64,000 nt of DNA from Haladaptatus sp. ZSTT2 (GTDB taxonomy: Archaea > Halobacteriota > Halobacteria > Halobacteriales > Halococcaceae): contig NZ_JBAMHQ010000001.1 of NCBI RefSeq assembly GCF_037081775.1, positions 1,612,001 through 1,676,000 of the forward strand, read 5' to 3'. Every line of letters starts with the position of its first letter. The stretch's first letter is position 1. Shown here piece by piece: positions 1 through 64,000 of this stretch. A program made the position numbers and the translations under genes. The notes beneath the pieces are model-generated. The model was not told where the DNA came from and made no database searches. It saw only the letters and a program-made list of their open reading frames with translations.

Positions 1-17
1 TGTGGCTGACCTGTCGC

Positions 18-443
18 TTAGAACACACTGTCTGCGGTCGCCGCGCCGACGACGCTGAAAATTGCGCCGACGGAGATGGCTTTTGCCGTCACTTCGTAGC
101 GCGCGTTCACGGCGAGGTCGGAGAGGAACGTCTGTGGGGCGGCAAACGCCATGGCGAGAATGATGACCGACCCGAAGGCAACGAGCATGAGCGAGAGGAA
201 TCGAATCGGAATTCCCGCCACGTCCGCCTCGCGGTCCGGGTCGCGGCCGTCGTCTGCTTTGTACAGCGCGCCGTAGCCAATCGCAAAGACGAGCGAGAGC
301 GTCACGAGGCCGTGCCAAATCGTCATATTTCTCGCAAGCACCCAGACCTCTTCGGTGACGACGAACGGGCCTGCGAGCAGGAATCCGCCCACCAGTTGCT
401 GCGCCGAATCAGCGAGGGCGTACCGGCGCGTTCTCCCGACCAT
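18..443 (-). CDS. DUF2391-type integral membrane protein
   Basis: Predicted 141-aa integral membrane protein with four hydrophobic segments at about residues 15-33, 43-61, 79-101 and 118-136 and a charged cytoplasmic-type loop (DDGRDPDREAD) between segments 2 and 3. The N-terminal motif RRYALADSAQQLVGGFLLAGP resembles the DUF2391/TIGR02587 membrane family as I remember it, whose function is unknown. It starts with ATG at 443 and is divergent from the methyltransferase, with an 82-bp shared promoter region. The family assignment is recall; the membrane topology is read from the sequence. Confidence 0.75.
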   Translation of the reverse strand: MVGRTRRYALADSAQQLVGGFLLAGPFVVTEEVWVLARNMTIWHGLVTLSLVFAIGYGALYKADDGRDPDREADVAGIPIRFLSLMLVAFGSVIILAMAFAAPQTFLSDLAVNARYEVTAKAISVGAIFSVVGAATADSVF

Positions 444-525
444 ATTCTCTCTCGGCGTCGAAGCCGGTTAAACGCCCGGGCATCACGTCGAATCCGTTTA
501 GGTTCCCCGCTTCATTTGTCGTCGT

Positions 526-1206
526 ATGAGCATTCGCCAAGAGTTCGACGCCTGGGCCACAGACGGCCGCGACAAAGGGATGGAAGACCGCCACTGGCAC
601 ACGGCGAAACACGCCCTCGCCCGCATGCCAGTCGAGCCGGGCGACACGATCCTTGACCTCGGGACGGGCAGCGGCTATGCCGTGCGCGCTCTGCGGGAGA
701 CGAAAGGCGCGGGTCGCACCTACGGCCTTGACGGCTCGCCCGAGATGGCCCGAAACGCCCGCAGCTACACCGATTCGCTCGAATCTGGGTACGTCGTTGG
801 CGATTTCGACGACCTCCCGTTTGCCGACAACAGCGTCGACCACGTCTGGACGATGGAGGCGTTCTACTACGCGAAAGACCCCCATAACACCCTCCGCGAG
901 GTCGCCCGCGTGCTCAAACCCGGCGGGACGTTCTACTGTGCGGTGAACTACTACGAAGAGAACGTCCACTCGCACCACTGGCAGGACAACATCGCAGTCG
1001 AGATGACCCGCTGGACGCGCGACCAGTACCGCGCGGCCTTCCGCGAGGCGGGCCTGTTCGTCGCAGCACAAGACCACATCGGTGACTTCGACATCGAAAT
1101 TCCCGACGAAGACGCCTTCCCCTACGAGGGATTCGATACCCGCGCGGACATGGTCGAACGCTACCGCGAACTCGGGACGCTCCTGACCGTTGGCGTCGCC
1201 CACTGA
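526..1206 (+). CDS. class I SAM-dependent methyltransferase
   Basis: 226-aa Rossmann-fold methyltransferase. The SAM-binding motif I, ILDLGTGSG, is at residues 42-50. An acidic motif II (YGLDGSPEM) follows near residue 66, and an LPFADNSVDHVW stretch, typical of the UbiE/Methyltransf_11 group, lies near residue 97. The substrate cannot be read from the sequence; UbiE-like quinone or small-molecule methylation is possible. A TATA-like CGTTTAGG sits about 30 nt before the ATG, so the transcript is probably leaderless. It stands alone between divergent and co-directional membrane genes. Confidence 0.88.
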   Translation: MSIRQEFDAWATDGRDKGMEDRHWHTAKHALARMPVEPGDTILDLGTGSGYAVRALRETKGAGRTYGLDGSPEMARNARSYTDSLESGYVVGDFDDLPFADNSVDHVWTMEAFYYAKDPHNTLREVARVLKPGGTFYCAVNYYEENVHSHHWQDNIAVEMTRWTRDQYRAAFREAGLFVAAQDHIGDFDIEIPDEDAFPYEGFDTRADMVERYRELGTLLTVGVAH

Positions 1207-1342
1207 CCTCGATAAATCGGCCGCATCACCTGGCTTAACCCCTTCATTTCGACTGCAAATCTGCCGCTACATGTGCGTACACACCCGGTGTGCGCTCTCG
1301 ATTTATACCTAGTATTTTATTACTTGCCGACTGACTGTTGCT

Positions 1343-2347
1343 GTGTCACACAGCGGCCAGCGCCAGTACGTTCTCGCCGGGTTAGTTACGTTCATCGCGT
1401 TGCTCGCCGCGGTTTTGCTCGCGGACGTCGTCGCCACGGTGTTCTTCGCCATCACGGTCGCCTACGTCCTGTTTCCCCTCCGCGAACGGCTCGTCACCCA
1501 CCACCTCAAACCACGCTACGCGAGCGCCCTTGCAACGGTTATCGCCTTTTTGAGCCTCGTTGGCGTGCTCGCACCGATTGGCATCGTCATCTACCTCCGT
1601 CGCCTCCAACTCGCTGAGTTCATCCAGAACCTCCCGCCCGAAATCGTGCTTCGATACAGCGAGTTTTTCTACGTCATTCGCACCGAAGATGCGATTCTCT
1701 ATGCGAACAACACGCTGACTCACCTCGCCATCACTGGGGTTCAAGCCGCGCCGGTGCTCGCGCTCAAAGCCGCGCTGTTCACCTTTCTCGTGTTCGCCAT
1801 CCTCCTCCAGCCACGCGGCGTCGCGGCCGCCATCTTCCGCCCGATTCCGCCCGCGTATCACGACATCGTCATCGCGCTCCACGAGCGCATCCGCGACACG
1901 CTGTTTGCGATTTACATCTTACAGGGGGCGACTGCGCTCGGGACGTTCGTCCTCGCGCTCATCGTGTTTTTCCTCCTCGGCTACGAGTCGTTTTTCGCTC
2001 TCGCCGTCATCGCGGGTATCTTCCAATTCATCCCCATCGTCGGCCCGAGCGTGTTGGTGGTGGCACTCACTGCCTATCAGGTGAGCATTGGCGATGTGAA
2101 CGCGGCCCTTGCCGTGTTCGCGCTTGGCCTCATCGTTATCGCGTTCGTCCCCGACGCGCTCATTCGCCCGCGGCTTGCAGAGCGAACCGCAGACCTGCCG
2201 GGAAGCCTCTACTTCATCGGGTTCGTCGGTGGCATCCTCAGCGTGGGTGTGATGGGCTTCATCGCCGGGCCGCTCGTCATCGCGGTGTTCGTCGAGGCAA
2301 TCGACTTGCTCTCAGACCGGCAGATGCGACAGGGGTCGCTGTTTTAG
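1343..2347 (+). CDS. AI-2E family transporter (PerM-like permease)
   Basis: 334-aa polytopic membrane protein with about seven to eight hydrophobic spans. It shows the family's conserved C-terminal block near FQFIPIVGPSVLVVALTAY and a final GFVGGILSVGVMGFIAGPL segment. Family members export diverse small solutes or act as Na+/H+ antiporters; the name from autoinducer-2 is not informative here. Start is GTG at 1343, about 26 nt after the AT-rich TATA-like TATTTTATT, which fits a leaderless mRNA. Its stop overlaps the convergent rhodanese gene by a few bases. Confidence 0.85.
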   Translation: MSHSGQRQYVLAGLVTFIALLAAVLLADVVATVFFAITVAYVLFPLRERLVTHHLKPRYASALATVIAFLSLVGVLAPIGIVIYLRRLQLAEFIQNLPPEIVLRYSEFFYVIRTEDAILYANNTLTHLAITGVQAAPVLALKAALFTFLVFAILLQPRGVAAAIFRPIPPAYHDIVIALHERIRDTLFAIYILQGATALGTFVLALIVFFLLGYESFFALAVIAGIFQFIPIVGPSVLVVALTAYQVSIGDVNAALAVFALGLIVIAFVPDALIRPRLAERTADLPGSLYFIGFVGGILSVGVMGFIAGPLVIAVFVEAIDLLSDRQMRQGSLF

Positions 2348-3126
2348 CTGTCCGATTCGATTTCCATGCCGCGCGCTTCCCACTCGGTGAGGCTTCCTTC
2401 GTAAAACGAGAGGTCGGTGAAGCCAAGCCATGTGAGGACGAGATAGGTGTGGCTGATGCGCCGGGCGGTGTTGCAGTAGAGGATGACCGGCTTTTCGGGG
2501 ACGATGCCTTTCGCTTCGAGTATCTCGGTCGCTGTTTCGGGCGCGACGATGCCGCGGGTCTCGTCGTCTACCAGCTCACGCCAGTCGAGTTGCACCGCGC
2601 CTTCGATGTGGCCCTCTTCGTACTCCCACTGCTCGCGCGTGTCGATGATGACGGTGTCGGTGCCGATGGCGGCGGCCACCTCGTCTGCGTCAATCAGTGG
2701 TCGGTCGTCGGGGATGGTCGCCTCGTAGTCGCTCGGCGTTGGCTCGCTCGTCTCGCTCGTCGTCTCGTAGTCGAGTTGCCACGCGCTGAAGTCGCCAGAG
2801 AGGAGGTGGAGCTTTGCGGGGTCGTGGCCGTAGAGTGCTGCGGTCACGAGAAACCGGGCGGCGAACACGCCGTGGGTGTCGTCGTAGGCGACAATGTGGT
2901 CATCGCGGGAGATACCTGCGTCCTGCATGAGTTTTGAAAACGTTTCCGCGCCGGGAAGCATGCCTTCGTCGCCGCCGTCTTCGTCGCGGAAACTGTCGTA
3001 GGGGATGTTCACGGCTCCGGGGAGGTGGCCAATCCCGCCGAACTCCCACGCGTCGCGTACGTCCACGAGGTCTACGTCGGCCAGTCGTTCGGCAACCCAC
3101 GCCGCCGAAACGATGGTTTCGTCCAT
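2344..3126 (-). CDS. sulfurtransferase with two rhodanese domains
   Basis: 260-aa protein made of two rhodanese folds. The N-terminal, probably inactive, half starts at VSAAWVAERLADVDLVDVRD. The C-terminal half carries the active-site loop LYCNTARRIS with the persulfide cysteine. Such TST/MST-type enzymes move sulfane sulfur from thiosulfate or mercaptopyruvate to acceptors. I prefer the ATG at 3126 (MDETIV) over 3138, because the TATA-like TTAAAG lies about 28 nt before it. A second tandem-rhodanese gene lies at 3722 on the other strand. The acceptor is not predictable from the sequence. Confidence 0.88.
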   Translation of the reverse strand: MDETIVSAAWVAERLADVDLVDVRDAWEFGGIGHLPGAVNIPYDSFRDEDGGDEGMLPGAETFSKLMQDAGISRDDHIVAYDDTHGVFAARFLVTAALYGHDPAKLHLLSGDFSAWQLDYETTSETSEPTPSDYEATIPDDRPLIDADEVAAAIGTDTVIIDTREQWEYEEGHIEGAVQLDWRELVDDETRGIVAPETATEILEAKGIVPEKPVILYCNTARRISHTYLVLTWLGFTDLSFYEGSLTEWEARGMEIESDS

Positions 3127-3228
3127 ACAGAATGGCATGCGGGGCCACGCTTTAACCTTCGTCCTGCGCGTGAATTACCCGCGAGTTCGGAGTTGCGGAG
3201 AATGTTGCAACAGGGACGGCGATTGACT

Positions 3229-3411
3229 CTAACGGCCTCTGTGAGACTGTGTTTGGCGGTGGAACACCAGTACCGCGCCGAACGCCACGAGCGCACAGCC
3301 CACACCGAGGCTGAGAACGTTCTGACTGAGGCCGTAGTATCCCGGAACGGCGAGCAGTTGTGCCGCCCCAAATAAGACGGAGCCACTCCCACCGACGTTC
3401 CGAGCGCGCAT
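3229..3411 (-). CDS. small two-span membrane protein, function unknown
   Basis: 60-aa predicted protein with two hydrophobic stretches (about residues 11-27 and 31-50) and a short basic C-terminus (HRQTQSHRGR). I do not recognise a family. It lies between two sulfurtransferase genes and is transcribed in the same direction as the upstream one (3126), but the 90-bp gap argues against tight coupling. AT-rich promoter-like sequence (TATAAAT at about 3424-3430) is immediately upstream. Being coding is supported only by its composition and promoter. Confidence 0.5.
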   Translation of the reverse strand: MRARNVGGSGSVLFGAAQLLAVPGYYGLSQNVLSLGVGCALVAFGAVLVFHRQTQSHRGR

Positions 3412-3721
3412 AAATAATACTTCATTTATACTATTGTAAAAATACCGTTTTCACCACCGTCGCTGCGGGTGGTCTTTGCTCGCGTGAAATCTGACACCTC
3501 TGCAATACCAGAACGTGTTACCGCGACTTCCGACTTCTGTGGGGACGTGCCTTATTGACCAATCCTGTAGAGACGCAGGCTTACGCTCTTGCCCACCGGT
3601 TTTTCGCGTGCTGTGTCGCGTCACGTATGTCGGTAATATTTGTTGGGACGCGTGAGGAGGGGCCGGACCTGCCTTAAGTGGTACTACTATGTGTGTCGCT
3701 CGCCTAGGTGTAAGCGCACTC
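3412..3721. other. 310-bp intergenic region with promoters
   Basis: No convincing gene is visible. The left edge carries the AT-rich promoter of the small membrane protein on the minus strand. The right edge carries CCTTAAGTGG (about 3671-3680), a plausible TATA element for the sulfurtransferase at 3722, giving a leader of roughly 20-25 nt with a weak AGGTG ribosome-binding sequence. A minus-strand reading frame across this interval has poor haloarchaeal codon bias and is probably chance. A small RNA in the middle cannot be excluded. Confidence 0.5.
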
Positions 3722-4576
3722 ATGAGCGATTACGCAAAAGACGTCCTTGTCTCCGCAGACTGGGTGGAGAGCCACTTAGATGAGTTCCAGAGCGACGACC
3801 CTGCCTATCGACTGGTCGAGGTCGACGTAGACACGGAAGCCTACGAAGACGCCCACGCCCCGGGCGCGGTTGGCTTCAACTGGGAAACGCAGCTCCAAGA
3901 CCAGGTCCAGCGAGACATCCTCGAAAAGGAAGACTTCGAGAGCCTGCTTGGGAGCCACGGCATCACCGAAGATACGACGGTCGTCCTCTACGGCGACAAC
4001 TCGAACTGGTTCGCCGCCTACACCTACTGGCAGTTCAAGTACTACGGCCACGAAGACGTGCGCCTCCTGAACGGCGGCCGCGACTACTGGGTCGAAAACG
4101 ACTACCCAACCACCGACGAAGTCCCCGAATACAGCGAGCAGACGTACACCGCGCGCGGTCCGTTCGAGGGCATCCGCGCCTACCGCACGGACGTAGAGAA
4201 GGCCATCGACCGCGGCGTTCCGCTCGTCGACGTTCGTAGCCCAGAAGAGTTCTCCGGCGAGATTCTCGCCCCACCAGGCCTCCAAGAGACCGCACAGCGC
4301 GGCGGCCACATCCCCGGCGCGTCGAACATCTCGTGGGCCGCGACGGTCACCGACGACGGCACGTTCAAGTCCGCAGACGAACTCCGCGAACTCTACGAGA
4401 GTCAGGGCATCAAAAACGACCAGGAGGTCGTCACCTACTGCCGTATTGGTGAGCGTTCCTCGATTGCGTGGTTCGCCCTCTCCGAACTCCTCGGCTACGA
4501 CAGCGTCGTGAACTACGACGGTTCGTGGACCGAGTGGGGCAACCTCGTCGACGCCCCAATCGAGCGCGGCAACTAA
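3722..4576 (+). CDS. thiosulfate/3-mercaptopyruvate sulfurtransferase
   Basis: 284-aa tandem-rhodanese enzyme. The first domain begins DVLVSADWVESHL. The second holds the active-site loop YCRIGERSS with the persulfide-forming Cys, the form seen in classic TST enzymes. It also has the substrate-loop signature SPEEFSGE near residue 180, as in the actinobacterial/SseA type. It transfers sulfur from thiosulfate or mercaptopyruvate to cyanide or protein thiols. I chose the ATG at 3722 rather than 3689, since the extra 11 residues are unlike the family and the TATA-like element lies too close to 3689. Probably monocistronic. Confidence 0.92.
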   Translation: MSDYAKDVLVSADWVESHLDEFQSDDPAYRLVEVDVDTEAYEDAHAPGAVGFNWETQLQDQVQRDILEKEDFESLLGSHGITEDTTVVLYGDNSNWFAAYTYWQFKYYGHEDVRLLNGGRDYWVENDYPTTDEVPEYSEQTYTARGPFEGIRAYRTDVEKAIDRGVPLVDVRSPEEFSGEILAPPGLQETAQRGGHIPGASNISWAATVTDDGTFKSADELRELYESQGIKNDQEVVTYCRIGERSSIAWFALSELLGYDSVVNYDGSWTEWGNLVDAPIERGN

Positions 4577-4681
4577 GCGACAGACACTCCGTTTTTTCTG
4601 CTGATATTCGGCCACTGCGTGCGGTGCGGCCCGTTCTCCGCGACCGATGGATAAATCCGACGAGCAATCGTAGAGAATGCT

Positions 4682-5311
4682 ATGACTCCGGAGGATTTCC
4701 TCGACACCGTCCGTGAGGAGAACAAGACGCCGCTGTCCCGGCTTGGCTCCTCGAAGGCGCTGTACGCCGACACCCACGGCGAACTCGACAAGATACCCGT
4801 CTTGAAAGCCGCCGCGACCGCGGAACTCGCCGCCGCAGAGACGTTCGAGGCGTGGGCCGACTCGGAGGAAGCCGACACCGCCCGCGCCGTCTTCGAGGCT
4901 GCCGCCGCGGACGAGTACGACCACTACGAGCAGGTCGTCGGGAAACTCGGCGACGAGGATGTCGGTGATCGCGTGCCAGCGATTCAGGACTATCTCCGCG
5001 ATCTCGACGAGTCGATTCCTCGCCTCGGGGGCTTCTGTGGCCGCGTGCTCGCCGCCCGCGCCTCGAAAAAGCAGTTGGTCGGCTTCTTCGTCGGCAAGGC
5101 AGACCCAAAAACGTCGCAGTTGTTCCGCGACCTCGCGAGCGACTTAGACGACCAAGAGGAACAGGCGGTTGCCGCCCTCGGTGCCCTCTGTGAGACAGAG
5201 GAAGACTGGGCGCTCGCCCTTGACGCCGCGAGCGAGGCGCTGCAGGCGGCCTATGGCGAATACACCGACGCCCTCGAAAGCATGGGCGTGAACCCGAAAC
5301 CGGTCTGCTGA
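4682..5311 (+). CDS. rubrerythrin-like (ferritin-fold) protein
   Basis: 209-aa, almost wholly helical, Glu/Asp-rich protein. The helices have spaced acidic residues and a DEYDHYEQVVG motif near residue 80, reminiscent of the ExxH iron ligands of the ferritin/rubrerythrin four-helix bundle. Haloarchaeal homologues are annotated as rubrerythrin family proteins. There is no rubredoxin-type CxxC domain, so if it binds a di-iron centre it would need a separate electron donor. A role in peroxide or iron stress is family inference only. It begins with ATG at 4682, about 100 bp after the sulfurtransferase. Confidence 0.65.
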   Translation: MTPEDFLDTVREENKTPLSRLGSSKALYADTHGELDKIPVLKAAATAELAAAETFEAWADSEEADTARAVFEAAAADEYDHYEQVVGKLGDEDVGDRVPAIQDYLRDLDESIPRLGGFCGRVLAARASKKQLVGFFVGKADPKTSQLFRDLASDLDDQEEQAVAALGALCETEEDWALALDAASEALQAAYGEYTDALESMGVNPKPVC

Positions 5312-5366
5312 ACCTTCAGGCTCGGCAGAATACAGCTTCATTTTCCTCGCCGTCGTTTGAGCTAGT

Positions 5367-5522
5367 ATGCCACACAACAACCATCATCGGTGTGCGCGCT
5401 GTGGCCGCGACTTCTCGAACCGCCTGCTGCTCGACGACCACGTCAAACGTCGCCATCCGCGCGAGGACGCGCTCTGGTGGGTGGCCGCAGAACGCCCGAA
5501 CGACTTGCCGTTCGAGTACTGA
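5367..5522 (+). CDS. 51-aa single C2H2 zinc-finger protein
   Basis: Short ORF with one canonical C2H2 finger at residues 9-30: C-x2-C-x12-H-x4-H with a central Phe and Leu (CARCGRDFSN then LLLDDHVKRRH). A C-terminal tail PREDALWWVAAERP follows, conserved in style with other haloarchaeal one-finger proteins. It may bind nucleic acid or a protein partner; the target is unknown. It sits 55 bp downstream of the rubrerythrin-like gene on the same strand. The finger spacing and strong GC3 bias make it credible despite its small size. Confidence 0.78.
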   Translation: MPHNNHHRCARCGRDFSNRLLLDDHVKRRHPREDALWWVAAERPNDLPFEY

Positions 5523-5573
5523 CACCTGCCGCTTCGTGAACGTTTTTTACGACACTCTGTGACACACCTACGT

Positions 5574-6884
5574 GTGAGTCTCTGGTCTGACCCGTCACGA
5601 CGCCGTTGGCTGGTGTGGGGTACCCTCGCGGTCGCGTTCCTCCTCGTGAGTCTCTACCGGCTCTCAACTGCCGTGCTCGCAGAGGAATTGATGCGCGCGT
5701 TCGACACTACGGGCGCGAGCCTCGGAACCCTGCATGCCGCGTTTTTCTACATCTACGCGTCCCTGCAACTGCCGTCGGGCGTGCTCGTAGACCGCGCTGG
5801 CATCCGCAAGACGGCGACGATTGCCGTCCTCGTGATGAGCGTGGGCGCACTCTCGTTCGCGGTCGCTAACACCTACGCGCTTGCCTTCGTGAGCCGTGCG
5901 CTGCTCGGCCTCGGCGCGTCGGTCATCTACATCTCCATCCTCCGGTTTGTCGCAAACTGGTATCGGGCGACGGAGTTCGCCACGCTGAACGGCCTGACCG
6001 TCGGCTTTTCTGGCCTCGGCGGCATCCTCGCGACGACACCGCTCGCGCTCGCGGTCACAACCGTTGGCTGGCGCGAGACGGTCATGGCACTCGGTGGGCT
6101 TGGCTTTTTCCTCGCCATCGCAATCTATCTGCTCGCTCGCGACACCCCCAAACAGGCGGGGCTCGAACCAATCGACGGCGTCCCGTCCTCACCGTCGCTT
6201 TCGCTTTCTGACGTTGCATCGAATCTGAAAGGCGTTCTCAGCGAACGCGAAACGTGGCTCGCAGGCACGATGTTGTTCTGTGTCATCGGCGTCAATATCA
6301 CGCTGCTTGGGCTGTGGGGCGTTCCATTCGTCGTCCAGCAGTACGGCGTCTCGGTCACGACTGCGTCCACCTACACCCTTCTCGGGAGCGTCGGGCTGGT
6401 CATCGGGCCGCCGACGTTCGGGTGGATATCCGACCGCCTCGAAAACCGGACGGCGATTCTCGTCGTTGCGGGGGTTGCCTACACGGCCATTATCGGCGTC
6501 GTTGTCGTGTTTGGCGCGCCACCACTCGCCTTCGTCGCGCTCATGTTCTTCCTGTTGGGCTTCCTCATGGGTGGCTTTGCAATTGCCTACACCGTCATCA
6601 AAGAACGTCACGACAGCGCCGCAAGTGGCGTTTCCACGGGGACGGTGAACACCATCGCGTACTCGGGTGCCGCGGTGTTTCCCACCGTGATGGGCATCGC
6701 CCTCGACGCCTACTGGACGGGCGAGACGGTTGCCGGGTCGCGCATCTACACGGACCTCGGCTACCGAGTGGCGTTCACCATCGCGATGGCAGCCGGGGCG
6801 ATTTCCCTGCTCTGTGCCCTCTCGTTGCACGTTCGGAAACACGGCTGGTCGTCGCTCACGCTCTCGACAGGCGGCGTGCTCTGA
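5574..6884 (+). CDS. MFS transporter
   Basis: About 436-aa polytopic protein with twelve predicted spans and a central hydrophilic loop near residues 195-220. It has the MFS A-motif variant GVLVDRAGIRKT between TM2 and TM3 and a second copy, GWISDRLENRTAI, in the C-terminal half. It resembles nitrate/nitrite or organophosphate-type MFS carriers, but the substrate is not predictable. Start is ambiguous: GTG 5559 gives five more residues, but the TTTTTTA element at 5543-5549 is 28 nt from GTG 5574, favouring a leaderless start there. Confidence 0.87.
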   Translation: MSLWSDPSRRRWLVWGTLAVAFLLVSLYRLSTAVLAEELMRAFDTTGASLGTLHAAFFYIYASLQLPSGVLVDRAGIRKTATIAVLVMSVGALSFAVANTYALAFVSRALLGLGASVIYISILRFVANWYRATEFATLNGLTVGFSGLGGILATTPLALAVTTVGWRETVMALGGLGFFLAIAIYLLARDTPKQAGLEPIDGVPSSPSLSLSDVASNLKGVLSERETWLAGTMLFCVIGVNITLLGLWGVPFVVQQYGVSVTTASTYTLLGSVGLVIGPPTFGWISDRLENRTAILVVAGVAYTAIIGVVVVFGAPPLAFVALMFFLLGFLMGGFAIAYTVIKERHDSAASGVSTGTVNTIAYSGAAVFPTVMGIALDAYWTGETVAGSRIYTDLGYRVAFTIAMAAGAISLLCALSLHVRKHGWSSLTLSTGGVL

Positions 6885-6926
6885 GCGGGCACACAGGTCA
6901 AGTGGCTTGGGGCCCAACACCTGCCA

Positions 6927-8972
6927 ATGAGTGATTCCGGCCCGCTTTCTCCCGACAAACCGGGAAAGGGGCGACCGTTTCGGGTGGACGCGCCGTTCGA
7001 CCCCGCGGGTGACCAACCTGAGGCAATCGAGCAACTCGCGGCGGGCTTCCGCGAGGGGATGGACCGCCAGACCCTGCTCGGGGTGACCGGCTCTGGGAAG
7101 ACCAACACCGTGAGCTGGGTCGTAGAAGAAATCCAGAAGCCGACGCTCGTCATCGCCCACAACAAGACGCTCGCCGCCCAGTTGTACGAGGAGTTCAAGA
7201 ACCTCTTTCCGGACAACGCGGTGGAGTACTTCGTCTCCTACTACGACTACTACCAGCCCGAAGCGTACATCGAACAGACCGACACCTACATCGACAAAGA
7301 CGCCTCCATCAACGAGGAAATCGACCGCTTGCGCCACTCTGCGACGCGCTCGCTGCTGACCCGCGACGACGTGATCGTCGTGGCCTCGGTCTCTGCGATT
7401 TACGGCCTCGGTGACCCGAATAACTACGAGTCGATGGCGCTGCGCTTAGAGGAGGGCCAGCAGTTAGACCGCGACGAGGTTCTCAAGCGACTGGTCGACC
7501 TGAACTACGACCGCAACGACGTCGACTTCACGAACGGGACGTTCCGGGTGCGCGGCGACACCCTCGAAGTGTTCCCGATGTACGGCCGCTACGCCGTTCG
7601 CATCGAGTTCTGGGGCGACGAAATCGACCGGATGCTGAAGGTCGATACGCTTGAGGGCGAGGTCAAGAGCACGGAACCGGCCGTCCTCATCCACCCCGCA
7701 GAGCACTACTCGATTCCCGAAGAGCGCTTAGAACAAGCAATCTCCGAAATCGAAGACCTCCTGGCAGACCGCATCAGCTACTTCCAGCGCAAGGGCGACC
7801 TCATCGCCGCCCAACGAATCGAAGAGCGCACCACCTTTGACCTAGAGATGATGCGCGAGACGGGCTACTGTTCTGGCATCGAGAACTACTCGGTGCATCT
7901 CGACAACCGCACCGTGGGCGACCCGCCGTACACGCTGCTCGACTACTTCCCCGACGACTTTCTGACGGTCATCGACGAATCGCACGTCACGCTCCCGCAA
8001 ATCAAAGGCCAGTTCGCGGGTGATAAATCGCGTAAAGACTCGCTCGTCGGCAACGGCTTTCGGTTGCCAACGGCCTACGACAACCGTCCCCTGACGTTCG
8101 AGGAGTTCCAGGAGAAGACGGCAAAAACGCTGTTCGTGAGCGCGACGCCTGCGGATTACGAGCGCGAGCACTCAGACCAGATTGTCGAACAAATCGTTCG
8201 CCCGACCCACCTCGTGGACCCGAAGGTGGAGATTTCACCCGCCGAGGGGCAGGTCGAAGACCTGCTCAACCGCATCGCAGAGCGCACCGAACGCGACGAG
8301 CGCGTGCTCGTGACCACGCTCACGAAGCGGATGGCAGAAGACCTGACCGAGTACTTCGAGGAGGCGGGCGTCGCCGTCGAGTACATGCACGACGAGACAG
8401 ACACGCTCGAACGCCACGAGTTGATTCGCGGGCTTCGCCTCGGAGAGTTCGACGTACTCGTTGGTATCAACCTCCTGCGCGAGGGCCTCGACATTCCCGA
8501 AGTCTCACTCGTCGCCGTCCTCGACGCAGACCAGCAGGGCTTCTTGCGGTCTTCGACCACACTCATCCAGACGATGGGGCGGGCCGCCCGCAACGTAAAC
8601 GGCGAGGTCATCCTCTACGCCGATAACGTGACCGACGCGATGCGCACGGCCATCGACGAGACCCAGCGCCGCCGGGAGATTCAGACGCGCTTCAACGAAG
8701 ACCACGGCTTCGAGCCGAAAACCATCGAGAAGGACGTGGGGAAGACGAGCCTGCCGGGAAGCAAGAAAAAACAGCGCAACGTCGCCCGCGTCACGCCCGA
8801 AACCGACGACGAAGCACTCGACCTCATCTTCGAACTCGAAGACCGGATGCAGGAGGCGGCGGACAATCTGGAGTTCGAGTTGGCGGCTGATATCCGCGAC
8901 CGGATTCACAAACTCAGAAAGGAGTTCAACCTCGGTGCCGACGACGGCGTCCCCGCGCCCGGTGAAGTCTAG
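6927..8972 (+). CDS. uvrB: excinuclease ABC subunit UvrB
   Basis: 681-aa DNA-damage verification helicase of UvrABC nucleotide excision repair. Walker A GVTGSGKT is at residues 52-59. The aromatic beta-hairpin, [10 protein letters not shown], follows near residue 107. The DESH box ([13 protein letters not shown]) comes next, then the helicase motif VI region QTMGRAARN and a C-terminal UVR coiled-coil ([20 protein letters not shown]) that contacts UvrC. Length is normal for the family. uvrC lies 2.8 kb downstream on the other strand, and no uvrA is present in the window. The stop overlaps the convergent small membrane gene. Confidence 0.98.
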
Positions 8973-9187
8973 TTCAGCGTTTGGACCTCGTCGGTGAGGT
9001 CACTTGGCTCTGAGACCGGGCCGTTTACGAACAGTGCGTGGCCCATAATGCCGATTGCAGCAAGTCCCGCGAGCGTCACGCTCGTCGTGAGCGCCATCGT
9101 CGTGAGTACCCCGACACCGACGCCGAGGCTCATCGCCAGCGCGATTCCCACCAACACGAGGTCGTAGTACTGCCACGTGTAGCTCAT
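8969..9187 (-). CDS. small two-TM membrane protein, function unknown
   Basis: 72-aa protein with two hydrophobic helices (about residues 9-30 and 33-54) and an acidic soluble tail ending [15 protein letters not shown] do not recognise a named family. It overlaps the uvrB stop by 4 bp convergently, so expression of the two is opposed. The ATG at 9187 is supported by good codon bias throughout. Confidence 0.6.
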
Positions 9188-9273
9188 GTCCGCGTGTCGC
9201 GTCTCGATTCATGAAAATGCTGGGGCTGTACAGGAGCACTTGCACTCACTTCCCCGAATAACAACTAAATTTG

Positions 9274-9290
9274 TATTAGTGAAACTAATA
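9274..9290. promoter_or_regulatory. 17-bp palindrome, candidate operator
   Basis: Perfect 7-bp inverted repeat TATTAGT-GAA-ACTAATA in the 236-bp gap between the small membrane gene and the ribonucleotide-reductase-like gene. It lies directly upstream of the TATA-like GGTTTAACC at about 9298-9306, the usual place for an archaeal operator or activator site. No matching site was noticed elsewhere in the window. Confidence 0.5.
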
Positions 9291-9327
9291 TTGGAAAGGT
9301 TTAACCGTCCTGCCGGGGCACCACAGC

Positions 9328-9414
9328 ATGCACGAACGTCGCGGCCGCTCACGGTTTCGAGCGGTGGTTAGCTCGCGCTCACGAGTGGTGACACTCGACC
9401 GACGCCGCGGCTGA
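9328..9414 (+). CDS. 28-codon Arg-rich mini-ORF (speculative)
   Basis: ATG at 9328 lies about 27 nt after the TATA-like GTTTAACC, the exact spacing of a leaderless haloarchaeal gene. The frame runs 28 codons, ten of them Arg, and ends 9 nt before the ATG of the reductase-like gene. It could be a leader peptide or simply untranslated leader. High GC sequence easily yields Arg-rich chance frames, so support is positional only. Confidence 0.25.
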   Translation: MHERRGRSRFRAVVSSRSRVVTLDRRRG

Positions 9415-9423
9415 TTTTGAGAC

Positions 9424-10029
9424 ATGACACACCACCATTCACCACCACACACCGACACCCTTCGCTCGATACTCGACCGACCCAGTCTCGGAGACCGCCT
9501 CCCGGCTGACCTGCGTGACGACCTCGTTGCCGAGGCAGAACGCAGCCTCTCGCCGGAAGCCGACCGCGAGCAACTGTACGCGGTTCTCATCCAGTCACTC
9601 CTCGCGCGCAGTGAGCACGAACCGGGCTTCGAAGCCCTCGCTGCCACCCTGTTTCGGGACCGATGCTACGAGCAGGTGCTCGGCCACACGGTGGGAAGCG
9701 ACGCCTTCACCGAAGCCTACTGCGCCCACTTCAGAGACAGCATCCGCGAGGGCATCGCTCGGGATGTTTTCGTTGAACGCCTCGGTGAGTACAATCTTCA
9801 GGAACTCGCAGATTGCCTTGTTCCAGCCCGTGACGCAGACCTCGGCTACCGGGCGCTCGAAACGCTCACGAGCGACTCCTTCTTGCGAACGACAGGCGGA
9901 GAGCCACCCGAACTCCCCCAGACGTGCTGGATGCGCGTGGCGATGACGCTCGCCCTTCCCGAGGACGAACAGCGCAGAATCGACCACGCCGTCGATTACT
10001 ACGACGTACTCTCGACGATTGACTGGTAG
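9424..10029 (+). CDS. orphan N-terminal domain of ribonucleotide reductase large subunit
   Basis: 201-aa protein resembling the all-helical N-terminal domain (RNR_N) of class I ribonucleotide reductase alpha subunits. It has LYAVLIQSLLAR and TLFRDRCYEQVLG, then a 'DLGYRALETL' block, 'ELPQTCWMRVAMTLAL' and a final YYDVLSTIDW. In full enzymes that last segment leads directly into the MSxxTPTLFN start of the catalytic barrel. Here the frame stops, and no barrel sequence follows because the next gene is convergent. The N-terminal ATP cone is also absent. It could be a truncated remnant or a free regulatory/assembly domain. Codon bias is intact, which argues against decay. Confidence 0.65.
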   Translation: MTHHHSPPHTDTLRSILDRPSLGDRLPADLRDDLVAEAERSLSPEADREQLYAVLIQSLLARSEHEPGFEALAATLFRDRCYEQVLGHTVGSDAFTEAYCAHFRDSIREGIARDVFVERLGEYNLQELADCLVPARDADLGYRALETLTSDSFLRTTGGEPPELPQTCWMRVAMTLALPEDEQRRIDHAVDYYDVLSTIDW

Positions 10030-10030
10030 G

Positions 10031-10513
10031 TCAGACTGCCCGCGAGTAGACGAGTTCACTCACCGTCTCGTCACCCATTTTCACGCTCCCCGACCCCGAC
10101 TGCTCGAAGCCCATCCGGGTAAACAGCGTGCGCGCCATCTCGTCGCTTTCGACCACGATGGCCTTCATCTCGGGCACGTTCGAGTCGCGCATGTCGTCGC
10201 GGAGGCGTTCGTAGAGTCGGTAGCCAATTCCCTCGTCCCAGCGGTCAGGATGGGTGTACAGGCGAACGATGTCTCCTTCACCGTCGTCCATGTAGCCATG
10301 GCAGAAGCCGACGACACCGCCGTCGTCTGCAACGAGGAAGTCGGTCTCGGGCTGATCAAGAATGGCTTGGAGTGAACCTTCCGAATACCACTCCTCGACG
10401 GTTCGGGAAATGGTTTCTCCGTCGATGGCGTCCGCGTAGGTGGCCTTCCATGCGGCGTGGGCCACGGCCTTGATGCCAGCGAAATCGTCAGGGATTGCGG
10501 GTCGAATCTCCAT
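10031..10513 (-). CDS. GNAT family N-acetyltransferase
   Basis: 160-aa acetyltransferase of the GCN5 fold. It opens with the typical beta-1 segment MEIRPAIPDDFAGI. The acetyl-CoA loop is the variant WDEGIGYRLYERL near residue 104, in place of the R/QxxGxG/A motif. A beta-4 VVGFCHGYM precedes it, and ARTLFTRMGFE is the late helix. The substrate is unknown. I take the ATG at 10513 since the 28 upstream in-frame residues are Cys/Thr-rich and unlike the fold. It is convergent with, and 1 bp from, the reductase-like gene. Confidence 0.85.
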   Translation of the reverse strand: MEIRPAIPDDFAGIKAVAHAAWKATYADAIDGETISRTVEEWYSEGSLQAILDQPETDFLVADDGGVVGFCHGYMDDGEGDIVRLYTHPDRWDEGIGYRLYERLRDDMRDSNVPEMKAIVVESDEMARTLFTRMGFEQSGSGSVKMGDETVSELVYSRAV

Positions 10514-10606
10514 ACAGTCCTGTCGCTCCGTGCGGGCTTGAGTAGGACAGAAACACCAGTTCGGTGGGGTTATCGACAGTTTGGTTGCAGTTTGCACCGA
10601 CGTTCG

Positions 10607-11728
10607 CTACTCTGCTTCGACTTCCTCTGTCTGCACTGCTCCCTCCGCGTTCTCGACTTGTTGGAGAATCTCGTCGATGTCGTCCAGTCCGAGCAGCTCG
10701 CGGGTTTCGGCGTCGAATGCTTGGCTCAGCAGCTCTTCACCGCCCTCGCTCACGTCGCTCCCAGTCAGGTGTTTGCCGTAACGCCCAACGAGCGAGGTGA
10801 GCTCTTGGGGCATGATGTAGGTGGTCGAGGGGCTCGTCCCGATGGCTTCGAGCGATTCTAAGCCCTTATCGAGGACGGCACGCTCGCCCATCGACTCTGC
10901 GGCCCGCGCCCGGAGCGTCGTCGCAATCGCGTCGCCTTGGGCTTCGAGCATCTGGGCCTGTTTTTCCCCCTGTGCGCGGATGACTGAGGAGTTTTTGTCC
11001 CCTTGCGCCCGCTCGATGGAACTCCGGCGTTCCCCTTGGGCTTCGAGAATCATCGCCCGGCGGCGGCGCTCTGCGGAGGTCTGTTCTTCCATCGCGGCGA
11101 CCACGTCTTGGCTCGGCGTGATGGCTTGCACCTCGACGGCTTCGACGCGGACGCCCCACGCGTCGGTCGGCCCCTCTAACTCGCGGCGGATGCGGTCGTT
11201 GATTTCGCGTCGCCGGGAGAGCGTGTCGTCAAGCGCCATATCCCCGAGCACCGCTCGCAGCGTGGTCTGCGCCAGATTCGACGTGGCGCGCATGTAGTCG
11301 TCCACTTCGAGGAACGCCCGCTTTGCGTCGGTCACGCGGAGGTAGATGACGGCGTTTGCGACGACCGGCGAGTTGTCGCGTGTGATGGCCTCCTGTGAGG
11401 GCACGTCCATCGTCTGGGTGCGCATGTCGAAGGCGTAGGTCTGGGAGACGAACGGCGGGACAAACCGGATGCCGGGACCGAGCAGTTCGCGGAACTCACC
11501 GAAGATGGTGAGCGCCTGCTTTTCGTAGGCTTGGACGATGACGACCGACTTTGCGACGATGACGGCGGCTGCACCGAGCGCGAGGATGCCGAGAATTGCG
11601 GTGGTGTCGAGGACGCTCAGAAAGCCAAGGATGAAAAACGCGGCGACGACGAGGGCTACGATTCGCCCGATGCCGCTTAGGTCGGGGCCCGTAGAGCGCT
11701 TCCCCAGTTCGTAGAAGAAACTGTCCAT
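10607..11728 (-). CDS. SPFH/band 7 membrane protein (stomatin-like)
   Basis: 373-aa stomatin/prohibitin-type scaffold. Two N-terminal hydrophobic segments (about 22-42 and 44-64) are followed by the band-7 core (VPPFVSQTYAFDMRTQTMDVPSQEAITRDNSP). A long Ala/Glu/Arg coiled coil with repeats of the form AQGE/DK..S..RAQGE (about 215-290) follows, then an acidic tail. SPFH proteins oligomerise into membrane microdomains and often modulate FtsH-type proteases. No NfeD-type partner is adjacent; upstream is uvrC in the same direction but separated by 40 bp. Confidence 0.92.
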   Translation of the reverse strand: MDSFFYELGKRSTGPDLSGIGRIVALVVAAFFILGFLSVLDTTAILGILALGAAAVIVAKSVVIVQAYEKQALTIFGEFRELLGPGIRFVPPFVSQTYAFDMRTQTMDVPSQEAITRDNSPVVANAVIYLRVTDAKRAFLEVDDYMRATSNLAQTTLRAVLGDMALDDTLSRRREINDRIRRELEGPTDAWGVRVEAVEVQAITPSQDVVAAMEEQTSAERRRRAMILEAQGERRSSIERAQGDKNSSVIRAQGEKQAQMLEAQGDAIATTLRARAAESMGERAVLDKGLESLEAIGTSPSTTYIMPQELTSLVGRYGKHLTGSDVSEGGEELLSQAFDAETRELLGLDDIDEILQQVENAEGAVQTEEVEAE

Positions 11729-11768
11729 ACCCTCGATTCTCGTGTCACTGAGTTAATTGTTGGCCTGC

Positions 11769-13505
11769 CTACTGCAGTCGGCGCTTGATGGTCTCTGCCC
11801 GCGATTTCCCGACGCCAGAGACGGTTTGCAACTCGCACACTGAGGCGGCTTTGATACCATCGACGCTCCCGAACCGCCGGAGGAGTCGCTTCCTGAGTTC
11901 GGGACCGACACCCGGGATGTCGTCGAGAACGGTTTTCACCTCGTCGCGGAGCGTCTGGTGGTACTGCACCGCAAAGCGATGCGACTCATCGCGCACGCGC
12001 TGGAGCAGGTGGAGTTGCGGTGCGTTCGACGGCCAGTCGAAGGTGCCATCGGGCGTTATCACGAGTTCCTCGGCCTTTGCGAGCGCAATCGCGGGCACGT
12101 CCCAGCCGGTCTCAGCGAGCGCCTCGCGCGCTGCGTTCAACTGCCCTTCCCCGCCGTCGATGAGCAGGAGATCGGGGTCAGGGCGGTCGTCTCTGCCCGA
12201 GACGGCGCGGGCTGCCCGCCACCGGACGAGGTCGTGCATGTTCGCGTAGTCGTCGTTCGTGTCGGTGAGTTTCTTCCGACGGTAGTCCGATTTCTCGGGA
12301 GAGCCATCGACGAACGTGACGTTGCTTCCGACGACGGCTTTGCCCTGTGCGTGGCTCACGTCGAACCCCTCGATGCGGCGGATGCGCCCCATGGTGAGGG
12401 CGTCACCGAGCGCTCTCCCCTCGTCAGTGGCAGGCGACCGGCGGGCGTTTTTCAGCGCTAAATCAACGAGCGTCGCCTCCCTTCCTGCCCCCGGCACCCG
12501 CACCGAGACGCCCTCTGCCTCCAGCCACCGGTCGAGTTCCGGGTCTTCGTGGCGCTCTGGCAGCAGAATCGCGTCCGGTAACTCGCGTTCGGCGTAGAAC
12601 TGCGGGATGAACGCGGCGAGGACGGCTGCCACCCGTTCTTCGTCACCTTCGGGGGCAGTCATCGTGTACTGTTTTCGCTCCACGAGCTGGCCGCGTTCGC
12701 TGTGGAGGCGGGCAACCGTGGCGGTCTCGCCTTCGATGACCACGCCGAGGACGTCCACGACCATCTCGCTGCCCGATTTGGCGACAACATCGCCGCCACC
12801 GCCGTGGAACCGTTTGGCGGCTTCGAGGCGGTCTCTGAGGTTGGCGGCCCGCTCGAACTCCCGGTTCAGCGAGGCGCGCTCCATCTCGGCTTCGAGCGGT
12901 TCGGTGAGGATGCCGCTTTCACCTTCGAAAAATCGAATGACAGCGTCGACGTCCCCGACGTAGGCGTCCTCGGTGATTTCGCCGGTACACGGTGCGGTAC
13001 ACAGCCCGATGTTGAAGTCGATACACGGACGGGTTCGGCCTGCGAACTTGTGGTCAGAACACCCGCGGATGCCGTAGGTTTCGCGGATGGCTTTCACCAC
13101 CGCATCGACGCGTCGGCGGTCGGTGTACGGCCCGAAGACGGTCGCGCCTGCCTCGGGGTCGCGCGTGACTTCGATGCGCGGGAACTGGTGGCCCGTGAGT
13201 TGGACCAGTGGATAGGATTTGTCGTCTTTCAGCCGGACGTTGTACTTCGGTTGGTGGCGCTTGATGAGATTCGCTTCGAGCAGTAATGCCTGCGTCTCGG
13301 TGTCGGTGACGGCGTAGTCGATCGTCTCTGCCAACTCGACCATCTGGCCGATGCGGTAGCTCCGGGGGTCTGCGTACGACCGCACCCGAGCGCGCAGGTT
13401 GACCGCTTTTCCGACGTAGAGCGTGGTACCGCCCGCTAAAAACTGGTAGACACCGGGCTCGGTGGGCAGTGTTGCAGCCTGCTCACGGAGGGCGGCCACG
13501 TCCAT
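11769..13505 (-). CDS. uvrC: excinuclease ABC subunit UvrC
   Basis: 578-aa dual-incision nuclease of nucleotide excision repair. It has an N-terminal GIY-YIG nuclease ([27 protein letters not shown]) and Cys residues in [16 protein letters not shown], probably the UvrC Fe-S/cysteine region. A UVR motif ([18 protein letters not shown]) follows. The C-terminal RNase H-like nuclease includes GFDVSHAQG and [13 protein letters not shown], and tandem HhH motifs end the protein ([23 protein letters not shown]). The ATG at 13505 gives the family-like [14 protein letters not shown] start; 13562 is an upstream in-frame codon without homology. Confidence 0.97.
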
Positions 13506-13583
13506 ACCTGACTCGAACATCTCGAAGCGTTTCAACCGTTCGCTACCGTGGGATACAAGCACAGGGCGGTCTGACCACCCGAC

Positions 13584-13847
13584 ATGACCGATTCAATGCG
13601 CCTCTGGCTCGTCCACCGAACCTACGACGACAAGGGACTGATCTCGCTCGTGTACGCCACCGAGGACGGAACTCGCCATCTCCCGAAAGAGCGGGCGGCG
13701 AGCGCACTCGGTCGGATTCCGGTGACCGCGGCCATCGACGTAGACGCGAGCGACGTGTATCCCGTCGAAGACGAAGCAACCCGTGAGCGATACGAGAAAG
13801 AAGCGACGCGGATGGCAGCGCGTCACAATCCCACGGACGAGGTGTGA
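13584..13847 (+). CDS. conserved small haloarchaeal protein, function unknown
   Basis: 87-aa acidic protein beginning [18 protein letters not shown], with a short beta-rich first half ([11 protein letters not shown]) and a helical, charged tail. No catalytic motif is apparent. It is divergent from uvrC by 78 bp and precedes the ABC transporter operon by 36 bp, so it may be the first gene of that operon. The style of sequence is familiar among haloarchaeal hypothetical proteins, but I cannot assign a family. Confidence 0.65.
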
Positions 13848-13883
13848 CACAAAATTTTTCACTCGCTCAACACATGAGCCACT

Positions 13884-14792
13884 ATGGCCGCCATTGAACT
13901 GGCCGATGTCACCAAGCGATTCGGTGACACGGTCGCCCTGAAACAACTCTCGCTACGTGTCGAGCAAGGCGAAATTTATGGCTTTCTCGGCCCGAACGGG
14001 GCGGGGAAATCGACGACCATCAACCTCCTCTTAGACTTCATCCGCCCAACGGCCGGCACGGTCACCGTGCTCGGCCACGACGCCCAACAAGAGAGCCTCG
14101 CCGTCCGCCAGAACACGGGCGTCCTCCCCGAAGGCTTCTCCGTGTACAACCGCCTCACCGGGCGCAAGCACGTCGAGTTCGCCATCGAGTCGAAAAACGC
14201 AACCGACGATCCGGACGCGCTGTTAAAGCGCGTCGGGCTTGCAGGCGACGGCGACCGCAAAGCAGGCGGCTACTCGAAAGGGATGCGCCAGCGTCTCGCC
14301 CTCGCCATGGCTATCGCGGGCAGTCCAGACCTCCTCATCTTAGACGAACCCTCCACTGGTCTCGACCCGAACGGCGCACGCGAGATGCGCCGCATCATCA
14401 CCGAAGAGCGCGACCGCGGCGCGACCGTGTTCTTCTCCAGTCACATCTTAGAGCAGGTCGAAGCCATCTGCGACCGCGTGGGGATTCTCAGACAGGGTGA
14501 ACTCGTCGCAGAGGACACCCTCGACGCCCTGCGCGACGAGACCGACGCCGGAACCACCCTCGTCATCACGGTCGGTGCGCTCCCGGACGAAGCACTCGCC
14601 GCCGTGCGCGACCTCTCTGGAGTCATCGACGTGACCCACGACGAGGACACGCTCACCGTTTCGTGTGAAGACGGGAGCAAAACGCGCGTCCTCACCACGC
14701 TCGAGGACAACGGCGCGACCGTCCAAGACTTCTCGACCAAAGAAGCCTCACTCGAAGACCTGTTCGCCTCGTACACGGAGGTGTCCGCATGA
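13884..14792 (+). CDS. ABC transporter ATP-binding protein
   Basis: 302-aa ATPase of the DrrA/CcmA/NatA exporter group. Walker A is GPNGAGKS at residues 36-43. The Q-loop region is near LPEGFSVYNRLTG. The signature appears as YSKGMRQRLALAMAI, and Walker B is LLILDEPSTGLDP, followed by the H-loop SSHIL. A C-terminal extension of about 80 residues is typical of the DUF4162 type. It partners with the permease that starts inside its last codon (ATGA overlap at 14789). The cargo is unknown; the Na+ or drug exporter types are possibilities. Confidence 0.95.
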   Translation: MAAIELADVTKRFGDTVALKQLSLRVEQGEIYGFLGPNGAGKSTTINLLLDFIRPTAGTVTVLGHDAQQESLAVRQNTGVLPEGFSVYNRLTGRKHVEFAIESKNATDDPDALLKRVGLAGDGDRKAGGYSKGMRQRLALAMAIAGSPDLLILDEPSTGLDPNGAREMRRIITEERDRGATVFFSSHILEQVEAICDRVGILRQGELVAEDTLDALRDETDAGTTLVITVGALPDEALAAVRDLSGVIDVTHDEDTLTVSCEDGSKTRVLTTLEDNGATVQDFSTKEASLEDLFASYTEVSA

Positions 14793-15619
14793 GCGTCGTC
14801 ACCGTCGCCAAAAAGGACTTCGCGGACGCCATCCGCTCGAAAGTGCTGCTCGCACTTGCCACGCTGTTCGTCCTGTTCGCGGGCGGTGCGGCCTACATCT
14901 TTGCTGAATTCTTCAGCGGCGCAAATGAAGCCATCTCTGCGGTCGGATTCATCGTGTTCTTGCTCGGGCCGGTTGGGACGCTCGTCCCACTCACCGGTCT
15001 CATCGTCGGCTACAAAGCAATCGTCGGTGAGCGAGAGAGCGGGAGTCTCAAGTTCCTGCTCGCACTGCCCCACACCCGCCGCGACGTCGTGCTCGGCAAG
15101 GTGGTCGGTCGCTCTGGCGTGCTCGCCACGGCGATTCTCGCCGGCTTCGCCCTCGCCGCCGTCATCGCGATTACCCTCTACAGTTCGTTCTCACCAGCGA
15201 CGTTCCTCGGGTTCACCGCCCTCACGCTCCTGTTCGGAGCCGTGTTCGTGAGCGTCGGAGTTGGCATCTCCGCTTCGACCAGTTCCTCCTCGAAGGCAAC
15301 CGCCGCAGTCATCGGCTTTTTCCTCCTGTTCGAGTTCCTCTGGGGGCTCATCCCAACGCTCCTCAACTACGCCATCACCGGGAGCTTCGGCTTCCAAGGG
15401 CCACCGCCGAGCTGGTACCAGTTCCTCACGAACGTCAGCCCGAGCGCCGCGTTTGGCAACGCCATCAAGCTCGTGCTCCCGGCCGACGCCGGAGTCTCGA
15501 TGCCCGGACAAGTCACGTCCCTCTTTGCCGAAGGCTGGTTCGGCCTGCTCATCCTCCTCGCGTGGGCGGTAATTCCGCTTGCCCTTGGCTACCTCCGCTT
15601 CGAGCGCGCAGACCTCTAA
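14789..15619 (+). CDS. ABC-2 type transporter permease
   Basis: 276-aa permease with six predicted transmembrane spans and a soluble loop including the conserved ERESGSLKFLLALPHTRRDVVLGK sequence family (ABC-2/NosY-like, region from residue 76). It overlaps the ATPase gene by 4 nt, indicating translational coupling. The YQFLTNVSPSAAFGNAIKLVLP stretch near residue 210 resembles the extracytoplasmic loop of haloarchaeal copper/nitrous-oxide-type permeases. The substrate is not predictable. Confidence 0.93.
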   Translation: MSVVTVAKKDFADAIRSKVLLALATLFVLFAGGAAYIFAEFFSGANEAISAVGFIVFLLGPVGTLVPLTGLIVGYKAIVGERESGSLKFLLALPHTRRDVVLGKVVGRSGVLATAILAGFALAAVIAITLYSSFSPATFLGFTALTLLFGAVFVSVGVGISASTSSSSKATAAVIGFFLLFEFLWGLIPTLLNYAITGSFGFQGPPPSWYQFLTNVSPSAAFGNAIKLVLPADAGVSMPGQVTSLFAEGWFGLLILLAWAVIPLALGYLRFERADL

Positions 15620-15657
15620 GCCACACACCTTTTGTTTCGCCCGGCGTGTCCCCACCA

Positions 15658-18109
<2,452 letters not shown>

Positions 18110-18322
18110 TTAAAATCTCGGGGAGAGGGTCTCGATGGTTTCGAGTTCGGCGGCACACCGCTTTGCAAAGGCGAGGAGGTCGAGGTCGGCGTCGGGGTCA
18201 ACCGAGACGATGACGCCCGCGTTCTCCTCGAAATAGAACCGTACGATGAGCGGGTTGCCGAAGCATGTGGGGGCTTTGTGTGTGAACATGGCCTGACACT
18301 GGCGACACTTGGTCAGACCCAC
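18110..18322 (-). CDS. small conserved protein, function unknown
   Basis: 70-aa ORF (59 aa if the ATG at 18289 is used) with CRQCQ and later Cys residues at the N-terminus and a beta-alpha pattern GNPLIVRFYFEENAGVIVSVD then DLDLLAFAKRCAAELE. I do not know the family. It is divergent from the aminotransferase at 18356, with starts 33-66 bp apart. The C-terminal 50 residues have good codon bias and protein-like pattern, so the gene is probably real; the exact start is uncertain. Confidence 0.5.
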   Translation of the reverse strand: MGLTKCRQCQAMFTHKAPTCFGNPLIVRFYFEENAGVIVSVDPDADLDLLAFAKRCAAELETIETLSPRF

Positions 18323-18355
18323 AGGCGTTATCTGTTGGGCCTCAAAGTGAGAGGT

Positions 18356-19528
18356 ATGTCGGAGGAGTTCCTCCTGTTGAACCCAGGACCAGTCCCGATC
18401 ACCGATGCGGTACGCAGAGCCATGGACGGGTCGATGATCTCACACCGCTCGGCCGAATTCGAAGCCACCTACGCTCGCGCGCAGGACGGCCTTTCTTACA
18501 TCTTCGAGTGTTCGACACTCGACGGGTCTTCTACGTCCGCAGGAGGAACCAGCCTCATCTTGAACGGCACGGCCACGATGGGCATGGAGGCCGCCGTGGC
18601 GAACCTCACGGACGACGACAGCGAGGTCGTCGCGCTCGTAAACGGCAAGTTCGGCCGCCGGTTCAAACGCATCGCAGACCGCCACGCACAGGTTTCGGCC
18701 GTCGAAATCGAGTGGGGTGAATCGTTCGACCTTGCCGAGGTTGCCGAGGTCATCACCGACGACACGGACGTGGTCACGATAGTACACAACGAGACCTCGA
18801 CGGGCGTGTTGAACCCGGTCGAACAGGTCGGTGAACTCGCTGCCGCCGCGGACGCCCGCTTCGTCGTAGACGGCGTCACCAGCATCGGCGGCGATGTGTT
18901 CAAAATCGACGACTGGAACGTTGACATCGCCATCACCGACTCCCAGAAGGCGCTCGCCGCGCCGCCGGGCGTGAGCGCGATGTACGTCGCAGACCGCGCC
19001 GTTGAGCACATCGACGGCGAGGGCGCGCCGTTCTACGAGGACTTAGACTGGCATCTTCGCAAAGCCGAGTCCCACCAGACGCCGTTTACGAGCGCCGTCC
19101 CGCTGTTTCGGTCGCTCGCGGTCGCCGTCGAGCAAATTGAAGACGAGACGATGCCGACGCGCATTGCCCGCCACCGCCGCCAGTCCGCGGCGTTCCGCGC
19201 TGGCTTCGAGGCGATGGGCCTCTCACTTTTCGCCTCGCTCAACGAGGATTCGGCCTACTCGAACACGCTCACGTCGGTCGCGTTGCCCGAATCGGTCAAA
19301 GAAGCACCGAGCGACTTTTTCGACGCGGTCAAAGAGCGAAACGTCTCCATCAGCGGCGGACAGGCCCACCTCGGCGGACACATCTTCCGCGTCTCGAACA
19401 TGGGCAACCTCGATGACGACCAGATTCTGCGCGGGATACGGACGATTGGCGAGGCCATGACCGACGTCGGCGTCGATGCGGACACCGAGGCCGCCCTTTC
19501 GGCCGCCCGCGCTGAACTGGACGACTAA
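18356..19528 (+). CDS. alanine-glyoxylate/serine-pyruvate aminotransferase family enzyme
   Basis: 390-aa PLP-dependent class V aminotransferase. It has LLNPGPVPITDAVRRAM at the N-terminus, a dehydrogenase-like glycine-rich PLP phosphate-binding segment, VVDGVTSIGGD (Asp contacting the PLP nitrogen) and the Schiff-base Lys in TDSQKALAAPPG. Related enzymes use alanine, serine or aspartate with glyoxylate, pyruvate or hydroxypyruvate; SgaA/AGXT and tritium-exchange hydrogenase subunits are the nearest types. The upstream in-frame extension is unlike the family, so I use ATG 18356. Confidence 0.9.
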   Translation: MSEEFLLLNPGPVPITDAVRRAMDGSMISHRSAEFEATYARAQDGLSYIFECSTLDGSSTSAGGTSLILNGTATMGMEAAVANLTDDDSEVVALVNGKFGRRFKRIADRHAQVSAVEIEWGESFDLAEVAEVITDDTDVVTIVHNETSTGVLNPVEQVGELAAAADARFVVDGVTSIGGDVFKIDDWNVDIAITDSQKALAAPPGVSAMYVADRAVEHIDGEGAPFYEDLDWHLRKAESHQTPFTSAVPLFRSLAVAVEQIEDETMPTRIARHRRQSAAFRAGFEAMGLSLFASLNEDSAYSNTLTSVALPESVKEAPSDFFDAVKERNVSISGGQAHLGGHIFRVSNMGNLDDDQILRGIRTIGEAMTDVGVDADTEAALSAARAELDD

Positions 19529-19529
19529 C

Positions 19530-20726
19530 TCAGCGTCCGGCTTCCGCGCCGAACAGCGACTGTTTTTCGAGTTTTAGGCGGACGAACACGGGAATCGTGA
19601 GCAGCGCGATGGCGATTTCCAGCCCGCCTGCGACGAGGAACGCGGCGAGGAAGCCGTAGGCATCGGCCACCGCGCCGCCGACGACGATGCCCGTGAGAAA
19701 CCCGATCGAGCCGAAGATGTTGAACCCGCCCATGGCGACGCCGCGTTCGGTGTCCCGCGAGAGGTCGTTTACGAGCGCCATCGTCGCCGGGGCCATGAGC
19801 GCGCCAAGGACGCCGACGACGACCATGCCGACGCGGGCGGCGTTCAGGCTGGAGGCGAGGCCAACGGCGATGACGGCCACCCCATACAGGCCCGAACCGA
19901 CGACGACCGGCCCGACTCTCCCGATTCGGTCTGAGAGTACGCCAAAGGGGTACTGAAGCAGGGCAAACGGGACGAAAAACAGCGCGAGCACGAGGCCGGT
20001 TTGGGCGGCGTCTAAGCCGAACGCGGTGCGGAAATAGAACGTCCCGACGAGGGCGAAAAAGCCCGCCGTGAGTCGGTCGATGAAGCCAAAGGCGTAGGGC
20101 AGGAGGAGGACGGGCGTCTTCTTGAGGCCCGAAAGGGTGGCTGCGACACCGTCGTGATTCTTCGGGGCGCGGTCGGTGACGAATATCGTGAGTACGGCCC
20201 CGAGTGCGAGCAGGCCGCTTGCGAGGTAGAGTGGTGCGAGTGGGTCTATCGTGGTGAGTCTGCCGCCGAGCGGTGCGCCGAGAGCAGTGCCGAGGCCGAT
20301 GGCGATGCCCGCCGCGCCCATGTTCTTGCCGTGGCCGCCGTCCAAATCCATCAGCATGGTCATGGCGAGCGAGAAGGCGGCGATGGTGACCGCGCCTTGG
20401 ACGAATCGAAGAACGAGCACGGCTCCGAAGGCGGTGATGCCGACCACGGGGAGGACGGCGAGCAGAGAGTAGCCAACCGCCCCACCGAGTGCGCCGAGGG
20501 CGATGTAGGGCGCTCGCCGTCCCGTCGAATCGCTCAAACTCCCCCAGACGCCCGCAAAGAGGACGAATCCCAGAAATTCGGCCGTGAGAAACCACATGCC
20601 TGCGTCGAGGCTCGTGGTCGCGCCGAGGGCCGCGAGTAAGTCCGGGACGCCGGGGTAGAGGAGCACCTGCGCGAACAACACGACGAACACGACGAGTGCG
20701 AGGCGTATCCGGTCTGTCCCGACCAT
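19530..20726 (-). CDS. MFS transporter
   Basis: 398-aa, twelve-span MFS carrier of the multidrug/sugar efflux style. Motif A is GSLSDSTGRRAP between TM2 and TM3, with its C-terminal counterpart GVLSDRIGRVGP. The GxxxGPxxGG signature of exporters appears as GTALGAPLGGRLTTID. The substrate is unknown. It is convergent with the aminotransferase (1 bp apart). Its ATG at 20726 is preceded by AT-rich promoter sequence. Confidence 0.88.
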   Translation of the reverse strand: MVGTDRIRLALVVFVVLFAQVLLYPGVPDLLAALGATTSLDAGMWFLTAEFLGFVLFAGVWGSLSDSTGRRAPYIALGALGGAVGYSLLAVLPVVGITAFGAVLVLRFVQGAVTIAAFSLAMTMLMDLDGGHGKNMGAAGIAIGLGTALGAPLGGRLTTIDPLAPLYLASGLLALGAVLTIFVTDRAPKNHDGVAATLSGLKKTPVLLLPYAFGFIDRLTAGFFALVGTFYFRTAFGLDAAQTGLVLALFFVPFALLQYPFGVLSDRIGRVGPVVVGSGLYGVAVIAVGLASSLNAARVGMVVVGVLGALMAPATMALVNDLSRDTERGVAMGGFNIFGSIGFLTGIVVGGAVADAYGFLAAFLVAGGLEIAIALLTIPVFVRLKLEKQSLFGAEAGR

Positions 20727-20914
20727 GTGGGTAGGAAGAACCTGAACGGGCTAAATCTCTGTGTTCGCAGTGGGACGACCGTTTCAGTGAGAAAACGCTC
20801 GACGTGAACGTTCTTCCTGTCAGGTCTGTCTCGGTAGTTAGTAAATCTCTAATTCTGACATTTCCCGTTTAACGATATTATTCTCACGCGAATGTGGGGA
20901 CAGGGGACAGAGAC
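20727..20914. promoter_or_regulatory. divergent promoter region, MFS and pilin genes
   Basis: AT-rich sequence with GTTAGTAAATCTCTAATT near 20836 and TTTAACGATATTATT near 20868-20882. These are plausible TATA elements for the pilin gene on the right and perhaps the MFS gene on the left. No further ORF is seen. Confidence 0.4.
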
Positions 20915-21877
20915 ATGCGATTTGATATTCGCAGGTCAGACCGGGGGATGTCGCCACTGGTGGGGGTGATTACGATGGTTGCGGTGACCATTCTCTCGGC
21001 TGCGCTTACGACGGGAATGATGTATGGCATGACCGACGCAGCGGGCGGTCCAGCACCAGTGATAATAATGACTGACGCGGCTCGTGCGTCACAGGTCGGC
21101 GACCAGACCTACGCCGACTTGCTGTTTTACCACGAGGGTGGCCAACAGGCGAACGTCGAGGACTTAGAGATTCTCGTGCGAGACGGCTTGCACACGACGC
21201 GCCACCCCATCCCGAAAACCGGTGACGTGGCAGACGGGTTCTGGACGGGCGGTGAAGTGTTGTCTGTCTCGCTCTCGGGCGAGGAAGTCTGTGCAAGCGG
21301 TGGTGAGTACCTCGACGTGTACGTGGTGCACAAACAAGACGAAAAGCGCTCGTCTATCATCGCAAAGCGGACGGTTCCGGTTGACCGCGAAGACCAAATC
21401 GTGCCCATCACGAAAGACGACTTCAACATCGTCGATGGTGCGGTCGTGCCCGGTGCTGACTACGATGCTGAGGTCACGCTCCTCGGGACGGCTCTGACGA
21501 AACACGACGGTTCTAACATCCCTGTGAATATCGAATTCACCGTCGGTGACGACACTCTCGTTCCGTGGGCCGGCGACGTGAACGACGGCGAGAACCCACG
21601 AACCACGGAGTTCGTCGGGCGCACCGCGGGTGAAGAGATCTCCGTCAAAGCAAGCGGATGGTACACTGTCCGGTCTACCAAAGAGACCGAACGGGTGCTC
21701 GTGTTGCGCGACGGCGATGAAGTGCCAGACATCGAAGGGTTCAATGACCAGTCCAATGCAGAGGAATACGTCAGTGAGTACATCGTTGACGGGAAGATAA
21801 GCCTCAAAGAAAACCAGGCGATTTTCCTCTTCGAACTCGGGACCAAAGACCTCGACAGCGAGTTGGCTGATTTCTAG
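20915..21877 (+). CDS. type IV pilin/archaellin N-terminal domain protein
   Basis: 320-aa secreted or surface protein. The class III signal peptide is short and basic (MRFDIRRSDRG), with a predicted prepilin peptidase cleavage after Gly11. It is followed by the hydrophobic helix MSPLVGVITMVAVTILSAAL, characteristic of haloarchaeal pilins (DUF1628 type). The large acidic beta-rich ectodomain (residues 50-320) is much longer than in ordinary pilins. No pilus ATPase or platform protein is adjacent, so it would depend on machinery elsewhere. ATG 20915 gives the canonical signal; an in-frame codon at 20894 adds 7 residues. Confidence 0.88.
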   Translation: MRFDIRRSDRGMSPLVGVITMVAVTILSAALTTGMMYGMTDAAGGPAPVIIMTDAARASQVGDQTYADLLFYHEGGQQANVEDLEILVRDGLHTTRHPIPKTGDVADGFWTGGEVLSVSLSGEEVCASGGEYLDVYVVHKQDEKRSSIIAKRTVPVDREDQIVPITKDDFNIVDGAVVPGADYDAEVTLLGTALTKHDGSNIPVNIEFTVGDDTLVPWAGDVNDGENPRTTEFVGRTAGEEISVKASGWYTVRSTKETERVLVLRDGDEVPDIEGFNDQSNAEEYVSEYIVDGKISLKENQAIFLFELGTKDLDSELADF

Positions 21878-21898
21878 GACGCGGTCGTAGTCGTGAGC

Positions 21899-21997
21899 AT
21901 GTCGCGGCTCGAAGAGACCACCGAGACCGAGAACGTAGTCGAGAACTCCCAAATCAGTGACGTGCGCTCACACTGCACCATCATCTGCGCTGCGTAA
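21899..21997 (+). CDS. 32-codon ORF with Cys-terminated product; possible leader peptide
   Basis: Short frame starting MSRLEETTETENVV and ending SHCTIICAA, with about 84% G/C in third positions, consistent with translation. An overlapping minus-strand frame has poor codon bias. A U-run (TTTTT at 22013-22017) follows about 15 nt after the stop. The O-acetylhomoserine sulfhydrylase gene starts 88 nt further on. Two Cys codons near the end suggest a cysteine-sensing leader, but the downstream gene also has its own TATA element, so an independent small protein is possible. Confidence 0.5.
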   Translation: MSRLEETTETENVVENSQISDVRSHCTIICAA

Positions 21998-22012
21998 GGC
22001 GATTTGCGCGAC

Positions 22013-22017
22013 TTTTT
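22013..22017 (+). terminator. U-run after the Cys mini-ORF
   Basis: Five consecutive T residues in GACTTTTTAGC, lying just after the 32-codon ORF and before the sulfhydrylase promoter. Archaeal intrinsic termination favours such U-runs, so it may end the pilin/mini-ORF transcript or act as the attenuation point. Confidence 0.4.
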
Positions 22018-22051
22018 AGCGGGCGAGTGCAGGTTTTGCCTATACTCACAG

Positions 22052-22058
22052 TTATAGA
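22052..22058 (+). promoter_or_regulatory. TATA element of the first sulfhydrylase gene
   Basis: TTATAGA centred about 30 nt before the ATG at 22085, the usual distance for a leaderless haloarchaeal transcript. Confidence 0.55.
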
Positions 22059-22084
22059 AAGCTCCGGGAATATGAGTCTCACAC

Positions 22085-23356
22085 ATGACTCACTCCGAGT
22101 GGCCGGGTTTCTCTACGCGCTGTCTCCACGCGGGACAGGAACCAGACCCCGCGACAGGGGCGCGCGCCCCACCTATCTACCAAACGACCTCGTACGTGTT
22201 CGAGGACGCCGCGACGGCTGCGTCCCGGTTCGCCCTCGAAGAAGAGGGGAACATCTACTCACGCTTTTCAAACCCGACGACCGCCATGCTCGAAGCCAGA
22301 CTCACCGCGCTCGAAGGCGGGAGCGCGGCGCTCGCCACCTCCGCGGGCATGGCCGCCTTGGACGCCGCAACCACCACGCTCGCCCGACCCGGCGACAACA
22401 TCGTCTCTGCGGCCTCCATCTACGGCGGCACCCACTCGTACTTTTCCAATACCGCCGGAAACCGCGGGATTGAGCCACGCTTCGTCCCGACGCTCGACTA
22501 CGACGCCTACGGAGAGGCTATCGATGAGGACACCGCCTACGTCCACGTCGAGAGCATCTCGAATCCGGCACTCGTGACGCCCGACCTCGAACGCATCGCG
22601 GAGATTGCCCACGCAAACGGCGCGCCGCTGTTCGTGGACAACACGTTCGCGACGCCGTATCTGTGCAATCCCTTCGAGCACGGCGCAGACCTCATCTGGC
22701 ACTCGACCACCAAATGGCTCCACGGCTCTGGAACCACCGTCGGTGGCACGCTCATCGCAGGCGGCGACTTCGACTGGCGCGACTACCCCGAAGTCGGCCA
22801 ACCGAACCCCGCCTTCCACGGGACGAACTTCACCGAACGGTTTGGCGACCGTGCGCTCGTCGAAGCCGCCCGCCACCGCGCCGTGCGGACGACCGGAAGC
22901 GGCCAATCGCCGTTCAACGCGTGGCTTACCCTGCAAGGTATCGAGACGCTCCCGCTTCGGATGGAGCGCCACTGCGAGAACGCACAGGCAGTTGCCGAGT
23001 TCTTAGACGCCCATCCAGCCATCGACTGGGTCGCCTACCCCGGCCTCGACAGCCACGAAACGCACGACAACGCCTCCAAATACTTAGACGGCGGCTACGG
23101 TGGCATGATTGCGTTCGGGCCGAAGGGCGGCTACGACGCCGCAAAGCGGCTGTGTGAGGAGACGAAACTGGCGAGCTTCCTTGCGAACGTCGGTGACTCG
23201 AAGACGCTCATCATCCATCCGGCCTCGACGACCCACGCCCAACTCACCGAGCAAGAACAGCTCGAAAGCGGCGTCAGCCCCGATCTCGTGCGGTTTTCGG
23301 TGGGTATCGAGGATGTCGATGACATCATCACAGACCTCGCGGAGGCCCTGCCATGA
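22085..23356 (+). CDS. O-acetylhomoserine sulfhydrylase / cysteine synthase (paralogue 1)
   Basis: 423-aa PLP-dependent Cys/Met-metabolism enzyme. It makes homocysteine (or cysteine) from O-acetylhomoserine (or O-acetylserine) and sulfide. It begins [21 protein letters not shown], has the phosphate-binding YGGTHSYF, and the PLP Schiff-base Lys210 in [11 protein letters not shown]. The stop overlaps metX by 4 nt (ATGA), so acetylation of homoserine and sulfhydrylation are translationally coupled. This is the methionine pathway operon of the window. A close paralogue lies at 24924. Confidence 0.94.
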
Positions 23357-24549
23357 GCGACGACGGCGTCGCGCAATTGGGAGAATTCGAGTTCGAGTGT
23401 GGCGAGTCCATCCCGAATCTGGAGATTGCCTACGAAACCTACGGCGACTTTACGGGTGACAACGCAGTGCTCGTCTGTCACGCGCTCACGGGCAGTGCGC
23501 ACGTCTCCGGACTCAGGCGGGCCAGCCACGGCGGGCAGGCGACGGCGTGGTGGGACGACATTGTCGGGCCGGGCAAAGCCATCGACACGACCGAGTACTT
23601 CGTCGTCTGCGCGAACGTGCCGGGGTCGTGCTACGGGTCGAGCGGGCCGTCGAGCGAGGGGCCGGACGGTGAGCCGTGGGGAACCGACTTCCCGCCGGTG
23701 ACCGTCGGTGACTGGACCCGCGCCCAGCGCGAACTGCTCGACCACCTCGGGGTGCCAAACCTCCACGCCGTCGTCGGCGGGAGCGTTGGCGGCATGAACG
23801 CCCTCGACTGGGCGAAACAGCACCCGGACCACGTCGACCGCATCGTCGCGGTAGCGACCGCCGCCCGCCTCGACCCGCAGTGTCTCGCGCTCGATGCGAT
23901 TGCGCGGCGGGCCATCACGACGGACGCGAACTGGAACGGCGGCGAATATTACGGGGGCGACCCGCCGAAGTACGGCCTCGCGCTCGCCCGCCAAATCGGC
24001 CACACGATGTACCTCTCGAAGGACTCGATGGACCGGAAGTTCGGCCGTCGGTCTGCGGGCAGAGACGCCGCCCGCGACGCCTTTCCGGTCGACCCGGCGG
24101 CCGGTTTCTTCCCGTATCGCGACGTGGAGTCCTACCTCGACTATCAGGCAGAAAAGTTCGTCGAGCGCTTCGACGCCAACAGCTACCTCTACCTGACGCG
24201 GGCGATGGACAACTACGACCTGTCTGCGGGATTCGAGTCCGACGCCGACGCACTCGCGGCGTTCACCGGCGAGGCGCTCGTCCTCTCGTTTACGGGCGAC
24301 TGGCACTTCACGACCGAACAAGCAGAGACGCTCGCCGTTGCCTTCCGACAGGGAGAGACGCCGACGGCCCACCACAAGATCACCTCAGACCACGGCCACG
24401 ACGCGTTCCTCGTGGAGCCAGAAAAAGTCGGCCCGCCGCTCGCAGATTTCCTCGAAGCTGGCGTCTCCGGCAAGGCCGTGACCGACACGATCTCAAGCAA
24501 GTCAGACCGACAGTTCGCCCCGGTGCACACAAGCCTGTTCGGGAAGTGA
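23353..24549 (+). CDS. metX: homoserine O-acetyltransferase MetX
   Basis: 398-aa alpha/beta-hydrolase-fold acyltransferase that acetylates homoserine with acetyl-CoA. The nucleophile elbow [11 protein letters not shown] has Ser144. The acid is in [11 protein letters not shown] and the catalytic His is in [10 protein letters not shown] at the C-terminus. An oxyanion-type [10 protein letters not shown] segment lies near residue 44. Its ATG overlaps the sulfhydrylase stop. Full length for the family. The start is fixed by the overlap. Confidence 0.96.
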
Positions 24550-24807
24550 TTACTCGGCGCGGGCGATGAGCGCGAGGCCAACGACCACGGCGAGCGCGTA
24601 GGCCGGTTGTGCGCTTGCGAACTCGATGACGTGACTTGGCGTCAGCCCCATCGCGGCTGATTCTGTCTCCGCAACTGCCATAGAGAGCGACCGATAGGCG
24701 ACGCGCCCGCCCGCGAGCACCGCGATGAGTCCCGCCGTTTTGAGTGGGTAGTCACTCACCACGCCCACAAGCCGCCGCGAAATCGCCCGAAGCATATCCA
24801 TTCTCAT
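24550..24807 (-). CDS. small membrane protein, function unknown
   Basis: 85-aa protein with a basic N-terminus (several Met codons: MRMDMLRAISRRL) and two hydrophobic stretches, about residues 23-44 and 65-83. No family recognised. It is convergent with metX (stops adjacent) and divergent from the second sulfhydrylase gene. Which of the N-terminal Met codons is used cannot be decided. Confidence 0.5.
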   Translation of the reverse strand: MRMDMLRAISRRLVGVVSDYPLKTAGLIAVLAGGRVAYRSLSMAVAETESAAMGLTPSHVIEFASAQPAYALAVVVGLALIARAE

Positions 24808-24886
24808 TCGCCGGACGACTCCTAAACGTTCGTACTTCCGTCACGTGTCATAGTCTCGGGCAATTATTGCAAAGCATAGTGCGTAC

Positions 24887-24896
24887 TTTTATATTA
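24887..24896 (+). promoter_or_regulatory. TATA element of the second sulfhydrylase gene
   Basis: TTTTATATTA centred about 32 nt before the ATG at 24924, in an otherwise GC-rich context. This is consistent with a short or absent leader. Confidence 0.6.
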
Positions 24897-24923
24897 CTTG
24901 TGGAAATAATACCGGCACGAACA

Positions 24924-26213
24924 ATGTCAGACGAGCATACTCCACGTTTCGCCACCCGGAGCCTGCACGCAGGCCAGGAACCGGACCCGGCGACCGGCGC
25001 ACGCGCACCACCGATTCACCAGACGACCTCCTACGTGTTCGACGACGCAGACCACGCCGCCCGCCTCTTCGCCTTAGAAGAGGAGGGCAACATCTACTCG
25101 CGGCTGATGAACCCGACCGTCTCGATGCTCCAAGAGCGCCTCGCCTCGCTCGAAGGCGGCGTCGGCGCGCTCGCCACGTCCTCGGGGATGGCCGCGTTCG
25201 ACCTCGCGAACTTCGTCCTCACAGAACAGGGTAAAAACGTCGTCTCGTCGTCGGCCATCTACGGCGGCACGCACACGTATCTCAGCCACTCAGCACCGCG
25301 ACGAGGCGTCACCACGACGTTCGTCGACCCGCTCGACTACGAGGGCTACGCAGAGGCCATCGACGAGGACACCGCCTACGTCCACGTCGAGACGATTGGC
25401 AATCCCGCGCTCGTGACGCCTGACTTCGAGCGGCTTGCCGACATCGCGCACGACAACGACGTGCCCCTGCTCGTGGACAACACGTTCGCGACGCCGTATC
25501 TGTGCAACCCGTTCGAGCACGGCGCAGACCTCATCTGGCATTCGACCACGAAGTGGATTACCGGCGCGGGCACGACGATTGGCGGCGCGCTCATCGACTC
25601 CGGAAACTTCCCGTGGGAAGACGGCGACTACCCCGAAATCACCGAGGACAACCCGGCGTATCACGGCGTAAACTTCCGCGAGCGATTCGGCGAGGCGGCG
25701 TTCACCGTCACCGCGCTCGCCCGCGGGCTTCGTGACCTCGGCAACCCGCAGTCGCCGTTTGACGCGTGGAACGTCCTCCAGAAGCTGGAGACCTTACCGC
25801 TGCGCATGGAGCGCCACTGCGAGAACGCGCTCATCGTCGCCGAGTTCCTTGAGGACCACCCCGATGTGTCGTGGGTCACCTACCCCGGCTTAGAAAGCCA
25901 CGAAACCCACGACAACGCGACGAAGTACCTGAACGGTGGCTACGGCGGCATGCTCACCTTTGGCATAGACGGTGGCTACGACACGGCCAAGAAGATGACC
26001 GAATCGACGCAACTCGCAAGCCTGCTCGCAAACGTGGGCGACGCGAAGACGCTCATCATCCACCCGGCGAGTACGACGCACCAACAGCTCACCGAAGAAG
26101 AGAAAGAATCGAGCGGCGTCCGCCCCGACCTCGTCCGCCTCTCGGTCGGGCTTGAAGACCCAGCCGACATTCTCGCGGACTTGGACCAGGCAATCGAAGC
26201 GGCCTCGAACTAG
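24924..26213 (+). CDS. O-acetylhomoserine sulfhydrylase / cysteine synthase (paralogue 2)
   Basis: 429-aa paralogue of the 22085 enzyme, with an identical layout: [21 protein letters not shown] at the N-terminus, YGGTHTYL for PLP phosphate, and Schiff-base Lys210 in HSTTKWITGAG. The two share long identical stretches, including AYVHVE and the [21 protein letters not shown] region. This copy has its own strong promoter and is not coupled to metX, so it may serve cysteine or sulfide-responsive synthesis. The 60-residue upstream in-frame extension is not homologous; ATG 24924 is the family start. Confidence 0.94.
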   Translation: MSDEHTPRFATRSLHAGQEPDPATGARAPPIHQTTSYVFDDADHAARLFALEEEGNIYSRLMNPTVSMLQERLASLEGGVGALATSSGMAAFDLANFVLTEQGKNVVSSSAIYGGTHTYLSHSAPRRGVTTTFVDPLDYEGYAEAIDEDTAYVHVETIGNPALVTPDFERLADIAHDNDVPLLVDNTFATPYLCNPFEHGADLIWHSTTKWITGAGTTIGGALIDSGNFPWEDGDYPEITEDNPAYHGVNFRERFGEAAFTVTALARGLRDLGNPQSPFDAWNVLQKLETLPLRMERHCENALIVAEFLEDHPDVSWVTYPGLESHETHDNATKYLNGGYGGMLTFGIDGGYDTAKKMTESTQLASLLANVGDAKTLIIHPASTTHQQLTEEEKESSGVRPDLVRLSVGLEDPADILADLDQAIEAASN

Positions 26214-26845
26214 AGGACGCCGTCTTCTGCGAGCACTTTTTGCAGGCGGTCCATCCGTGCGACGACGATTTGACAGTGCGGTCTGACGGCTGGTTTCGGC
26301 AGGTAGCCAATCGACAACCCGGCGACTTTGAGCATCGGAAGGTCGTTCGCGCCGTCGCCAACGGCCACCGTGTCTCGGAGGTCGATGCCGAGGTCTGAGG
26401 TTAGCGTTTCGAGCGCCGTGTCTTTCGTACCCTCGATGAGCGGCCCCTCCACCTCGCCGGTGAGCGCGCCGTCTGCGACGAGCAGCCGGTTTGCAACGAT
26501 GGTATCGACCGAGACGCCTTCGCGGGCGAGTGCCGCTTCGACGCCGCGCTCGAAACCACCAGTCAAGATTGCGACGTGGACGCCCGCTTCGCGCAGGTCG
26601 CGGATGAGGTCTGCCGCACCGGGTCGCAGGCGCACCTTGTCGAACGCTTTCTGCGCTTCTTCGTCCGCGAGTCCGGAGAGCAGGTCTGCCCGCGAGCGCA
26701 GGCTCTCTGCGTAGCTGAGTTCGTTGTTCATCGCCCGTTCGGTGATGTCCGCCATCTCCGCTGCGACGCCACAGCGCTCACCGAGCAGGACGGTCATCTC
26801 CGAATCCGAAAGCGTGCCGTCGAAGTCGAACGCGACAAGTTCCAT
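26210..26845 (-). CDS. serB: phosphoserine phosphatase SerB
   Basis: 211-aa HAD-superfamily phosphatase performing the last step of serine synthesis. The DxDGT nucleophile motif is FDFDGTLSD with Asp7 and Asp9. Motif II is AILTGGFERG. Motif III Lys and the VGDGANDLPML motif IV bind Mg2+. The small cap domain (residues about 25-75) is the SerB type. It is divergent from serA by 145 bp, and its last 4 bp overlap the convergent sulfhydrylase stop. Confidence 0.95.
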   Translation of the reverse strand: MELVAFDFDGTLSDSEMTVLLGERCGVAAEMADITERAMNNELSYAESLRSRADLLSGLADEEAQKAFDKVRLRPGAADLIRDLREAGVHVAILTGGFERGVEAALAREGVSVDTIVANRLLVADGALTGEVEGPLIEGTKDTALETLTSDLGIDLRDTVAVGDGANDLPMLKVAGLSIGYLPKPAVRPHCQIVVARMDRLQKVLAEDGVL

Positions 26846-26990
26846 ACGAAATCGCCCGGGTGACGAGACTTGAGCATTGTGTCTTCGGCAGACATCGCCC
26901 GTCGCCGAAGGCGTGTGCTACCGCGGCGAGAACGCGGCATTTTCCGCGAATGAAGAAAGCGTTAACCTTCGCGCCCTGTTCTCCCGACAC

Positions 26991-28574
26991 ATGAACGTAC
27001 TCGTCACGGATCCTATCGCTGAGGCCGGGCTTCAGCAACTCCGTGAAGCGGGCCACGAAGTAGAGACGGCGTACGACGTCGAGGGCGATGCACTCCTCGA
27101 TGCGGTCGCCGATATTCACGCGCTTATCGTCCGGTCTGGAACCGAGGTTTCCGCCGACGTGTTCGAAGCTGCAGACAACCTCATCATCGTTGGTCGCGCC
27201 GGGATTGGCGTCGACAACATCGACATCGACGCCGCCACCGACCACGGCGTCATCGTCGCAAACGCGCCGGAGGGTAACGTCCGCGCCGCCGCAGAGCACA
27301 CCGTCGCCATGGCGTTCGCCGCCGCCCGCAACATCCCCCAAGCCCACATCCGTCTGAAGGCAGGCGAGTGGGCCAAAGGCGACTACCTCGGCACCGAAGT
27401 CAACGGCAAGACGCTCGGCATCCTCGGCCTCGGCCGCGTCGGCCAAGAGGTCGCAAAGCGCCTCGGCGCACTCGGCATGGACCTCGTCGCCTACGATCCA
27501 TACATCTCAGAAGAGCGCGCCGCCCAGATTGGCGCGGAACTCGTGAAGCTAGACGACTGCCTCTCACAGGCTGACTTCCTCACCATCCACACGCCGCTCA
27601 CGCCCGAGACGGCGAACCTGATTGGCGAAGAAGAACTCGCCCAACTCGAAGGCGGCTACGTCGTCAACTGCGCCCGCGGGGGCATCGTGGACGAAGCCGC
27701 GCTCGCCGCCGCCTGCGAAGACGGCGTCCTCAAAGGCGCGGCCATCGACGTGTTCGCAGACGAGCCAATCTCGCCGGACAACCCGCTGCTATCGGTCGAT
27801 AGCGTCGTCGTGACGCCACACCTCGGCGCGAGCACGGAAGCCGCCCAAGAGAGCGTTTCAACGAGCATCGCAGACCAGATTATCGCCGCCTTCGCAGAGG
27901 AGCCGGTCATGAACGCGCTCAACGCGCCGTCGATGGACGCGAGCGCCTTCCCACGCGTCAAGCCGTACATCGAACTCGCAGACACCGCAGGCAAGGTCGC
28001 CGCCCAACTCTACGGCGACCGCATCGGCAAGGTCGAAATCACCTATGCGGGCGACATCGCCGCAGAAGACATAGACCTCGTCACCGCGAGCGCGCTCAAG
28101 GGCGTGTTCGAGCCGCTCGAATGGCAGGTCAACGCCGTCAACGCCCCGCGCATCGCAGAGGAGCGCGGCATCGACGTGGTCGAATCGAAGTCCCACCAGG
28201 CAGAGGACTTCCAGAGCCTCATCACCGTCACCGTCGGGAACACGGAAGGCGACGAACTCAGCGTCTCGGGCACGCTGTTTGCGGGCAACGACCCGCGCAT
28301 CGTCCGTATCGACGGCTACCGCGTGGACGCCATCCCGCACGGCCAGATGCTCGTCGCCCGCAACTACGACGCACCCGGCGTCATCGGTTTCATCGGGACG
28401 GTGCTCGGCAACGCAGAAATCAACATCGCGGGGATGTTCAACGCCCGCGAAACCATCGGCGGGGAAGCACTCTCGGTGTACAACCTGGACGACGAACTCA
28501 CGCCAGAGGACAAGGCAACCATCGAGAACGATGAGCGTATCATCGAGATTCGCACGATTACGCTCGACGACTAA
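26991..28574 (+). CDS. serA: D-3-phosphoglycerate dehydrogenase SerA
   Basis: 527-aa enzyme for the first committed step of phosphorylated serine synthesis. The NAD-binding fold is GILGLGRVGQEVAKRLG. Catalytic Arg is in NCARGGIVDE and His in TPHLGASTEAA, with Glu in the region between them. An intervening domain and a C-terminal ACT domain (PGVIGFIGTVLGNAEINIAG) for serine feedback are present, as in long SerA forms. ATG 26991 gives the family start MNVLVTDPIAEAG. A TTAACC promoter element lies 29 nt upstream. Confidence 0.97.
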   Translation: MNVLVTDPIAEAGLQQLREAGHEVETAYDVEGDALLDAVADIHALIVRSGTEVSADVFEAADNLIIVGRAGIGVDNIDIDAATDHGVIVANAPEGNVRAAAEHTVAMAFAAARNIPQAHIRLKAGEWAKGDYLGTEVNGKTLGILGLGRVGQEVAKRLGALGMDLVAYDPYISEERAAQIGAELVKLDDCLSQADFLTIHTPLTPETANLIGEEELAQLEGGYVVNCARGGIVDEAALAAACEDGVLKGAAIDVFADEPISPDNPLLSVDSVVVTPHLGASTEAAQESVSTSIADQIIAAFAEEPVMNALNAPSMDASAFPRVKPYIELADTAGKVAAQLYGDRIGKVEITYAGDIAAEDIDLVTASALKGVFEPLEWQVNAVNAPRIAEERGIDVVESKSHQAEDFQSLITVTVGNTEGDELSVSGTLFAGNDPRIVRIDGYRVDAIPHGQMLVARNYDAPGVIGFIGTVLGNAEINIAGMFNARETIGGEALSVYNLDDELTPEDKATIENDERIIEIRTITLDD

Positions 28575-28628
28575 AAAGACGCAGACGCTGTTTTACCCAC
28601 CCCGTCGGGGGTTTGGGGCGGTGTGGTG

Positions 28629-28907
28629 TTATCGGGTCAGGAACGACTGAACGCGGTCTTTCGCGCTCTGGTCTGTTCCGTGGGAGTCCGAGTTCTTGTT
28701 TTCTGGGTGCCTCGTGCGTGTTTCGAGAATCTGTTCGTACTGGTCTACGATTGCCTCGGTGCGCTGTTCTGCCGCCTTGAGTTCTGCTTCGAGGCTTGCG
28801 ATGTGACCTTTGAGTGCGGCGATTCTCGTCTGATACAGTGCGCGTTGGTTGGAAGAGAGGTCACCATCCACCCCACGCGGATTGTCGAGCCTACTTCGTT
28901 GGGACAT
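28629..28907 (-). CDS. small coiled-coil protein, function unknown
   Basis: 92-aa hydrophilic protein. Its central region, YQTRIAALKGHIASLEAELKAAEQRTEAIVDQYEQIL, shows a heptad-like pattern and is probably a coiled coil. The tails are charged and low in hydrophobic residues. No domain is recognised. It is convergent with serA, and the next gene on its strand (thrC) lies 105 bp upstream in transcription order. Codon bias supports it being real. Confidence 0.6.
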   Translation of the reverse strand: MSQRSRLDNPRGVDGDLSSNQRALYQTRIAALKGHIASLEAELKAAEQRTEAIVDQYEQILETRTRHPENKNSDSHGTDQSAKDRVQSFLTR

Positions 28908-29012
28908 GAGTCAGGGAATTTAGAGTATGACACACACCCACATGAATGTCAGTCAGACGAGTGTGAGACAAGAGGCACACGTCTGTCTCACACACCCGCG
29001 CCGGTGCTCGAT

Positions 29013-30272
29013 TTAGCCCTGTAGGTGGTCGAGAACGCCTTCTGTCGTGCCGGGAACTGGCTCAGGGTCGCGGCCCGCAGCCGCCGCGGCGTCCGGGTCT
29101 TTGAGCAGGTGACCCGTCGTGAGACAGACCACGCGTTCGTCGGCCGAGACGACGCCCTGTGCGCGGAGTTTGCGCAGGCCCGCCACAGAGGCGGCGCTCG
29201 CGGGTTCGACGCCCACGCCTTCTTCGGCGAGCGACCGCTGGGCGTCGGTGATCTCCTCGTCGGAGACGGCGATGGCCGTCCCGCCCGTCGCGCGAATGCC
29301 CGGCAGGGCTTTCGGCGCGTTCACCGGGTTCCCGATGCGGATGGCCGTCGCCTTCGTCTCGACTTCATCCCAGCGCGTGACTTCGTCCGCGCCGTTCTCG
29401 ATGGCTTCGACCATCGGCGCTGCGCCTGCTGCCTGCACGCCAGTTAATTTCGGTACTTCGTCTTCGGCCAACTCGCCAGATGCAACGAGTTCGCGGAACG
29501 CCTTGTAGAGCGCTGCGGTGTTCCCGGCGTTGCCGACGGGGAGGACGATGCGGTCGGGGAACGCGCCGGTTTCGTCGCGCACTGATTCGAGGATTTCTAA
29601 GCCAATCGTCTTCTGGCCTTCGAGGCGGAACGGATTCAGCGAGTTGAGCAGGTACGCCTCCCCGCGGTCTGCGAGGTCGGAGACGATGTCGAGGCAGGTG
29701 TCGAAGTTGCCGTCGACTTCCAGAATCCGCGCGCCGTGGAGGCTGGCTTGGGCGACCTTTCCGGCGGCGACTTTGCCTGCCGGAAGCAAGACGAGCGTTT
29801 CGAGGCCCGACCGGGTGCCGTAGGCGGCGAGTGCGGCGGAGGTGTTCCCCGTGCTCGCACACGCGAGGCGGTCGACGCCGAGGACGCGAGCGACCTGCAC
29901 GCCAACGGTCATGCCGCGGTCTTTGAAACTCCCCGTCGGGTTCATGCCTTCGTGTTTGACGCGGAGGTACTCGACGCCAACCTCGTCCTCGATTTCGGGG
30001 ACCGGGTACAGTGGCGTGTTGCCCTCTTGGAGCGTGACGCCCATCTCGACGGGCATGGTCTCCCGGTAGCGCCAGACGCCGCTCCCCGAGAAGTCGTCGA
30101 AGGTGGGATAGGAGTCGTAGCGTGCTTCGAGTAGGCCGTCGCACTCGGGACAGGTGTAGAGGATGTCGTCGAACGGTGCGAGGGCTTCGCCACACTCGAT
30201 ACACGCGAGCCAAACGCCGTCGTCGGCTACGTCGGGAACCTCGGAGTTCGGTTCCAACTGGAGATTCGTCAT
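29013..30272 (-). CDS. thrC: threonine synthase ThrC
   Basis: 419-aa PLP-dependent enzyme converting O-phosphohomoserine to threonine. An N-terminal zinc-ribbon-like segment has Cys24, Cys27, Cys41 and Cys44 (CIECG...CPECD). The PLP Lys117 lies in NPTGSFKDRG. ASTGNTSAALAAYG and the Gly-rich phosphate loop LPVGNAGN are intact. ATG 30272 is used; an upstream TTG at 30284 is less likely. It is divergent from a small membrane gene. Confidence 0.96.
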   Translation of the reverse strand: MTNLQLEPNSEVPDVADDGVWLACIECGEALAPFDDILYTCPECDGLLEARYDSYPTFDDFSGSGVWRYRETMPVEMGVTLQEGNTPLYPVPEIEDEVGVEYLRVKHEGMNPTGSFKDRGMTVGVQVARVLGVDRLACASTGNTSAALAAYGTRSGLETLVLLPAGKVAAGKVAQASLHGARILEVDGNFDTCLDIVSDLADRGEAYLLNSLNPFRLEGQKTIGLEILESVRDETGAFPDRIVLPVGNAGNTAALYKAFRELVASGELAEDEVPKLTGVQAAGAAPMVEAIENGADEVTRWDEVETKATAIRIGNPVNAPKALPGIRATGGTAIAVSDEEITDAQRSLAEEGVGVEPASAASVAGLRKLRAQGVVSADERVVCLTTGHLLKDPDAAAAAGRDPEPVPGTTEGVLDHLQG

Positions 30273-30380
30273 TGTCCGCGCCAAAGCACTGGGCGTGCAA
30301 AAAGGAGGCGATTAGTGTAAGATTCGGGCAGGCTCTCTCGAATGAAAATTGTTAATTCACCGACACTATGTGATTCTCAC

Positions 30381-30560
30381 ATGAGCTCTCCACTCGAAAA
30401 TCCGGCTCTCCGGTACGGTATTGGTCTCAGCAGCGCGGTGGCAATCGCACTTGTCGCGTTCTTGTTTCTCCACGGAACGGTTCAGTTGGTCGCGTACGGA
30501 ATGGCGGTTCTCGAAGCCGTCGCAGTCCCGCAGTTCCTGAAGCTGAGCGCAACCCAGTGA
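30381..30560 (+). CDS. small membrane protein, function unknown
   Basis: 59-aa protein with one or two hydrophobic helices (GIGLSSAVAIALVAFLFL and a second stretch beginning QLVAYGMAVLEAVAVP). No family is recognised. ATG 30381 is preceded by an AT-rich TTGTTAATTC element about 25-30 nt upstream, consistent with leaderless transcription. It lies 16 bp before the stop of a convergent regulator gene. Confidence 0.55.
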   Translation: MSSPLENPALRYGIGLSSAVAIALVAFLFLHGTVQLVAYGMAVLEAVAVPQFLKLSATQ

Positions 30561-30576
30561 CTGTTGGACGGTCCGT

Positions 30577-30969
30577 CTACGCCTGTGTCTCCTCACCGAA
30601 CTCGTCGATACGGTTGTGGACGTAGGCGGCCCACTCATCGAGCGTCTCGTGCATGAGTTCGCGGGCTTCGGGCAGGTCGGTTGCGGTGTACTGATAGACG
30701 TGGCCGCCGCCATCAAGCAGGCGGCGTTCGCGCATTGCAAGGCCTTTGTCGAGCAGCGTGGCGAGCGAGCGGTTCACGTTGCTCCGGTCGCGCTCCATTT
30801 TGTCTGCGAGCTCGGCGACGGTGCTGCCGGGGTTTTCCAGCAACATGAGATATGTGCGACTCTCGTGGGTCTGGATGCCGAATACGCACGTCATCACGCC
30901 CTCGAAGCCCGGCTCACCGCCGACCATCAAATCACGAAACCGTTGGGGGTCTGGTTCGGCCGATACCAT
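30577..30969 (-). CDS. winged-HTH transcriptional regulator (MarR/TrmB-like)
   Basis: 130-aa DNA-binding protein. A winged helix-turn-helix spans residues about 35-90, with MLLENPGSTVAELADKMERDRSNVNRSLATLLDKGL as helices 1-3 and a beta-wing RERRLLDGGGHVYQYTAT. It resembles sugar-type TrmB N-terminal or MarR regulators; an effector domain is absent. Its target is not visible. The convergent neighbour is a small membrane gene. The unusual N-terminal Cys and Phe-rich stretch (GVMTCVFG) may sense redox, but this is speculation. Confidence 0.8.
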   Translation of the reverse strand: MVSAEPDPQRFRDLMVGGEPGFEGVMTCVFGIQTHESRTYLMLLENPGSTVAELADKMERDRSNVNRSLATLLDKGLAMRERRLLDGGGHVYQYTATDLPEARELMHETLDEWAAYVHNRIDEFGEETQA

Positions 30970-31017
30970 GGCTGGGATATGTCTGGGTCGTGAATAAATC
31001 CCGGCGTTACCGGCACC

Positions 31018-31269
31018 TCACTGCGATTCTGACGCGTCGCTGGTGTAGCCGTGTTTTAGAATGCAGGTTCGCATCTCGGCTTCGGTCGTGTGTTTGTGCA
31101 GGCGCGTCGGCGTGTCGCAGTAGAAGATGTTGCCGTCGTACCGGAGGGTGATTTGCTTCGGCGTGCCGAACAGCGAGGTTTTCACCACGACGCGCTGGCC
31201 GTCGCGGATTGCCGCGAGAATCTCGTCTGCGGTCAGTTCGCCTGCATCGACGACGAGGGGTGACGCCAT
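31018..31269 (-). CDS. conserved small haloarchaeal protein, function unknown
   Basis: 83-aa protein with a beta-rich core: GQRVVVKTSLFGTPKQITLRYDGNIFYCDTPTRLHK. The C-terminus has two Cys residues, in FYCD and RTCIL. It is the gene downstream of argF in the same direction, separated by 31 bp, and may belong to the same transcript. No known arginine-related role can be assigned. Confidence 0.6.
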   Translation of the reverse strand: MASPLVVDAGELTADEILAAIRDGQRVVVKTSLFGTPKQITLRYDGNIFYCDTPTRLHKHTTEAEMRTCILKHGYTSDASESQ

Positions 31270-31300
31270 TGGCAGAAAAGACGCGACCGGGTCATATCAG

Positions 31301-32206
31301 TCACTCGGCGTCCGCGAGGAACGTGAGCAGTGCCTTCTGGGCGTGCATCCGGTTTTCGGCCTGCTGCCAGACAATCGACCGGTCGGATTCGATTACCGCG
31401 TCGGTAATCTCCTCGCCCCGGTGGGCAGGGAGACAGTGCATGACGAGCGTGTCGTCGTCGAGGAACGTCTCGTTGAGCTGGAAGCCGTCGAACGCTTCGA
31501 GCTTCATCGCACGCTGGTTCTCTTGGCCCATGCTCACCCAGACGTCGGTGTACACCACGTCCGCACCCGCGACGGCGTCGTCCGGGTCGTTTGTGGTTTC
31601 GGGGGCCTGTCCGAGGCCCGCTGCGGTGCCAATCACCGCTTCGGCTATCTCGTAGCCCTCGGGGGTGGCAACGGTCACGTCAAGGCCGACCATCGCCGCG
31701 CCCAAAACAAAGGACTGGGCGACGTTGTTGCCGTCACCGACCCACGCGACGGAGACATCTTCGAAGCCGTCGAAGCGCTCTTTGATGGTAAGCAAATCCG
31801 CGAGCGTCTGGCACGGGTGGGCGTCGTCGGTGAGACCGTTTACGACCGGCACGTCTGCGTACTCGGCCAGTTCCACGAGGTCTGCGTGCTCGAACACACG
31901 CGCCATGAGGAAATCGACGTAGCGCGACACCGCCCGCGAGGTGTCCTTGAGCGGTTCGCCGCGGCTCAACTGGATGTCCTCGGGGCCGAGGAAGATGGCG
32001 TGGCCGCCAAGTTGAGTCATGCCCGTCTCGAAGGAGATGCGGGTTCGCGTACTCGGTTTCTCAAACAGCATCCCGAGCGTTTGGTTCTCCAGATGCTCGT
32101 GGGCGTCTCCGGCTTCGACGGCGGCTTTCAGGTCAGCCGCGGTGTCGAGGACGGTGTCCAGTTCGGCAGTCGAAAGGTCGTCGATATCGAGGAAGTGACG
32201 GGTCAT
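31301..32206 (-). CDS. argF: ornithine carbamoyltransferase ArgF
   Basis: 301-aa enzyme making citrulline from ornithine and carbamoyl phosphate. The carbamoyl-phosphate motif STRTRISFE, the HPCQ loop (DDAHPCQTLADL) and the HCLPAHRGEE ornithine/catalytic Cys motif are all present. It ends the seven-gene minus-strand operon from lysW, overlapping the upstream deacylase gene by 4 bp. Confidence 0.97.
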   Translation of the reverse strand: MTRHFLDIDDLSTAELDTVLDTAADLKAAVEAGDAHEHLENQTLGMLFEKPSTRTRISFETGMTQLGGHAIFLGPEDIQLSRGEPLKDTSRAVSRYVDFLMARVFEHADLVELAEYADVPVVNGLTDDAHPCQTLADLLTIKERFDGFEDVSVAWVGDGNNVAQSFVLGAAMVGLDVTVATPEGYEIAEAVIGTAAGLGQAPETTNDPDDAVAGADVVYTDVWVSMGQENQRAMKLEAFDGFQLNETFLDDDTLVMHCLPAHRGEEITDAVIESDRSIVWQQAENRMHAQKALLTFLADAE

Positions 32207-33240
32207 GATTTGAGTTTTTTACAGACAGCTTCGAGCACCGACACCGCGCGGTCGTATTCGGCGAGCGGCAGGTGTTCGTTCGGTGCGTGGTCTAAGTCCG
32301 AGTCGCCGGGACCGTAGGTCACCATCGGGCAGTCCCACTCCCCGGCGAAGATGTTCATGTCGCTCGTGCCGGTTTTCCGGAGCAAGCGTGGCTGTCCACC
32401 TTCGGCGCGAATCGCCACACGAAAGGCACGGGCGACTTCGGTGCGCGGACTCATCATCACGGGCGGGATGTGGCGACGCCACGTTATTGTGCCCGTGTGC
32501 AGGTGAGTTTCCGCAATCTCGCGGATGTCGTCTGCGGTGAGACTTGGCGGGATGCGAAACTGGATGGTTGCCGTGGCTTCGACGGCGAGGCCGTCTTCGG
32601 ACGTGCCGCCGTGGAAGTCGGTCGGCTTTGCCGTCACCTGCTCGAAGACGGGCGTGTCGTCGGGTACTGAAAACTCCTCTGCGACGGCGCTCCACCACGC
32701 GATGGCGTCTTGCAGCGCGTTGTTCTCCGGCCGCGAGGTGTGCCCGGACTCGCTCGTGGCGATGTACGTCCCGGGCAGGAAGCCCCGATAGCCGAGCGTG
32801 ATGCCGTTCCAGCCGCTCGGCTCGCCGTTGATGACCGCATCGGGGACCGTTTCGCGCGTTTCGACGAGGTGGCGTGCGCCGAGCGAATCGGTCTCCTCGC
32901 GCACCACGCCGACGAAGCTCACGCCGGTCGAGACGGCCGCGGCGGCCATCGACGCGAGCGGCCCCGTCGCGTCCACGCTCCCCCGGCCCCAGAGCGCGTC
33001 GCCCGAGCCGTCTTCGGCGGGGGCGATTTCGACGGGAATCTCGCCGGGGACGGTGTCGATGTGCGAGGTGAGCAACACGCTGTCGTCTGCGGGTGCGCGG
33101 ACGTTGCCAACCTCGTCTATCCACACCTCGCGGTCGTGTTCTTCGAAGTAGGCAGCAAGGCGCTCTGCGGCGGCGGCTTCGTCGCCGCTCACCGAGGGAA
33201 TCGAAACGAGATCTGAAAGGATGGTTTGCGCGTCGGTCAT
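32203..33240 (-). CDS. argE: [LysW]-ornithine/lysine hydrolase (ArgE/LysK type)
   Basis: 345-aa M20-family zinc peptidase. It releases ornithine from the LysW carrier protein in the LysW-dependent arginine pathway. The metal-binding His-Asp is in LLTSHIDTVPG, with WGRGSVDATG and VREETDSLGA later (Asp/Glu bridging ligand). The context is diagnostic: it lies between argD and argF, with 4-bp overlaps. Family members may also deacylate LysW-lysine; that specificity is not readable. Confidence 0.92.
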   Translation of the reverse strand: MTDAQTILSDLVSIPSVSGDEAAAAERLAAYFEEHDREVWIDEVGNVRAPADDSVLLTSHIDTVPGEIPVEIAPAEDGSGDALWGRGSVDATGPLASMAAAAVSTGVSFVGVVREETDSLGARHLVETRETVPDAVINGEPSGWNGITLGYRGFLPGTYIATSESGHTSRPENNALQDAIAWWSAVAEEFSVPDDTPVFEQVTAKPTDFHGGTSEDGLAVEATATIQFRIPPSLTADDIREIAETHLHTGTITWRRHIPPVMMSPRTEVARAFRVAIRAEGGQPRLLRKTGTSDMNIFAGEWDCPMVTYGPGDSDLDHAPNEHLPLAEYDRAVSVLEAVCKKLKS

Positions 33241-34364
33241 TGCAGTATCTCTGCGAGGGCGTCTACGACCGTGTCGGCGTGTTCCTCCTCAATGATGAGC
33301 GGCGGGAGGAACCGCACGACAGTCCGCCCTGCGGGGAGGGCGAGAATCTGGTGGTCGAGCGCGAGGTCGCGGAGCATGCGGTTCGCGCCGCGTTTGACCT
33401 CAACGCCAATCATCAGGCCTTCGCCGCGGATGTCGCGGACGGTGTCGCCGACCTTTTTCTCTAACTCGCTCGTGAGGTACTCGCCCATCTCGGCTGCGTG
33501 GGCGGGAATCTCCTCGTCTACGAGCGTCGAGAGCGTGGCGTTTGCCGCCGCGCAGATGACCGGGCCGCCGCTGAACGTCGAACCGTGTGGCCCGGCGTCT
33601 GCGGCAATCCAGTCTGCGACGAGCGTCGCGCCGACCGGGAGGCCGTTTGCGAGGCCCTTCGCGCTCGTGAGGATGTCGGGGGTGACGCCCGACTGCTCGC
33701 ACGCCCAGAGCGTGCCCGTCCGGCCGAGGCCGGTCTGAATCTCGTCGAAGACGAGCGCCGCACCCGTCTCGTCGGTGAAATCACGGGCCGCCTGCAGGTA
33801 GCCCTCGGGGGCGGGATTGATGCCGCCTTCGCCCTGAATCGGTTCGAGGAAGACGGCCGCCGTGTCGTCGTCCACGGCTTCGTCCAGTGCGTCTTCGTCT
33901 CCGTAGGGGACGAACTCCACGTCGTCTACGAGCGGCTCGAAGGGGGCTTTGTACTTCTTCTTCCACGTCGCAGACAACGCGCCTGCGGTGCGGCCGTGGA
34001 ACCCGCGGGTGGCCGCGATGATTTTCGTGTTGTCGGTCGCACTCCGGGCGAACTTGATGGCCGCCTCGTTGGCTTCCGTGCCCGAGTTGCAGAGCCAGAC
34101 GTTCGAAATGTCGCCCGGTGCGAGGTCAGCGAGTCGCTCGTACAACTCGTCGCGGGCAGAAACGGGGTACGATGCCTGCACGTAGGTCAGCGTCTCGGCT
34201 TGGTGCTGGACGGCTTCCGTGACCGTCGGGTGGCAGTGGCCGAGTGGCGTGCAAGCGTAGCTTGCGCCAAAGTCGAGGTAGTCAGTGCCGCCGTCGTCGG
34301 TGACGGTGACGCCGCTGCCTGAGTCGATACGAATCGGTTTTTCTGAAAAGACAAAGCCGCTCAT
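33237..34364 (-). CDS. argD: [LysW]-acetylornithine-type aminotransferase ArgD
   Basis: 375-aa class III aminotransferase acting on the semialdehyde produced by ArgC, LysW-linked in this pathway. The PLP Lys is in TSAKGLANGLPVGA, preceded by VFDEIQTGLGRTG. The TxxGSTF-type GSTFSGGP loop contacts PLP phosphate from the other subunit. Start and stop overlap neighbouring arg genes by 4 bp each. Confidence 0.95.
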   Translation of the reverse strand: MSGFVFSEKPIRIDSGSGVTVTDDGGTDYLDFGASYACTPLGHCHPTVTEAVQHQAETLTYVQASYPVSARDELYERLADLAPGDISNVWLCNSGTEANEAAIKFARSATDNTKIIAATRGFHGRTAGALSATWKKKYKAPFEPLVDDVEFVPYGDEDALDEAVDDDTAAVFLEPIQGEGGINPAPEGYLQAARDFTDETGAALVFDEIQTGLGRTGTLWACEQSGVTPDILTSAKGLANGLPVGATLVADWIAADAGPHGSTFSGGPVICAAANATLSTLVDEEIPAHAAEMGEYLTSELEKKVGDTVRDIRGEGLMIGVEVKRGANRMLRDLALDHQILALPAGRTVVRFLPPLIIEEEHADTVVDALAEILQ

Positions 34365-35185
34365 GACTGGAGTGCGCCGGGGGTGATGTGGGTACCGCCG
34401 CCGTTTACGGCCGCGGTGAGTGGTGCCTCTGCGTTCGCGTCTGCGACGACGACTTCGCTCGCGCCGCCTTCGAGTGCCTCAGTCGCGGCCATGACCTTCT
34501 TCGTCATGAACCCCTCTGCGGCGTCTTCGATGACGGCGAACTCTTCGGGCGTCGTCGCCTGCGAGATGAGTGTCGATGCGTCGTCCGGGTCTTCGAGGAT
34601 GCCCGGTACGTCCGTGAGGACGACGAGCGTCGCGCCGAGTGCGCCCGCAATCGCCGCGGCCGCCCGGTCTGCATCCGCGTTGACGGGAACCCCGTCATCC
34701 GCGAGCATCGGAACCGTCGCAACGGGCGTGTAGCCTGCTGCGAGCAGGGTTTCGAGCAGGTCCGCGTTGACCGCGGTAATCTTCCCGGAGTGGTCGCCGC
34801 GGCGAATCTTCTTCTTGCCGTCTTCTACGACGCGCACGGCCGACTTCCGAGGTCCAGTGAGGAGTTTCCCATCGACGCCGGAGAGGCCGACCGCGTTGAC
34901 GCCCGCGTTCTGTAAGAGCGTCGTGAGGTCGGTGTTCAGCAGGCCGGGCATGACCATCTTGAACACCTCGATGGTGGTTTCGTCGGTAAACCGCCCGACG
35001 ACGCCGCCGGGGGTTTCGACGTACTCGGGTTCCTCACCAAGGCGCTCTAAGGTGTCATCGACGGCGGTCGAGCCACCGTGGACGACGACGACCTGTTCGC
35101 CCTGCTTGATGAGGTCCGCAATATCCGCAACCGCACCCTCGGGGTTGACCGCGCGTGCGCCGCCTATCTTCACAACTACCGTCAT
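34361..35185 (-). CDS. argB: [LysW]-aminoadipate/glutamate kinase ArgB
   Basis: 274-aa amino-acid kinase-fold enzyme that phosphorylates the gamma-carboxyl of LysW-bound glutamate. It has VVKIGGARAVNP and the gly-rich VVHGGSTAVDDTLERLG near the N-terminus, the LGATLVVLTDVPGILEDP nucleotide region, and a C-terminal NGGGTHI. It is adjacent to argC (0 bp between the stop of argC and its start). Confidence 0.95.
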   Translation of the reverse strand: MTVVVKIGGARAVNPEGAVADIADLIKQGEQVVVVHGGSTAVDDTLERLGEEPEYVETPGGVVGRFTDETTIEVFKMVMPGLLNTDLTTLLQNAGVNAVGLSGVDGKLLTGPRKSAVRVVEDGKKKIRRGDHSGKITAVNADLLETLLAAGYTPVATVPMLADDGVPVNADADRAAAAIAGALGATLVVLTDVPGILEDPDDASTLISQATTPEEFAVIEDAAEGFMTKKVMAATEALEGGASEVVVADANAEAPLTAAVNGGGTHITPGALQS

Positions 35186-36229
35186 CTACGGTGCCCCCAC
35201 GGGGTGCAGGCCGAGGAAGTCTAAGCCCGCAGTTTCCTCTAAGCCAAGGGCGATGTTGGCCGCGTGAATCGCCTGTCCGGCCGAGCCTTTCATCATGTTG
35301 TCGATGGCCGAAAACACGACGAGGCGCTTGTTGCGTGGGTCGAGTTCGAAGCCGACTTCCGCGAAGTTCGTTCCGGCCACGGCTTTGGGTTCGGGGTAGC
35401 GATAGACGCCACCGCCGCCAGCGGCCATCCGGACGAACGGTTCGTCCTCGTAGCTGCCCCGGTAGGCTTTCCAGAGGTCGCCTTTCGTGACGCGCTCGTT
35501 CGGGAAGACGTGGCAGGTGGCCGATGCGCCGCGAATCATGTCCACGGCGTGGACGGTAAACGAAACGCGAAGGCCGAGTTCCTGTTCGATTTCCGCCTCG
35601 TGGCGGTGGGTGATAGGCGCGTACGGGCGGACGATACCCGAGCGCTCTGCGTGCGAGGAGGCTTTCCCACCGCTCGCACCGCCCTCTGAGGAGCCGACTT
35701 TCACGTCAACGACGACCTGTTCGTCGCCGCCGAGGATGCCCGCTTCGAACAGCGGGTAGAGGCCCATAATCGTCGCTGTGGCGTTACAGCCACCCGCGGC
35801 GATGAGGTCCGCGCCGGGGAGATCCTCACGGTGGAGTTCGGGCAGTGCGTACACCGATTTTTCCAGTAGCTCGGGACGCTCGTGGCCGTCGTACCACTGG
35901 TCGTACTGGTCTGTGGTCTTGAGGCGGAAATCCGCGCTCAGGTCAACGACCGTGTCCGCGGCCTCCTGAAAGCCGTCGATGTGCTGCATCGAGACGCCGT
36001 GGGGCGTCGCGGCGAACAGGATATCCACGCTTTCGAGGTCGTCAGGTGCAGAAAACCGGAGGTCGGTGCCCCGAAGGTTCGGGTGGACAGACCCCACGGA
36101 CTTGTTCGCGTATTGGCGGCTCGTTGCCTGGGCCACCTCGAAATCGGGGTGGCCGGTCAGCAGGCGAAGGAGTTCGCCGCCGGTAAAGCCGGAGCCGCCG
36201 ACGACGGCGGCTGAGAGTTGCTCGCTCAT
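35186..36229 (-). CDS. argC: [LysW]-L-2-aminoadipate/glutamate-6-phosphate reductase ArgC
   Basis: 347-aa NADPH-dependent reductase forming the semialdehyde. The nucleotide fold is VVGGSGFTGGELLRLLTG. The active-site Cys is in LIAAGGCNATATIMGLYPL, and a His-containing block SEGGASGGKASSHAERSGIVRPYAP follows. It starts 1 bp inside the argX stop, indicating coupling. Length and domain order are standard. Confidence 0.96.
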   Translation of the reverse strand: MSEQLSAAVVGGSGFTGGELLRLLTGHPDFEVAQATSRQYANKSVGSVHPNLRGTDLRFSAPDDLESVDILFAATPHGVSMQHIDGFQEAADTVVDLSADFRLKTTDQYDQWYDGHERPELLEKSVYALPELHREDLPGADLIAAGGCNATATIMGLYPLFEAGILGGDEQVVVDVKVGSSEGGASGGKASSHAERSGIVRPYAPITHRHEAEIEQELGLRVSFTVHAVDMIRGASATCHVFPNERVTKGDLWKAYRGSYEDEPFVRMAAGGGGVYRYPEPKAVAGTNFAEVGFELDPRNKRLVVFSAIDNMMKGSAGQAIHAANIALGLEETAGLDFLGLHPVGAP

Positions 36230-37098
36230 CAGGCAGGAACCTCGACCTTGACCTTGGATTCGAGCCAGTCGACGACCTTCGCGGGCACGTCCACGTCAGT
36301 CGCGTCGGTGAGCGCCTTGAACTCGACGGTGTGGTTGACCTCGTGGACGGTGTAGCCATCACCGGTCTCCATGAGGTCGATTCCCAACAATCCGCCGCCG
36401 ACGGCGTCACTCGCCTTCTTGACGAGTTCGAGTGCCTCGTCGTCGAGTTCGAACGCTTCGGTTGTCGCACCCTTCGCGGCGTTGGTCAGCCAGTGGTCGG
36501 AGCTACGAACCATCGCGGCGACGGGTTCGCCGTCGGTTGCGAGCACGCGGATGTCGCGGCCGGGCTTGTCCACGAACTCCTGGATGTAGAACACCTTGTG
36601 CTCGTAGTGGCCAAGCGTTGCCTTGTGTTCTAAGATGGCTTCGGCTGCGTCACGCGAGTCGAGTTTGGCCATCAGGCGGCCCCACGACCCGACGACGGGT
36701 TTGAGGACGCAAGGGTAGCCGAACTTCTCGATGGACTCCATCGCGCTCTCTTTGGTGAACGCTACGTCCGTCGCGGGCGTTGGGACGCCCGCCTGTGCGA
36801 GCGCGAGGCTGTTTTTCGCCTTGTCGGCGCACACCTCGGCGGTCTCCGGGCTGTTTATGACCGGGATGCCGTAGGCAGCGACGTACTGGGTTGCGTACTT
36901 GCTCCGGCTCGTGGCGAGACAGCGGTCTAAGACGATATCGACGTCGTCGAAGATTTCAGGTGGTTCGGTCAGGCCGAACTGCACCTTGCGGACGTCGATT
37001 TTCGTGACCTCGTGGCCGCGCTCGCGGAGTTCTGCGAGCAGGAGTTTCTCGTCTTTGCGGATGCGCGAGTAGAGGATGCCAACGTTCATGCGAGCCAC
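36229..37098 (-). CDS. argX: [LysW]-glutamate ligase ArgX (ATP-grasp)
   Basis: 289-aa RimK/LysX-type ATP-grasp ligase joining the alpha-amino group of glutamate (or aminoadipate) to the LysW C-terminus. It has the N-terminal fold MNVGILYSRIRKDEKLL and VLKPVVGSWGRLMAKL for ATP. The metal site is GGGLLGIDLMETGDGYTVHEVNHTVE-like, with Asp and Asn. It is separated from the lysW gene by 33 bp. The gene context favours arginine, but substrate selectivity is not provable by reading. Confidence 0.93.
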   Translation of the reverse strand: MARMNVGILYSRIRKDEKLLLAELRERGHEVTKIDVRKVQFGLTEPPEIFDDVDIVLDRCLATSRSKYATQYVAAYGIPVINSPETAEVCADKAKNSLALAQAGVPTPATDVAFTKESAMESIEKFGYPCVLKPVVGSWGRLMAKLDSRDAAEAILEHKATLGHYEHKVFYIQEFVDKPGRDIRVLATDGEPVAAMVRSSDHWLTNAAKGATTEAFELDDEALELVKKASDAVGGGLLGIDLMETGDGYTVHEVNHTVEFKALTDATDVDVPAKVVDWLESKVKVEVPA

Positions 37099-37131
37099 CT
37101 CGTCGTGGTGTGGGCGTTCGTGACTTGCAAT

Positions 37132-37296
37132 TTACTCCCCCCAGTCCTCTTCCAGCTCAGGGGCCTTCTCGAGGACCGGCGGGTTGACGTCCACTACTTC
37201 GAGTTCAGCGCCACAGGTTGTGCAATCTACGATTTCGCCAATTTCTAAGTCGTCGTGAAGCGCCACATCGGCTCCACATTCGACACATTCTGCCAT
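37132..37296 (-). CDS. lysW: LysW-type amino-group carrier protein
   Basis: 54-aa acidic carrier. The zinc-binding Cys pairs are CVECG and CTTCG. The C-terminus EDWGE is the glutamate end to which ArgX attaches the substrate; this ending is the family's signature. ATG 37296 is chosen rather than 37320, since TTTATAG lies 30 nt before it and a GGAGG-like sequence is in the spacer. It is first in the operon. Confidence 0.95.
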   Translation of the reverse strand: MAECVECGADVALHDDLEIGEIVDCTTCGAELEVVDVNPPVLEKAPELEEDWGE

Positions 37297-37322
37297 GGTG
37301 ATTGCTCCTCCGACACGCACCC

Positions 37323-37329
37323 CTATAAA
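37323..37329 (-). promoter_or_regulatory. TATA element of the lysW-argXCBDEF operon
   Basis: Plus-strand CTATAAA, read on the minus strand as TTTATAG, centred 30 nt before the lysW ATG (37296). Confidence 0.65.
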
Positions 37330-37343
37330 CCCATCGAACTTGT

Positions 37344-37367
37344 CAGACTAAAACAATAAACAGACTA
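37344..37367 (-). promoter_or_regulatory. CAGACTA direct repeat, possible arg operator
   Basis: Plus-strand CAGACTA at 37344-37350 and again at 37361-37367, spaced 17 nt. The second is followed by an inverted partial copy, CCGTCTA. The pair lies just upstream of the TATA box and could bind a regulator of the arginine operon. Confidence 0.4.
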
Positions 37368-37464
37368 CCGTCTAACCGCACCGAGATGGCAATTTTCGCA
37401 CGTTCTGAATTCGCATTATCAAATTCCAGATGTATTATTCGTCCCTCGAAGGGACGGCGGTCGT

Positions 37465-38919
37465 TCACACATACTGATTCACCTCGTCGTGGAGTTCGGC
37501 GCGGGTCGTCGTGAGGTTGTCACGGTGGAACGCCACGCACTCCTGGTCTGCTTCGCGAGCCTCGGTCGCCGCCGCGAGATGGGCCGCCACCGCCTCAGCG
37601 GCGGGGCCACCCTGCGAGTCGCGGCTCTCGACGCTCTGAGCGGGGTCAAGCGCCGCCTCGACGGCCTCCTGTGAGACGTAGTCTGAAAGGGGCGCACCGA
37701 GTAGCTCCTCCGCGGCCGCCGCAATCGTCTCGTATTCCTGACCTTCCGCTGCCGCCGTCGCCACGACTTCGTGGGCCGTGCGGAACGGAATCCCGGACAT
37801 CGCAAGCAGGTCTGCGACGCCGGTCGCCGTCGAGAAGCCAGCCCCCGCCTCCGTGGCGAGGGTGTCCTCCTGCCAATCGGCCGTCGCCACCGCGCCCGCC
37901 GCGACGGCCGTCGCTTCGGTCACGGCATCTGCGGCCGCCCACGCGTGGGGTGTCGCGTTCTGTAAGTCGCGGTTGTACGCGCGGGGCAGCCCCTTCAGCG
38001 TCGTGAGCAGGCCGTTCAGGCCCGCGCTCGCGTTGCCCGCCGTCGAGCGCACGAGTTCGAGCGTGTCGGGGTTCTTCTTCTGGGGCATAATCGAGGAGGT
38101 CGATGAGTAGTCATCGGACAGCTCGACGTAGCCCTTGTTCGCGAACACGATGATGTCTTCAGCGAGGCCAGACAGCGTCGTCGCGAGCGTTGCGAGCGCG
38201 CTTACCCCTTCGAGGAGGAAGTCGCGCGCCGAACTCGCGTCCATCGAGTTTTCGAGGACGCCGTCGAAGCCGAGCAACTCGGCGGTGCGCTCGCGGTCGA
38301 TGTCGAACGGCGTGCCCGCAAAGGCCGCCCCGCCAAGGGGCGACTGATTCACGCGCGCATAGGCGTCCATGAGACGCGCCGTATCCCGAGAAAGCGCCTG
38401 CTCGTAGCTGAGCAGGTAGTGGCCAACCGTCGTCGGTTGGGCGGGCTGGAGGTGGGTGAAACCGGGCATCAGCGTGTCTGCGTGTTCTGCGGCCACCTCA
38501 CAGAGCACCTCGCGCAGCGCGAGGGTCGCCTCTGCGGCGTCGAGGAGGTCCTCGCGGAAGCGGTGGCGGATGCACGCCGCGACCTCGTCGTTGCGGCTGC
38601 GGGCGGTGTGCATCTTCCCACCGACGGGGCCAATCTGGCCGATGACCGCCGTCTCGATGGCGGCGTGGATGTCCTCGCCGTCGGGGAGCGCCGAAAAGCC
38701 CTCCACCTCAACGACGTTGAGCGCTTGGAGAATCTGGCCCGCCTCGTCCTCGCTGATGATGCCCTGCTCTGCGAGCATCAGGACGTGGGCGCGGTCTACC
38801 TCTAAGTCCGCGGTGAAAATCCGGGTGTCCGCATCCATCGAGGAGAGGAATCCGCGGGCGGGGCCGCCGCTAAAGCGTTCCCGGCGAACCACGTCGCCAT
38901 CTGCGGATTCCTCCCCCAT
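37465..38919 (-). CDS. argH: argininosuccinate lyase ArgH
   Basis: 484-aa lyase giving arginine and fumarate. The family signature is SSIMPQKKNPDTLE with the catalytic loop, and the N-terminal 'MHTARSRNDEVA' and TPHAWAAADAV segments are conserved. ATG 38919 gives MGEESADGDVVRRE; the upstream 25 in-frame residues (to 38994) are unlike ArgH and lie within argG. It starts 1 bp after the argG stop, a two-gene operon. Confidence 0.95.
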   Translation of the reverse strand: MGEESADGDVVRRERFSGGPARGFLSSMDADTRIFTADLEVDRAHVLMLAEQGIISEDEAGQILQALNVVEVEGFSALPDGEDIHAAIETAVIGQIGPVGGKMHTARSRNDEVAACIRHRFREDLLDAAEATLALREVLCEVAAEHADTLMPGFTHLQPAQPTTVGHYLLSYEQALSRDTARLMDAYARVNQSPLGGAAFAGTPFDIDRERTAELLGFDGVLENSMDASSARDFLLEGVSALATLATTLSGLAEDIIVFANKGYVELSDDYSSTSSIMPQKKNPDTLELVRSTAGNASAGLNGLLTTLKGLPRAYNRDLQNATPHAWAAADAVTEATAVAAGAVATADWQEDTLATEAGAGFSTATGVADLLAMSGIPFRTAHEVVATAAAEGQEYETIAAAAEELLGAPLSDYVSQEAVEAALDPAQSVESRDSQGGPAAEAVAAHLAAATEAREADQECVAFHRDNLTTTRAELHDEVNQYV

Positions 38920-38920
38920 T

Positions 38921-40159
38921 TCACTGGTCCTCGCCGCCGTCTGCCATCGGCGTTGGCGCTTCCTGTTTTGCGCCTTTGAGAATCGAGTTCGCAAGGCGCG
39001 ACTGGAAGCCGTGGTACTTCGCCACGCCGGTCGCGTCTGCCTGCGTGATGCCGTCGACCGTCTCCGTGTTGAACGAGGCGGCCGATTCTGAGTACACCGC
39101 GAAATCGCTCTCGCGGGCGACGACGCGGGCCTGTCCGCCCTGGAACTTCACGGTGACCGTACCCGTGACGCGCTCTTGGGTCGTGTTGATGAACCCTTCG
39201 AGCGCCGTGACGAGCGGGGCGTTGATGAGGCCCTCGTAGGCTTTTTCAGCCCACTGGTTGTCGATTTGTTTCTTGAACGAGCGCTCCTCTTTGGTGAGGA
39301 CGAGCTGTTCTAAGCCCTCGTGGGCGTTCAGGAGCACTGTCGCGGCGGGGTGCTCGTAGTTCTCGCGCACTTTGAGCCCGAGCATGCGGTCTTCCATCAG
39401 GTCGGTGCGGCCAATGCCGTATTTGCCTGCGAACTCGTTCAGGTACTCGATGAGCGAGACGGCGTCCAGCTGCTCGCCGTCTACGGCGACCGGGTAGCCG
39501 TTCTCGAACGTAATCTCGACGAGTTCGGTCTCGCCGGTCGGGGCCGTCGTCCACTCGTAGATGTCCTCGCCGGGGATGAACGAGGGGTCTTCTAAGTCGT
39601 CGCCTTCGACCGAGCGACTCCAGAGGTTCGTGTCGATACTCCACGCGCCCTCGTTGCCGCTCTCTACGGGGAGGTTCTTCTCTGCTGCGTACTCGATTTC
39701 CCACTCGCGGGTGAGGCCGAGTTCGCGCACGGGAGCGATGACTTCTAAGTCAGATTCGCGCCAGACGGCCTCGAAGCGCAGTTGGTCGTTGCCCTTGCCC
39801 GTACAGCCGTGGGCGATGCCGGTACAGCCGACCTCTTTTGCCTTTTCGAGGATGGCTTCGGCGATGATTGGGCGGGCGAGTGCGGTGCCAAGTGGGTAGC
39901 CTTGGTAGTCTGCGTTCGCTTTGACGGCGTCAAGACAGAGGTTTGCGAACTCGGCTTTCGCGTCGATGACGTAGTGTTCTAAGTCGAGCGCGTCTGCGGT
40001 CTCTTCTGCTTCGTCGAACTCAGCTTCCGGTTGGCCAACGTCGACGGTGATGCCGACGACTTCGTCGTAGCCGTATTCTTCTTTGAGCAGTGGGACGCAA
40101 ACGGTCGTGTCGAGCCCGCCGGAGAAGGCGAGGGCGATTTTTGTGGATTCTGTGGTCAT
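38921..40159 (-). CDS. argG: argininosuccinate synthase ArgG
   Basis: 412-aa N-type ATP pyrophosphatase joining citrulline and aspartate. The PP-loop SGGLDTTVCV is at residues about 14-23. The ARPIIAEAILEKA and HGCTGKGNDQLRFE motifs contact ATP and citrulline. The C-terminal tail is acidic. A long 5' leader holds a mini-ORF and two hairpins (see 40197-40353), and no TATA lies within 30 nt of the ATG. Confidence 0.97.
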   Translation of the reverse strand: MTTESTKIALAFSGGLDTTVCVPLLKEEYGYDEVVGITVDVGQPEAEFDEAEETADALDLEHYVIDAKAEFANLCLDAVKANADYQGYPLGTALARPIIAEAILEKAKEVGCTGIAHGCTGKGNDQLRFEAVWRESDLEVIAPVRELGLTREWEIEYAAEKNLPVESGNEGAWSIDTNLWSRSVEGDDLEDPSFIPGEDIYEWTTAPTGETELVEITFENGYPVAVDGEQLDAVSLIEYLNEFAGKYGIGRTDLMEDRMLGLKVRENYEHPAATVLLNAHEGLEQLVLTKEERSFKKQIDNQWAEKAYEGLINAPLVTALEGFINTTQERVTGTVTVKFQGGQARVVARESDFAVYSESAASFNTETVDGITQADATGVAKYHGFQSRLANSILKGAKQEAPTPMADGGEDQ

Positions 40160-40196
40160 TGGGTGTGTGCTGTGGGATGGGTTGTCGGATGTGACA

Positions 40197-40224
40197 CTCA
40201 GAACACGTAGTTGTACGTTCTGAG
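40197..40224 (-). promoter_or_regulatory. 8-bp hairpin in the argG leader
   Basis: Perfect CTCAGAAC/GTTCTGAG arms with a 12-nt interior containing a further GTA/TAC pairing. It lies about 38 nt before the argG ATG. It could act as a leader hairpin or DNA palindrome. Confidence 0.55.
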
Positions 40225-40262
40225 GAAGTGAGGCGAACCGGACGTTGAAGAATTGGTATTAA

Positions 40263-40276
40263 GGGCCTAGAGGCCC
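40263..40276 (-). promoter_or_regulatory. 6-bp GC hairpin overlapping the mini-ORF stop
   Basis: Minus-strand GGGCCTCTAGGCCC: GGGCC and GGCCC arms around a 4-nt loop that contains part of the TAG stop. TTAATACC follows. It is positioned as an attenuator-type stem, but the following sequence is not a clear U-run. Confidence 0.5.
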
Positions 40277-40353
40277 GGTCGCGGTCGCACGCTGACGATA
40301 ACGGACGCCGTGCTCACCGAGAGGGGCGAGCCAACGACGGCAGTCCGTGACAT
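40267..40353 (-). CDS. 28-codon leader ORF upstream of argG
   Basis: Minus-strand ATG at 40353, 28 codons, starting MSRTAVVGSP and ending SVRPRPGL, with high third-position GC. The last Arg codons are both CGA, a rare codon in this genome. A TATA-like TTTTGTA lies about 27 nt before the ATG, fitting a leaderless mRNA. It ends inside a hairpin 107 nt before argG. It looks like an arginine-responsive leader peptide, but no mechanism is proved. Confidence 0.5.
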   Translation of the reverse strand: MSRTAVVGSPLSVSTASVIVSVRPRPGL

Positions 40354-40437
40354 GTGTTGAAATCATGAGAGAGAGGAGTACAAAAGTGTTGCGCATTTTC
40401 GGGCGGAAATCGCCTGCCGTGCGTGAGAATGTGTACC

Positions 40438-40959
40438 TCAGACGAGCGTCTTCGGGCGCGTCGAGAGGTAGTCAAACACCGCGCCGAGGGTGAAGCCGTA
40501 GGCGAAGTGGGCCAACAGCGTCACGACGAGGTAGAGGGCGAGCGCGAGTCCGCCCACGCCCGGATAGAACGCGGGCGCAAAGCCGGTCCACAGCACGAAG
40601 CCAAAGGAGACGCCCTTTATCGCGTATTTCTCACCCGGGAGGTACGCTCCGAGCGAGGCGAGCAACAGCGGCCAGATTATCATGCCGCCAAGCAGGAAGA
40701 TGGCGTAGCCAACCGCCGTGGGGTTCGCCGGATAGAGCGCATCGAGGCCGAGCAACGTCGCAAACGAGGCGAACTCGCTCACGTCGAAGACGCTCAGCGA
40801 CGCGCCAACGAGCAGTCCAATCGTCATCGCCGCCGTGCCGACCAGCCCGCCTACCGCGCCGACGAACCCGTCGGTGATGACGCCGGTCAAATGGTCAAAA
40901 TCCGGGTCTGCCACGTCGTCTGACATCTCCGCTAAATATTGCGCATCATTTTCGGCCAT
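40438..40959 (-). CDS. polytopic membrane protein, function unknown
   Basis: 173-aa protein starting MAENDAQYLAEMSDD, with an acidic head and four to five hydrophobic stretches (for example VGAVGGLVGTAAMTIGLLVG and YAIFLLGGMIIWPLLLASLG). It is divergent from the cytochrome oxidase operon with an AT-rich spacer. I believe similar haloarchaeal proteins are called DUF6789, but this is weak recall. Proximity suggests a role near the oxidase. ATG 40959 avoids a hydrophobic non-homologous extension. Confidence 0.65.
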   Translation of the reverse strand: MAENDAQYLAEMSDDVADPDFDHLTGVITDGFVGAVGGLVGTAAMTIGLLVGASLSVFDVSEFASFATLLGLDALYPANPTAVGYAIFLLGGMIIWPLLLASLGAYLPGEKYAIKGVSFGFVLWTGFAPAFYPGVGGLALALYLVVTLLAHFAYGFTLGAVFDYLSTRPKTLV

Positions 40960-41083
40960 GTCAATAGTTACCATTACTACCGGCAAAAACGTTCCCTCTC
41001 TTGCTGCCACGTAGACAGTTTTTATTTCTTATGTATTTGGGCGGATAGGGTGTGTTTTGTGGGCATTAATCGGTCTGAAATCC

Positions 41084-41101
41084 GTGAATTCCCGAAATCA
41101 C
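41084..41101. promoter_or_regulatory. imperfect palindrome upstream of coxB
   Basis: GTGA-a-TTC-cc-GAA-a-TCAC with only the A/A pair mismatched. It lies in the divergent region between the membrane gene and the oxidase operon, about 25 nt before an AT-rich TATA area (GAATATACATATAATAATAG at 41111-41130). Confidence 0.35.
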
Positions 41102-41139
41102 TAAATGTGCGAATATACATATAATAATAGATTGTGATA

Positions 41140-41877
41140 ATGATTTGGGTACCACTTGTCACGAGTATCTTCCTCGCGTCTGGGCTTGGGGGACTCATTC
41201 CGGGGGGGACGCGCGCGAACGTGTTCGAACGAATTTTCGTGGTATTCCTCATCCTCGGCACGCTCGTCGGGGTTGTCGTTATCACCTACATGTTGTACAA
41301 CGCGTACAAGTACCGCGACCAGCCGAGTCGCGCGAAATCGGATGCGAAAGACCGCCCACGCCTCGGTGAACTCCCGACCGGTGGTGGCGGCGGGCGGAAA
41401 CTGTTCGTTTCGTTTTTCCTGAGTTCGATTATCGTGCTCTCACTTATCACCTGGACCTACGGAACGCTGCTGTTCGTCGAAGCCGGGGACGTCCCTCAAG
41501 AAGACGAACTGGAAATCAAGGTCACCGGCTTCCAGTTTGGCTGGAAGTTCGAGTACCCAAACGGGCACACGACGTCGGGTGAGCTGCGGATTCCAGAGGA
41601 CCAGCGCATCCGCCTCGTCGCCACCTCAGAAGACGTGTTCCACTCCTTTGGCGTCCCGGGGTTGCGGGTGAAAATGGACGCCATCCCCGGCCAGGAGACG
41701 ACTCAGTGGGTTATCGGCGACGAACCGGGGTCGTATCAAGCGCTGTGTTACGAACTCTGCGGGGTGGGGCACTCCTACATGGCGGCTGATATTATCGTCA
41801 TGGAGCGGGGTGCGTTCGACGACTGGTACGAGAACACGACGGCGAACGAAACGGCGAATCAAACGGTGACAGCATGA
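41140..41877 (+). CDS. coxB: cytochrome c oxidase subunit II (CuA)
   Basis: 245-aa (ATG) CuA-carrying subunit. Two N-terminal hydrophobic spans precede a periplasmic/extracellular cupredoxin domain. The CuA ligands are in [13 protein letters not shown] (His) and [12 protein letters not shown] (Cys, Cys, His, Met). It accepts electrons from a halocyanin or cytochrome and passes them to subunit I. The GTG at 41134 would add two residues. It overlaps the next gene by 4 bp (ATGA). Confidence 0.95.
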
Positions 41878-44369
41878 CAACAGACGACCGACAGCCAGCG
41901 GACGGGGAGCAGGAAATCGACCGGAGCGAAGGCACGCTGCCGACACCCGGCGCGGAAGACGGACTCGTCCCGACAGAAGGTGGGCTGCCACCGACTGCCT
42001 CGGTCAAACGTTGGCTCGTCACGACGAATCACAAGGACATCGGCATCCTCTACACCGTGACGGCGCTGTTCTTCCTCATCTTCGGCGGCGTCCTCGCCTT
42101 GCTCATCCGCGCCCAGCTCTGGACGCCCGGCCCGAGCATTCTCTCTGCGACGGCCTACAACCAGACCGTCTCGCTGCACGGGCTCATCATGGTGTTCTGG
42201 TTCCTCTCGCCGCTCGCCTTTGGCTTCGCCAACTACGTCGTCCCGCTCCAACTCGGCGCGAAAGACCTCGCGTTCCCGCGGCTCAACTCGCTTTCCTACT
42301 GGCTCTATCTGGCTTCTGGGCTCCTCCTTGGCGTCTCCTTCTTCCAAGAAGGGACGTTTTCGGGCGGCTGGACGATGTACGCGCCGCTCAACGTCCCCGT
42401 GTTCACCCCCGAAGTGGGCGCGAGTACGGCGATTCTCGCGCTCATGTTGTTCGTCGCTTCGGTCACCGTCTCGTCGGTGAACTTCCTCACGACGATGCAT
42501 CGTATGCGCGCGAAAGGCCTCACCCTCCGGCGGATGCCGCTGTTCTCGTGGACCATTCTCCTCACTGTCTGGATGATGCTGTTCGCGTTCGCTGCGCTGC
42601 TCGCCGCGCTGTTGATTCTCCTCTCAGACCGTCTGCTCGGCACGACGTACTTCATGCCGGACAACCCCGGCGGCTCCATCCTCTGGGCGCACCTGTTCTG
42701 GTTCTTTGGCCACCCTGAGGTGTACATCGTCTTCTTCCCCGCCCTTGGCGTGATGGCGGAGACGTTCCAGACGTTCACCGGCCGCCGCCTCGTCGGCCGA
42801 CGCTGGTTCATCGCCTCGATGGTGCTCGTGGCGATTCAGAGCTTCATGGTGTGGATGCACCACATGTTCCTCACCTCAATTAACCTCAACATCAAGACGC
42901 TGTTCATGGCGACCACCATCGGTATCTCGCTGCCCTTTGACCTGATGGTGTTCGCGCTCATCTACACCATGATTAAGGGGAGAATACGCTTTACGACGCC
43001 CTTCCTGTTCTCGTTTGGGGCGCTCTTGCTGTTCATCATCGGTGGGATCACCGGGGTGTTCCTCGGCGCGGTCGTCCTCGACTACGAGTTCCGGGGCACC
43101 TACTGGGTCGTCGCCCACTTCCACTACGTGATGGTGGGCGGGGTCACCGCCCTGTTTGGCGGCCTCTACTACTGGTATCCGAAGATGAGTGGGCGGATGT
43201 ACAACGAGTTCCTCGGGAAGGTGCACTTCGCGCTCTACTTCGTCGGATTCAACCTGCTCTACTTCCCGATGTTCATCGCGTGGGAAACGCCCCGCCGGGT
43301 GTTCGAGTACCACGTCGCGCTCATCACGTGGCACCAACTCGCCACCGTCGGCGGGTTCATCCTTGGCGCGTCGTTCCTCGTGATGTTCTACAACCTCACG
43401 GTGAGCCTCTGGGCAGGCGAAAAGGCCGACGACAACCCGTGGGTGTACGCCACGACCGCGGAGTGGGCCGTCTCCTCGCCACCGCCGCTCGACAACTTCC
43501 CCGGAACGCCGAGCTACGGCACGGGGATGCTCACGTTCTCTGAAAGCACGTCCGAAGCCACCGATGGCGGCGTCGCAGTCGAGAATCACGACCACCACCC
43601 GAGCCACGCGAGCATCTGGCCGCTCGTCGTCGGCGTCGCGGCCTTCTTCGCGTTCCTCGGGCTGTCGGGGTTCAGCCAGGGCGTCCTCGCACCCGATTTC
43701 GCAGGCGGTTTCTACGTCCTCTGCGCCGTCTTTGGCTTCGGCCTTGGCATGTATGCACTTGTCTCCATGGGGTTAGAGAAGTTCCACGGCCCAGCAGAAC
43801 CCACCGGCGAACGCTGGCCGTTTGCGGGTATCGAGAACATGAAACTCGGCGTCTGGATTTTCCTCGCCTCAGACGTGGTGCTCTTTGGCGCGTTCATCGG
43901 GTCGTACGTGTTCATCCGCGTGGCGTCGGGCTGGATCGCGTGGGAGCCAGTCCCCCACGACCCTGTGCCGGGGCTGATAAACACCTACCTCCTGCTCACG
44001 AGCAGTTTTAGCATCGTGCTCGCGCTCGTCGCCGCCGAACGAAAGAACAAGCGCCTGCTCATGGTGACGCTCGCCGCGACGTTCCTGCTCGGCGTGGGTT
44101 TCCTCATCAATAAGGGGATCGAATGGTACGAACTGTTCCACGAAGGCCTCTGGCTGTCTACGAACATCCGCACCTCGACGTTCTTCCTCACGACGGGCTT
44201 GCACGCCGCCCACGTCATCGTTGGCCTCTTCATCATCGTGTACCTGTTCGTCCGCGCCTCGCGGGGGGCGTACCTCGAAAACAACCGCTCGATCGAGTAC
44301 TTCGGGCTGTACTGGCACTTTGTCGATATCGTCTGGCTGTTCCTGTTCCCGCTGTTCTACATCCTGTAG
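41874..44369 (+). CDS. fused cytochrome c oxidase subunits I and III
   Basis: 831-aa fusion. The subunit I part (about 45-560) has haem a ligand His102 ([10 protein letters not shown]), CuB site GHPEVY with His280 and the crosslinking Tyr284, His329-His330 (MHHMF) and the haem a3/a pair in [10 protein letters not shown] (His415, His417). PEVY is the A1-type D-channel Glu form. From about residue 575 an additional seven-span CoxC-like domain follows ([16 protein letters not shown] onward). A 40-residue acidic head precedes TM1. Both domains seem complete. Confidence 0.94.
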
Positions 44370-44378
44370 GTAACCATC

Positions 44379-44639
44379 ATGACATCAACAAAACTCTACG
44401 CCGCAATCTACGTCGTCCTGTTCGTTCTGGCGACGGCACAGGTGTTAATCGAATTCGCGGGCCTCGCCTACTGGGTGGCCTTTGGCGTCATCATCGTCCT
44501 TTCGTTCGTGAAGGCGCTGTTCGTCGCGGGCTACTACCAGCACCTTGTCAGCGAACCGCGCTCTGTGAGCTTCGTCATGCTGATTGGCCTGCTCGCAGCG
44601 CTCGCGCTCACGCTTGCGGCGTCGTATTCGATCACATGA
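44379..44639 (+). CDS. cytochrome c oxidase subunit IV-like protein
   Basis: 86-aa protein with three hydrophobic spans, including a LFVAGYYQHL motif typical of the prokaryotic cytochrome oxidase subunit IV (CtaF/COX4_pro) family. It follows the fused catalytic subunit by 9 bp and overlaps the next gene by 4 bp, so it is part of the operon. Its function in the complex is structural. Confidence 0.86.
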   Translation: MTSTKLYAAIYVVLFVLATAQVLIEFAGLAYWVAFGVIIVLSFVKALFVAGYYQHLVSEPRSVSFVMLIGLLAALALTLAASYSIT

Positions 44640-45301
44640 CGCAGTTGGTTCGCTATCGTCAATCGCTCCCTTCGGAACTGCCGTTCTGGGCGGCGTTGGT
44701 GGCCGTCGAACTCCTCTCGATATTCGCCTATCTCGGTTTCACCAACACTACCGTGAGCAGCTATCGGTATCTCGTCTACCCATTTCTCTGGATTAACGTC
44801 GCCCTCTGGGCGGTGATTCACACCCGACCCACACAAGCCAGTCGGCGTCTCAAAGCAGTCGCGCTCGTGGCTTCACTCGCCTACCTGCTCGCCCTCTCGA
44901 TGCTCTCCGGGCTGGTCGAACTCTCCTCGCTCCAGGCCGCCCACAGCCACCTTCCGAGCGGGCTGCAGGTCACGATGTCCGCCCCCGGCTGGGGGCCGCG
45001 CGTGTTCTACACCGGGGCGTTTGGCCATCTCTCGTTCATTCCCTACCGGGTGATTGGCTACCTCGCGCTCAGCTACCTGCTCTACGTCACCATCCTCGAC
45101 GTGGCGGTCGCCGCGATTTCGGCGCTGTTCGGCGTCGCCTCGTGTATCGCCTGTAGCTTCCCGCTCGTCGCCACGCTTCTCGCGGGCGTGACCGGCGGCT
45201 CTACGGGACTGGTCACGAGCCTCTCTGCGTACTCACTCGACATCTCGACGGTCGCGTTCCTCCTTGCGGTCTGTCTGTTGTACTGGCGACCCGGTCGGTA
45301 G
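44636..45301 (+). CDS. polytopic membrane protein of the oxidase operon
   Basis: 221-aa protein with about seven hydrophobic segments. It has a SSLQAAHSHLPSGLQ loop and a late ASCIACSFPLVATL with two Cys that could bind metal or form a disulfide. No known enzyme motif. It is translationally coupled to subunit IV by ATGA. I believe it belongs to the DUF7546 type of haloarchaeal proteins. A maturation or assembly role for the oxidase is a guess from position. Confidence 0.7.
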   Translation: MTQLVRYRQSLPSELPFWAALVAVELLSIFAYLGFTNTTVSSYRYLVYPFLWINVALWAVIHTRPTQASRRLKAVALVASLAYLLALSMLSGLVELSSLQAAHSHLPSGLQVTMSAPGWGPRVFYTGAFGHLSFIPYRVIGYLALSYLLYVTILDVAVAAISALFGVASCIACSFPLVATLLAGVTGGSTGLVTSLSAYSLDISTVAFLLAVCLLYWRPGR

Positions 45302-45736
45302 TCACCCGGCCATGATGAGTTTCACGACGACGGCACCGAGAAACAGTAGGCCAATGCACCACCCGCCGATGGCGGTTGCCTGCGCGCTGGTCAGCCCGCG
45401 GGCGCGCGCGGAGCCGTATACGCCAGAAAAGAGGAAGCTAGCGAGCACGCCGAGCGCCACGACGACCAGCACGACGCCGACGGTCTGTTTGAGCACGGCC
45501 GGGACGTCCTCGCCGCTCACGGCAAGGATGATGCCGCCACCGAAGCCAAGCGAGAGCACGAGAAAGCCCGCCACCCAACTCGCCGGATGGTGGACGAGTC
45601 GGGTTACTGCGCCGACAACGTCTCGGTCGGGTTCGGTGAGCGTCCTGATCGGCCCAGTTCGGACGAGAACTATCGCCACGGCGACCAAGAACAGGCCCAT
45701 CAACAGGGGAATCAGGAGGGTGTCTGCTTGAACCAT
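45302..45736 (-). CDS. four-span membrane protein, function unknown
   Basis: 144-aa protein with four hydrophobic segments, starting MVQADTLLIPLLMGLFLV. I take ATG 45736, since TTATAA lies about 30-35 nt before it on the minus strand and the upstream in-frame segment to 45820 is non-hydrophobic and overlaps that promoter. It is convergent with the oxidase operon. No family is recognised, though the location suggests an electron-transport-related membrane role. Confidence 0.7.
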   Translation of the reverse strand: MVQADTLLIPLLMGLFLVAVAIVLVRTGPIRTLTEPDRDVVGAVTRLVHHPASWVAGFLVLSLGFGGGIILAVSGEDVPAVLKQTVGVVLVVVALGVLASFLFSGVYGSARARGLTSAQATAIGGWCIGLLFLGAVVVKLIMAG

Positions 45737-45893
45737 GAGTGCAACCTTCCCTAGACATACGGCATTGTTCGTTATAATTGTATGTTGACCACTCGCTTCG
45801 AGTAGCAACGCTTCTGACATCTCAACGGTGAATACAATTCCACAGACAGTCGTTTGTCGGAGTATTTTTATTGAGCCGTGTTAATTAGTGTCT

Positions 45894-46079
45894 ATGTCAG
45901 ATGCACTCAGTTCGATCAACATCGGGGACTTGCTCAAGCTCCTGCTCGGGCTCGTGGTGGTTTGGGTGGCCCTCGAAATCGTCCTCCAGGTTCTCGACTT
46001 TGCCGTCGAATTTATGAGCTCGATCATGGGGCTCATCATCATCGCCCTTATCGTCCTCTGGTTCCTCGACACTATTTGA
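45894..46079 (+). CDS. small membrane protein, function unknown
   Basis: 61-aa protein with two hydrophobic helices (GDLLKLLLGLVVVWVALEIV and a second beginning SSIMGLIIIALIVLW). It starts ATG 45894 with TGTTAATTAG about 20 nt upstream. Its TGA is immediately followed by the GTG of the next gene, so the two are coupled. The family is unrecognised; perhaps DUF7554. Confidence 0.65.
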   Translation: MSDALSSINIGDLLKLLLGLVVVWVALEIVLQVLDFAVEFMSSIMGLIIIALIVLWFLDTI

Positions 46080-46556
46080 GTGTACAGCCTGAACGTCCCA
46101 GTTCCCGGTGAGGTGTCACGCCTCGCTGCGGACCTGTTTCCACAGCTTGTTGGCTTCGACCGGATTCGAGAGCGCCACACCCTCCTCGCAAAACGGCTGG
46201 GCGACGAGGAGTTTTACACGCTCGAGACACGCCTTCGACAAGCGCTCGCGGGCGCACCCGCCTTCGAAGTGCAGGTAACGGGCATCGACCAGTTCGACCA
46301 GCCGACGCGCGGCCCCGGCCCGGTCGTCTACCTCGCCGTCGAAAGTCCCGGTCTCATGCAACTGCACAACCGCCTCACGGAGACGTTTAGCAACATCGAG
46401 GGACTCGAAGGCGACGACTACACCCCACACATCACGCTCGGGCGCGGCGGGACGCTTTCTGCGACCATCGAGCCGATTACGTGGACGGTCTCACAGCTCG
46501 AACTGTTCGACGCGAAACACCGCGAAGTCGCCAGCCGAATTCGGCTCCCCGCTTAG
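46080..46556 (+). CDS. 2'-5' RNA ligase/2H phosphoesterase family protein
   Basis: 158-aa 2H-type protein beginning MYSLNVPVPGEV. The C-terminal H-x-T motif is clear (PHITLGRGG). The first motif reads H-T-L-L in RERHTLLAKRLG, one residue off the usual H-x-T/S, so activity may differ. Such proteins are tRNA- or RNA-processing cyclic phosphodiesterases (LigT/ThpR). The start is GTG 46080, adjacent to the preceding stop. Confidence 0.78.
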   Translation: MYSLNVPVPGEVSRLAADLFPQLVGFDRIRERHTLLAKRLGDEEFYTLETRLRQALAGAPAFEVQVTGIDQFDQPTRGPGPVVYLAVESPGLMQLHNRLTETFSNIEGLEGDDYTPHITLGRGGTLSATIEPITWTVSQLELFDAKHREVASRIRLPA

Positions 46557-48727
46557 GGCGCAGGCGGCCCCTCTGGCCCCCACGCATCCTTATCGCCGTA
46601 GAAGTTGAGCATCGCGAACTTGAGTTTATCAGGCGCGATATCGAGCATCTCTCCACGCTCCTCGGGCGGGAACGTCCCGCGGACGCTGTACTTGCCCATA
46701 TCCTTGCGGGCGGCCTCGGTATATCGCTTATCCACGAGCGCCCGCACCCCGAAATCCTCGGGCGAGCGAATCACCCTTCCCAGGGCTTGGCGGGTTTTTC
46801 TGACCGTCGGAATCTCGACGGCGTACTCCCAGCCAGCGTCCCGCCCGCGGTCGGAAAACGCGGCGTCGTAGGCCGCTTGGACGGCTTCCATCCGGTCGTT
46901 CAGATGTGGGTACGGCACGCCGACGACCACGACGGTTCGCGCGTCGTCGCCGTCGAAGCTCACGCCTTCTGTCAGGGTTCCCCAGAGCGAGGTAAAGAGG
47001 GCAGCGTGGTCGTGATTCGAGAACTCTTGGCGAATGTCTTCGACCGACTGGCCGGGCTCGTCACGGTAGAGTTTCGCGTCCACTGTGCCAGACACCATCT
47101 CGAAGTAGCGTTCGGCTTCGGCGTAACTCGGGAAAAAGGCGAGGGTGTTGCCCGGCGTCATCCGAATCGCATCGCGGAGCACGTCCGCAATCTCGGCTTG
47201 CGTCTCGGGGTTGCCCCGCTCGCTCGAAAACAGCGCCGGGGTCTCGACGGCGAACGTGCGGCGATTTTCCTCGGGGAACTGAAGGCCGTAGGCCATCGTC
47301 GCGGGGTCTTCGAGGCCGAGTACGTCCTCGAACACGTCGAACGGCCGCAGCGTTGCGCTCATCAGAATGCTCGCGTACACTTCATCGAACAGGTCACGGG
47401 TGACCTGCTGGGGGATGCAGGTGTACAGTTCGGCGCGAGCGTACACCTCATTCGTCTGCTCGTTGCGCCGCACGGAGACGACGGGGTATTGGCCGCCCTT
47501 TCCGCCTTCTGCCATCCAGAGGGCGATGAACCGGGCGGCTTGTAGGGTTTGACACTCCTGTCTCGTGGTGGTCTCGCCGTTTTTATAGGCGTCTTCGTAC
47601 TCTTGGTCTAACGTCGCTCCGAGCGCTTGAGCCTGCTCTAAGTCGGCGTTGATTCCCTGTCCCGAGTACGTTTGCAGAAAGGCCAGCGTGAGGTCGTCGC
47701 GGCGGTCGTCGTTGGCAATCGGGAGGTCTTTCCAGTTCTCTTTGACCCGCTTTTTCTCGCCGTAGCTGAGCGTGTCGTCGAGCACCTGCGAGAGCGCCCG
47801 GCGGAACGCGCCAATCACGTTTTTCGCGGGCTGTCTGCGCGGGTCGTCGGTGTCTTCGACCTCGTCTAACGCCTGGTCTACGGTGTTCTCGGTGAGCGTT
47901 TTCGAGGCGTGTTTGCGTGCCGCATCCTCGACGTTGTGCGCCTCGTCGAACGCGACGATGATGTCCTCGGGGTCGCGGTCTAACCACCGGAAGAACTGCT
48001 CGCGAATCATCGGGTCGAGGAGGTGGTGGTAGTTACAGACGACGAGGTCGACGCCTTCCATCCCCTCTTTCAGGAGTTCGTAGCCACAGAGGTGGCGCTG
48101 TTCTGCGTAGTCGTACACGTCGTCCGGGGTGCGCACGTCCGCGAACAGCCACGAGAAGAACTCGCTCGTATCGGCTGTGAGGTTGTTGTAGTAGTGTTCA
48201 CAGACGTTCGATTTGAGGTCAGAGAGGTCGTCACCGAGCGTTTCGAGTTCTTTCATCACGGTGGCCCGCGCCTCTGCTGCGCCGTCTTCACCCGCCTGAC
48301 TCGCTTCGAGCAACTCCTGTTCGCGCTGTTCTAACTGCTCGCGGTCTTGTTCGGTGTCGACGTACTCGCGGGTGGTATCCCGGAGCACCTGACACTCTTC
48401 GTAGCCCACGTCGATGTGGCACATCGACTTTTTGCCCTTGAACACGACCGTGCGAATCGGCTCCTTGCGCGTAATCGCGCGGGCCTCGGCGATGAATTGG
48501 CGCATCTGCTGGTGGACGTTCGTCGTGATGACGACCGTCTTGCCCGTTTCGCGGGCGTATTCGAGCGCCGGGACGAGCGCAGAGAGAGTCTTCCCAGTCC
48601 CGCAGGCTCCCTCGAAGAGGACGTCCTGCTCACGGGCGAGTGAGTTGTAGATGCGGTCCATCGCCTCGTGCTGGTTGTCGTACGGCGCGTCGTAGGGGAA
48701 GAATCGCAGGTACCCTTCGTCTGCCAC
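46553..48727 (-). CDS. XPD/DinG-type superfamily 2 DNA helicase
   Basis: 724-aa DNA helicase. Walker A is GACGTGKT at residues 40-47 and DEAH is at 261-264. Four Cys between them (C103, C112, C176, C214) likely form a 4Fe-4S cluster. The C-terminal half has SLWGTLTEGVSFDGDD and the motif VI region RQALGRVIRSPEDFG. Between C112 and C176 lies a roughly 60-residue Glu/Gln-rich coiled coil (QLEQREQELLEAS), longer than the usual Fe-S loop. It partly overlaps the 2H gene end. A repair or replication role is inferred. Confidence 0.9.
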   Translation of the reverse strand: MADEGYLRFFPYDAPYDNQHEAMDRIYNSLAREQDVLFEGACGTGKTLSALVPALEYARETGKTVVITTNVHQQMRQFIAEARAITRKEPIRTVVFKGKKSMCHIDVGYEECQVLRDTTREYVDTEQDREQLEQREQELLEASQAGEDGAAEARATVMKELETLGDDLSDLKSNVCEHYYNNLTADTSEFFSWLFADVRTPDDVYDYAEQRHLCGYELLKEGMEGVDLVVCNYHHLLDPMIREQFFRWLDRDPEDIIVAFDEAHNVEDAARKHASKTLTENTVDQALDEVEDTDDPRRQPAKNVIGAFRRALSQVLDDTLSYGEKKRVKENWKDLPIANDDRRDDLTLAFLQTYSGQGINADLEQAQALGATLDQEYEDAYKNGETTTRQECQTLQAARFIALWMAEGGKGGQYPVVSVRRNEQTNEVYARAELYTCIPQQVTRDLFDEVYASILMSATLRPFDVFEDVLGLEDPATMAYGLQFPEENRRTFAVETPALFSSERGNPETQAEIADVLRDAIRMTPGNTLAFFPSYAEAERYFEMVSGTVDAKLYRDEPGQSVEDIRQEFSNHDHAALFTSLWGTLTEGVSFDGDDARTVVVVGVPYPHLNDRMEAVQAAYDAAFSDRGRDAGWEYAVEIPTVRKTRQALGRVIRSPEDFGVRALVDKRYTEAARKDMGKYSVRGTFPPEERGEMLDIAPDKLKFAMLNFYGDKDAWGPEGPPAP

Positions 48728-48776
48728 GTTGGACGAGGGTTCGCCGTATTCGCTTAAAATACTTCGCCGCCTCGGC

Positions 48777-49724
48777 TCAGTTGAGCACTTCCGGTTCGAT
48801 GTACACCTTCGTCACGTCCGGCTCTTCTTTCTTGAGCGCGGCTTCCATCTCGGTGATGATGTCGTCGATCTCCTCGGTGTCGAAGCCGTTTGCGAAGGCG
48901 ATGTCCGCGACCAGAATCAGGCGCTCCGGGCCGAAGTAAACCGTGCGAAAGTCCTCGATTCGCTCGACGCCCTCCCAGTTGCGCACGATGTCCCGCAGGT
49001 CTTGTTCCTCTGTGGCAGGGAGACTCTCACCGAGCAACAGGCGTTTGTTCTCCCACGCCAGCGCGACGGCGAAGCCCATGAGCATCAGCCCGATGAGCAG
49101 GGCCGCAACAGAGTCGTAGAACGGATTGCCGGTCACGCGCGTCAGGTAGATGCCTGCGAGGGCGATGCCCGCTCCGCCGAGCGCAATCGTGTCCTCGGTG
49201 AGCGCGGTGAGCGTCGTCACGTCGCTCGTCTTCTTGAACGCCTCGCGGAAGCCAGCCCATTCGTGTTCGTCGATTTGCAGTTTCATCACCGCATAGGCCT
49301 TCTTGAAGGCGTAGCTCTCGAAGGCGATTGCGCCGATGAGGACGCTGTAGTTCACCCACACCGACGGAATCGTCACCCCGAGAAGGGTCGCAGACCCGGT
49401 GGCGGGGACGTGGGGGTGCATGATTGCTTCGTAGCCGTGTTTCGCGCTCTCCCAGCCTGCAATCCCGAACAGCAAGACGCTCACGAGAAACGAGTAGAAA
49501 AACTGGGCTTTCCCGTAGCCAAAGGGATGGTCACGGTTCGCCTCTTTCGCACCGTATCGAATCCCGATGAGGAGGAAGATTTGGTTGCCGGTGTCGGAGA
49601 TGGAGTGGTAAGTCTCAGAGAGCATCGCGGGGCTTCCGGTCAGCAGGAAGCCGAAGAATTTGAGCACCGCGATGGCTCCGTTCGCGAAGAGGGCGGCGTA
49701 GACGACGGATTTGCTTCCAGCCAT
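48777..49724 (-). CDS. cation diffusion facilitator (CDF) transporter
   Basis: 315-aa CDF/ZIP-exchange family protein with six predicted spans and a C-terminal dimerisation domain (ERLILVADIAFANGFDTEEIDDI). The TM2 motif is HSISDTGNQ (His-x3-Asp). The TM5 motif is YDSVAALLIG, without an HxxxD His (NPFYDS), as in the SLC30A9-like subgroup. It probably exports Zn2+, Mn2+ or Fe2+; the metal cannot be told. Confidence 0.9.
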   Translation of the reverse strand: MAGSKSVVYAALFANGAIAVLKFFGFLLTGSPAMLSETYHSISDTGNQIFLLIGIRYGAKEANRDHPFGYGKAQFFYSFLVSVLLFGIAGWESAKHGYEAIMHPHVPATGSATLLGVTIPSVWVNYSVLIGAIAFESYAFKKAYAVMKLQIDEHEWAGFREAFKKTSDVTTLTALTEDTIALGGAGIALAGIYLTRVTGNPFYDSVAALLIGLMLMGFAVALAWENKRLLLGESLPATEEQDLRDIVRNWEGVERIEDFRTVYFGPERLILVADIAFANGFDTEEIDDIITEMEAALKKEEPDVTKVYIEPEVLN

Positions 49725-49796
49725 TATGCATTCGTGTCATCCTGTGGCCAAAATCGTTCCGGGGTAGTCTTGTGTCATCGACGCGTACCGATTGCC

Positions 49797-50312
49797 ATGA
49801 TTACCGTCGTCTCAGACACTCACGGCAACACCGGCCACCGTCTTTCGGGACGCGTGTTCGATGCCGTCTCCGAGGCCGACCTCGTGTTGCACGCAGGCGA
49901 TTTCTACACCGAAGCCGCCCTTTCCGCGTTCGAACAGGAAGCGACCCGACTGGAGGCGGTGTACGGCAACACCGACGTCCACGCGGTTCGCTCGCGGCTC
50001 CCCGCAGAGCGCGTCATCGAGTTTGACGGCCTCAGAATCGCGCTCACTCACGGCCACGAACACACCGACACGTCGCTCACCATGTTCGGGCGGCAGGCGA
50101 ACGCCCACCTCGTCGTGTTCGGTCACTCACACGAACCCGGCTTCGAGCAGCGCGGCGACATTGGCTTTCTGAATCCGGGGAGCCACGCAGACCCGCGCTG
50201 GCATCGCCCGGGCTACGCGGAACTCGAGGTCGTTGGAGACCACGCCGAAGGCCGCCTCATCGAACCAGCCGGGACGGCCTTCGACACGTTTAGAATAGAA
50301 TTGGAGGGCTGA
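49797..50312 (+). CDS. metallophosphoesterase, YfcE/MJ0936 type
   Basis: 171-aa calcineurin-like phosphodiesterase. Metal ligands are in VVSDTHGN (D-x-H), LHAGDFY (GDxx), YGNTDVHA (GNxD) and LTHGHEHTD / FGHSHEPGF (GHxH). The reaction is phosphodiester hydrolysis with Mn2+. It is divergent from the CDF gene, with starts 72 bp apart. The start is ATG 49797 (MITVVSDTHG). Confidence 0.93.
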   Translation: MITVVSDTHGNTGHRLSGRVFDAVSEADLVLHAGDFYTEAALSAFEQEATRLEAVYGNTDVHAVRSRLPAERVIEFDGLRIALTHGHEHTDTSLTMFGRQANAHLVVFGHSHEPGFEQRGDIGFLNPGSHADPRWHRPGYAELEVVGDHAEGRLIEPAGTAFDTFRIELEG

Positions 50313-50415
50313 CCCCACACGGTCAGCGCCAGCAGGTGTAGGCGGGCATATCGCCGCCCCATCTGGTGGTATGGCTCGTGTGTAAATGTAATCTCGGTAA
50401 GGTCAAAGACGGATT

Positions 50416-51114
50416 TCACCTATCCGTATAGGCTACCACAGCCCACGCCAGCAAGACGATGGCACCGCCGGCGAAAAACAGCGCACCCGGCGGCAGCCCC
50501 GCGTCACTCGTGGCCGCGGTCGTCAGCTCGGCGGTGGCGCTCGCGGTCTGTGTTGCCGTCTCCGTTACCGTCTGTGTGGTCGCCTCTGCGATGCTGAACC
50601 CACCGCCACTTTGCTGCGTCGTCTTGGTCGTCGCGGCCGTTATCTGCGTTGGTGTCGTTATACTTCCACCCGGCACGCCGCGCCGACTCGCCCATGCGTG
50701 CACCACCAGACTCGCGCCGGCGAGAACGGCAACCCCCGAGAACAGTCGCGTGATGACGCTCTTGAGGCCACCCGTTTCCTGCTCGCGGCCCGCGAAGATG
50801 ACGAGCGGTTTGTCGGCGGGTGCGTAGACGTTCATCTCGCGGCCCTTCTCCGAGTAGATGGTGTCAACCACCGAAATCGCCCCCGCCGATTCGAGGCGCT
50901 TTAAGTGGTACTGGACGTTCTGGAGCGAGGTTCCGATGCGGTCTGCGAGCGCCGAGGGCGGAGCTGGCTCGTCGTGGAGCGCGGTCAACACCCGCCGGGC
51001 GGTTTCCGAGGACAACGCGCCGAGAAGGGCGTCTGCGTCATCGCTATCGACGCCGATGACGCGCGGGGTGGCATCGTCCCCGTCGGCACTGGGAGAGGAG
51101 GGCAACAACGGCAT
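50416..51114 (-). CDS. membrane-tethered winged-HTH regulator
   Basis: 232-aa protein. An N-terminal ArsR/HTH_20-like winged helix spans about residues 28-100 (LGALSSETARRVLTALHDEPAPPSALADRIG and the wing SEKGREMNVYAP). Two transmembrane segments are at about 120-143 and 207-230, enclosing a Thr/Ala/Gln-rich segment of about 60 residues that is probably outside the cell. A membrane one-component sensor is likely. Target and signal are unknown. Confidence 0.82.
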   Translation of the reverse strand: MPLLPSSPSADGDDATPRVIGVDSDDADALLGALSSETARRVLTALHDEPAPPSALADRIGTSLQNVQYHLKRLESAGAISVVDTIYSEKGREMNVYAPADKPLVIFAGREQETGGLKSVITRLFSGVAVLAGASLVVHAWASRRGVPGGSITTPTQITAATTKTTQQSGGGFSIAEATTQTVTETATQTASATAELTTAATSDAGLPPGALFFAGGAIVLLAWAVVAYTDR

Positions 51115-51204
51115 TGTCGCACGCTTCTTCGCACTAACATATCAATCCTTTCACAGAATTGGTCCCCCGAAACGACTTTCCCCGCTCGGCGGGAACGCAA
51201 CTGC

Positions 51205-51345
51205 ATGATATTTGGCATGGACACCAACACGCTCGTCCTCGTCGGGCTTGTCGTGGTGTTCCTCTCGTTCATCCTTGCGGTCTATCTGTTCATGCGCCGG
51301 ACGCTCCTCGCCTTCCGCGAGGGGATGGACGGCGGGCGTCGTTAG
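51205..51345 (+). CDS. 46-aa single-span membrane protein (DUF7859-like)
   Basis: Short protein MIFGMDTNTLVLVGLVVVFL... with one hydrophobic helix followed by basic MRRTLLAFREGMDGGRR. The style matches a small haloarchaeal membrane family that I recall as DUF7859. ATG 51205 or 51217 are possible starts. Its stop overlaps the convergent threonine aldolase by 4 bp. Confidence 0.6.
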   Translation: MIFGMDTNTLVLVGLVVVFLSFILAVYLFMRRTLLAFREGMDGGRR

Positions 51346-52349
51346 CGCGTCTGCCCGACGGCGTCGATGACGGTTTCTACGTCCTCTGTTGAGACGTTCC
51401 AGTGGGTGCAAAAGCGAACCACGCCGTCGGCAAACGGCACGCCAAGCACGCCCTGTTCTTCGCACGCAGAGAGGAACTCGTCGGTTGACTGCTCGCCCGT
51501 CTCGACGAGCACGATGTTCGTCTCTGGTTCTTTGACGGTGAGGCCGTGGTCTCTGAGTCCGGCGGCAAGCCGTTTGGCGTTCTCGTGGTCGGCTGCGAGC
51601 CGTGACCGGTTTTCGAGCGCGAGCAAGCCGGGTGCGGCGACCATCCCCGCCTGTCGCATCCCGCCACCCATGAGCTTGCGAACCTGGTGGGCGGCGTCGA
51701 TGAACTCCTCACTGCCCGCGAGCATCGAGCCGACGGGCGCGCCGAGGCCCTTCGAGAGACAGAACATCACCGAATCTGCCTCTTTCACGAGGCGGCTTGC
51801 GGGCACATCTGCCGCGGCTGCGGCGTTGAAGATGCGCGCACCATCGACGTGAAGCGGGACGCCGATGTCGTGGGCTGCGTTCGCTGCGGCGTCCATCTCC
51901 TCGGGTGAGACGACGACGCCACCTTTCGCGTTGTGCGTATTCTCGACGCACACGAGGCCGGTTCCGGCTTCGTGGTCGCTCTCCTCTATGGCGTTCTCGC
52001 GGATGGCTTCCGGCGTGAGGACGCCGCGGTCGCCGCCGTCTATCGTGCGCACCTGCAACTGAGAATGCTGGGCGAGGCCGCCAAGTTCCCACTTGTAGAT
52101 GTGGCTCTCGCGTTCGACGAGCACCTCGTAGCCGGGACTCGTGTGCACCTTCGCGGCAATCTGGTTGCCCATCGTCCCCGAGGGGACGAACAGCGCGTCG
52201 TCTTTGCCGATAATCTCCGCGGCGCGGGCTTCGAGTTCGTTGACCGTCGGGTCTTCGCTGTACACGTCGTCACCGACGTCGGCTTCGGCGGCGGCTTCGC
52301 GCATGTCGTCGTCGGGTAGGGTCACGGTGTCGCTTCGCAAATCGAGCAT
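51342..52349 (-). CDS. ltaE: low-specificity L-threonine aldolase
   Basis: 335-aa PLP enzyme splitting threonine/allo-threonine to glycine and acetaldehyde. It starts MLDLRSDTVTLP, typical of the family. The Schiff-base Lys is in VMFCLSKGLGAPVGSML, and ENTHNAKGG and HVDGARIFNAA contact PLP. Complete. It may also interconvert beta-hydroxy amino acids. It follows the DUF3267 protease gene on the same strand after 45 bp. Confidence 0.93.
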   Translation of the reverse strand: MLDLRSDTVTLPDDDMREAAAEADVGDDVYSEDPTVNELEARAAEIIGKDDALFVPSGTMGNQIAAKVHTSPGYEVLVERESHIYKWELGGLAQHSQLQVRTIDGGDRGVLTPEAIRENAIEESDHEAGTGLVCVENTHNAKGGVVVSPEEMDAAANAAHDIGVPLHVDGARIFNAAAAADVPASRLVKEADSVMFCLSKGLGAPVGSMLAGSEEFIDAAHQVRKLMGGGMRQAGMVAAPGLLALENRSRLAADHENAKRLAAGLRDHGLTVKEPETNIVLVETGEQSTDEFLSACEEQGVLGVPFADGVVRFCTHWNVSTEDVETVIDAVGQTR

Positions 52350-52394
52350 ACCCCTCGTTTTTCGGGATACCCGAAATAGGTCGTGGTCGTCCTG

Positions 52395-53255
52395 TCAGCG
52401 CGCACGTCTCGTCCCGAGCACGCCGTAGGCAAGTCCAACCAGCCCGCTCACGCCGACGATGCCGCCGCCGAGCGAGGAGGAAAAACCCTCGGGGCTACTT
52501 TCCCACTGGAAAATGCTCCAAATCGTTTCGGGTGGGCCAAGCGAGAACTCGGTAACGCCGGCGAGACTGAGAAAAATCGGGGCGAGCATCGACACGATGA
52601 GGAACACGCCGATGGTCACGCCAAAGCCGATGAGCGTCCGTCGGAGCACGCCGCCGATGCCCTGGAGTGGCGGGGCTTCGACGCTGCCGTAGACGGCGAG
52701 GCCGGTCATGGTATCGACCACGTCCACGTCGGCGGGGAAGCGACTGAGGACGCTCACCATCCAGAGGTCGCCAACCGCGCCCGCGATGTTGATGGCGAGC
52801 GCCAACAGGAGCAGCGGGAGGTCGAAAATGAGCATTATCGGAACCCCCACTGCGGTGATGATGACCAGCGGCGCGAGGGCGATGACGATGAACTGGTTGC
52901 GCGTAAACTCGGTGTCAGCGGTGGCGTAGGCGTACGGGAGCACGAAGTATGCCACACCCGTGCCGTAGCGTGGGTTACCGCCGTAGTGGGACATGGCCAC
53001 CCCGTGGATGAGTTCGTGGACGACGATGACGCCGATGATGAGGACGAGTCCGACGACGAGCGTGGTGACGACACTGCCCGTGTTGCCCGATTCGATGACG
53101 ATGCCACCCACCGTTTTGCCAGTGACGCCGGCGTAGAGGCCGCCGAGGGCGAACAGCGACACGACGAATCCGGCGAGGCTGAGGCCGGTCCATTCGAGGG
53201 CAAGCTGTCGTGAGACGGCGAACGTCGCGACTGGAGGCGTTTCAAGCGAACCCAT
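52395..53255 (-). CDS. DUF3267-type membrane metalloprotease-like protein
   Basis: 286-aa membrane protein with about six spans and the zinc-binding motif HELIH (His80-Glu81-x2-His84) in VVHELIHGVAMSHYGG, the mark of site-2-type or DUF3267 proteases. A third ligand could be in the following spans. Intramembrane proteolysis is inferred. The C-terminus ends ...GVLGTRRAR. It is divergent from the M29 aminopeptidase. Confidence 0.85.
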   Translation of the reverse strand: MGSLETPPVATFAVSRQLALEWTGLSLAGFVVSLFALGGLYAGVTGKTVGGIVIESGNTGSVVTTLVVGLVLIIGVIVVHELIHGVAMSHYGGNPRYGTGVAYFVLPYAYATADTEFTRNQFIVIALAPLVIITAVGVPIMLIFDLPLLLLALAINIAGAVGDLWMVSVLSRFPADVDVVDTMTGLAVYGSVEAPPLQGIGGVLRRTLIGFGVTIGVFLIVSMLAPIFLSLAGVTEFSLGPPETIWSIFQWESSPEGFSSSLGGGIVGVSGLVGLAYGVLGTRRAR

Positions 53256-53366
53256 AGTCTACTTCCCTAGTCGCGTACCGAGGAGATAATCGTGGTGTGA
53301 GACGGGCACGCTCGCTGTACAGAAGGCACCCGAAAGGGGTATCGGCAACCTGCATGAATATCCGGT

Positions 53367-54458
53367 ATGGACCCGCGTATCCGCGAACAGGCACAGGTTC
53401 TCGTCGAACACTCGACGCGCGTAGAGAAGGGTGACAACGTCGTCATCGTCGCCCCGTCGGTCGCCGCAGACCTCGTCGTGGCGCTCCACGAACTCATCGG
53501 TGATAAGGGTGCACACCCGTTCTACATGGCGAGCGATTCGCGCGCCGCCCGCGCCTATCTCCGGGCCTCCGACCCCGAGGATTTCGAGACGCCGAGCCAC
53601 ATCATGGCGCTGTTCGAGGAGATGGACGTGTACATCTCGATTCGCACCGAGGTGAACGCCACCGAGACGAGCGACGTGGCTCCAGAAGTGCTCGCCGCCC
53701 ACTCTCGGGCCATGTCGCCCACGCTCGAAGAACGTCTCTCGAAGCGCTGGGTCGCCACGCAGTTCCCCGGCACTGGCAGCGCCCAACTCGCGGAGATGAG
53801 CCTCGAAGGCTACGAGAACTTCGTCTGGGACGCCATCAACAAAGACTGGGACGCCCAGCGCGCCCACCAACAACAGATGGTCGAAATTCTGAATCCAGCC
53901 TCCGAGATTCGCATCGTGAGTGGCGACTCGACGGACCTCACGATGAGCCTCGAAAACATGATTACCATCAACGACTCGGGGATGCACAACATGCCCGGCG
54001 GCGAGGTGTTCACCGCGCCCGTCCCCGATTCCGTCGAGGGTGAGGTTCTGTTTGATCTCCCGCTCTACCACCAGGGCCGCGAGGTCACGGGTGCATGGCT
54101 CAAGTTCGAAGACGGCGTCGTTGTCGAGCACGCTGCGGAGAAGAACGAAGCGGTGCTCACGAACATCCTCAACACGGACGATGGGGCACGTCGGCTCGGT
54201 GAACTGGGGATTGGGATGAATCGAGATATCGACCAGTTCACCTACAACATGCTGTTTGACGAAAAGATGGGCGACACCGTCCACATGGCCGTCGGCCGCG
54301 CCTACGACGAGTGTGTCGGTGAGGGGGCAGAACAGAATCAGAGTGCGACCCACGTCGATATGATTGTGGACATGGCAGAAGACTCGTTCATCGAGGTTGA
54401 TGGAGAAGTCGTCCAGCGCAACGGCACGTTCATCTTCGAAGACGGCTTCGAAGCATAG
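53367..54458 (+). CDS. aminopeptidase, M29 family
   Basis: 363-aa metallo-aminopeptidase. The N-terminal part begins DPRIREQAQVLVEHSTRVEKGDNVVI. The metal-binding C-terminal half includes NMPGGEVFTAPV (Glu), and the late AVGRAYDECVGEG and QNQSATHVDMIVDM regions carry His/Asp. M29 enzymes (aminopeptidase T-like) remove N-terminal residues with Co2+/Zn2+. Complete, single gene. Confidence 0.88.
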   Translation: MDPRIREQAQVLVEHSTRVEKGDNVVIVAPSVAADLVVALHELIGDKGAHPFYMASDSRAARAYLRASDPEDFETPSHIMALFEEMDVYISIRTEVNATETSDVAPEVLAAHSRAMSPTLEERLSKRWVATQFPGTGSAQLAEMSLEGYENFVWDAINKDWDAQRAHQQQMVEILNPASEIRIVSGDSTDLTMSLENMITINDSGMHNMPGGEVFTAPVPDSVEGEVLFDLPLYHQGREVTGAWLKFEDGVVVEHAAEKNEAVLTNILNTDDGARRLGELGIGMNRDIDQFTYNMLFDEKMGDTVHMAVGRAYDECVGEGAEQNQSATHVDMIVDMAEDSFIEVDGEVVQRNGTFIFEDGFEA

Positions 54459-54499
54459 ACTCACTCACATTTTGAGACGGGAAGTCACTTCGTGGGAAC

Positions 54500-55003
54500 T
54501 CACGCGCGGCGCTTGGGCACGAACGAACTCGCCACGCGGTAGATACAGAAATCGAACAGGCCGAACGCCGTGCCCACGAGTCCGCCGACGATGGCGGCGA
54601 CCGGGATTCCGAACACGAGCACGATGAACGACGCGAGGTTGGCGAGCACTGCGACGCCGAACGTGAACAGGAAAACGAGGACGAACGCCACCGGGAGGAA
54701 GACTATTCCCGTCACTGCACCGCCGAGGTAGCCCCAGAGCATGGCACTCCGGAGCCGACTGTCTGAGTTTTCGGGGTTGAGCGGGGCACGGGTGAGCACC
54801 CAGCGCGTCGTCCACCACGTACTTGCCCAGAGGGCGAGAAACAGGGCGAAGCCGGTGAGCGTATCGAGCCCTGCGAGCAGGCGGCCAATCGAGCCAGACG
54901 AGTGGAGCACGAACAGGCCAGTCGTGGTGAGGAGCGTGACGTGGAAGGTGGCGAGCCCGAACACGAGGAGGTTGTCCGGGCGCGTGCGAGCCGTCTCAGC
55001 CAT
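54500..55003 (-). CDS. membrane protein, CopD-operon partner
   Basis: 167-aa protein with about four hydrophobic helices, starting MAETARTRPDNLLVFG. It overlaps the stop of the following CopD-like gene by 8 bp (ATGGCTGA), indicating coupling. I have no named family; a conserved WASTWWTTRWVL stretch is noted. Role unknown, perhaps in copper uptake or membrane stress. Confidence 0.65.
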   Translation of the reverse strand: MAETARTRPDNLLVFGLATFHVTLLTTTGLFVLHSSGSIGRLLAGLDTLTGFALFLALWASTWWTTRWVLTRAPLNPENSDSRLRSAMLWGYLGGAVTGIVFLPVAFVLVFLFTFGVAVLANLASFIVLVFGIPVAAIVGGLVGTAFGLFDFCIYRVASSFVPKRRA

Positions 55004-55442
55004 GGGCGAGCACCTCCGCGAGCGCGAGCAAGCCAAGTACGTAGAGCGTGGTTCCCGCGTAGGCCCGCGACAGGGTGGGAACGACGTTCGCTGCGATGTC
55101 CGCGTCTCGAAGGCGGACCACCGCGACCGTCCGACCGGCCGAAAAGAGGAGCAATCCGACCACCGCCGCGAGTTTCGTGTACAACACCATTCCCCACTGG
55201 GTCGAGAGCGTCGGAATAGCGGGGGCGAGCGCGCCGAGATTGCCCACGCCGGTCATGACAAGCGTCCCGAGTGACGCCCAGAACAGCCACTCGTAGCCCG
55301 TCGCAAGCTGGAGTAGAAATCCTCGCTCGACCGGAGAGGGTGCTCGGGTTCGAACCGTCAACCAGACGACTGCGCTCCCGCCCAACAGCACTGCCATCGC
55401 GAGGACATGTATCGAGCGAACGAGAAGTTGCGAGAGCGCCAT
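54996..55442 (-). CDS. CopD-like membrane protein
   Basis: 148-aa protein with four hydrophobic helices. The pattern resembles copper-resistance D domains: RSIHVLAMAVLLGGSAVVWL, then GYEWLFWASLGTLVMTGVGNL and QWGMVLYTKLAAVVGLLLFSAGR. The His in RSIHVLA may be a copper ligand. It heads a two-gene operon with the 54500 membrane protein. Copper import is inferred only. Confidence 0.7.
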   Translation of the reverse strand: MALSQLLVRSIHVLAMAVLLGGSAVVWLTVRTRAPSPVERGFLLQLATGYEWLFWASLGTLVMTGVGNLGALAPAIPTLSTQWGMVLYTKLAAVVGLLLFSAGRTVAVVRLRDADIAANVVPTLSRAYAGTTLYVLGLLALAEVLAHG

Positions 55443-55539
55443 AGCTATACTAACGATTCATTGTGCTAACATGATAACTGCACCTACGGTGTGGCTTGAT
55501 GGACGATACGACCACTACCTTGGGGTGCGTCGAGGCGTT

Positions 55540-56055
55540 ATGGAGAAAGTCAGGGTTGACGCAGTCGAACAGGTGAAAAATCCGTATCCGCGCTCGCCGG
55601 GGCCGTTTCGCGTGGGGCTCGCGCTCGGGGCGACAGATGTCGGACTGAACTACTTCGAACTTGACGCGGGCGAAGCGTTCTCGGGCGGGTATCACACCCA
55701 CCACGACCAAGAGGAGATTTTCTACGTTCAGTCGGGGACGGCCACCTTTGAGACCGAGGCTGGAACCGAACAGGTTGCCGCAGGCGAAATCATCCGGTTT
55801 GCGCCGGGAGAGTTCCAACACGGCTACAACGACGGCACGGAACCGGTCTCGGGGCTCGCCATCGGCGCACCCTTTGGCTCAGACGACGTGGAAATCTTGA
55901 AAGCGTGTCCCGCGTGTGGCGAACGCACCTTCCACCGCCGCCGGTCGCTCCTGAGTGACGATGTGACGAAAGCCGATTTACAACTCCTCTGTCCCGAGTG
56001 CGGGACAGAAATGATACCCACAAATCGCGGCGAGAAAGAGGAACCGGAGCGGTAG
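55540..56055 (+). CDS. cupin domain protein with C-terminal zinc ribbon
   Basis: 171-aa protein. A cupin barrel runs from about 20-112 with metal-type motif H52-x-H54...E59 (GYHTHHDQEEIFYVQSG) and a second His in EFQHGYNDG. The C-terminal part has Cys123, Cys126, Cys151 and Cys154 (CPACGERT...LLCPECGTEM), likely zinc. Start ATG 55540 (MEKVRVDAVEQ); the 23 upstream residues are not homologous. It has no clear enzyme identity and may be a sensor or small-molecule-binding protein. Confidence 0.8.
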   Translation: MEKVRVDAVEQVKNPYPRSPGPFRVGLALGATDVGLNYFELDAGEAFSGGYHTHHDQEEIFYVQSGTATFETEAGTEQVAAGEIIRFAPGEFQHGYNDGTEPVSGLAIGAPFGSDDVEILKACPACGERTFHRRRSLLSDDVTKADLQLLCPECGTEMIPTNRGEKEEPER

Positions 56056-56240
56056 CGAGGTGGTTGCGGAGCTGTGTCGTTGTCGTGAATTGATTTGAGA
56101 ACGACAGAAAACGAGAGTCGTCACTCACGACTTTCTGTTGTGCATCTAAGCAGGAATGACAGAGCACGATGGGACTGAGCAAACGCGAAGCGTTTGCGAG
56201 GTACACCGTGCGAGTGAGAAATTGCGGAGCGATTTCGAAC
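56056..56240. other. intergenic region with tRNA-like and tri-loop repeats
   Basis: It contains a 13-nt copy of the tRNA-Arg 3' end (GAGCACGATGGGA at 56162-56174) and two hairpins: AAACGC-gaa-GCGTTT (56181-56195) and AAATTGC-gga-GCGATTT (56219-56235, one wobble pair). A plus-strand frame across this region and the tRNA (RARWDSNPRP) is the common antisense-tRNA artefact. Confidence 0.5.
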
Positions 56241-56346
56241 GAGCACGATGGGATTCGAACCCACGACCGTCGGATGTCTTCCCCTCCCAGCAGAGTGCTG
56301 AGAAGGATAGAAGTCCGACGCTCTATCCAGACTGAGCTACGTGCCC
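56241..56346 (-). tRNA. tRNA-Arg(UCU) with a 32-nt intron
   Basis: Minus strand. Acceptor arms GGGCACG/CGTGCTC (one G-T pair), D arm GCTC...GAGC and T arm TGGGTTCGAATCCCA are present. The anticodon stem is TCGGA/TCCGA with loop CT-TCT-AA once spliced. The intron (56276-56307) falls one base after the anticodon, the canonical archaeal 37/38 site. It has an internal 10-bp stem CTTCTCAGCA/TGCTGGGAGG, consistent with bulge-helix-bulge splicing. The mature tRNA is 74 nt without CCA. Confidence 0.93.
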
Positions 56347-56392
56347 TACCGGTCGTTCTCGGTGACAGTCAAAAATTGTAGCGGTCTGCGTT

Positions 56393-56770
56393 TTACCCGT
56401 CGAAGCGGTACAGCGAGGTGACGAAGGGGAGCAGATTGAACATCCAGTAGGCGATGGGGAGGCCGATGATGGTGATGGCGAAGAAGGCAGCGATGTTCGC
56501 CCACGCGAGGCTGAGCCACCAGCCGATGAAAATGAAGTAGAGGAGTCTGATGACCAGTGAGTGTTGGCCGCGGCTCGACTCCGGTGTCGAAAGCGAGCGT
56601 GGCTCTTTCAGCGTGAGGGCGGTCGGGACGAGGTTGATGAGTTTGATGCCGAGCGGGAGGAGGATGAGGGTGGCGTTCAGGAACCACGCGATGTTGATGA
56701 GTGCGGGGGTGAGCCACCAGCCAACGGCGACGAACCAGAGGGCGCGAACCAACAAGGGGCGTTGTGCCAT
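56393..56770 (-). CDS. YccF domain membrane protein
   Basis: 125-aa protein of two internally repeated hydrophobic modules: LWFVAVGWWLTPALINIAWFLNATLILLPLG and the second LLYFIFIGWWLSLAWANIAAFFAITIIGLPIA. Both show the GWW...N-I-A pattern of the YccF/DUF307 family of inner-membrane proteins of unknown role. It lies 46 bp after the tRNA-Arg gene on the same strand. Confidence 0.88.
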   Translation of the reverse strand: MAQRPLLVRALWFVAVGWWLTPALINIAWFLNATLILLPLGIKLINLVPTALTLKEPRSLSTPESSRGQHSLVIRLLYFIFIGWWLSLAWANIAAFFAITIIGLPIAYWMFNLLPFVTSLYRFDG

Positions 56771-56854
56771 ACTCGTCGTAAGTGGTGAAGCGAGAAAAGT
56801 TGTGTCCCACCCGGAGCAGAGGGCTTATGCGCGCCTCACGAGTACGCCGACGTA

Positions 56855-57445
56855 ATGCGTGTTATCGGTATCGTCGGACTGCCGGGAAGCGGCAAGAGCG
56901 AGGCCGCGACGGTTGCGAAGGAACTCGACATTCCCGTGTTGACCATGGGGGATGTCATCCGGGCCGAGTGTCGCGACCGTGGGCTCGACATCACGGAGGA
57001 CAACATGGGACTCGTGGCGACTGACCTCAGAGAGCAAGGCGGGCTTGCGGCCGTTGCAGACCGGTCGTTGCCGCTCATCGAAGCACACCTTGAAGACAGC
57101 GACGTGGTGCTTGTCGACGGGATTCGTGGCGCGGCCGAAGTCGAATGTTTCGAGGCGGCGTTTGGCGACCAGTTCGTCCTTGCGAGTATCGAGGTGCCCT
57201 TCGAAACTCGACTCGAACGGGTTCGAGACCGGGGGAGAGACCCGACGGCCGAAGCGAAGGCTGACCTGCGCGAACGCGACGAACGCGAACTCGGCTACGG
57301 GATGGGCGAGGCGATGGAGCAAGCGGACGTGGTCATCGAGAACACGACTTCGCTTGCGGCGTTCCACGAGTCGATTCGGACGCTTCTCGAAGACGGTATC
57401 GACGCCCTTGAGACCGTCGCGAATGAATCGGAGGCCACCGAATGA
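56855..57445 (+). CDS. UPF0200 P-loop kinase-like protein
   Basis: 196-aa dephospho-CoA kinase/adenylate kinase-like protein with Walker A GLPGSGKS at about residues 8-15, an LTMGDVIRAE lid-type helix, and GDVVLVDGIRG (VLVDGIR) near the Walker B. UPF0200 proteins are archaeal and uncharacterised; a nucleotide or coenzyme kinase activity is possible. It overlaps the UPF0201 gene by 4 nt, a conserved archaeal pairing. Confidence 0.9.
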   Translation: MRVIGIVGLPGSGKSEAATVAKELDIPVLTMGDVIRAECRDRGLDITEDNMGLVATDLREQGGLAAVADRSLPLIEAHLEDSDVVLVDGIRGAAEVECFEAAFGDQFVLASIEVPFETRLERVRDRGRDPTAEAKADLRERDERELGYGMGEAMEQADVVIENTTSLAAFHESIRTLLEDGIDALETVANESEATE

Positions 57446-57861
57446 TTTACTCCGTTGACGTCGAAATCACGGCGCCAGTCAAGGCGACGGAGGTCACAGA
57501 CCGTGTGGCCGACGCCATCACGAACCTGTTCCCCGAGGCGACGGTCTCGACGAACCCCGGTGAGTTGGTGGCAGAAGCCCACAGCATGGACCACTTCTCG
57601 CAGTGTTTGCACAAACAGCAAATTCTCGACACCGCCCGCGGTGAGTTCTTTTCGACGCTTGAAGGCGACACCTTTTCGTTCGGGTTGAAAAAGCAGGCGG
57701 CGTTCAAGGGCGTCGTGAACTTCTCGGTCGGCAAACCCGGCGAACTTGGCGACCTCGCGGTTCGCGTGCGCGTGCACGAACCAGCTGTTGAGCAGTTCAT
57801 CGACCACATCGCACCCCCAACGAAGGACGGAAAGCCGATTACTCCCGAGGAGTCTCGCTGA
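57442..57861 (+). CDS. UPF0201 family protein
   Basis: 139-aa protein beginning MIYSVDVEITAPVKATEV, alpha-beta in pattern, matching the archaeal UPF0201 family (RNA-binding domain-like). ATGA overlap with the UPF0200 gene supports a functional pair. No catalytic residue is evident. Its stop overlaps the convergent membrane oxidoreductase gene by 23 bp. Confidence 0.85.
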   Translation: MIYSVDVEITAPVKATEVTDRVADAITNLFPEATVSTNPGELVAEAHSMDHFSQCLHKQQILDTARGEFFSTLEGDTFSFGLKKQAAFKGVVNFSVGKPGELGDLAVRVRVHEPAVEQFIDHIAPPTKDGKPITPEESR

Positions 57862-58915
57862 ACCCACTCACGAAAATCGCCAGCCACTCGCTCACGTCTC
57901 TGCGTTCTCGCAGTTCTATTGCCGTAATCCATTTCACCCACTGGAAGCCACGTCTCCCGGGCGCGACCAGCCTGAGCGGCGCGCCGTGGCCGTGGACGAG
58001 CGCTTCGCCGTCGACGTGGGTTGCGAGGAGCGCGTCACGGGCTTCTTCGATGGGGAGACTCCACCGGTAGCCGGTAACCGACCGGAAGGAAACCCAGCGC
58101 GCCGCCGGGGTGGGTTCTGCGAGGTCGAGGAGGGACCCAACGGCGATGCCCTGCCAGTCATGGGCTGAGTACCAGCCACTCGTACAGTCGAGGATGGCGC
58201 GGGTTTCGTCCTCGGGTGTGAGGTCGTCATAGTTGAACGAGCGTGGCTGTGCGAGTTCGCCGGTGAGTGTGAGCGTCCAGTGTTCGACGTCGATTGGGGC
58301 GGGGTCGTCTGCGACCCAGCTGGTCAGCGGGAAGGCGTTCCCCGCGTCGCTCCCGCGTTCTTTCGAGCCGGTGAATCGTCTGGTTGCGCCGGGGAGGGCG
58401 AGGAGTCGGCTTGTTGCCTGTTGCACTCGCCATGTGAGCGCGCCGAACACGAGAAGAGTCCCGTACTGGAGGGCGATTCGACGTTGTGTGAAGTCCGCCG
58501 GTTGTGGCGTGTGGTAGTGACGTCTCAGGTGGAGTGCAAGGATGGGGACGACGAGCAACCCAAGCGCGATGTGGACGTTGAGTGCGTTCCACAGCAAGAA
58601 TCGAAAGTCACCACCGAACGCCCAGAACACGCCGGTTGCGAGCGCGCCAAGGGTGACCGCTGTGAGGAGGGCGGAGAGTGCGGTCGTCCACCGTCCTGCA
58701 ACCCGGGTTCTGAGGCGGGGAGCCACGCGGCGCAGTTTCCAGGCAACGAGGACGGTAAGAGTGAATCCAAGCACCCCGTGGCTGACGAAGACGATGGCGT
58801 CGGCTGGTTCACCAGCGACGAGACTGAGGAGACCGGTTGCGACTTCGAGGGCGACGACGACAAACAGCGTCCAGTCGAGCGTTCGAGGGGTGGGTTCGAA
58901 CCGAAAACGCGCCAT
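57839..58915 (-). CDS. sulfite-oxidase-like molybdopterin protein fused to a b-type membrane domain
   Basis: 358-aa protein. Residues 1-170 form four or five membrane helices with His46, His115 and His129 (VSHGVLGF; VHIALGLL; HLRRHYH) that could bind haem b. From about 195 a molybdopterin oxidoreductase domain follows, with the Mo-ligating Cys244 in DCTSGWYS and GAPLRLVAPGR near the C-terminus. In YedYZ (MsrPQ) systems these are two proteins, but here they are one polypeptide with the membrane part first. No Tat signal. Electron route from quinol is inferred. Confidence 0.86.
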   Translation of the reverse strand: MARFRFEPTPRTLDWTLFVVVALEVATGLLSLVAGEPADAIVFVSHGVLGFTLTVLVAWKLRRVAPRLRTRVAGRWTTALSALLTAVTLGALATGVFWAFGGDFRFLLWNALNVHIALGLLVVPILALHLRRHYHTPQPADFTQRRIALQYGTLLVFGALTWRVQQATSRLLALPGATRRFTGSKERGSDAGNAFPLTSWVADDPAPIDVEHWTLTLTGELAQPRSFNYDDLTPEDETRAILDCTSGWYSAHDWQGIAVGSLLDLAEPTPAARWVSFRSVTGYRWSLPIEEARDALLATHVDGEALVHGHGAPLRLVAPGRRGFQWVKWITAIELRERRDVSEWLAIFVSGFSETPRE

Positions 58916-59009
58916 TACTGTGTGGTGCTACGCGATGGACGGAGTTAGCCCTCTTGTTGGGCGTGGGTTGTGACTCCACCGTGTGAGTAGCGAAGGGAGA
59001 ATTGGTGGG

Positions 59010-59207
59010 TTAGAACTCGTGTTCGACCTTATCTTGGTCTGCTTTTTGGATGATGATTTTCCCCTCGCGTACGCGAACGAACACTTCATCACCGATATCC
59101 ATCCCTGCAACTTTCAGCTCGTCTTCGTGCAGGTTCAGGTGCACGTTGTGGTATTCCCCATTCTCGTCTTTTGCCCCACTCGGACTGAGCTTCTTTTTCC
59201 GTACCAT
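59010..59207 (-). CDS. AbrB-like small DNA-binding-type protein
   Basis: 65-aa basic-then-acidic protein starting MVRKKKLSPSGAKDENG. The VHLNLHEDELKVAGMDIGDEVFVRVREGKIIIQKA part matches the swapped-hairpin AbrB/SpoVT fold. The fold often serves as an antitoxin or regulator; no toxin gene is adjacent. It is divergent from the MC1 gene; a CTTAAGTA element lies upstream on its strand. Confidence 0.82.
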   Translation of the reverse strand: MVRKKKLSPSGAKDENGEYHNVHLNLHEDELKVAGMDIGDEVFVRVREGKIIIQKADQDKVEHEF

Positions 59208-59473
59208 CGCGGTATCTTATTCGCAGGTTCGCTGTAGTGGATACTTAAGTCTACCGTGAGTCGGCCTGTATCGAAGCGTCAGAGCGCTCAGCCGGTCATT
59301 ATATTTAAAATGAGGGGTGCGTGCAAGGGTTGCACATACCAGCCTAGTCGGTGATTTTCGGTCGAATCAGCCAACTTTCCTGAATCACGTATATAAAGAT
59401 GGCGTCGGAGTACCCCGATTTTGGGGATATCTTTATTAGGTGGCATGTGCTCGTTTGACATGGAGCCAAAACC
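59208..59473. promoter_or_regulatory. MC1 upstream region with several promoters and hairpins
   Basis: 266 bp between the AbrB-like and MC1 genes. Plus-strand TATA candidates are TATATTTAAAA (about 59300), TATATAAAG (about 59390) and TCTTTATTA (about 59430). A palindrome GTGCAA-GGG-TTGCAC occupies 59321-59335, and a CCCC-gatttt-GGGG stem occupies 59413-59426. A transcribed small RNA from the first TATA is possible. Confidence 0.45.
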
Positions 59474-59788
59474 ATGGCACGTAGTGAGGATTCAAAGCGC
59501 AACTTTGCCCTGCGCGACAAGAGCGGTAAGGAATCGAGCGTCTTCTCAGGACGAACCCCCCGACAGGCAGCACTCAAAGCCGCCCGTCGACTGAAGCCCG
59601 CGAAAAGCGAGAGTGCGGCAAAGCGTACCGAACTTCGCCTCCGCGAAAAAGGGACAACGAAAGTCCACATCTACGATGGCTGGGCCTGGAAGGAGGAAGC
59701 ACCCGATGATAAGCCAAACTGGATGCCTACCGTCATCACCGAGGCCAACGTCTCGAAGAAGGGTATCGAACACTTAGAAGAGATCTAA
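59474..59788 (+). CDS. non-histone chromosomal protein MC1
   Basis: 104-aa basic chromatin protein. It has RNFALRDKSGKESSVFSGRTPRQAALKAARRL and the KVHIYDGWAWKEEAP loop of the MC1 family. It binds and sharply bends DNA and is a common haloarchaeal nucleoid protein. Start ATG 59474. It sits upstream of the rRNA operon on the same strand, but separate promoters intervene. Confidence 0.96.
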   Translation: MARSEDSKRNFALRDKSGKESSVFSGRTPRQAALKAARRLKPAKSESAAKRTELRLREKGTTKVHIYDGWAWKEEAPDDKPNWMPTVITEANVSKKGIEHLEEI

Positions 59789-60130
59789 GCTCGCATTCAT
59801 ACGCATTTTTCGGCCGTAGTTACTCTTTCCGTACGCTCGCGTAGCGCGCTCGGGCACACCTCTCGATGAGACCGTGTCCCCTATACCACCCCTGCTCGTA
59901 GACCAGTCTGCGCGGCCAACACCCGACCAGACCTGACGCGACAGGCGAGGGATGATCGGTCGGCCTCCATCCGCGCGACACCATTCATTGCGTCACTCTC
60001 GTTGCTCAGTTGCAACGCTCTCTGTTCGGCGGTCTTTGCAGAGCGGCTCGTCACACCACTATGTGGCTCTGTTCTCGCGGGTCGTGTCTGCAGTACCCAT
60101 GAAACCGCATGACGAAGCGCCGTTCGTTCG
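59789..60130. other. intergenic region upstream of rRNA promoters
   Basis: About 340 bp with no convincing ORF, tRNA or repeat. The sequence begins with CATTTTTCGG, which could terminate MC1. Confidence 0.5.
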
Positions 60131-60135
60131 ACGGT

Positions 60136-60143
60136 CTTAAGTG
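60136..60143 (+). promoter_or_regulatory. rRNA promoter P1 TATA
   Basis: CTTAAGTG in TTCGACGGTCTTAAGTGT, the classic halophile rRNA promoter form. Transcription is expected about 25 nt downstream. Confidence 0.8.
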
Positions 60144-60230
60144 TAACCCCCCCATCGGGAATAATGTGAAGCAGCGCAGGAGGGTCGGACGCCCGACCCG
60201 GCCTCGTTGCACCGGATTGCATCCGTAGCC

Positions 60231-60238
60231 CTTAAGTG
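60231..60238 (+). promoter_or_regulatory. rRNA promoter P2 TATA
   Basis: CTTAAGTG in CCCTTAAGTGTGTAAGGG, 95 nt after P1. The CCCTTA/TAAGGG surround is itself an inverted repeat. Confidence 0.8.
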
Positions 60239-60312
60239 TGTAAGGGCATTCGGGATTAATAAGCGCGGGACGCCCGGAAATCGACACCCGGCGTCCACCT
60301 GATTCCGATGCC

Positions 60313-60320
60313 CTTAAGTG
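60313..60320 (+). promoter_or_regulatory. rRNA promoter P3 TATA
   Basis: CTTAAGTG in CCCTTAAGTGTGTAAGGG, identical to P2 around the TATA and 82 nt after it. Confidence 0.8.
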
Positions 60321-60403
60321 TGTAAGGGCGTTCGGATGTAATGTGAAGCGCGGGAGGTCGGAGCCACCCTCCGACACCCACCTTCGAATCGGAATCCGAC
60401 GCC

Positions 60404-60411
60404 CTTAAGTG
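60404..60411 (+). promoter_or_regulatory. rRNA promoter P4 TATA
   Basis: CTTAAGTG followed by GGTAAGGAC, slightly diverged from P2/P3 and 91 nt after P3. Confidence 0.8.
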
Positions 60412-60594
60412 GGTAAGGACATTCCGAATGAATGCAGACAGAAAGCAAGCGTGACTGGGCGATGGTTGAATCCCGTCCCCACTCATGGGCCGACACGCAC
60501 CGTTCGATGGGTTTATGACCCGTCCCGGAGTATGTTCAGGTCCGAAGGAAATGAGGATTCCACCCCTGCGGTCCGCCGTAAAGATGGGATCTGA

Positions 60595-60611
60595 TGTTAG
60601 CCTTGATAGTT
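60595..60611 (+). repeat. 16S processing stem, 5' arm
   Basis: TGTTAGCCTTGATAGTT pairs perfectly (17 bp) with 62287-62303, bringing the ends of pre-16S together for bulge-helix-bulge cleavage. Confidence 0.85.
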
Positions 60612-60732
60612 CGGTGACACCCGATCGGTAATCGTGTGTCGTCGAACTTGTGATACCAATAGCGATTTAGCGATATGGTAGCTGTGTTTCATACACAGCT
60701 CCCGCCACACCCCCCTGGTTTACCAGGGGAAC

Positions 60733-62205
<1,473 letters not shown>

Positions 62206-62286
62206 AAAGACCGGGATCGGGCTTCGGCCCGACCCACCTTAACTGGTTTCACAGTTCGACCGCGTTTCACCGGTCGGGCACCTTAG

Positions 62287-62303
62287 AACTATCAAGGCTA
62301 ACA
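62287..62303 (+). repeat. 16S processing stem, 3' arm
   Basis: AACTATCAAGGCTAACA, exact complement of 60595-60611. Confidence 0.85.
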
Positions 62304-62324
62304 ACTGCCTTCCAGTTGGAAGGC

Positions 62325-62396
62325 GGGCCCATAGCTCAGTGGTAGAGTGCCTCCTTTGCAAGGAGGATGCCCAGGGTTCGAATCCCTGTGGGTCCA
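62325..62396 (+). tRNA. tRNA-Ala(UGC) in the rRNA spacer
   Basis: 72 nt. Acceptor GGGCCCA/TGGGTCC, D arm GCTCAGTGGTAGAGT, anticodon loop TTTGCAA with TGC, and T arm GGGTTCGAATCCC are all complete. CCA is not encoded. Its place between 16S and 23S is usual in Euryarchaeota. Confidence 0.98.
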
Positions 62397-62426
62397 TGCA
62401 AACGTGTTCAATCACGAACCGTATCC

Positions 62427-62434
62427 CTTAAGTG
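62427..62434 (+). promoter_or_regulatory. internal promoter between tRNA-Ala and 23S
   Basis: CTTAAGTG in TATCCCTTAAGTGGGAG, the same box as P1-P4. It could add transcription of 23S independently of 16S, as reported for other halophiles. Confidence 0.65.
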
Positions 62435-62607
62435 GGAGACGGCGCTTTGATTGAATACCTGCAAGAACCGATGCACCACTCCGTGTAAGCGCGAGTGGGA
62501 AGGGTTGAACGCATCATCTTACCCGATGTGTGCGTGATGACGCTGTGTGTACGTGCAATCCAGACGTCCACTGGACGCGTTCCGAGTCACAACCGGAACA
62601 AACAATC

Positions 62608-64000
62608 GTGGAAACTATACTGGCTGGTGGATAGCTCGGCTCAAGTGCCGACGAAGGACGTGCCAAGCTGCGAAAAGCTGTAGGGAGCCGCACGGAGGCT
62701 AAGAACTACAGATCTCCTAATGGGAATCCCTTTACAATTGCTTCGCGCAATGGGGAACGCTCCGAATTGAAACATCTTAGTAGGAGCAGGAAAAGAAACC
62801 AAATCGGGATGTCGTTAGTAACGGCGAGTGAAGGCGACACAGTCCAAACCGAAGCCTTCGGGCAATGTGGTGTATGGGCTGGTACTCATCAGCAGAAATT
62901 TTGTGTGAAGTCTCTTGGAACAGAGCGTGACACAGGGTGAAAACCCCGTAACACAAATCAGTACGCTGTGCACCAGTACCTGAGTAGCGGGGGTTGGAAA
63001 TCCCTCGCCAATAAGGCAGGCATCTACTGCCAAGACTAAATACAACTTGAGACCGATAGTAAACAAGTAGCGTGAGCGAACGCTGAAAAGCACTCCGAGA
63101 AGGAAGGTGCAATAGGTCTTGAAATCAGTCAGTGATGGAGCGACGGGGCATAAAAGGCTCTGAGAAAAAGGAACGAGGTGCGAGCCTCTAGTACGAATCT
63201 CAGAGAGCCGGTGTTCCGTCGTGCGTTTTGAAAAACGAGCCAGGGAGTGTGCTTGTTTGGCGAGTCTAACTCGAGTATCGAGGAAGGCATAGGGAAACCA
63301 ACATGGCCGCAGCGCTTTGCGTGAGGGCCGCCGTATTCAAGTGCGGGGAGCCAAACGGGCACGACCCGAAACCGAGTGATCTACACATGGGCAAGGTGAA
63401 GCATGGCGAAAGCCATGTGGAAGCCTGCTAGGGGTGGTGTCCTACAATACCCTCCCGTGATCTGTGTGTAGGGGTGAAAGGCCCATCGAACTCGGAAACA
63501 GCTGGTTCCAACCGAAACATGTCGAAGCATGACCTCAGCTGAGGTAGTCTGTGGGGTAGAGCGACCGATTGGGGAGCTCGCCTCCGAGAGGAGTCGACTC
63601 CCCTGTCAAACTCCGAACCTACAGACGCTGTCGAAGCTGGGAGTCCGGTGCGCGGGGTAAGCCTGTGTACCGTGAGGGAGACAACCCAGAGTCGGGTTAA
63701 GGTCCCAAAGTGTAGACTAAGTGCGATTTAAAGGTGGTCTCGAGCCCTAAACAGCCGGGAGGTGAGCTTAGAAGCAGCTACCCTCTAAGAATAGCGTAAC
63801 AGCTTACCGGCCGAGGTTCGAGGCGCCGAAAATGATCGGGGCTCAAGTCTACCACCGAGACCTGACGGCACGAGTAACATCGTGATTCAGTAGGTTGGCA
63901 TTCTGTTTGGGTGGAAGCGCGGGTGAGAACTCGTGTGGACCGAGCAGTAACGAAAATCCTGGCCATAGTAGCAGCGATAGTCGGGTGAGAATCTCGACGG
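62608..64000 (+). rRNA. rrl: 23S rRNA (5' part, runs off the window)
   Basis: From about 62608 the sequence follows the halophile 23S 5' end (CTGGCTGGTGGATAGCTCGGC, then AAGGACGTGCCAAGCTGCG). It includes later signature regions such as GTTAGTAACGGCGAGTGAA. The first base is approximate, and about half of the gene is present. Confidence 0.95.

Follow-up and report, generated by a model that had tools for sequence, protein, structure and literature searches.

A ribosome-mediated arginine attenuator probably governs the haloarchaeal argGHWXCBDEF cluster. In its most specific form, this would be a codon-sensing device present in most haloarchaea, in which a ribosome translating a leaderless mRNA decides whether transcription ends at the stop-codon hairpin and its adjoining G-free stretch, possibly through FttA/aCPSF1; this fuller version is mildly favored. 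The sensing component, in which a ribosome would read the supply of charged tRNA-Arg at CGA codons, is well supported by comparison of the leaders, and termination, as opposed to an effect on translation or decay, would be the output. Such an arrangement is known in bacteria as an amino-acid-sensing switch and, as far as we found, is undescribed in archaea: full-text literature searches, conducted largely outside subscription journals, returned no archaeal ribosome-mediated attenuator.

Leader and arg cluster in the window

The leader lies on the minus strand of the window, the whole stretch of 64,000 nucleotides that was analyzed. The first-pass annotation had proposed a TATA-like element, a 28-codon frame, a hairpin bearing the stop codon of that frame and a second hairpin before argG, and all four are present on the minus strand where it had placed them. 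It overlooked a strong hairpin inside the frame (stem I) and the G-free stretch past the stop-codon hairpin (stem II). The features are as follows.

40379..40385, minus strand: TATA-like element TTTTGTA of the leader promoter, with its first T 32 nt 5' of the ATG
40267..40353, minus strand: leader mini-ORF of 28 codons, MSRTAVVGSPLSVSTASVIVSVRPRPGL and a stop, from the ATG at 40353 to the TAG at 40269-40267, apparently leaderless
40301..40348, minus strand: stem I, a long hairpin in the 5' half of the mini-ORF (ACGGAC-GCCGT ... ACGGC-GTCCGT)
40277..40287, minus strand: Arg/Pro codon tract CGA CCG CGA CC(G) in the mini-ORF tail
40263..40276, minus strand: stem II, GGGCCTCTAGGCCC (GGGCC-TCTA-GGCCC), with the TAG stop inside
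40244..40262, minus strand: G-free stretch containing C and U, 3' of stem II
40224-40217 and 40204-40197, minus strand: arms of hairpin III, CTCAGAAC...GTTCTGAG, 8 bp, before argG
38921..40159, minus strand: argG, argininosuccinate synthase, the first gene of the cluster (NCBIfam NF010392, 657 bits; TIGR00032, 455 bits)
31301..38919, minus strand: argH, lysW/argW, argX, argC, argB and argD, then an argE-like and an argF-like gene

The mini-ORF stop is separated from the argG start by 107 nt. The genes from argH to argD were assigned by NCBIfam, and the argE-like and argF-like genes were called from the frame sequences at 32203-33240 and 31301-32206 together with the known haloarchaeal arginine gene set (PMC10433800). 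CGA is rare in the window, as had been noted: ten of its genes contain 136 Arg codons, of which 5 are CGA. At window positions 39000-41500, no Rfam covariance model scored a hit at E = 1 or below.

Conservation of frame, codons and stems

The proposal that a leader with rare Arg codons beside a stem senses arginine for argG is strongly supported, at the level of sequence, by conservation among haloarchaea; an unconserved frame or unconserved hairpins, named beforehand as grounds for refuting it, are clearly not what the loci show. Of 99 haloarchaeal argG loci, drawn from many families, 96 have a leader frame at the equivalent site, with Haloferax among the genera that carry it, and the CGA codons, the stop-codon hairpin and the TATA spacing recur with the frame. 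The 99 loci comprise 80 from genome contigs and 19 from the window's genus and family; they include near-identical genomes, at least one of them twice (L067, Halococcus thailandensis, is the same as L090), and 71 distinct regions are left when near-duplicates are removed. The three loci without a leader frame are L054, which begins at argG, L061 (Halolamina pelagica) and L101, as judged by an ATG-based scan that would miss GTG starts such as the one that L074, a relative of L061, appears to use. L101 (G017:C19) is a divergent second argG copy, and the other argG of the same genome has the leader.

Almost all of the mini-ORFs are 22 to about 50 codons long. Their Arg/Pro-rich C-terminal tail is conserved and the N-terminal half of the peptide is not. 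A T/A-rich element begins 29-35 nt 5' of the ATG in 93 of the 96 leaders. Leaderless transcripts are common in haloarchaea, and this spacing fits the leaderless start expected for them. In four Natronorubrum-type loci (L037, L039, L040 and L043) the frame reads through stem II and its stop is displaced by 65-79 nt, which counts against an attenuator; the frame of L039 contains eight consecutive Arg codons.

Arginine makes up 42% of the last ten mini-ORF codons. The tail contains two to eight Arg codons, in tandem or alternating with Pro, and its CGA codons are 5-11 nt from the left arm of stem II. Codon choice in this tail is CGA in 76%, CGG in 20% and CGC in 2% of Arg codons. The argG genes of these species use CGC for 70% of their Arg codons and CGA for 2%, and the earlier portion of the mini-ORFs themselves uses CGC for 48% and CGA for 13%. 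Over the 33 nt leading up to stem II, the ATG frame contains 306 CGA triplets, and the two remaining frames contain 12 and 4. Because the frame of CGA is kept while ORF length shifts between lineages, selection appears to act on translated, rare Arg codons. These patterns argue for selection on the rare codon CGA, beyond arginine alone.

Stem II, with 4-8 bp, is found at the same site in 96 leaders and is built from 20 different arm pairs. The arms are GGGCC/GGCCC in most leaders, have their sides exchanged (GGCCC/GGGCC) in Haloferax and others, are GGGGTC/GACCCC in Halorussus, and also occur as CGGGCTC/GAGCCCG. Arms were compared sequence by sequence because unequal loop lengths misplace them in the MAFFT alignment, on which RNAalifold predicted no structure and pair counts are weak. 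The stop codon is inside stem II in 85 of the 96 leaders and directly after it in 7. The right arm is mostly outside the frame, so that the pairing is not explicable by coding. Stem I is retained as a structure with sequences unrelated between clades: its mean z is -1.9 over 81 distinct leaders with both dinucleotide and codon shuffles, and in the window it reaches -5.3 (dinucleotide shuffle) and -4.8 (codon shuffle). Past stem II, G falls to 0% at +5..+9 and 1% at +10..+14 across the 96 leaders, and C+U rises to as much as 88% at +10..+14. There is no U-run 3' of stem II but instead this A/C/U stretch devoid of G, and the lack of one weighs against an attenuator.

The two hairpins of the first-pass annotation differ in their conservation, since stem II recurs in the 96 leaders and hairpin III keeps its arms in the genus only. 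In three congeneric genomes the arms of hairpin III are identical and its loops varied. Its own z in the window is -1.3, and it was rejected as a general part of the leader with a mean z of -0.6 in loci without an internal TATA-like element and -0.1 in the other loci. The suggestion of competing stems was not borne out. In the genus, the one alternative pairing, of the Arg tract and left arm with sequence farther 3', gives strong duplexes (-20 kcal/mol), but the mean rank of a leader's own partner is 0.52, no better than the partners from other species. No conserved antiterminator pairing was found among the leaders, another point against an attenuator.

Distribution was assessed with R1, a covariance model that spans the tail, stem II and the stretch 3' of it. 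R1 matches 153 of the 195 genomes of the order, nearly always in one copy each. The 42 genomes without a match count against an attenuator, although the large scans used stricter filters, such that a missing match in one genome does not prove loss. One genus (g8, with G021, G037, G048, G058 and the other listed members) has no R1 match, unlike most of the order. In a sample of 197 genomes from the phylum, all 20 matches fall within the same order and none in the roughly 160 other genomes sampled. Twelve extra matches were read, and in 12 of 12 argG follows about 170-200 nt downstream. In the window's own genome the leader scores 37.5 bits and other matches about 24 bits or less; the three best of these secondary matches look like gene interiors and were rejected. 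A search of this genome with a degenerate DNA pattern gave no second copy, but as written the pattern misses the leader itself too. Two negative contrasts lack such an arrangement: carA has no Arg leader, and trpD has no recognizable leader ORF, with trpE inside its operon.

Proposed mechanism and its alternatives

A leaderless mRNA that begins at or beside the mini-ORF ATG would be loaded immediately by a ribosome, which would then trail RNA polymerase. When charged tRNA-Arg is ample, the ribosome would read the CGA codons, halt at the TAG and depart; stem II could then fold, the G-free C/U stretch would be exposed, and RNA polymerase would terminate before argG. When arginine is short, the ribosome would wait on CGA with its footprint over the left arm of stem II. 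The ribosome footprint reaches roughly 13-15 nt past the A site. With the left arm covered, stem II could not form and the arg genes would be transcribed. The role of stem I is probably to slow the polymerase or to bar the loading of further ribosomes. Termination may be of the hairpin type, as in Haloferax volcanii one hairpin was by itself enough to end 59% of transcripts (PMC7237163), or may proceed via FttA/aCPSF1, an archaeal termination factor analogous to Rho whose link to transcription-translation coupling is so far a proposal (PMC11616081). In the latter case, the G-free stretch could be a binding or cleavage site for an FttA-like factor. The Haloferax sRNA_61, which is 111 nt long, ribosome-bound and yields no protein (PMC12482152), could be such a leader RNA.

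The main rival of termination is translational control, in which the same sensor has another output and the stalled or finishing ribosome controls the translation or stability of argG mRNA, much as at a uORF. Archaeal terminators are usually U-rich and none of that kind is present here, and in mycobacteria, leaderless poly-Cys ORFs exert a cysteine-dependent attenuation on the genes that follow them (PMC9031893). However, the distance from stem II to argG ranges from 67 to 148 nt and no conserved pairing hides the argG start, which makes direct coupling or sequestration hard to build, and this output is considered unlikely. A more distant prospect is that the leader is a remnant, or only a separate small RNA, and that argG has its own promoter. 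TATA-like elements do occur between leader and argG in 55 of the 96 loci, mostly in Haloferax and Natrialba relatives and Haladaptatus; an example is GAATTTAAGTC, ~40 nt 5' of argG (L006, L017, L024, L029, L036, L068 and others). They count against an attenuator, since some transcription of argG may avoid the leader at these loci, and in the Haloferax and Natrialba relatives the sequence suggests that argG may have a second promoter. By the same test, the element is absent from 41 loci, the window's whole genus included, where CTTAATA (40263-40257) was rejected as an argG TATA because it is conserved in the genus only. Strong order-wide selection on CGA and the stems also speaks against a remnant, which is very improbable.

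Two further explanations are even less probable than a remnant. If the mini-ORF encoded a functional small Arg-rich protein, with the stems incidental, the conserved Arg/Pro-rich C-terminus would be expected, but not an unconserved N-terminal half, a length that ranges from 22 to about 50 residues, selection on a rare codon instead of on Arg alone, or a stop codon within a stem that has a largely non-coding right arm. Alternatively, the palindrome GGGCCNNTAGGCCC might be the DNA operator of a transcription regulator, given that it is near-palindromic and near a promoter. The arms of stem II nevertheless change together, from GGGCC/GGCCC to GGCCC/GGGCC, GGGGTC/GACCCC and CGGGCTC/GAGCCCG, which is incompatible with a fixed protein site; the site is also downstream of the start region, and an operator would leave the frame, the codon choice and stem I without explanation.

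Comparison with known systems and leuA-like genes

In bacteria, attenuation governed by the translating ribosome is textbook knowledge. Like the bacterial trp, his, leu and phe attenuators, the haloarchaeal leader combines a short frame before a biosynthetic operon with end-product codons beside stems, placed where a stalled ribosome would affect a stem. Unlike them, it is archaeal and has an apparently leaderless start with no ribosome-binding site, its control codons lie between two stems rather than within the first, and its stop codon is inside the second stem. Mutually exclusive terminator and antiterminator stems and a GC stem with a U-run, both hallmarks of the bacterial systems, were not found here. 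In fungi, the arginine attenuator peptide encoded by the CPA1/arg-2 uORF stalls the ribosome at high arginine through its nascent peptide sequence. The haloarchaeal leader resembles it in having a short upstream frame tied to arginine supply, but only the Arg/Pro tail is shared among the leaders and the codon is strongly constrained, so that a conserved stalling peptide acting independently of codon choice is not seen. The closest described system is that of the mycobacterial leaderless poly-Cys ORFs (Canestrari et al. 2020, as cited in PMC9031893), which are short, have tandem end-product codons and start as the haloarchaeal frame appears to, without a leader. They differ in domain and amino acid, and the leader described here uses mostly one rare synonym and adds a covarying stop-codon stem.

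If the proposed attenuator exists, it would show that archaea use coupled transcription and translation for regulation, and it would explain haloarchaeal control of arginine synthesis. As a conserved case in genetically tractable organisms, it would make two questions testable: the regulatory coupling of archaeal ribosomes to RNA polymerase and the response of FttA-type termination to translation.

Short frames also accompany two leuA-like genes. In the first, a 2-isopropylmalate/citramalate synthase gene (L213-L242 and L187-L195; G000:C1:293149-294000 in the window's own genome), an ATG just upstream opens a short frame that is offset from the main one by exactly one base; this holds for 29 of 30 loci from haloarchaea, the thirtieth being cut near a contig end. 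This ATG is often behind a TATA-like element, and at several loci the main frame is interrupted by a stop, after which no ATG, GTG or TTG occurs before a conserved (V/I)EFFQGTL. These features suggest conserved +1 programmed frameshifting at GG(U)/GA(U) CGA GUU, where the rare codon CGA appears again. The second leuA-like gene (L196-L203; near G000:C1:2239504-2240268 in the window's own genome) has a conserved mini-ORF, M(AIM)TSDRFIRxPxR... followed by a stop, that overlaps the GTG start (CCAGTGACC) in another frame, together with a hairpin whose arms covary (TTCGGGTCCCTTCCCGAA, TTCGGGGGCCTCCCCGAA).
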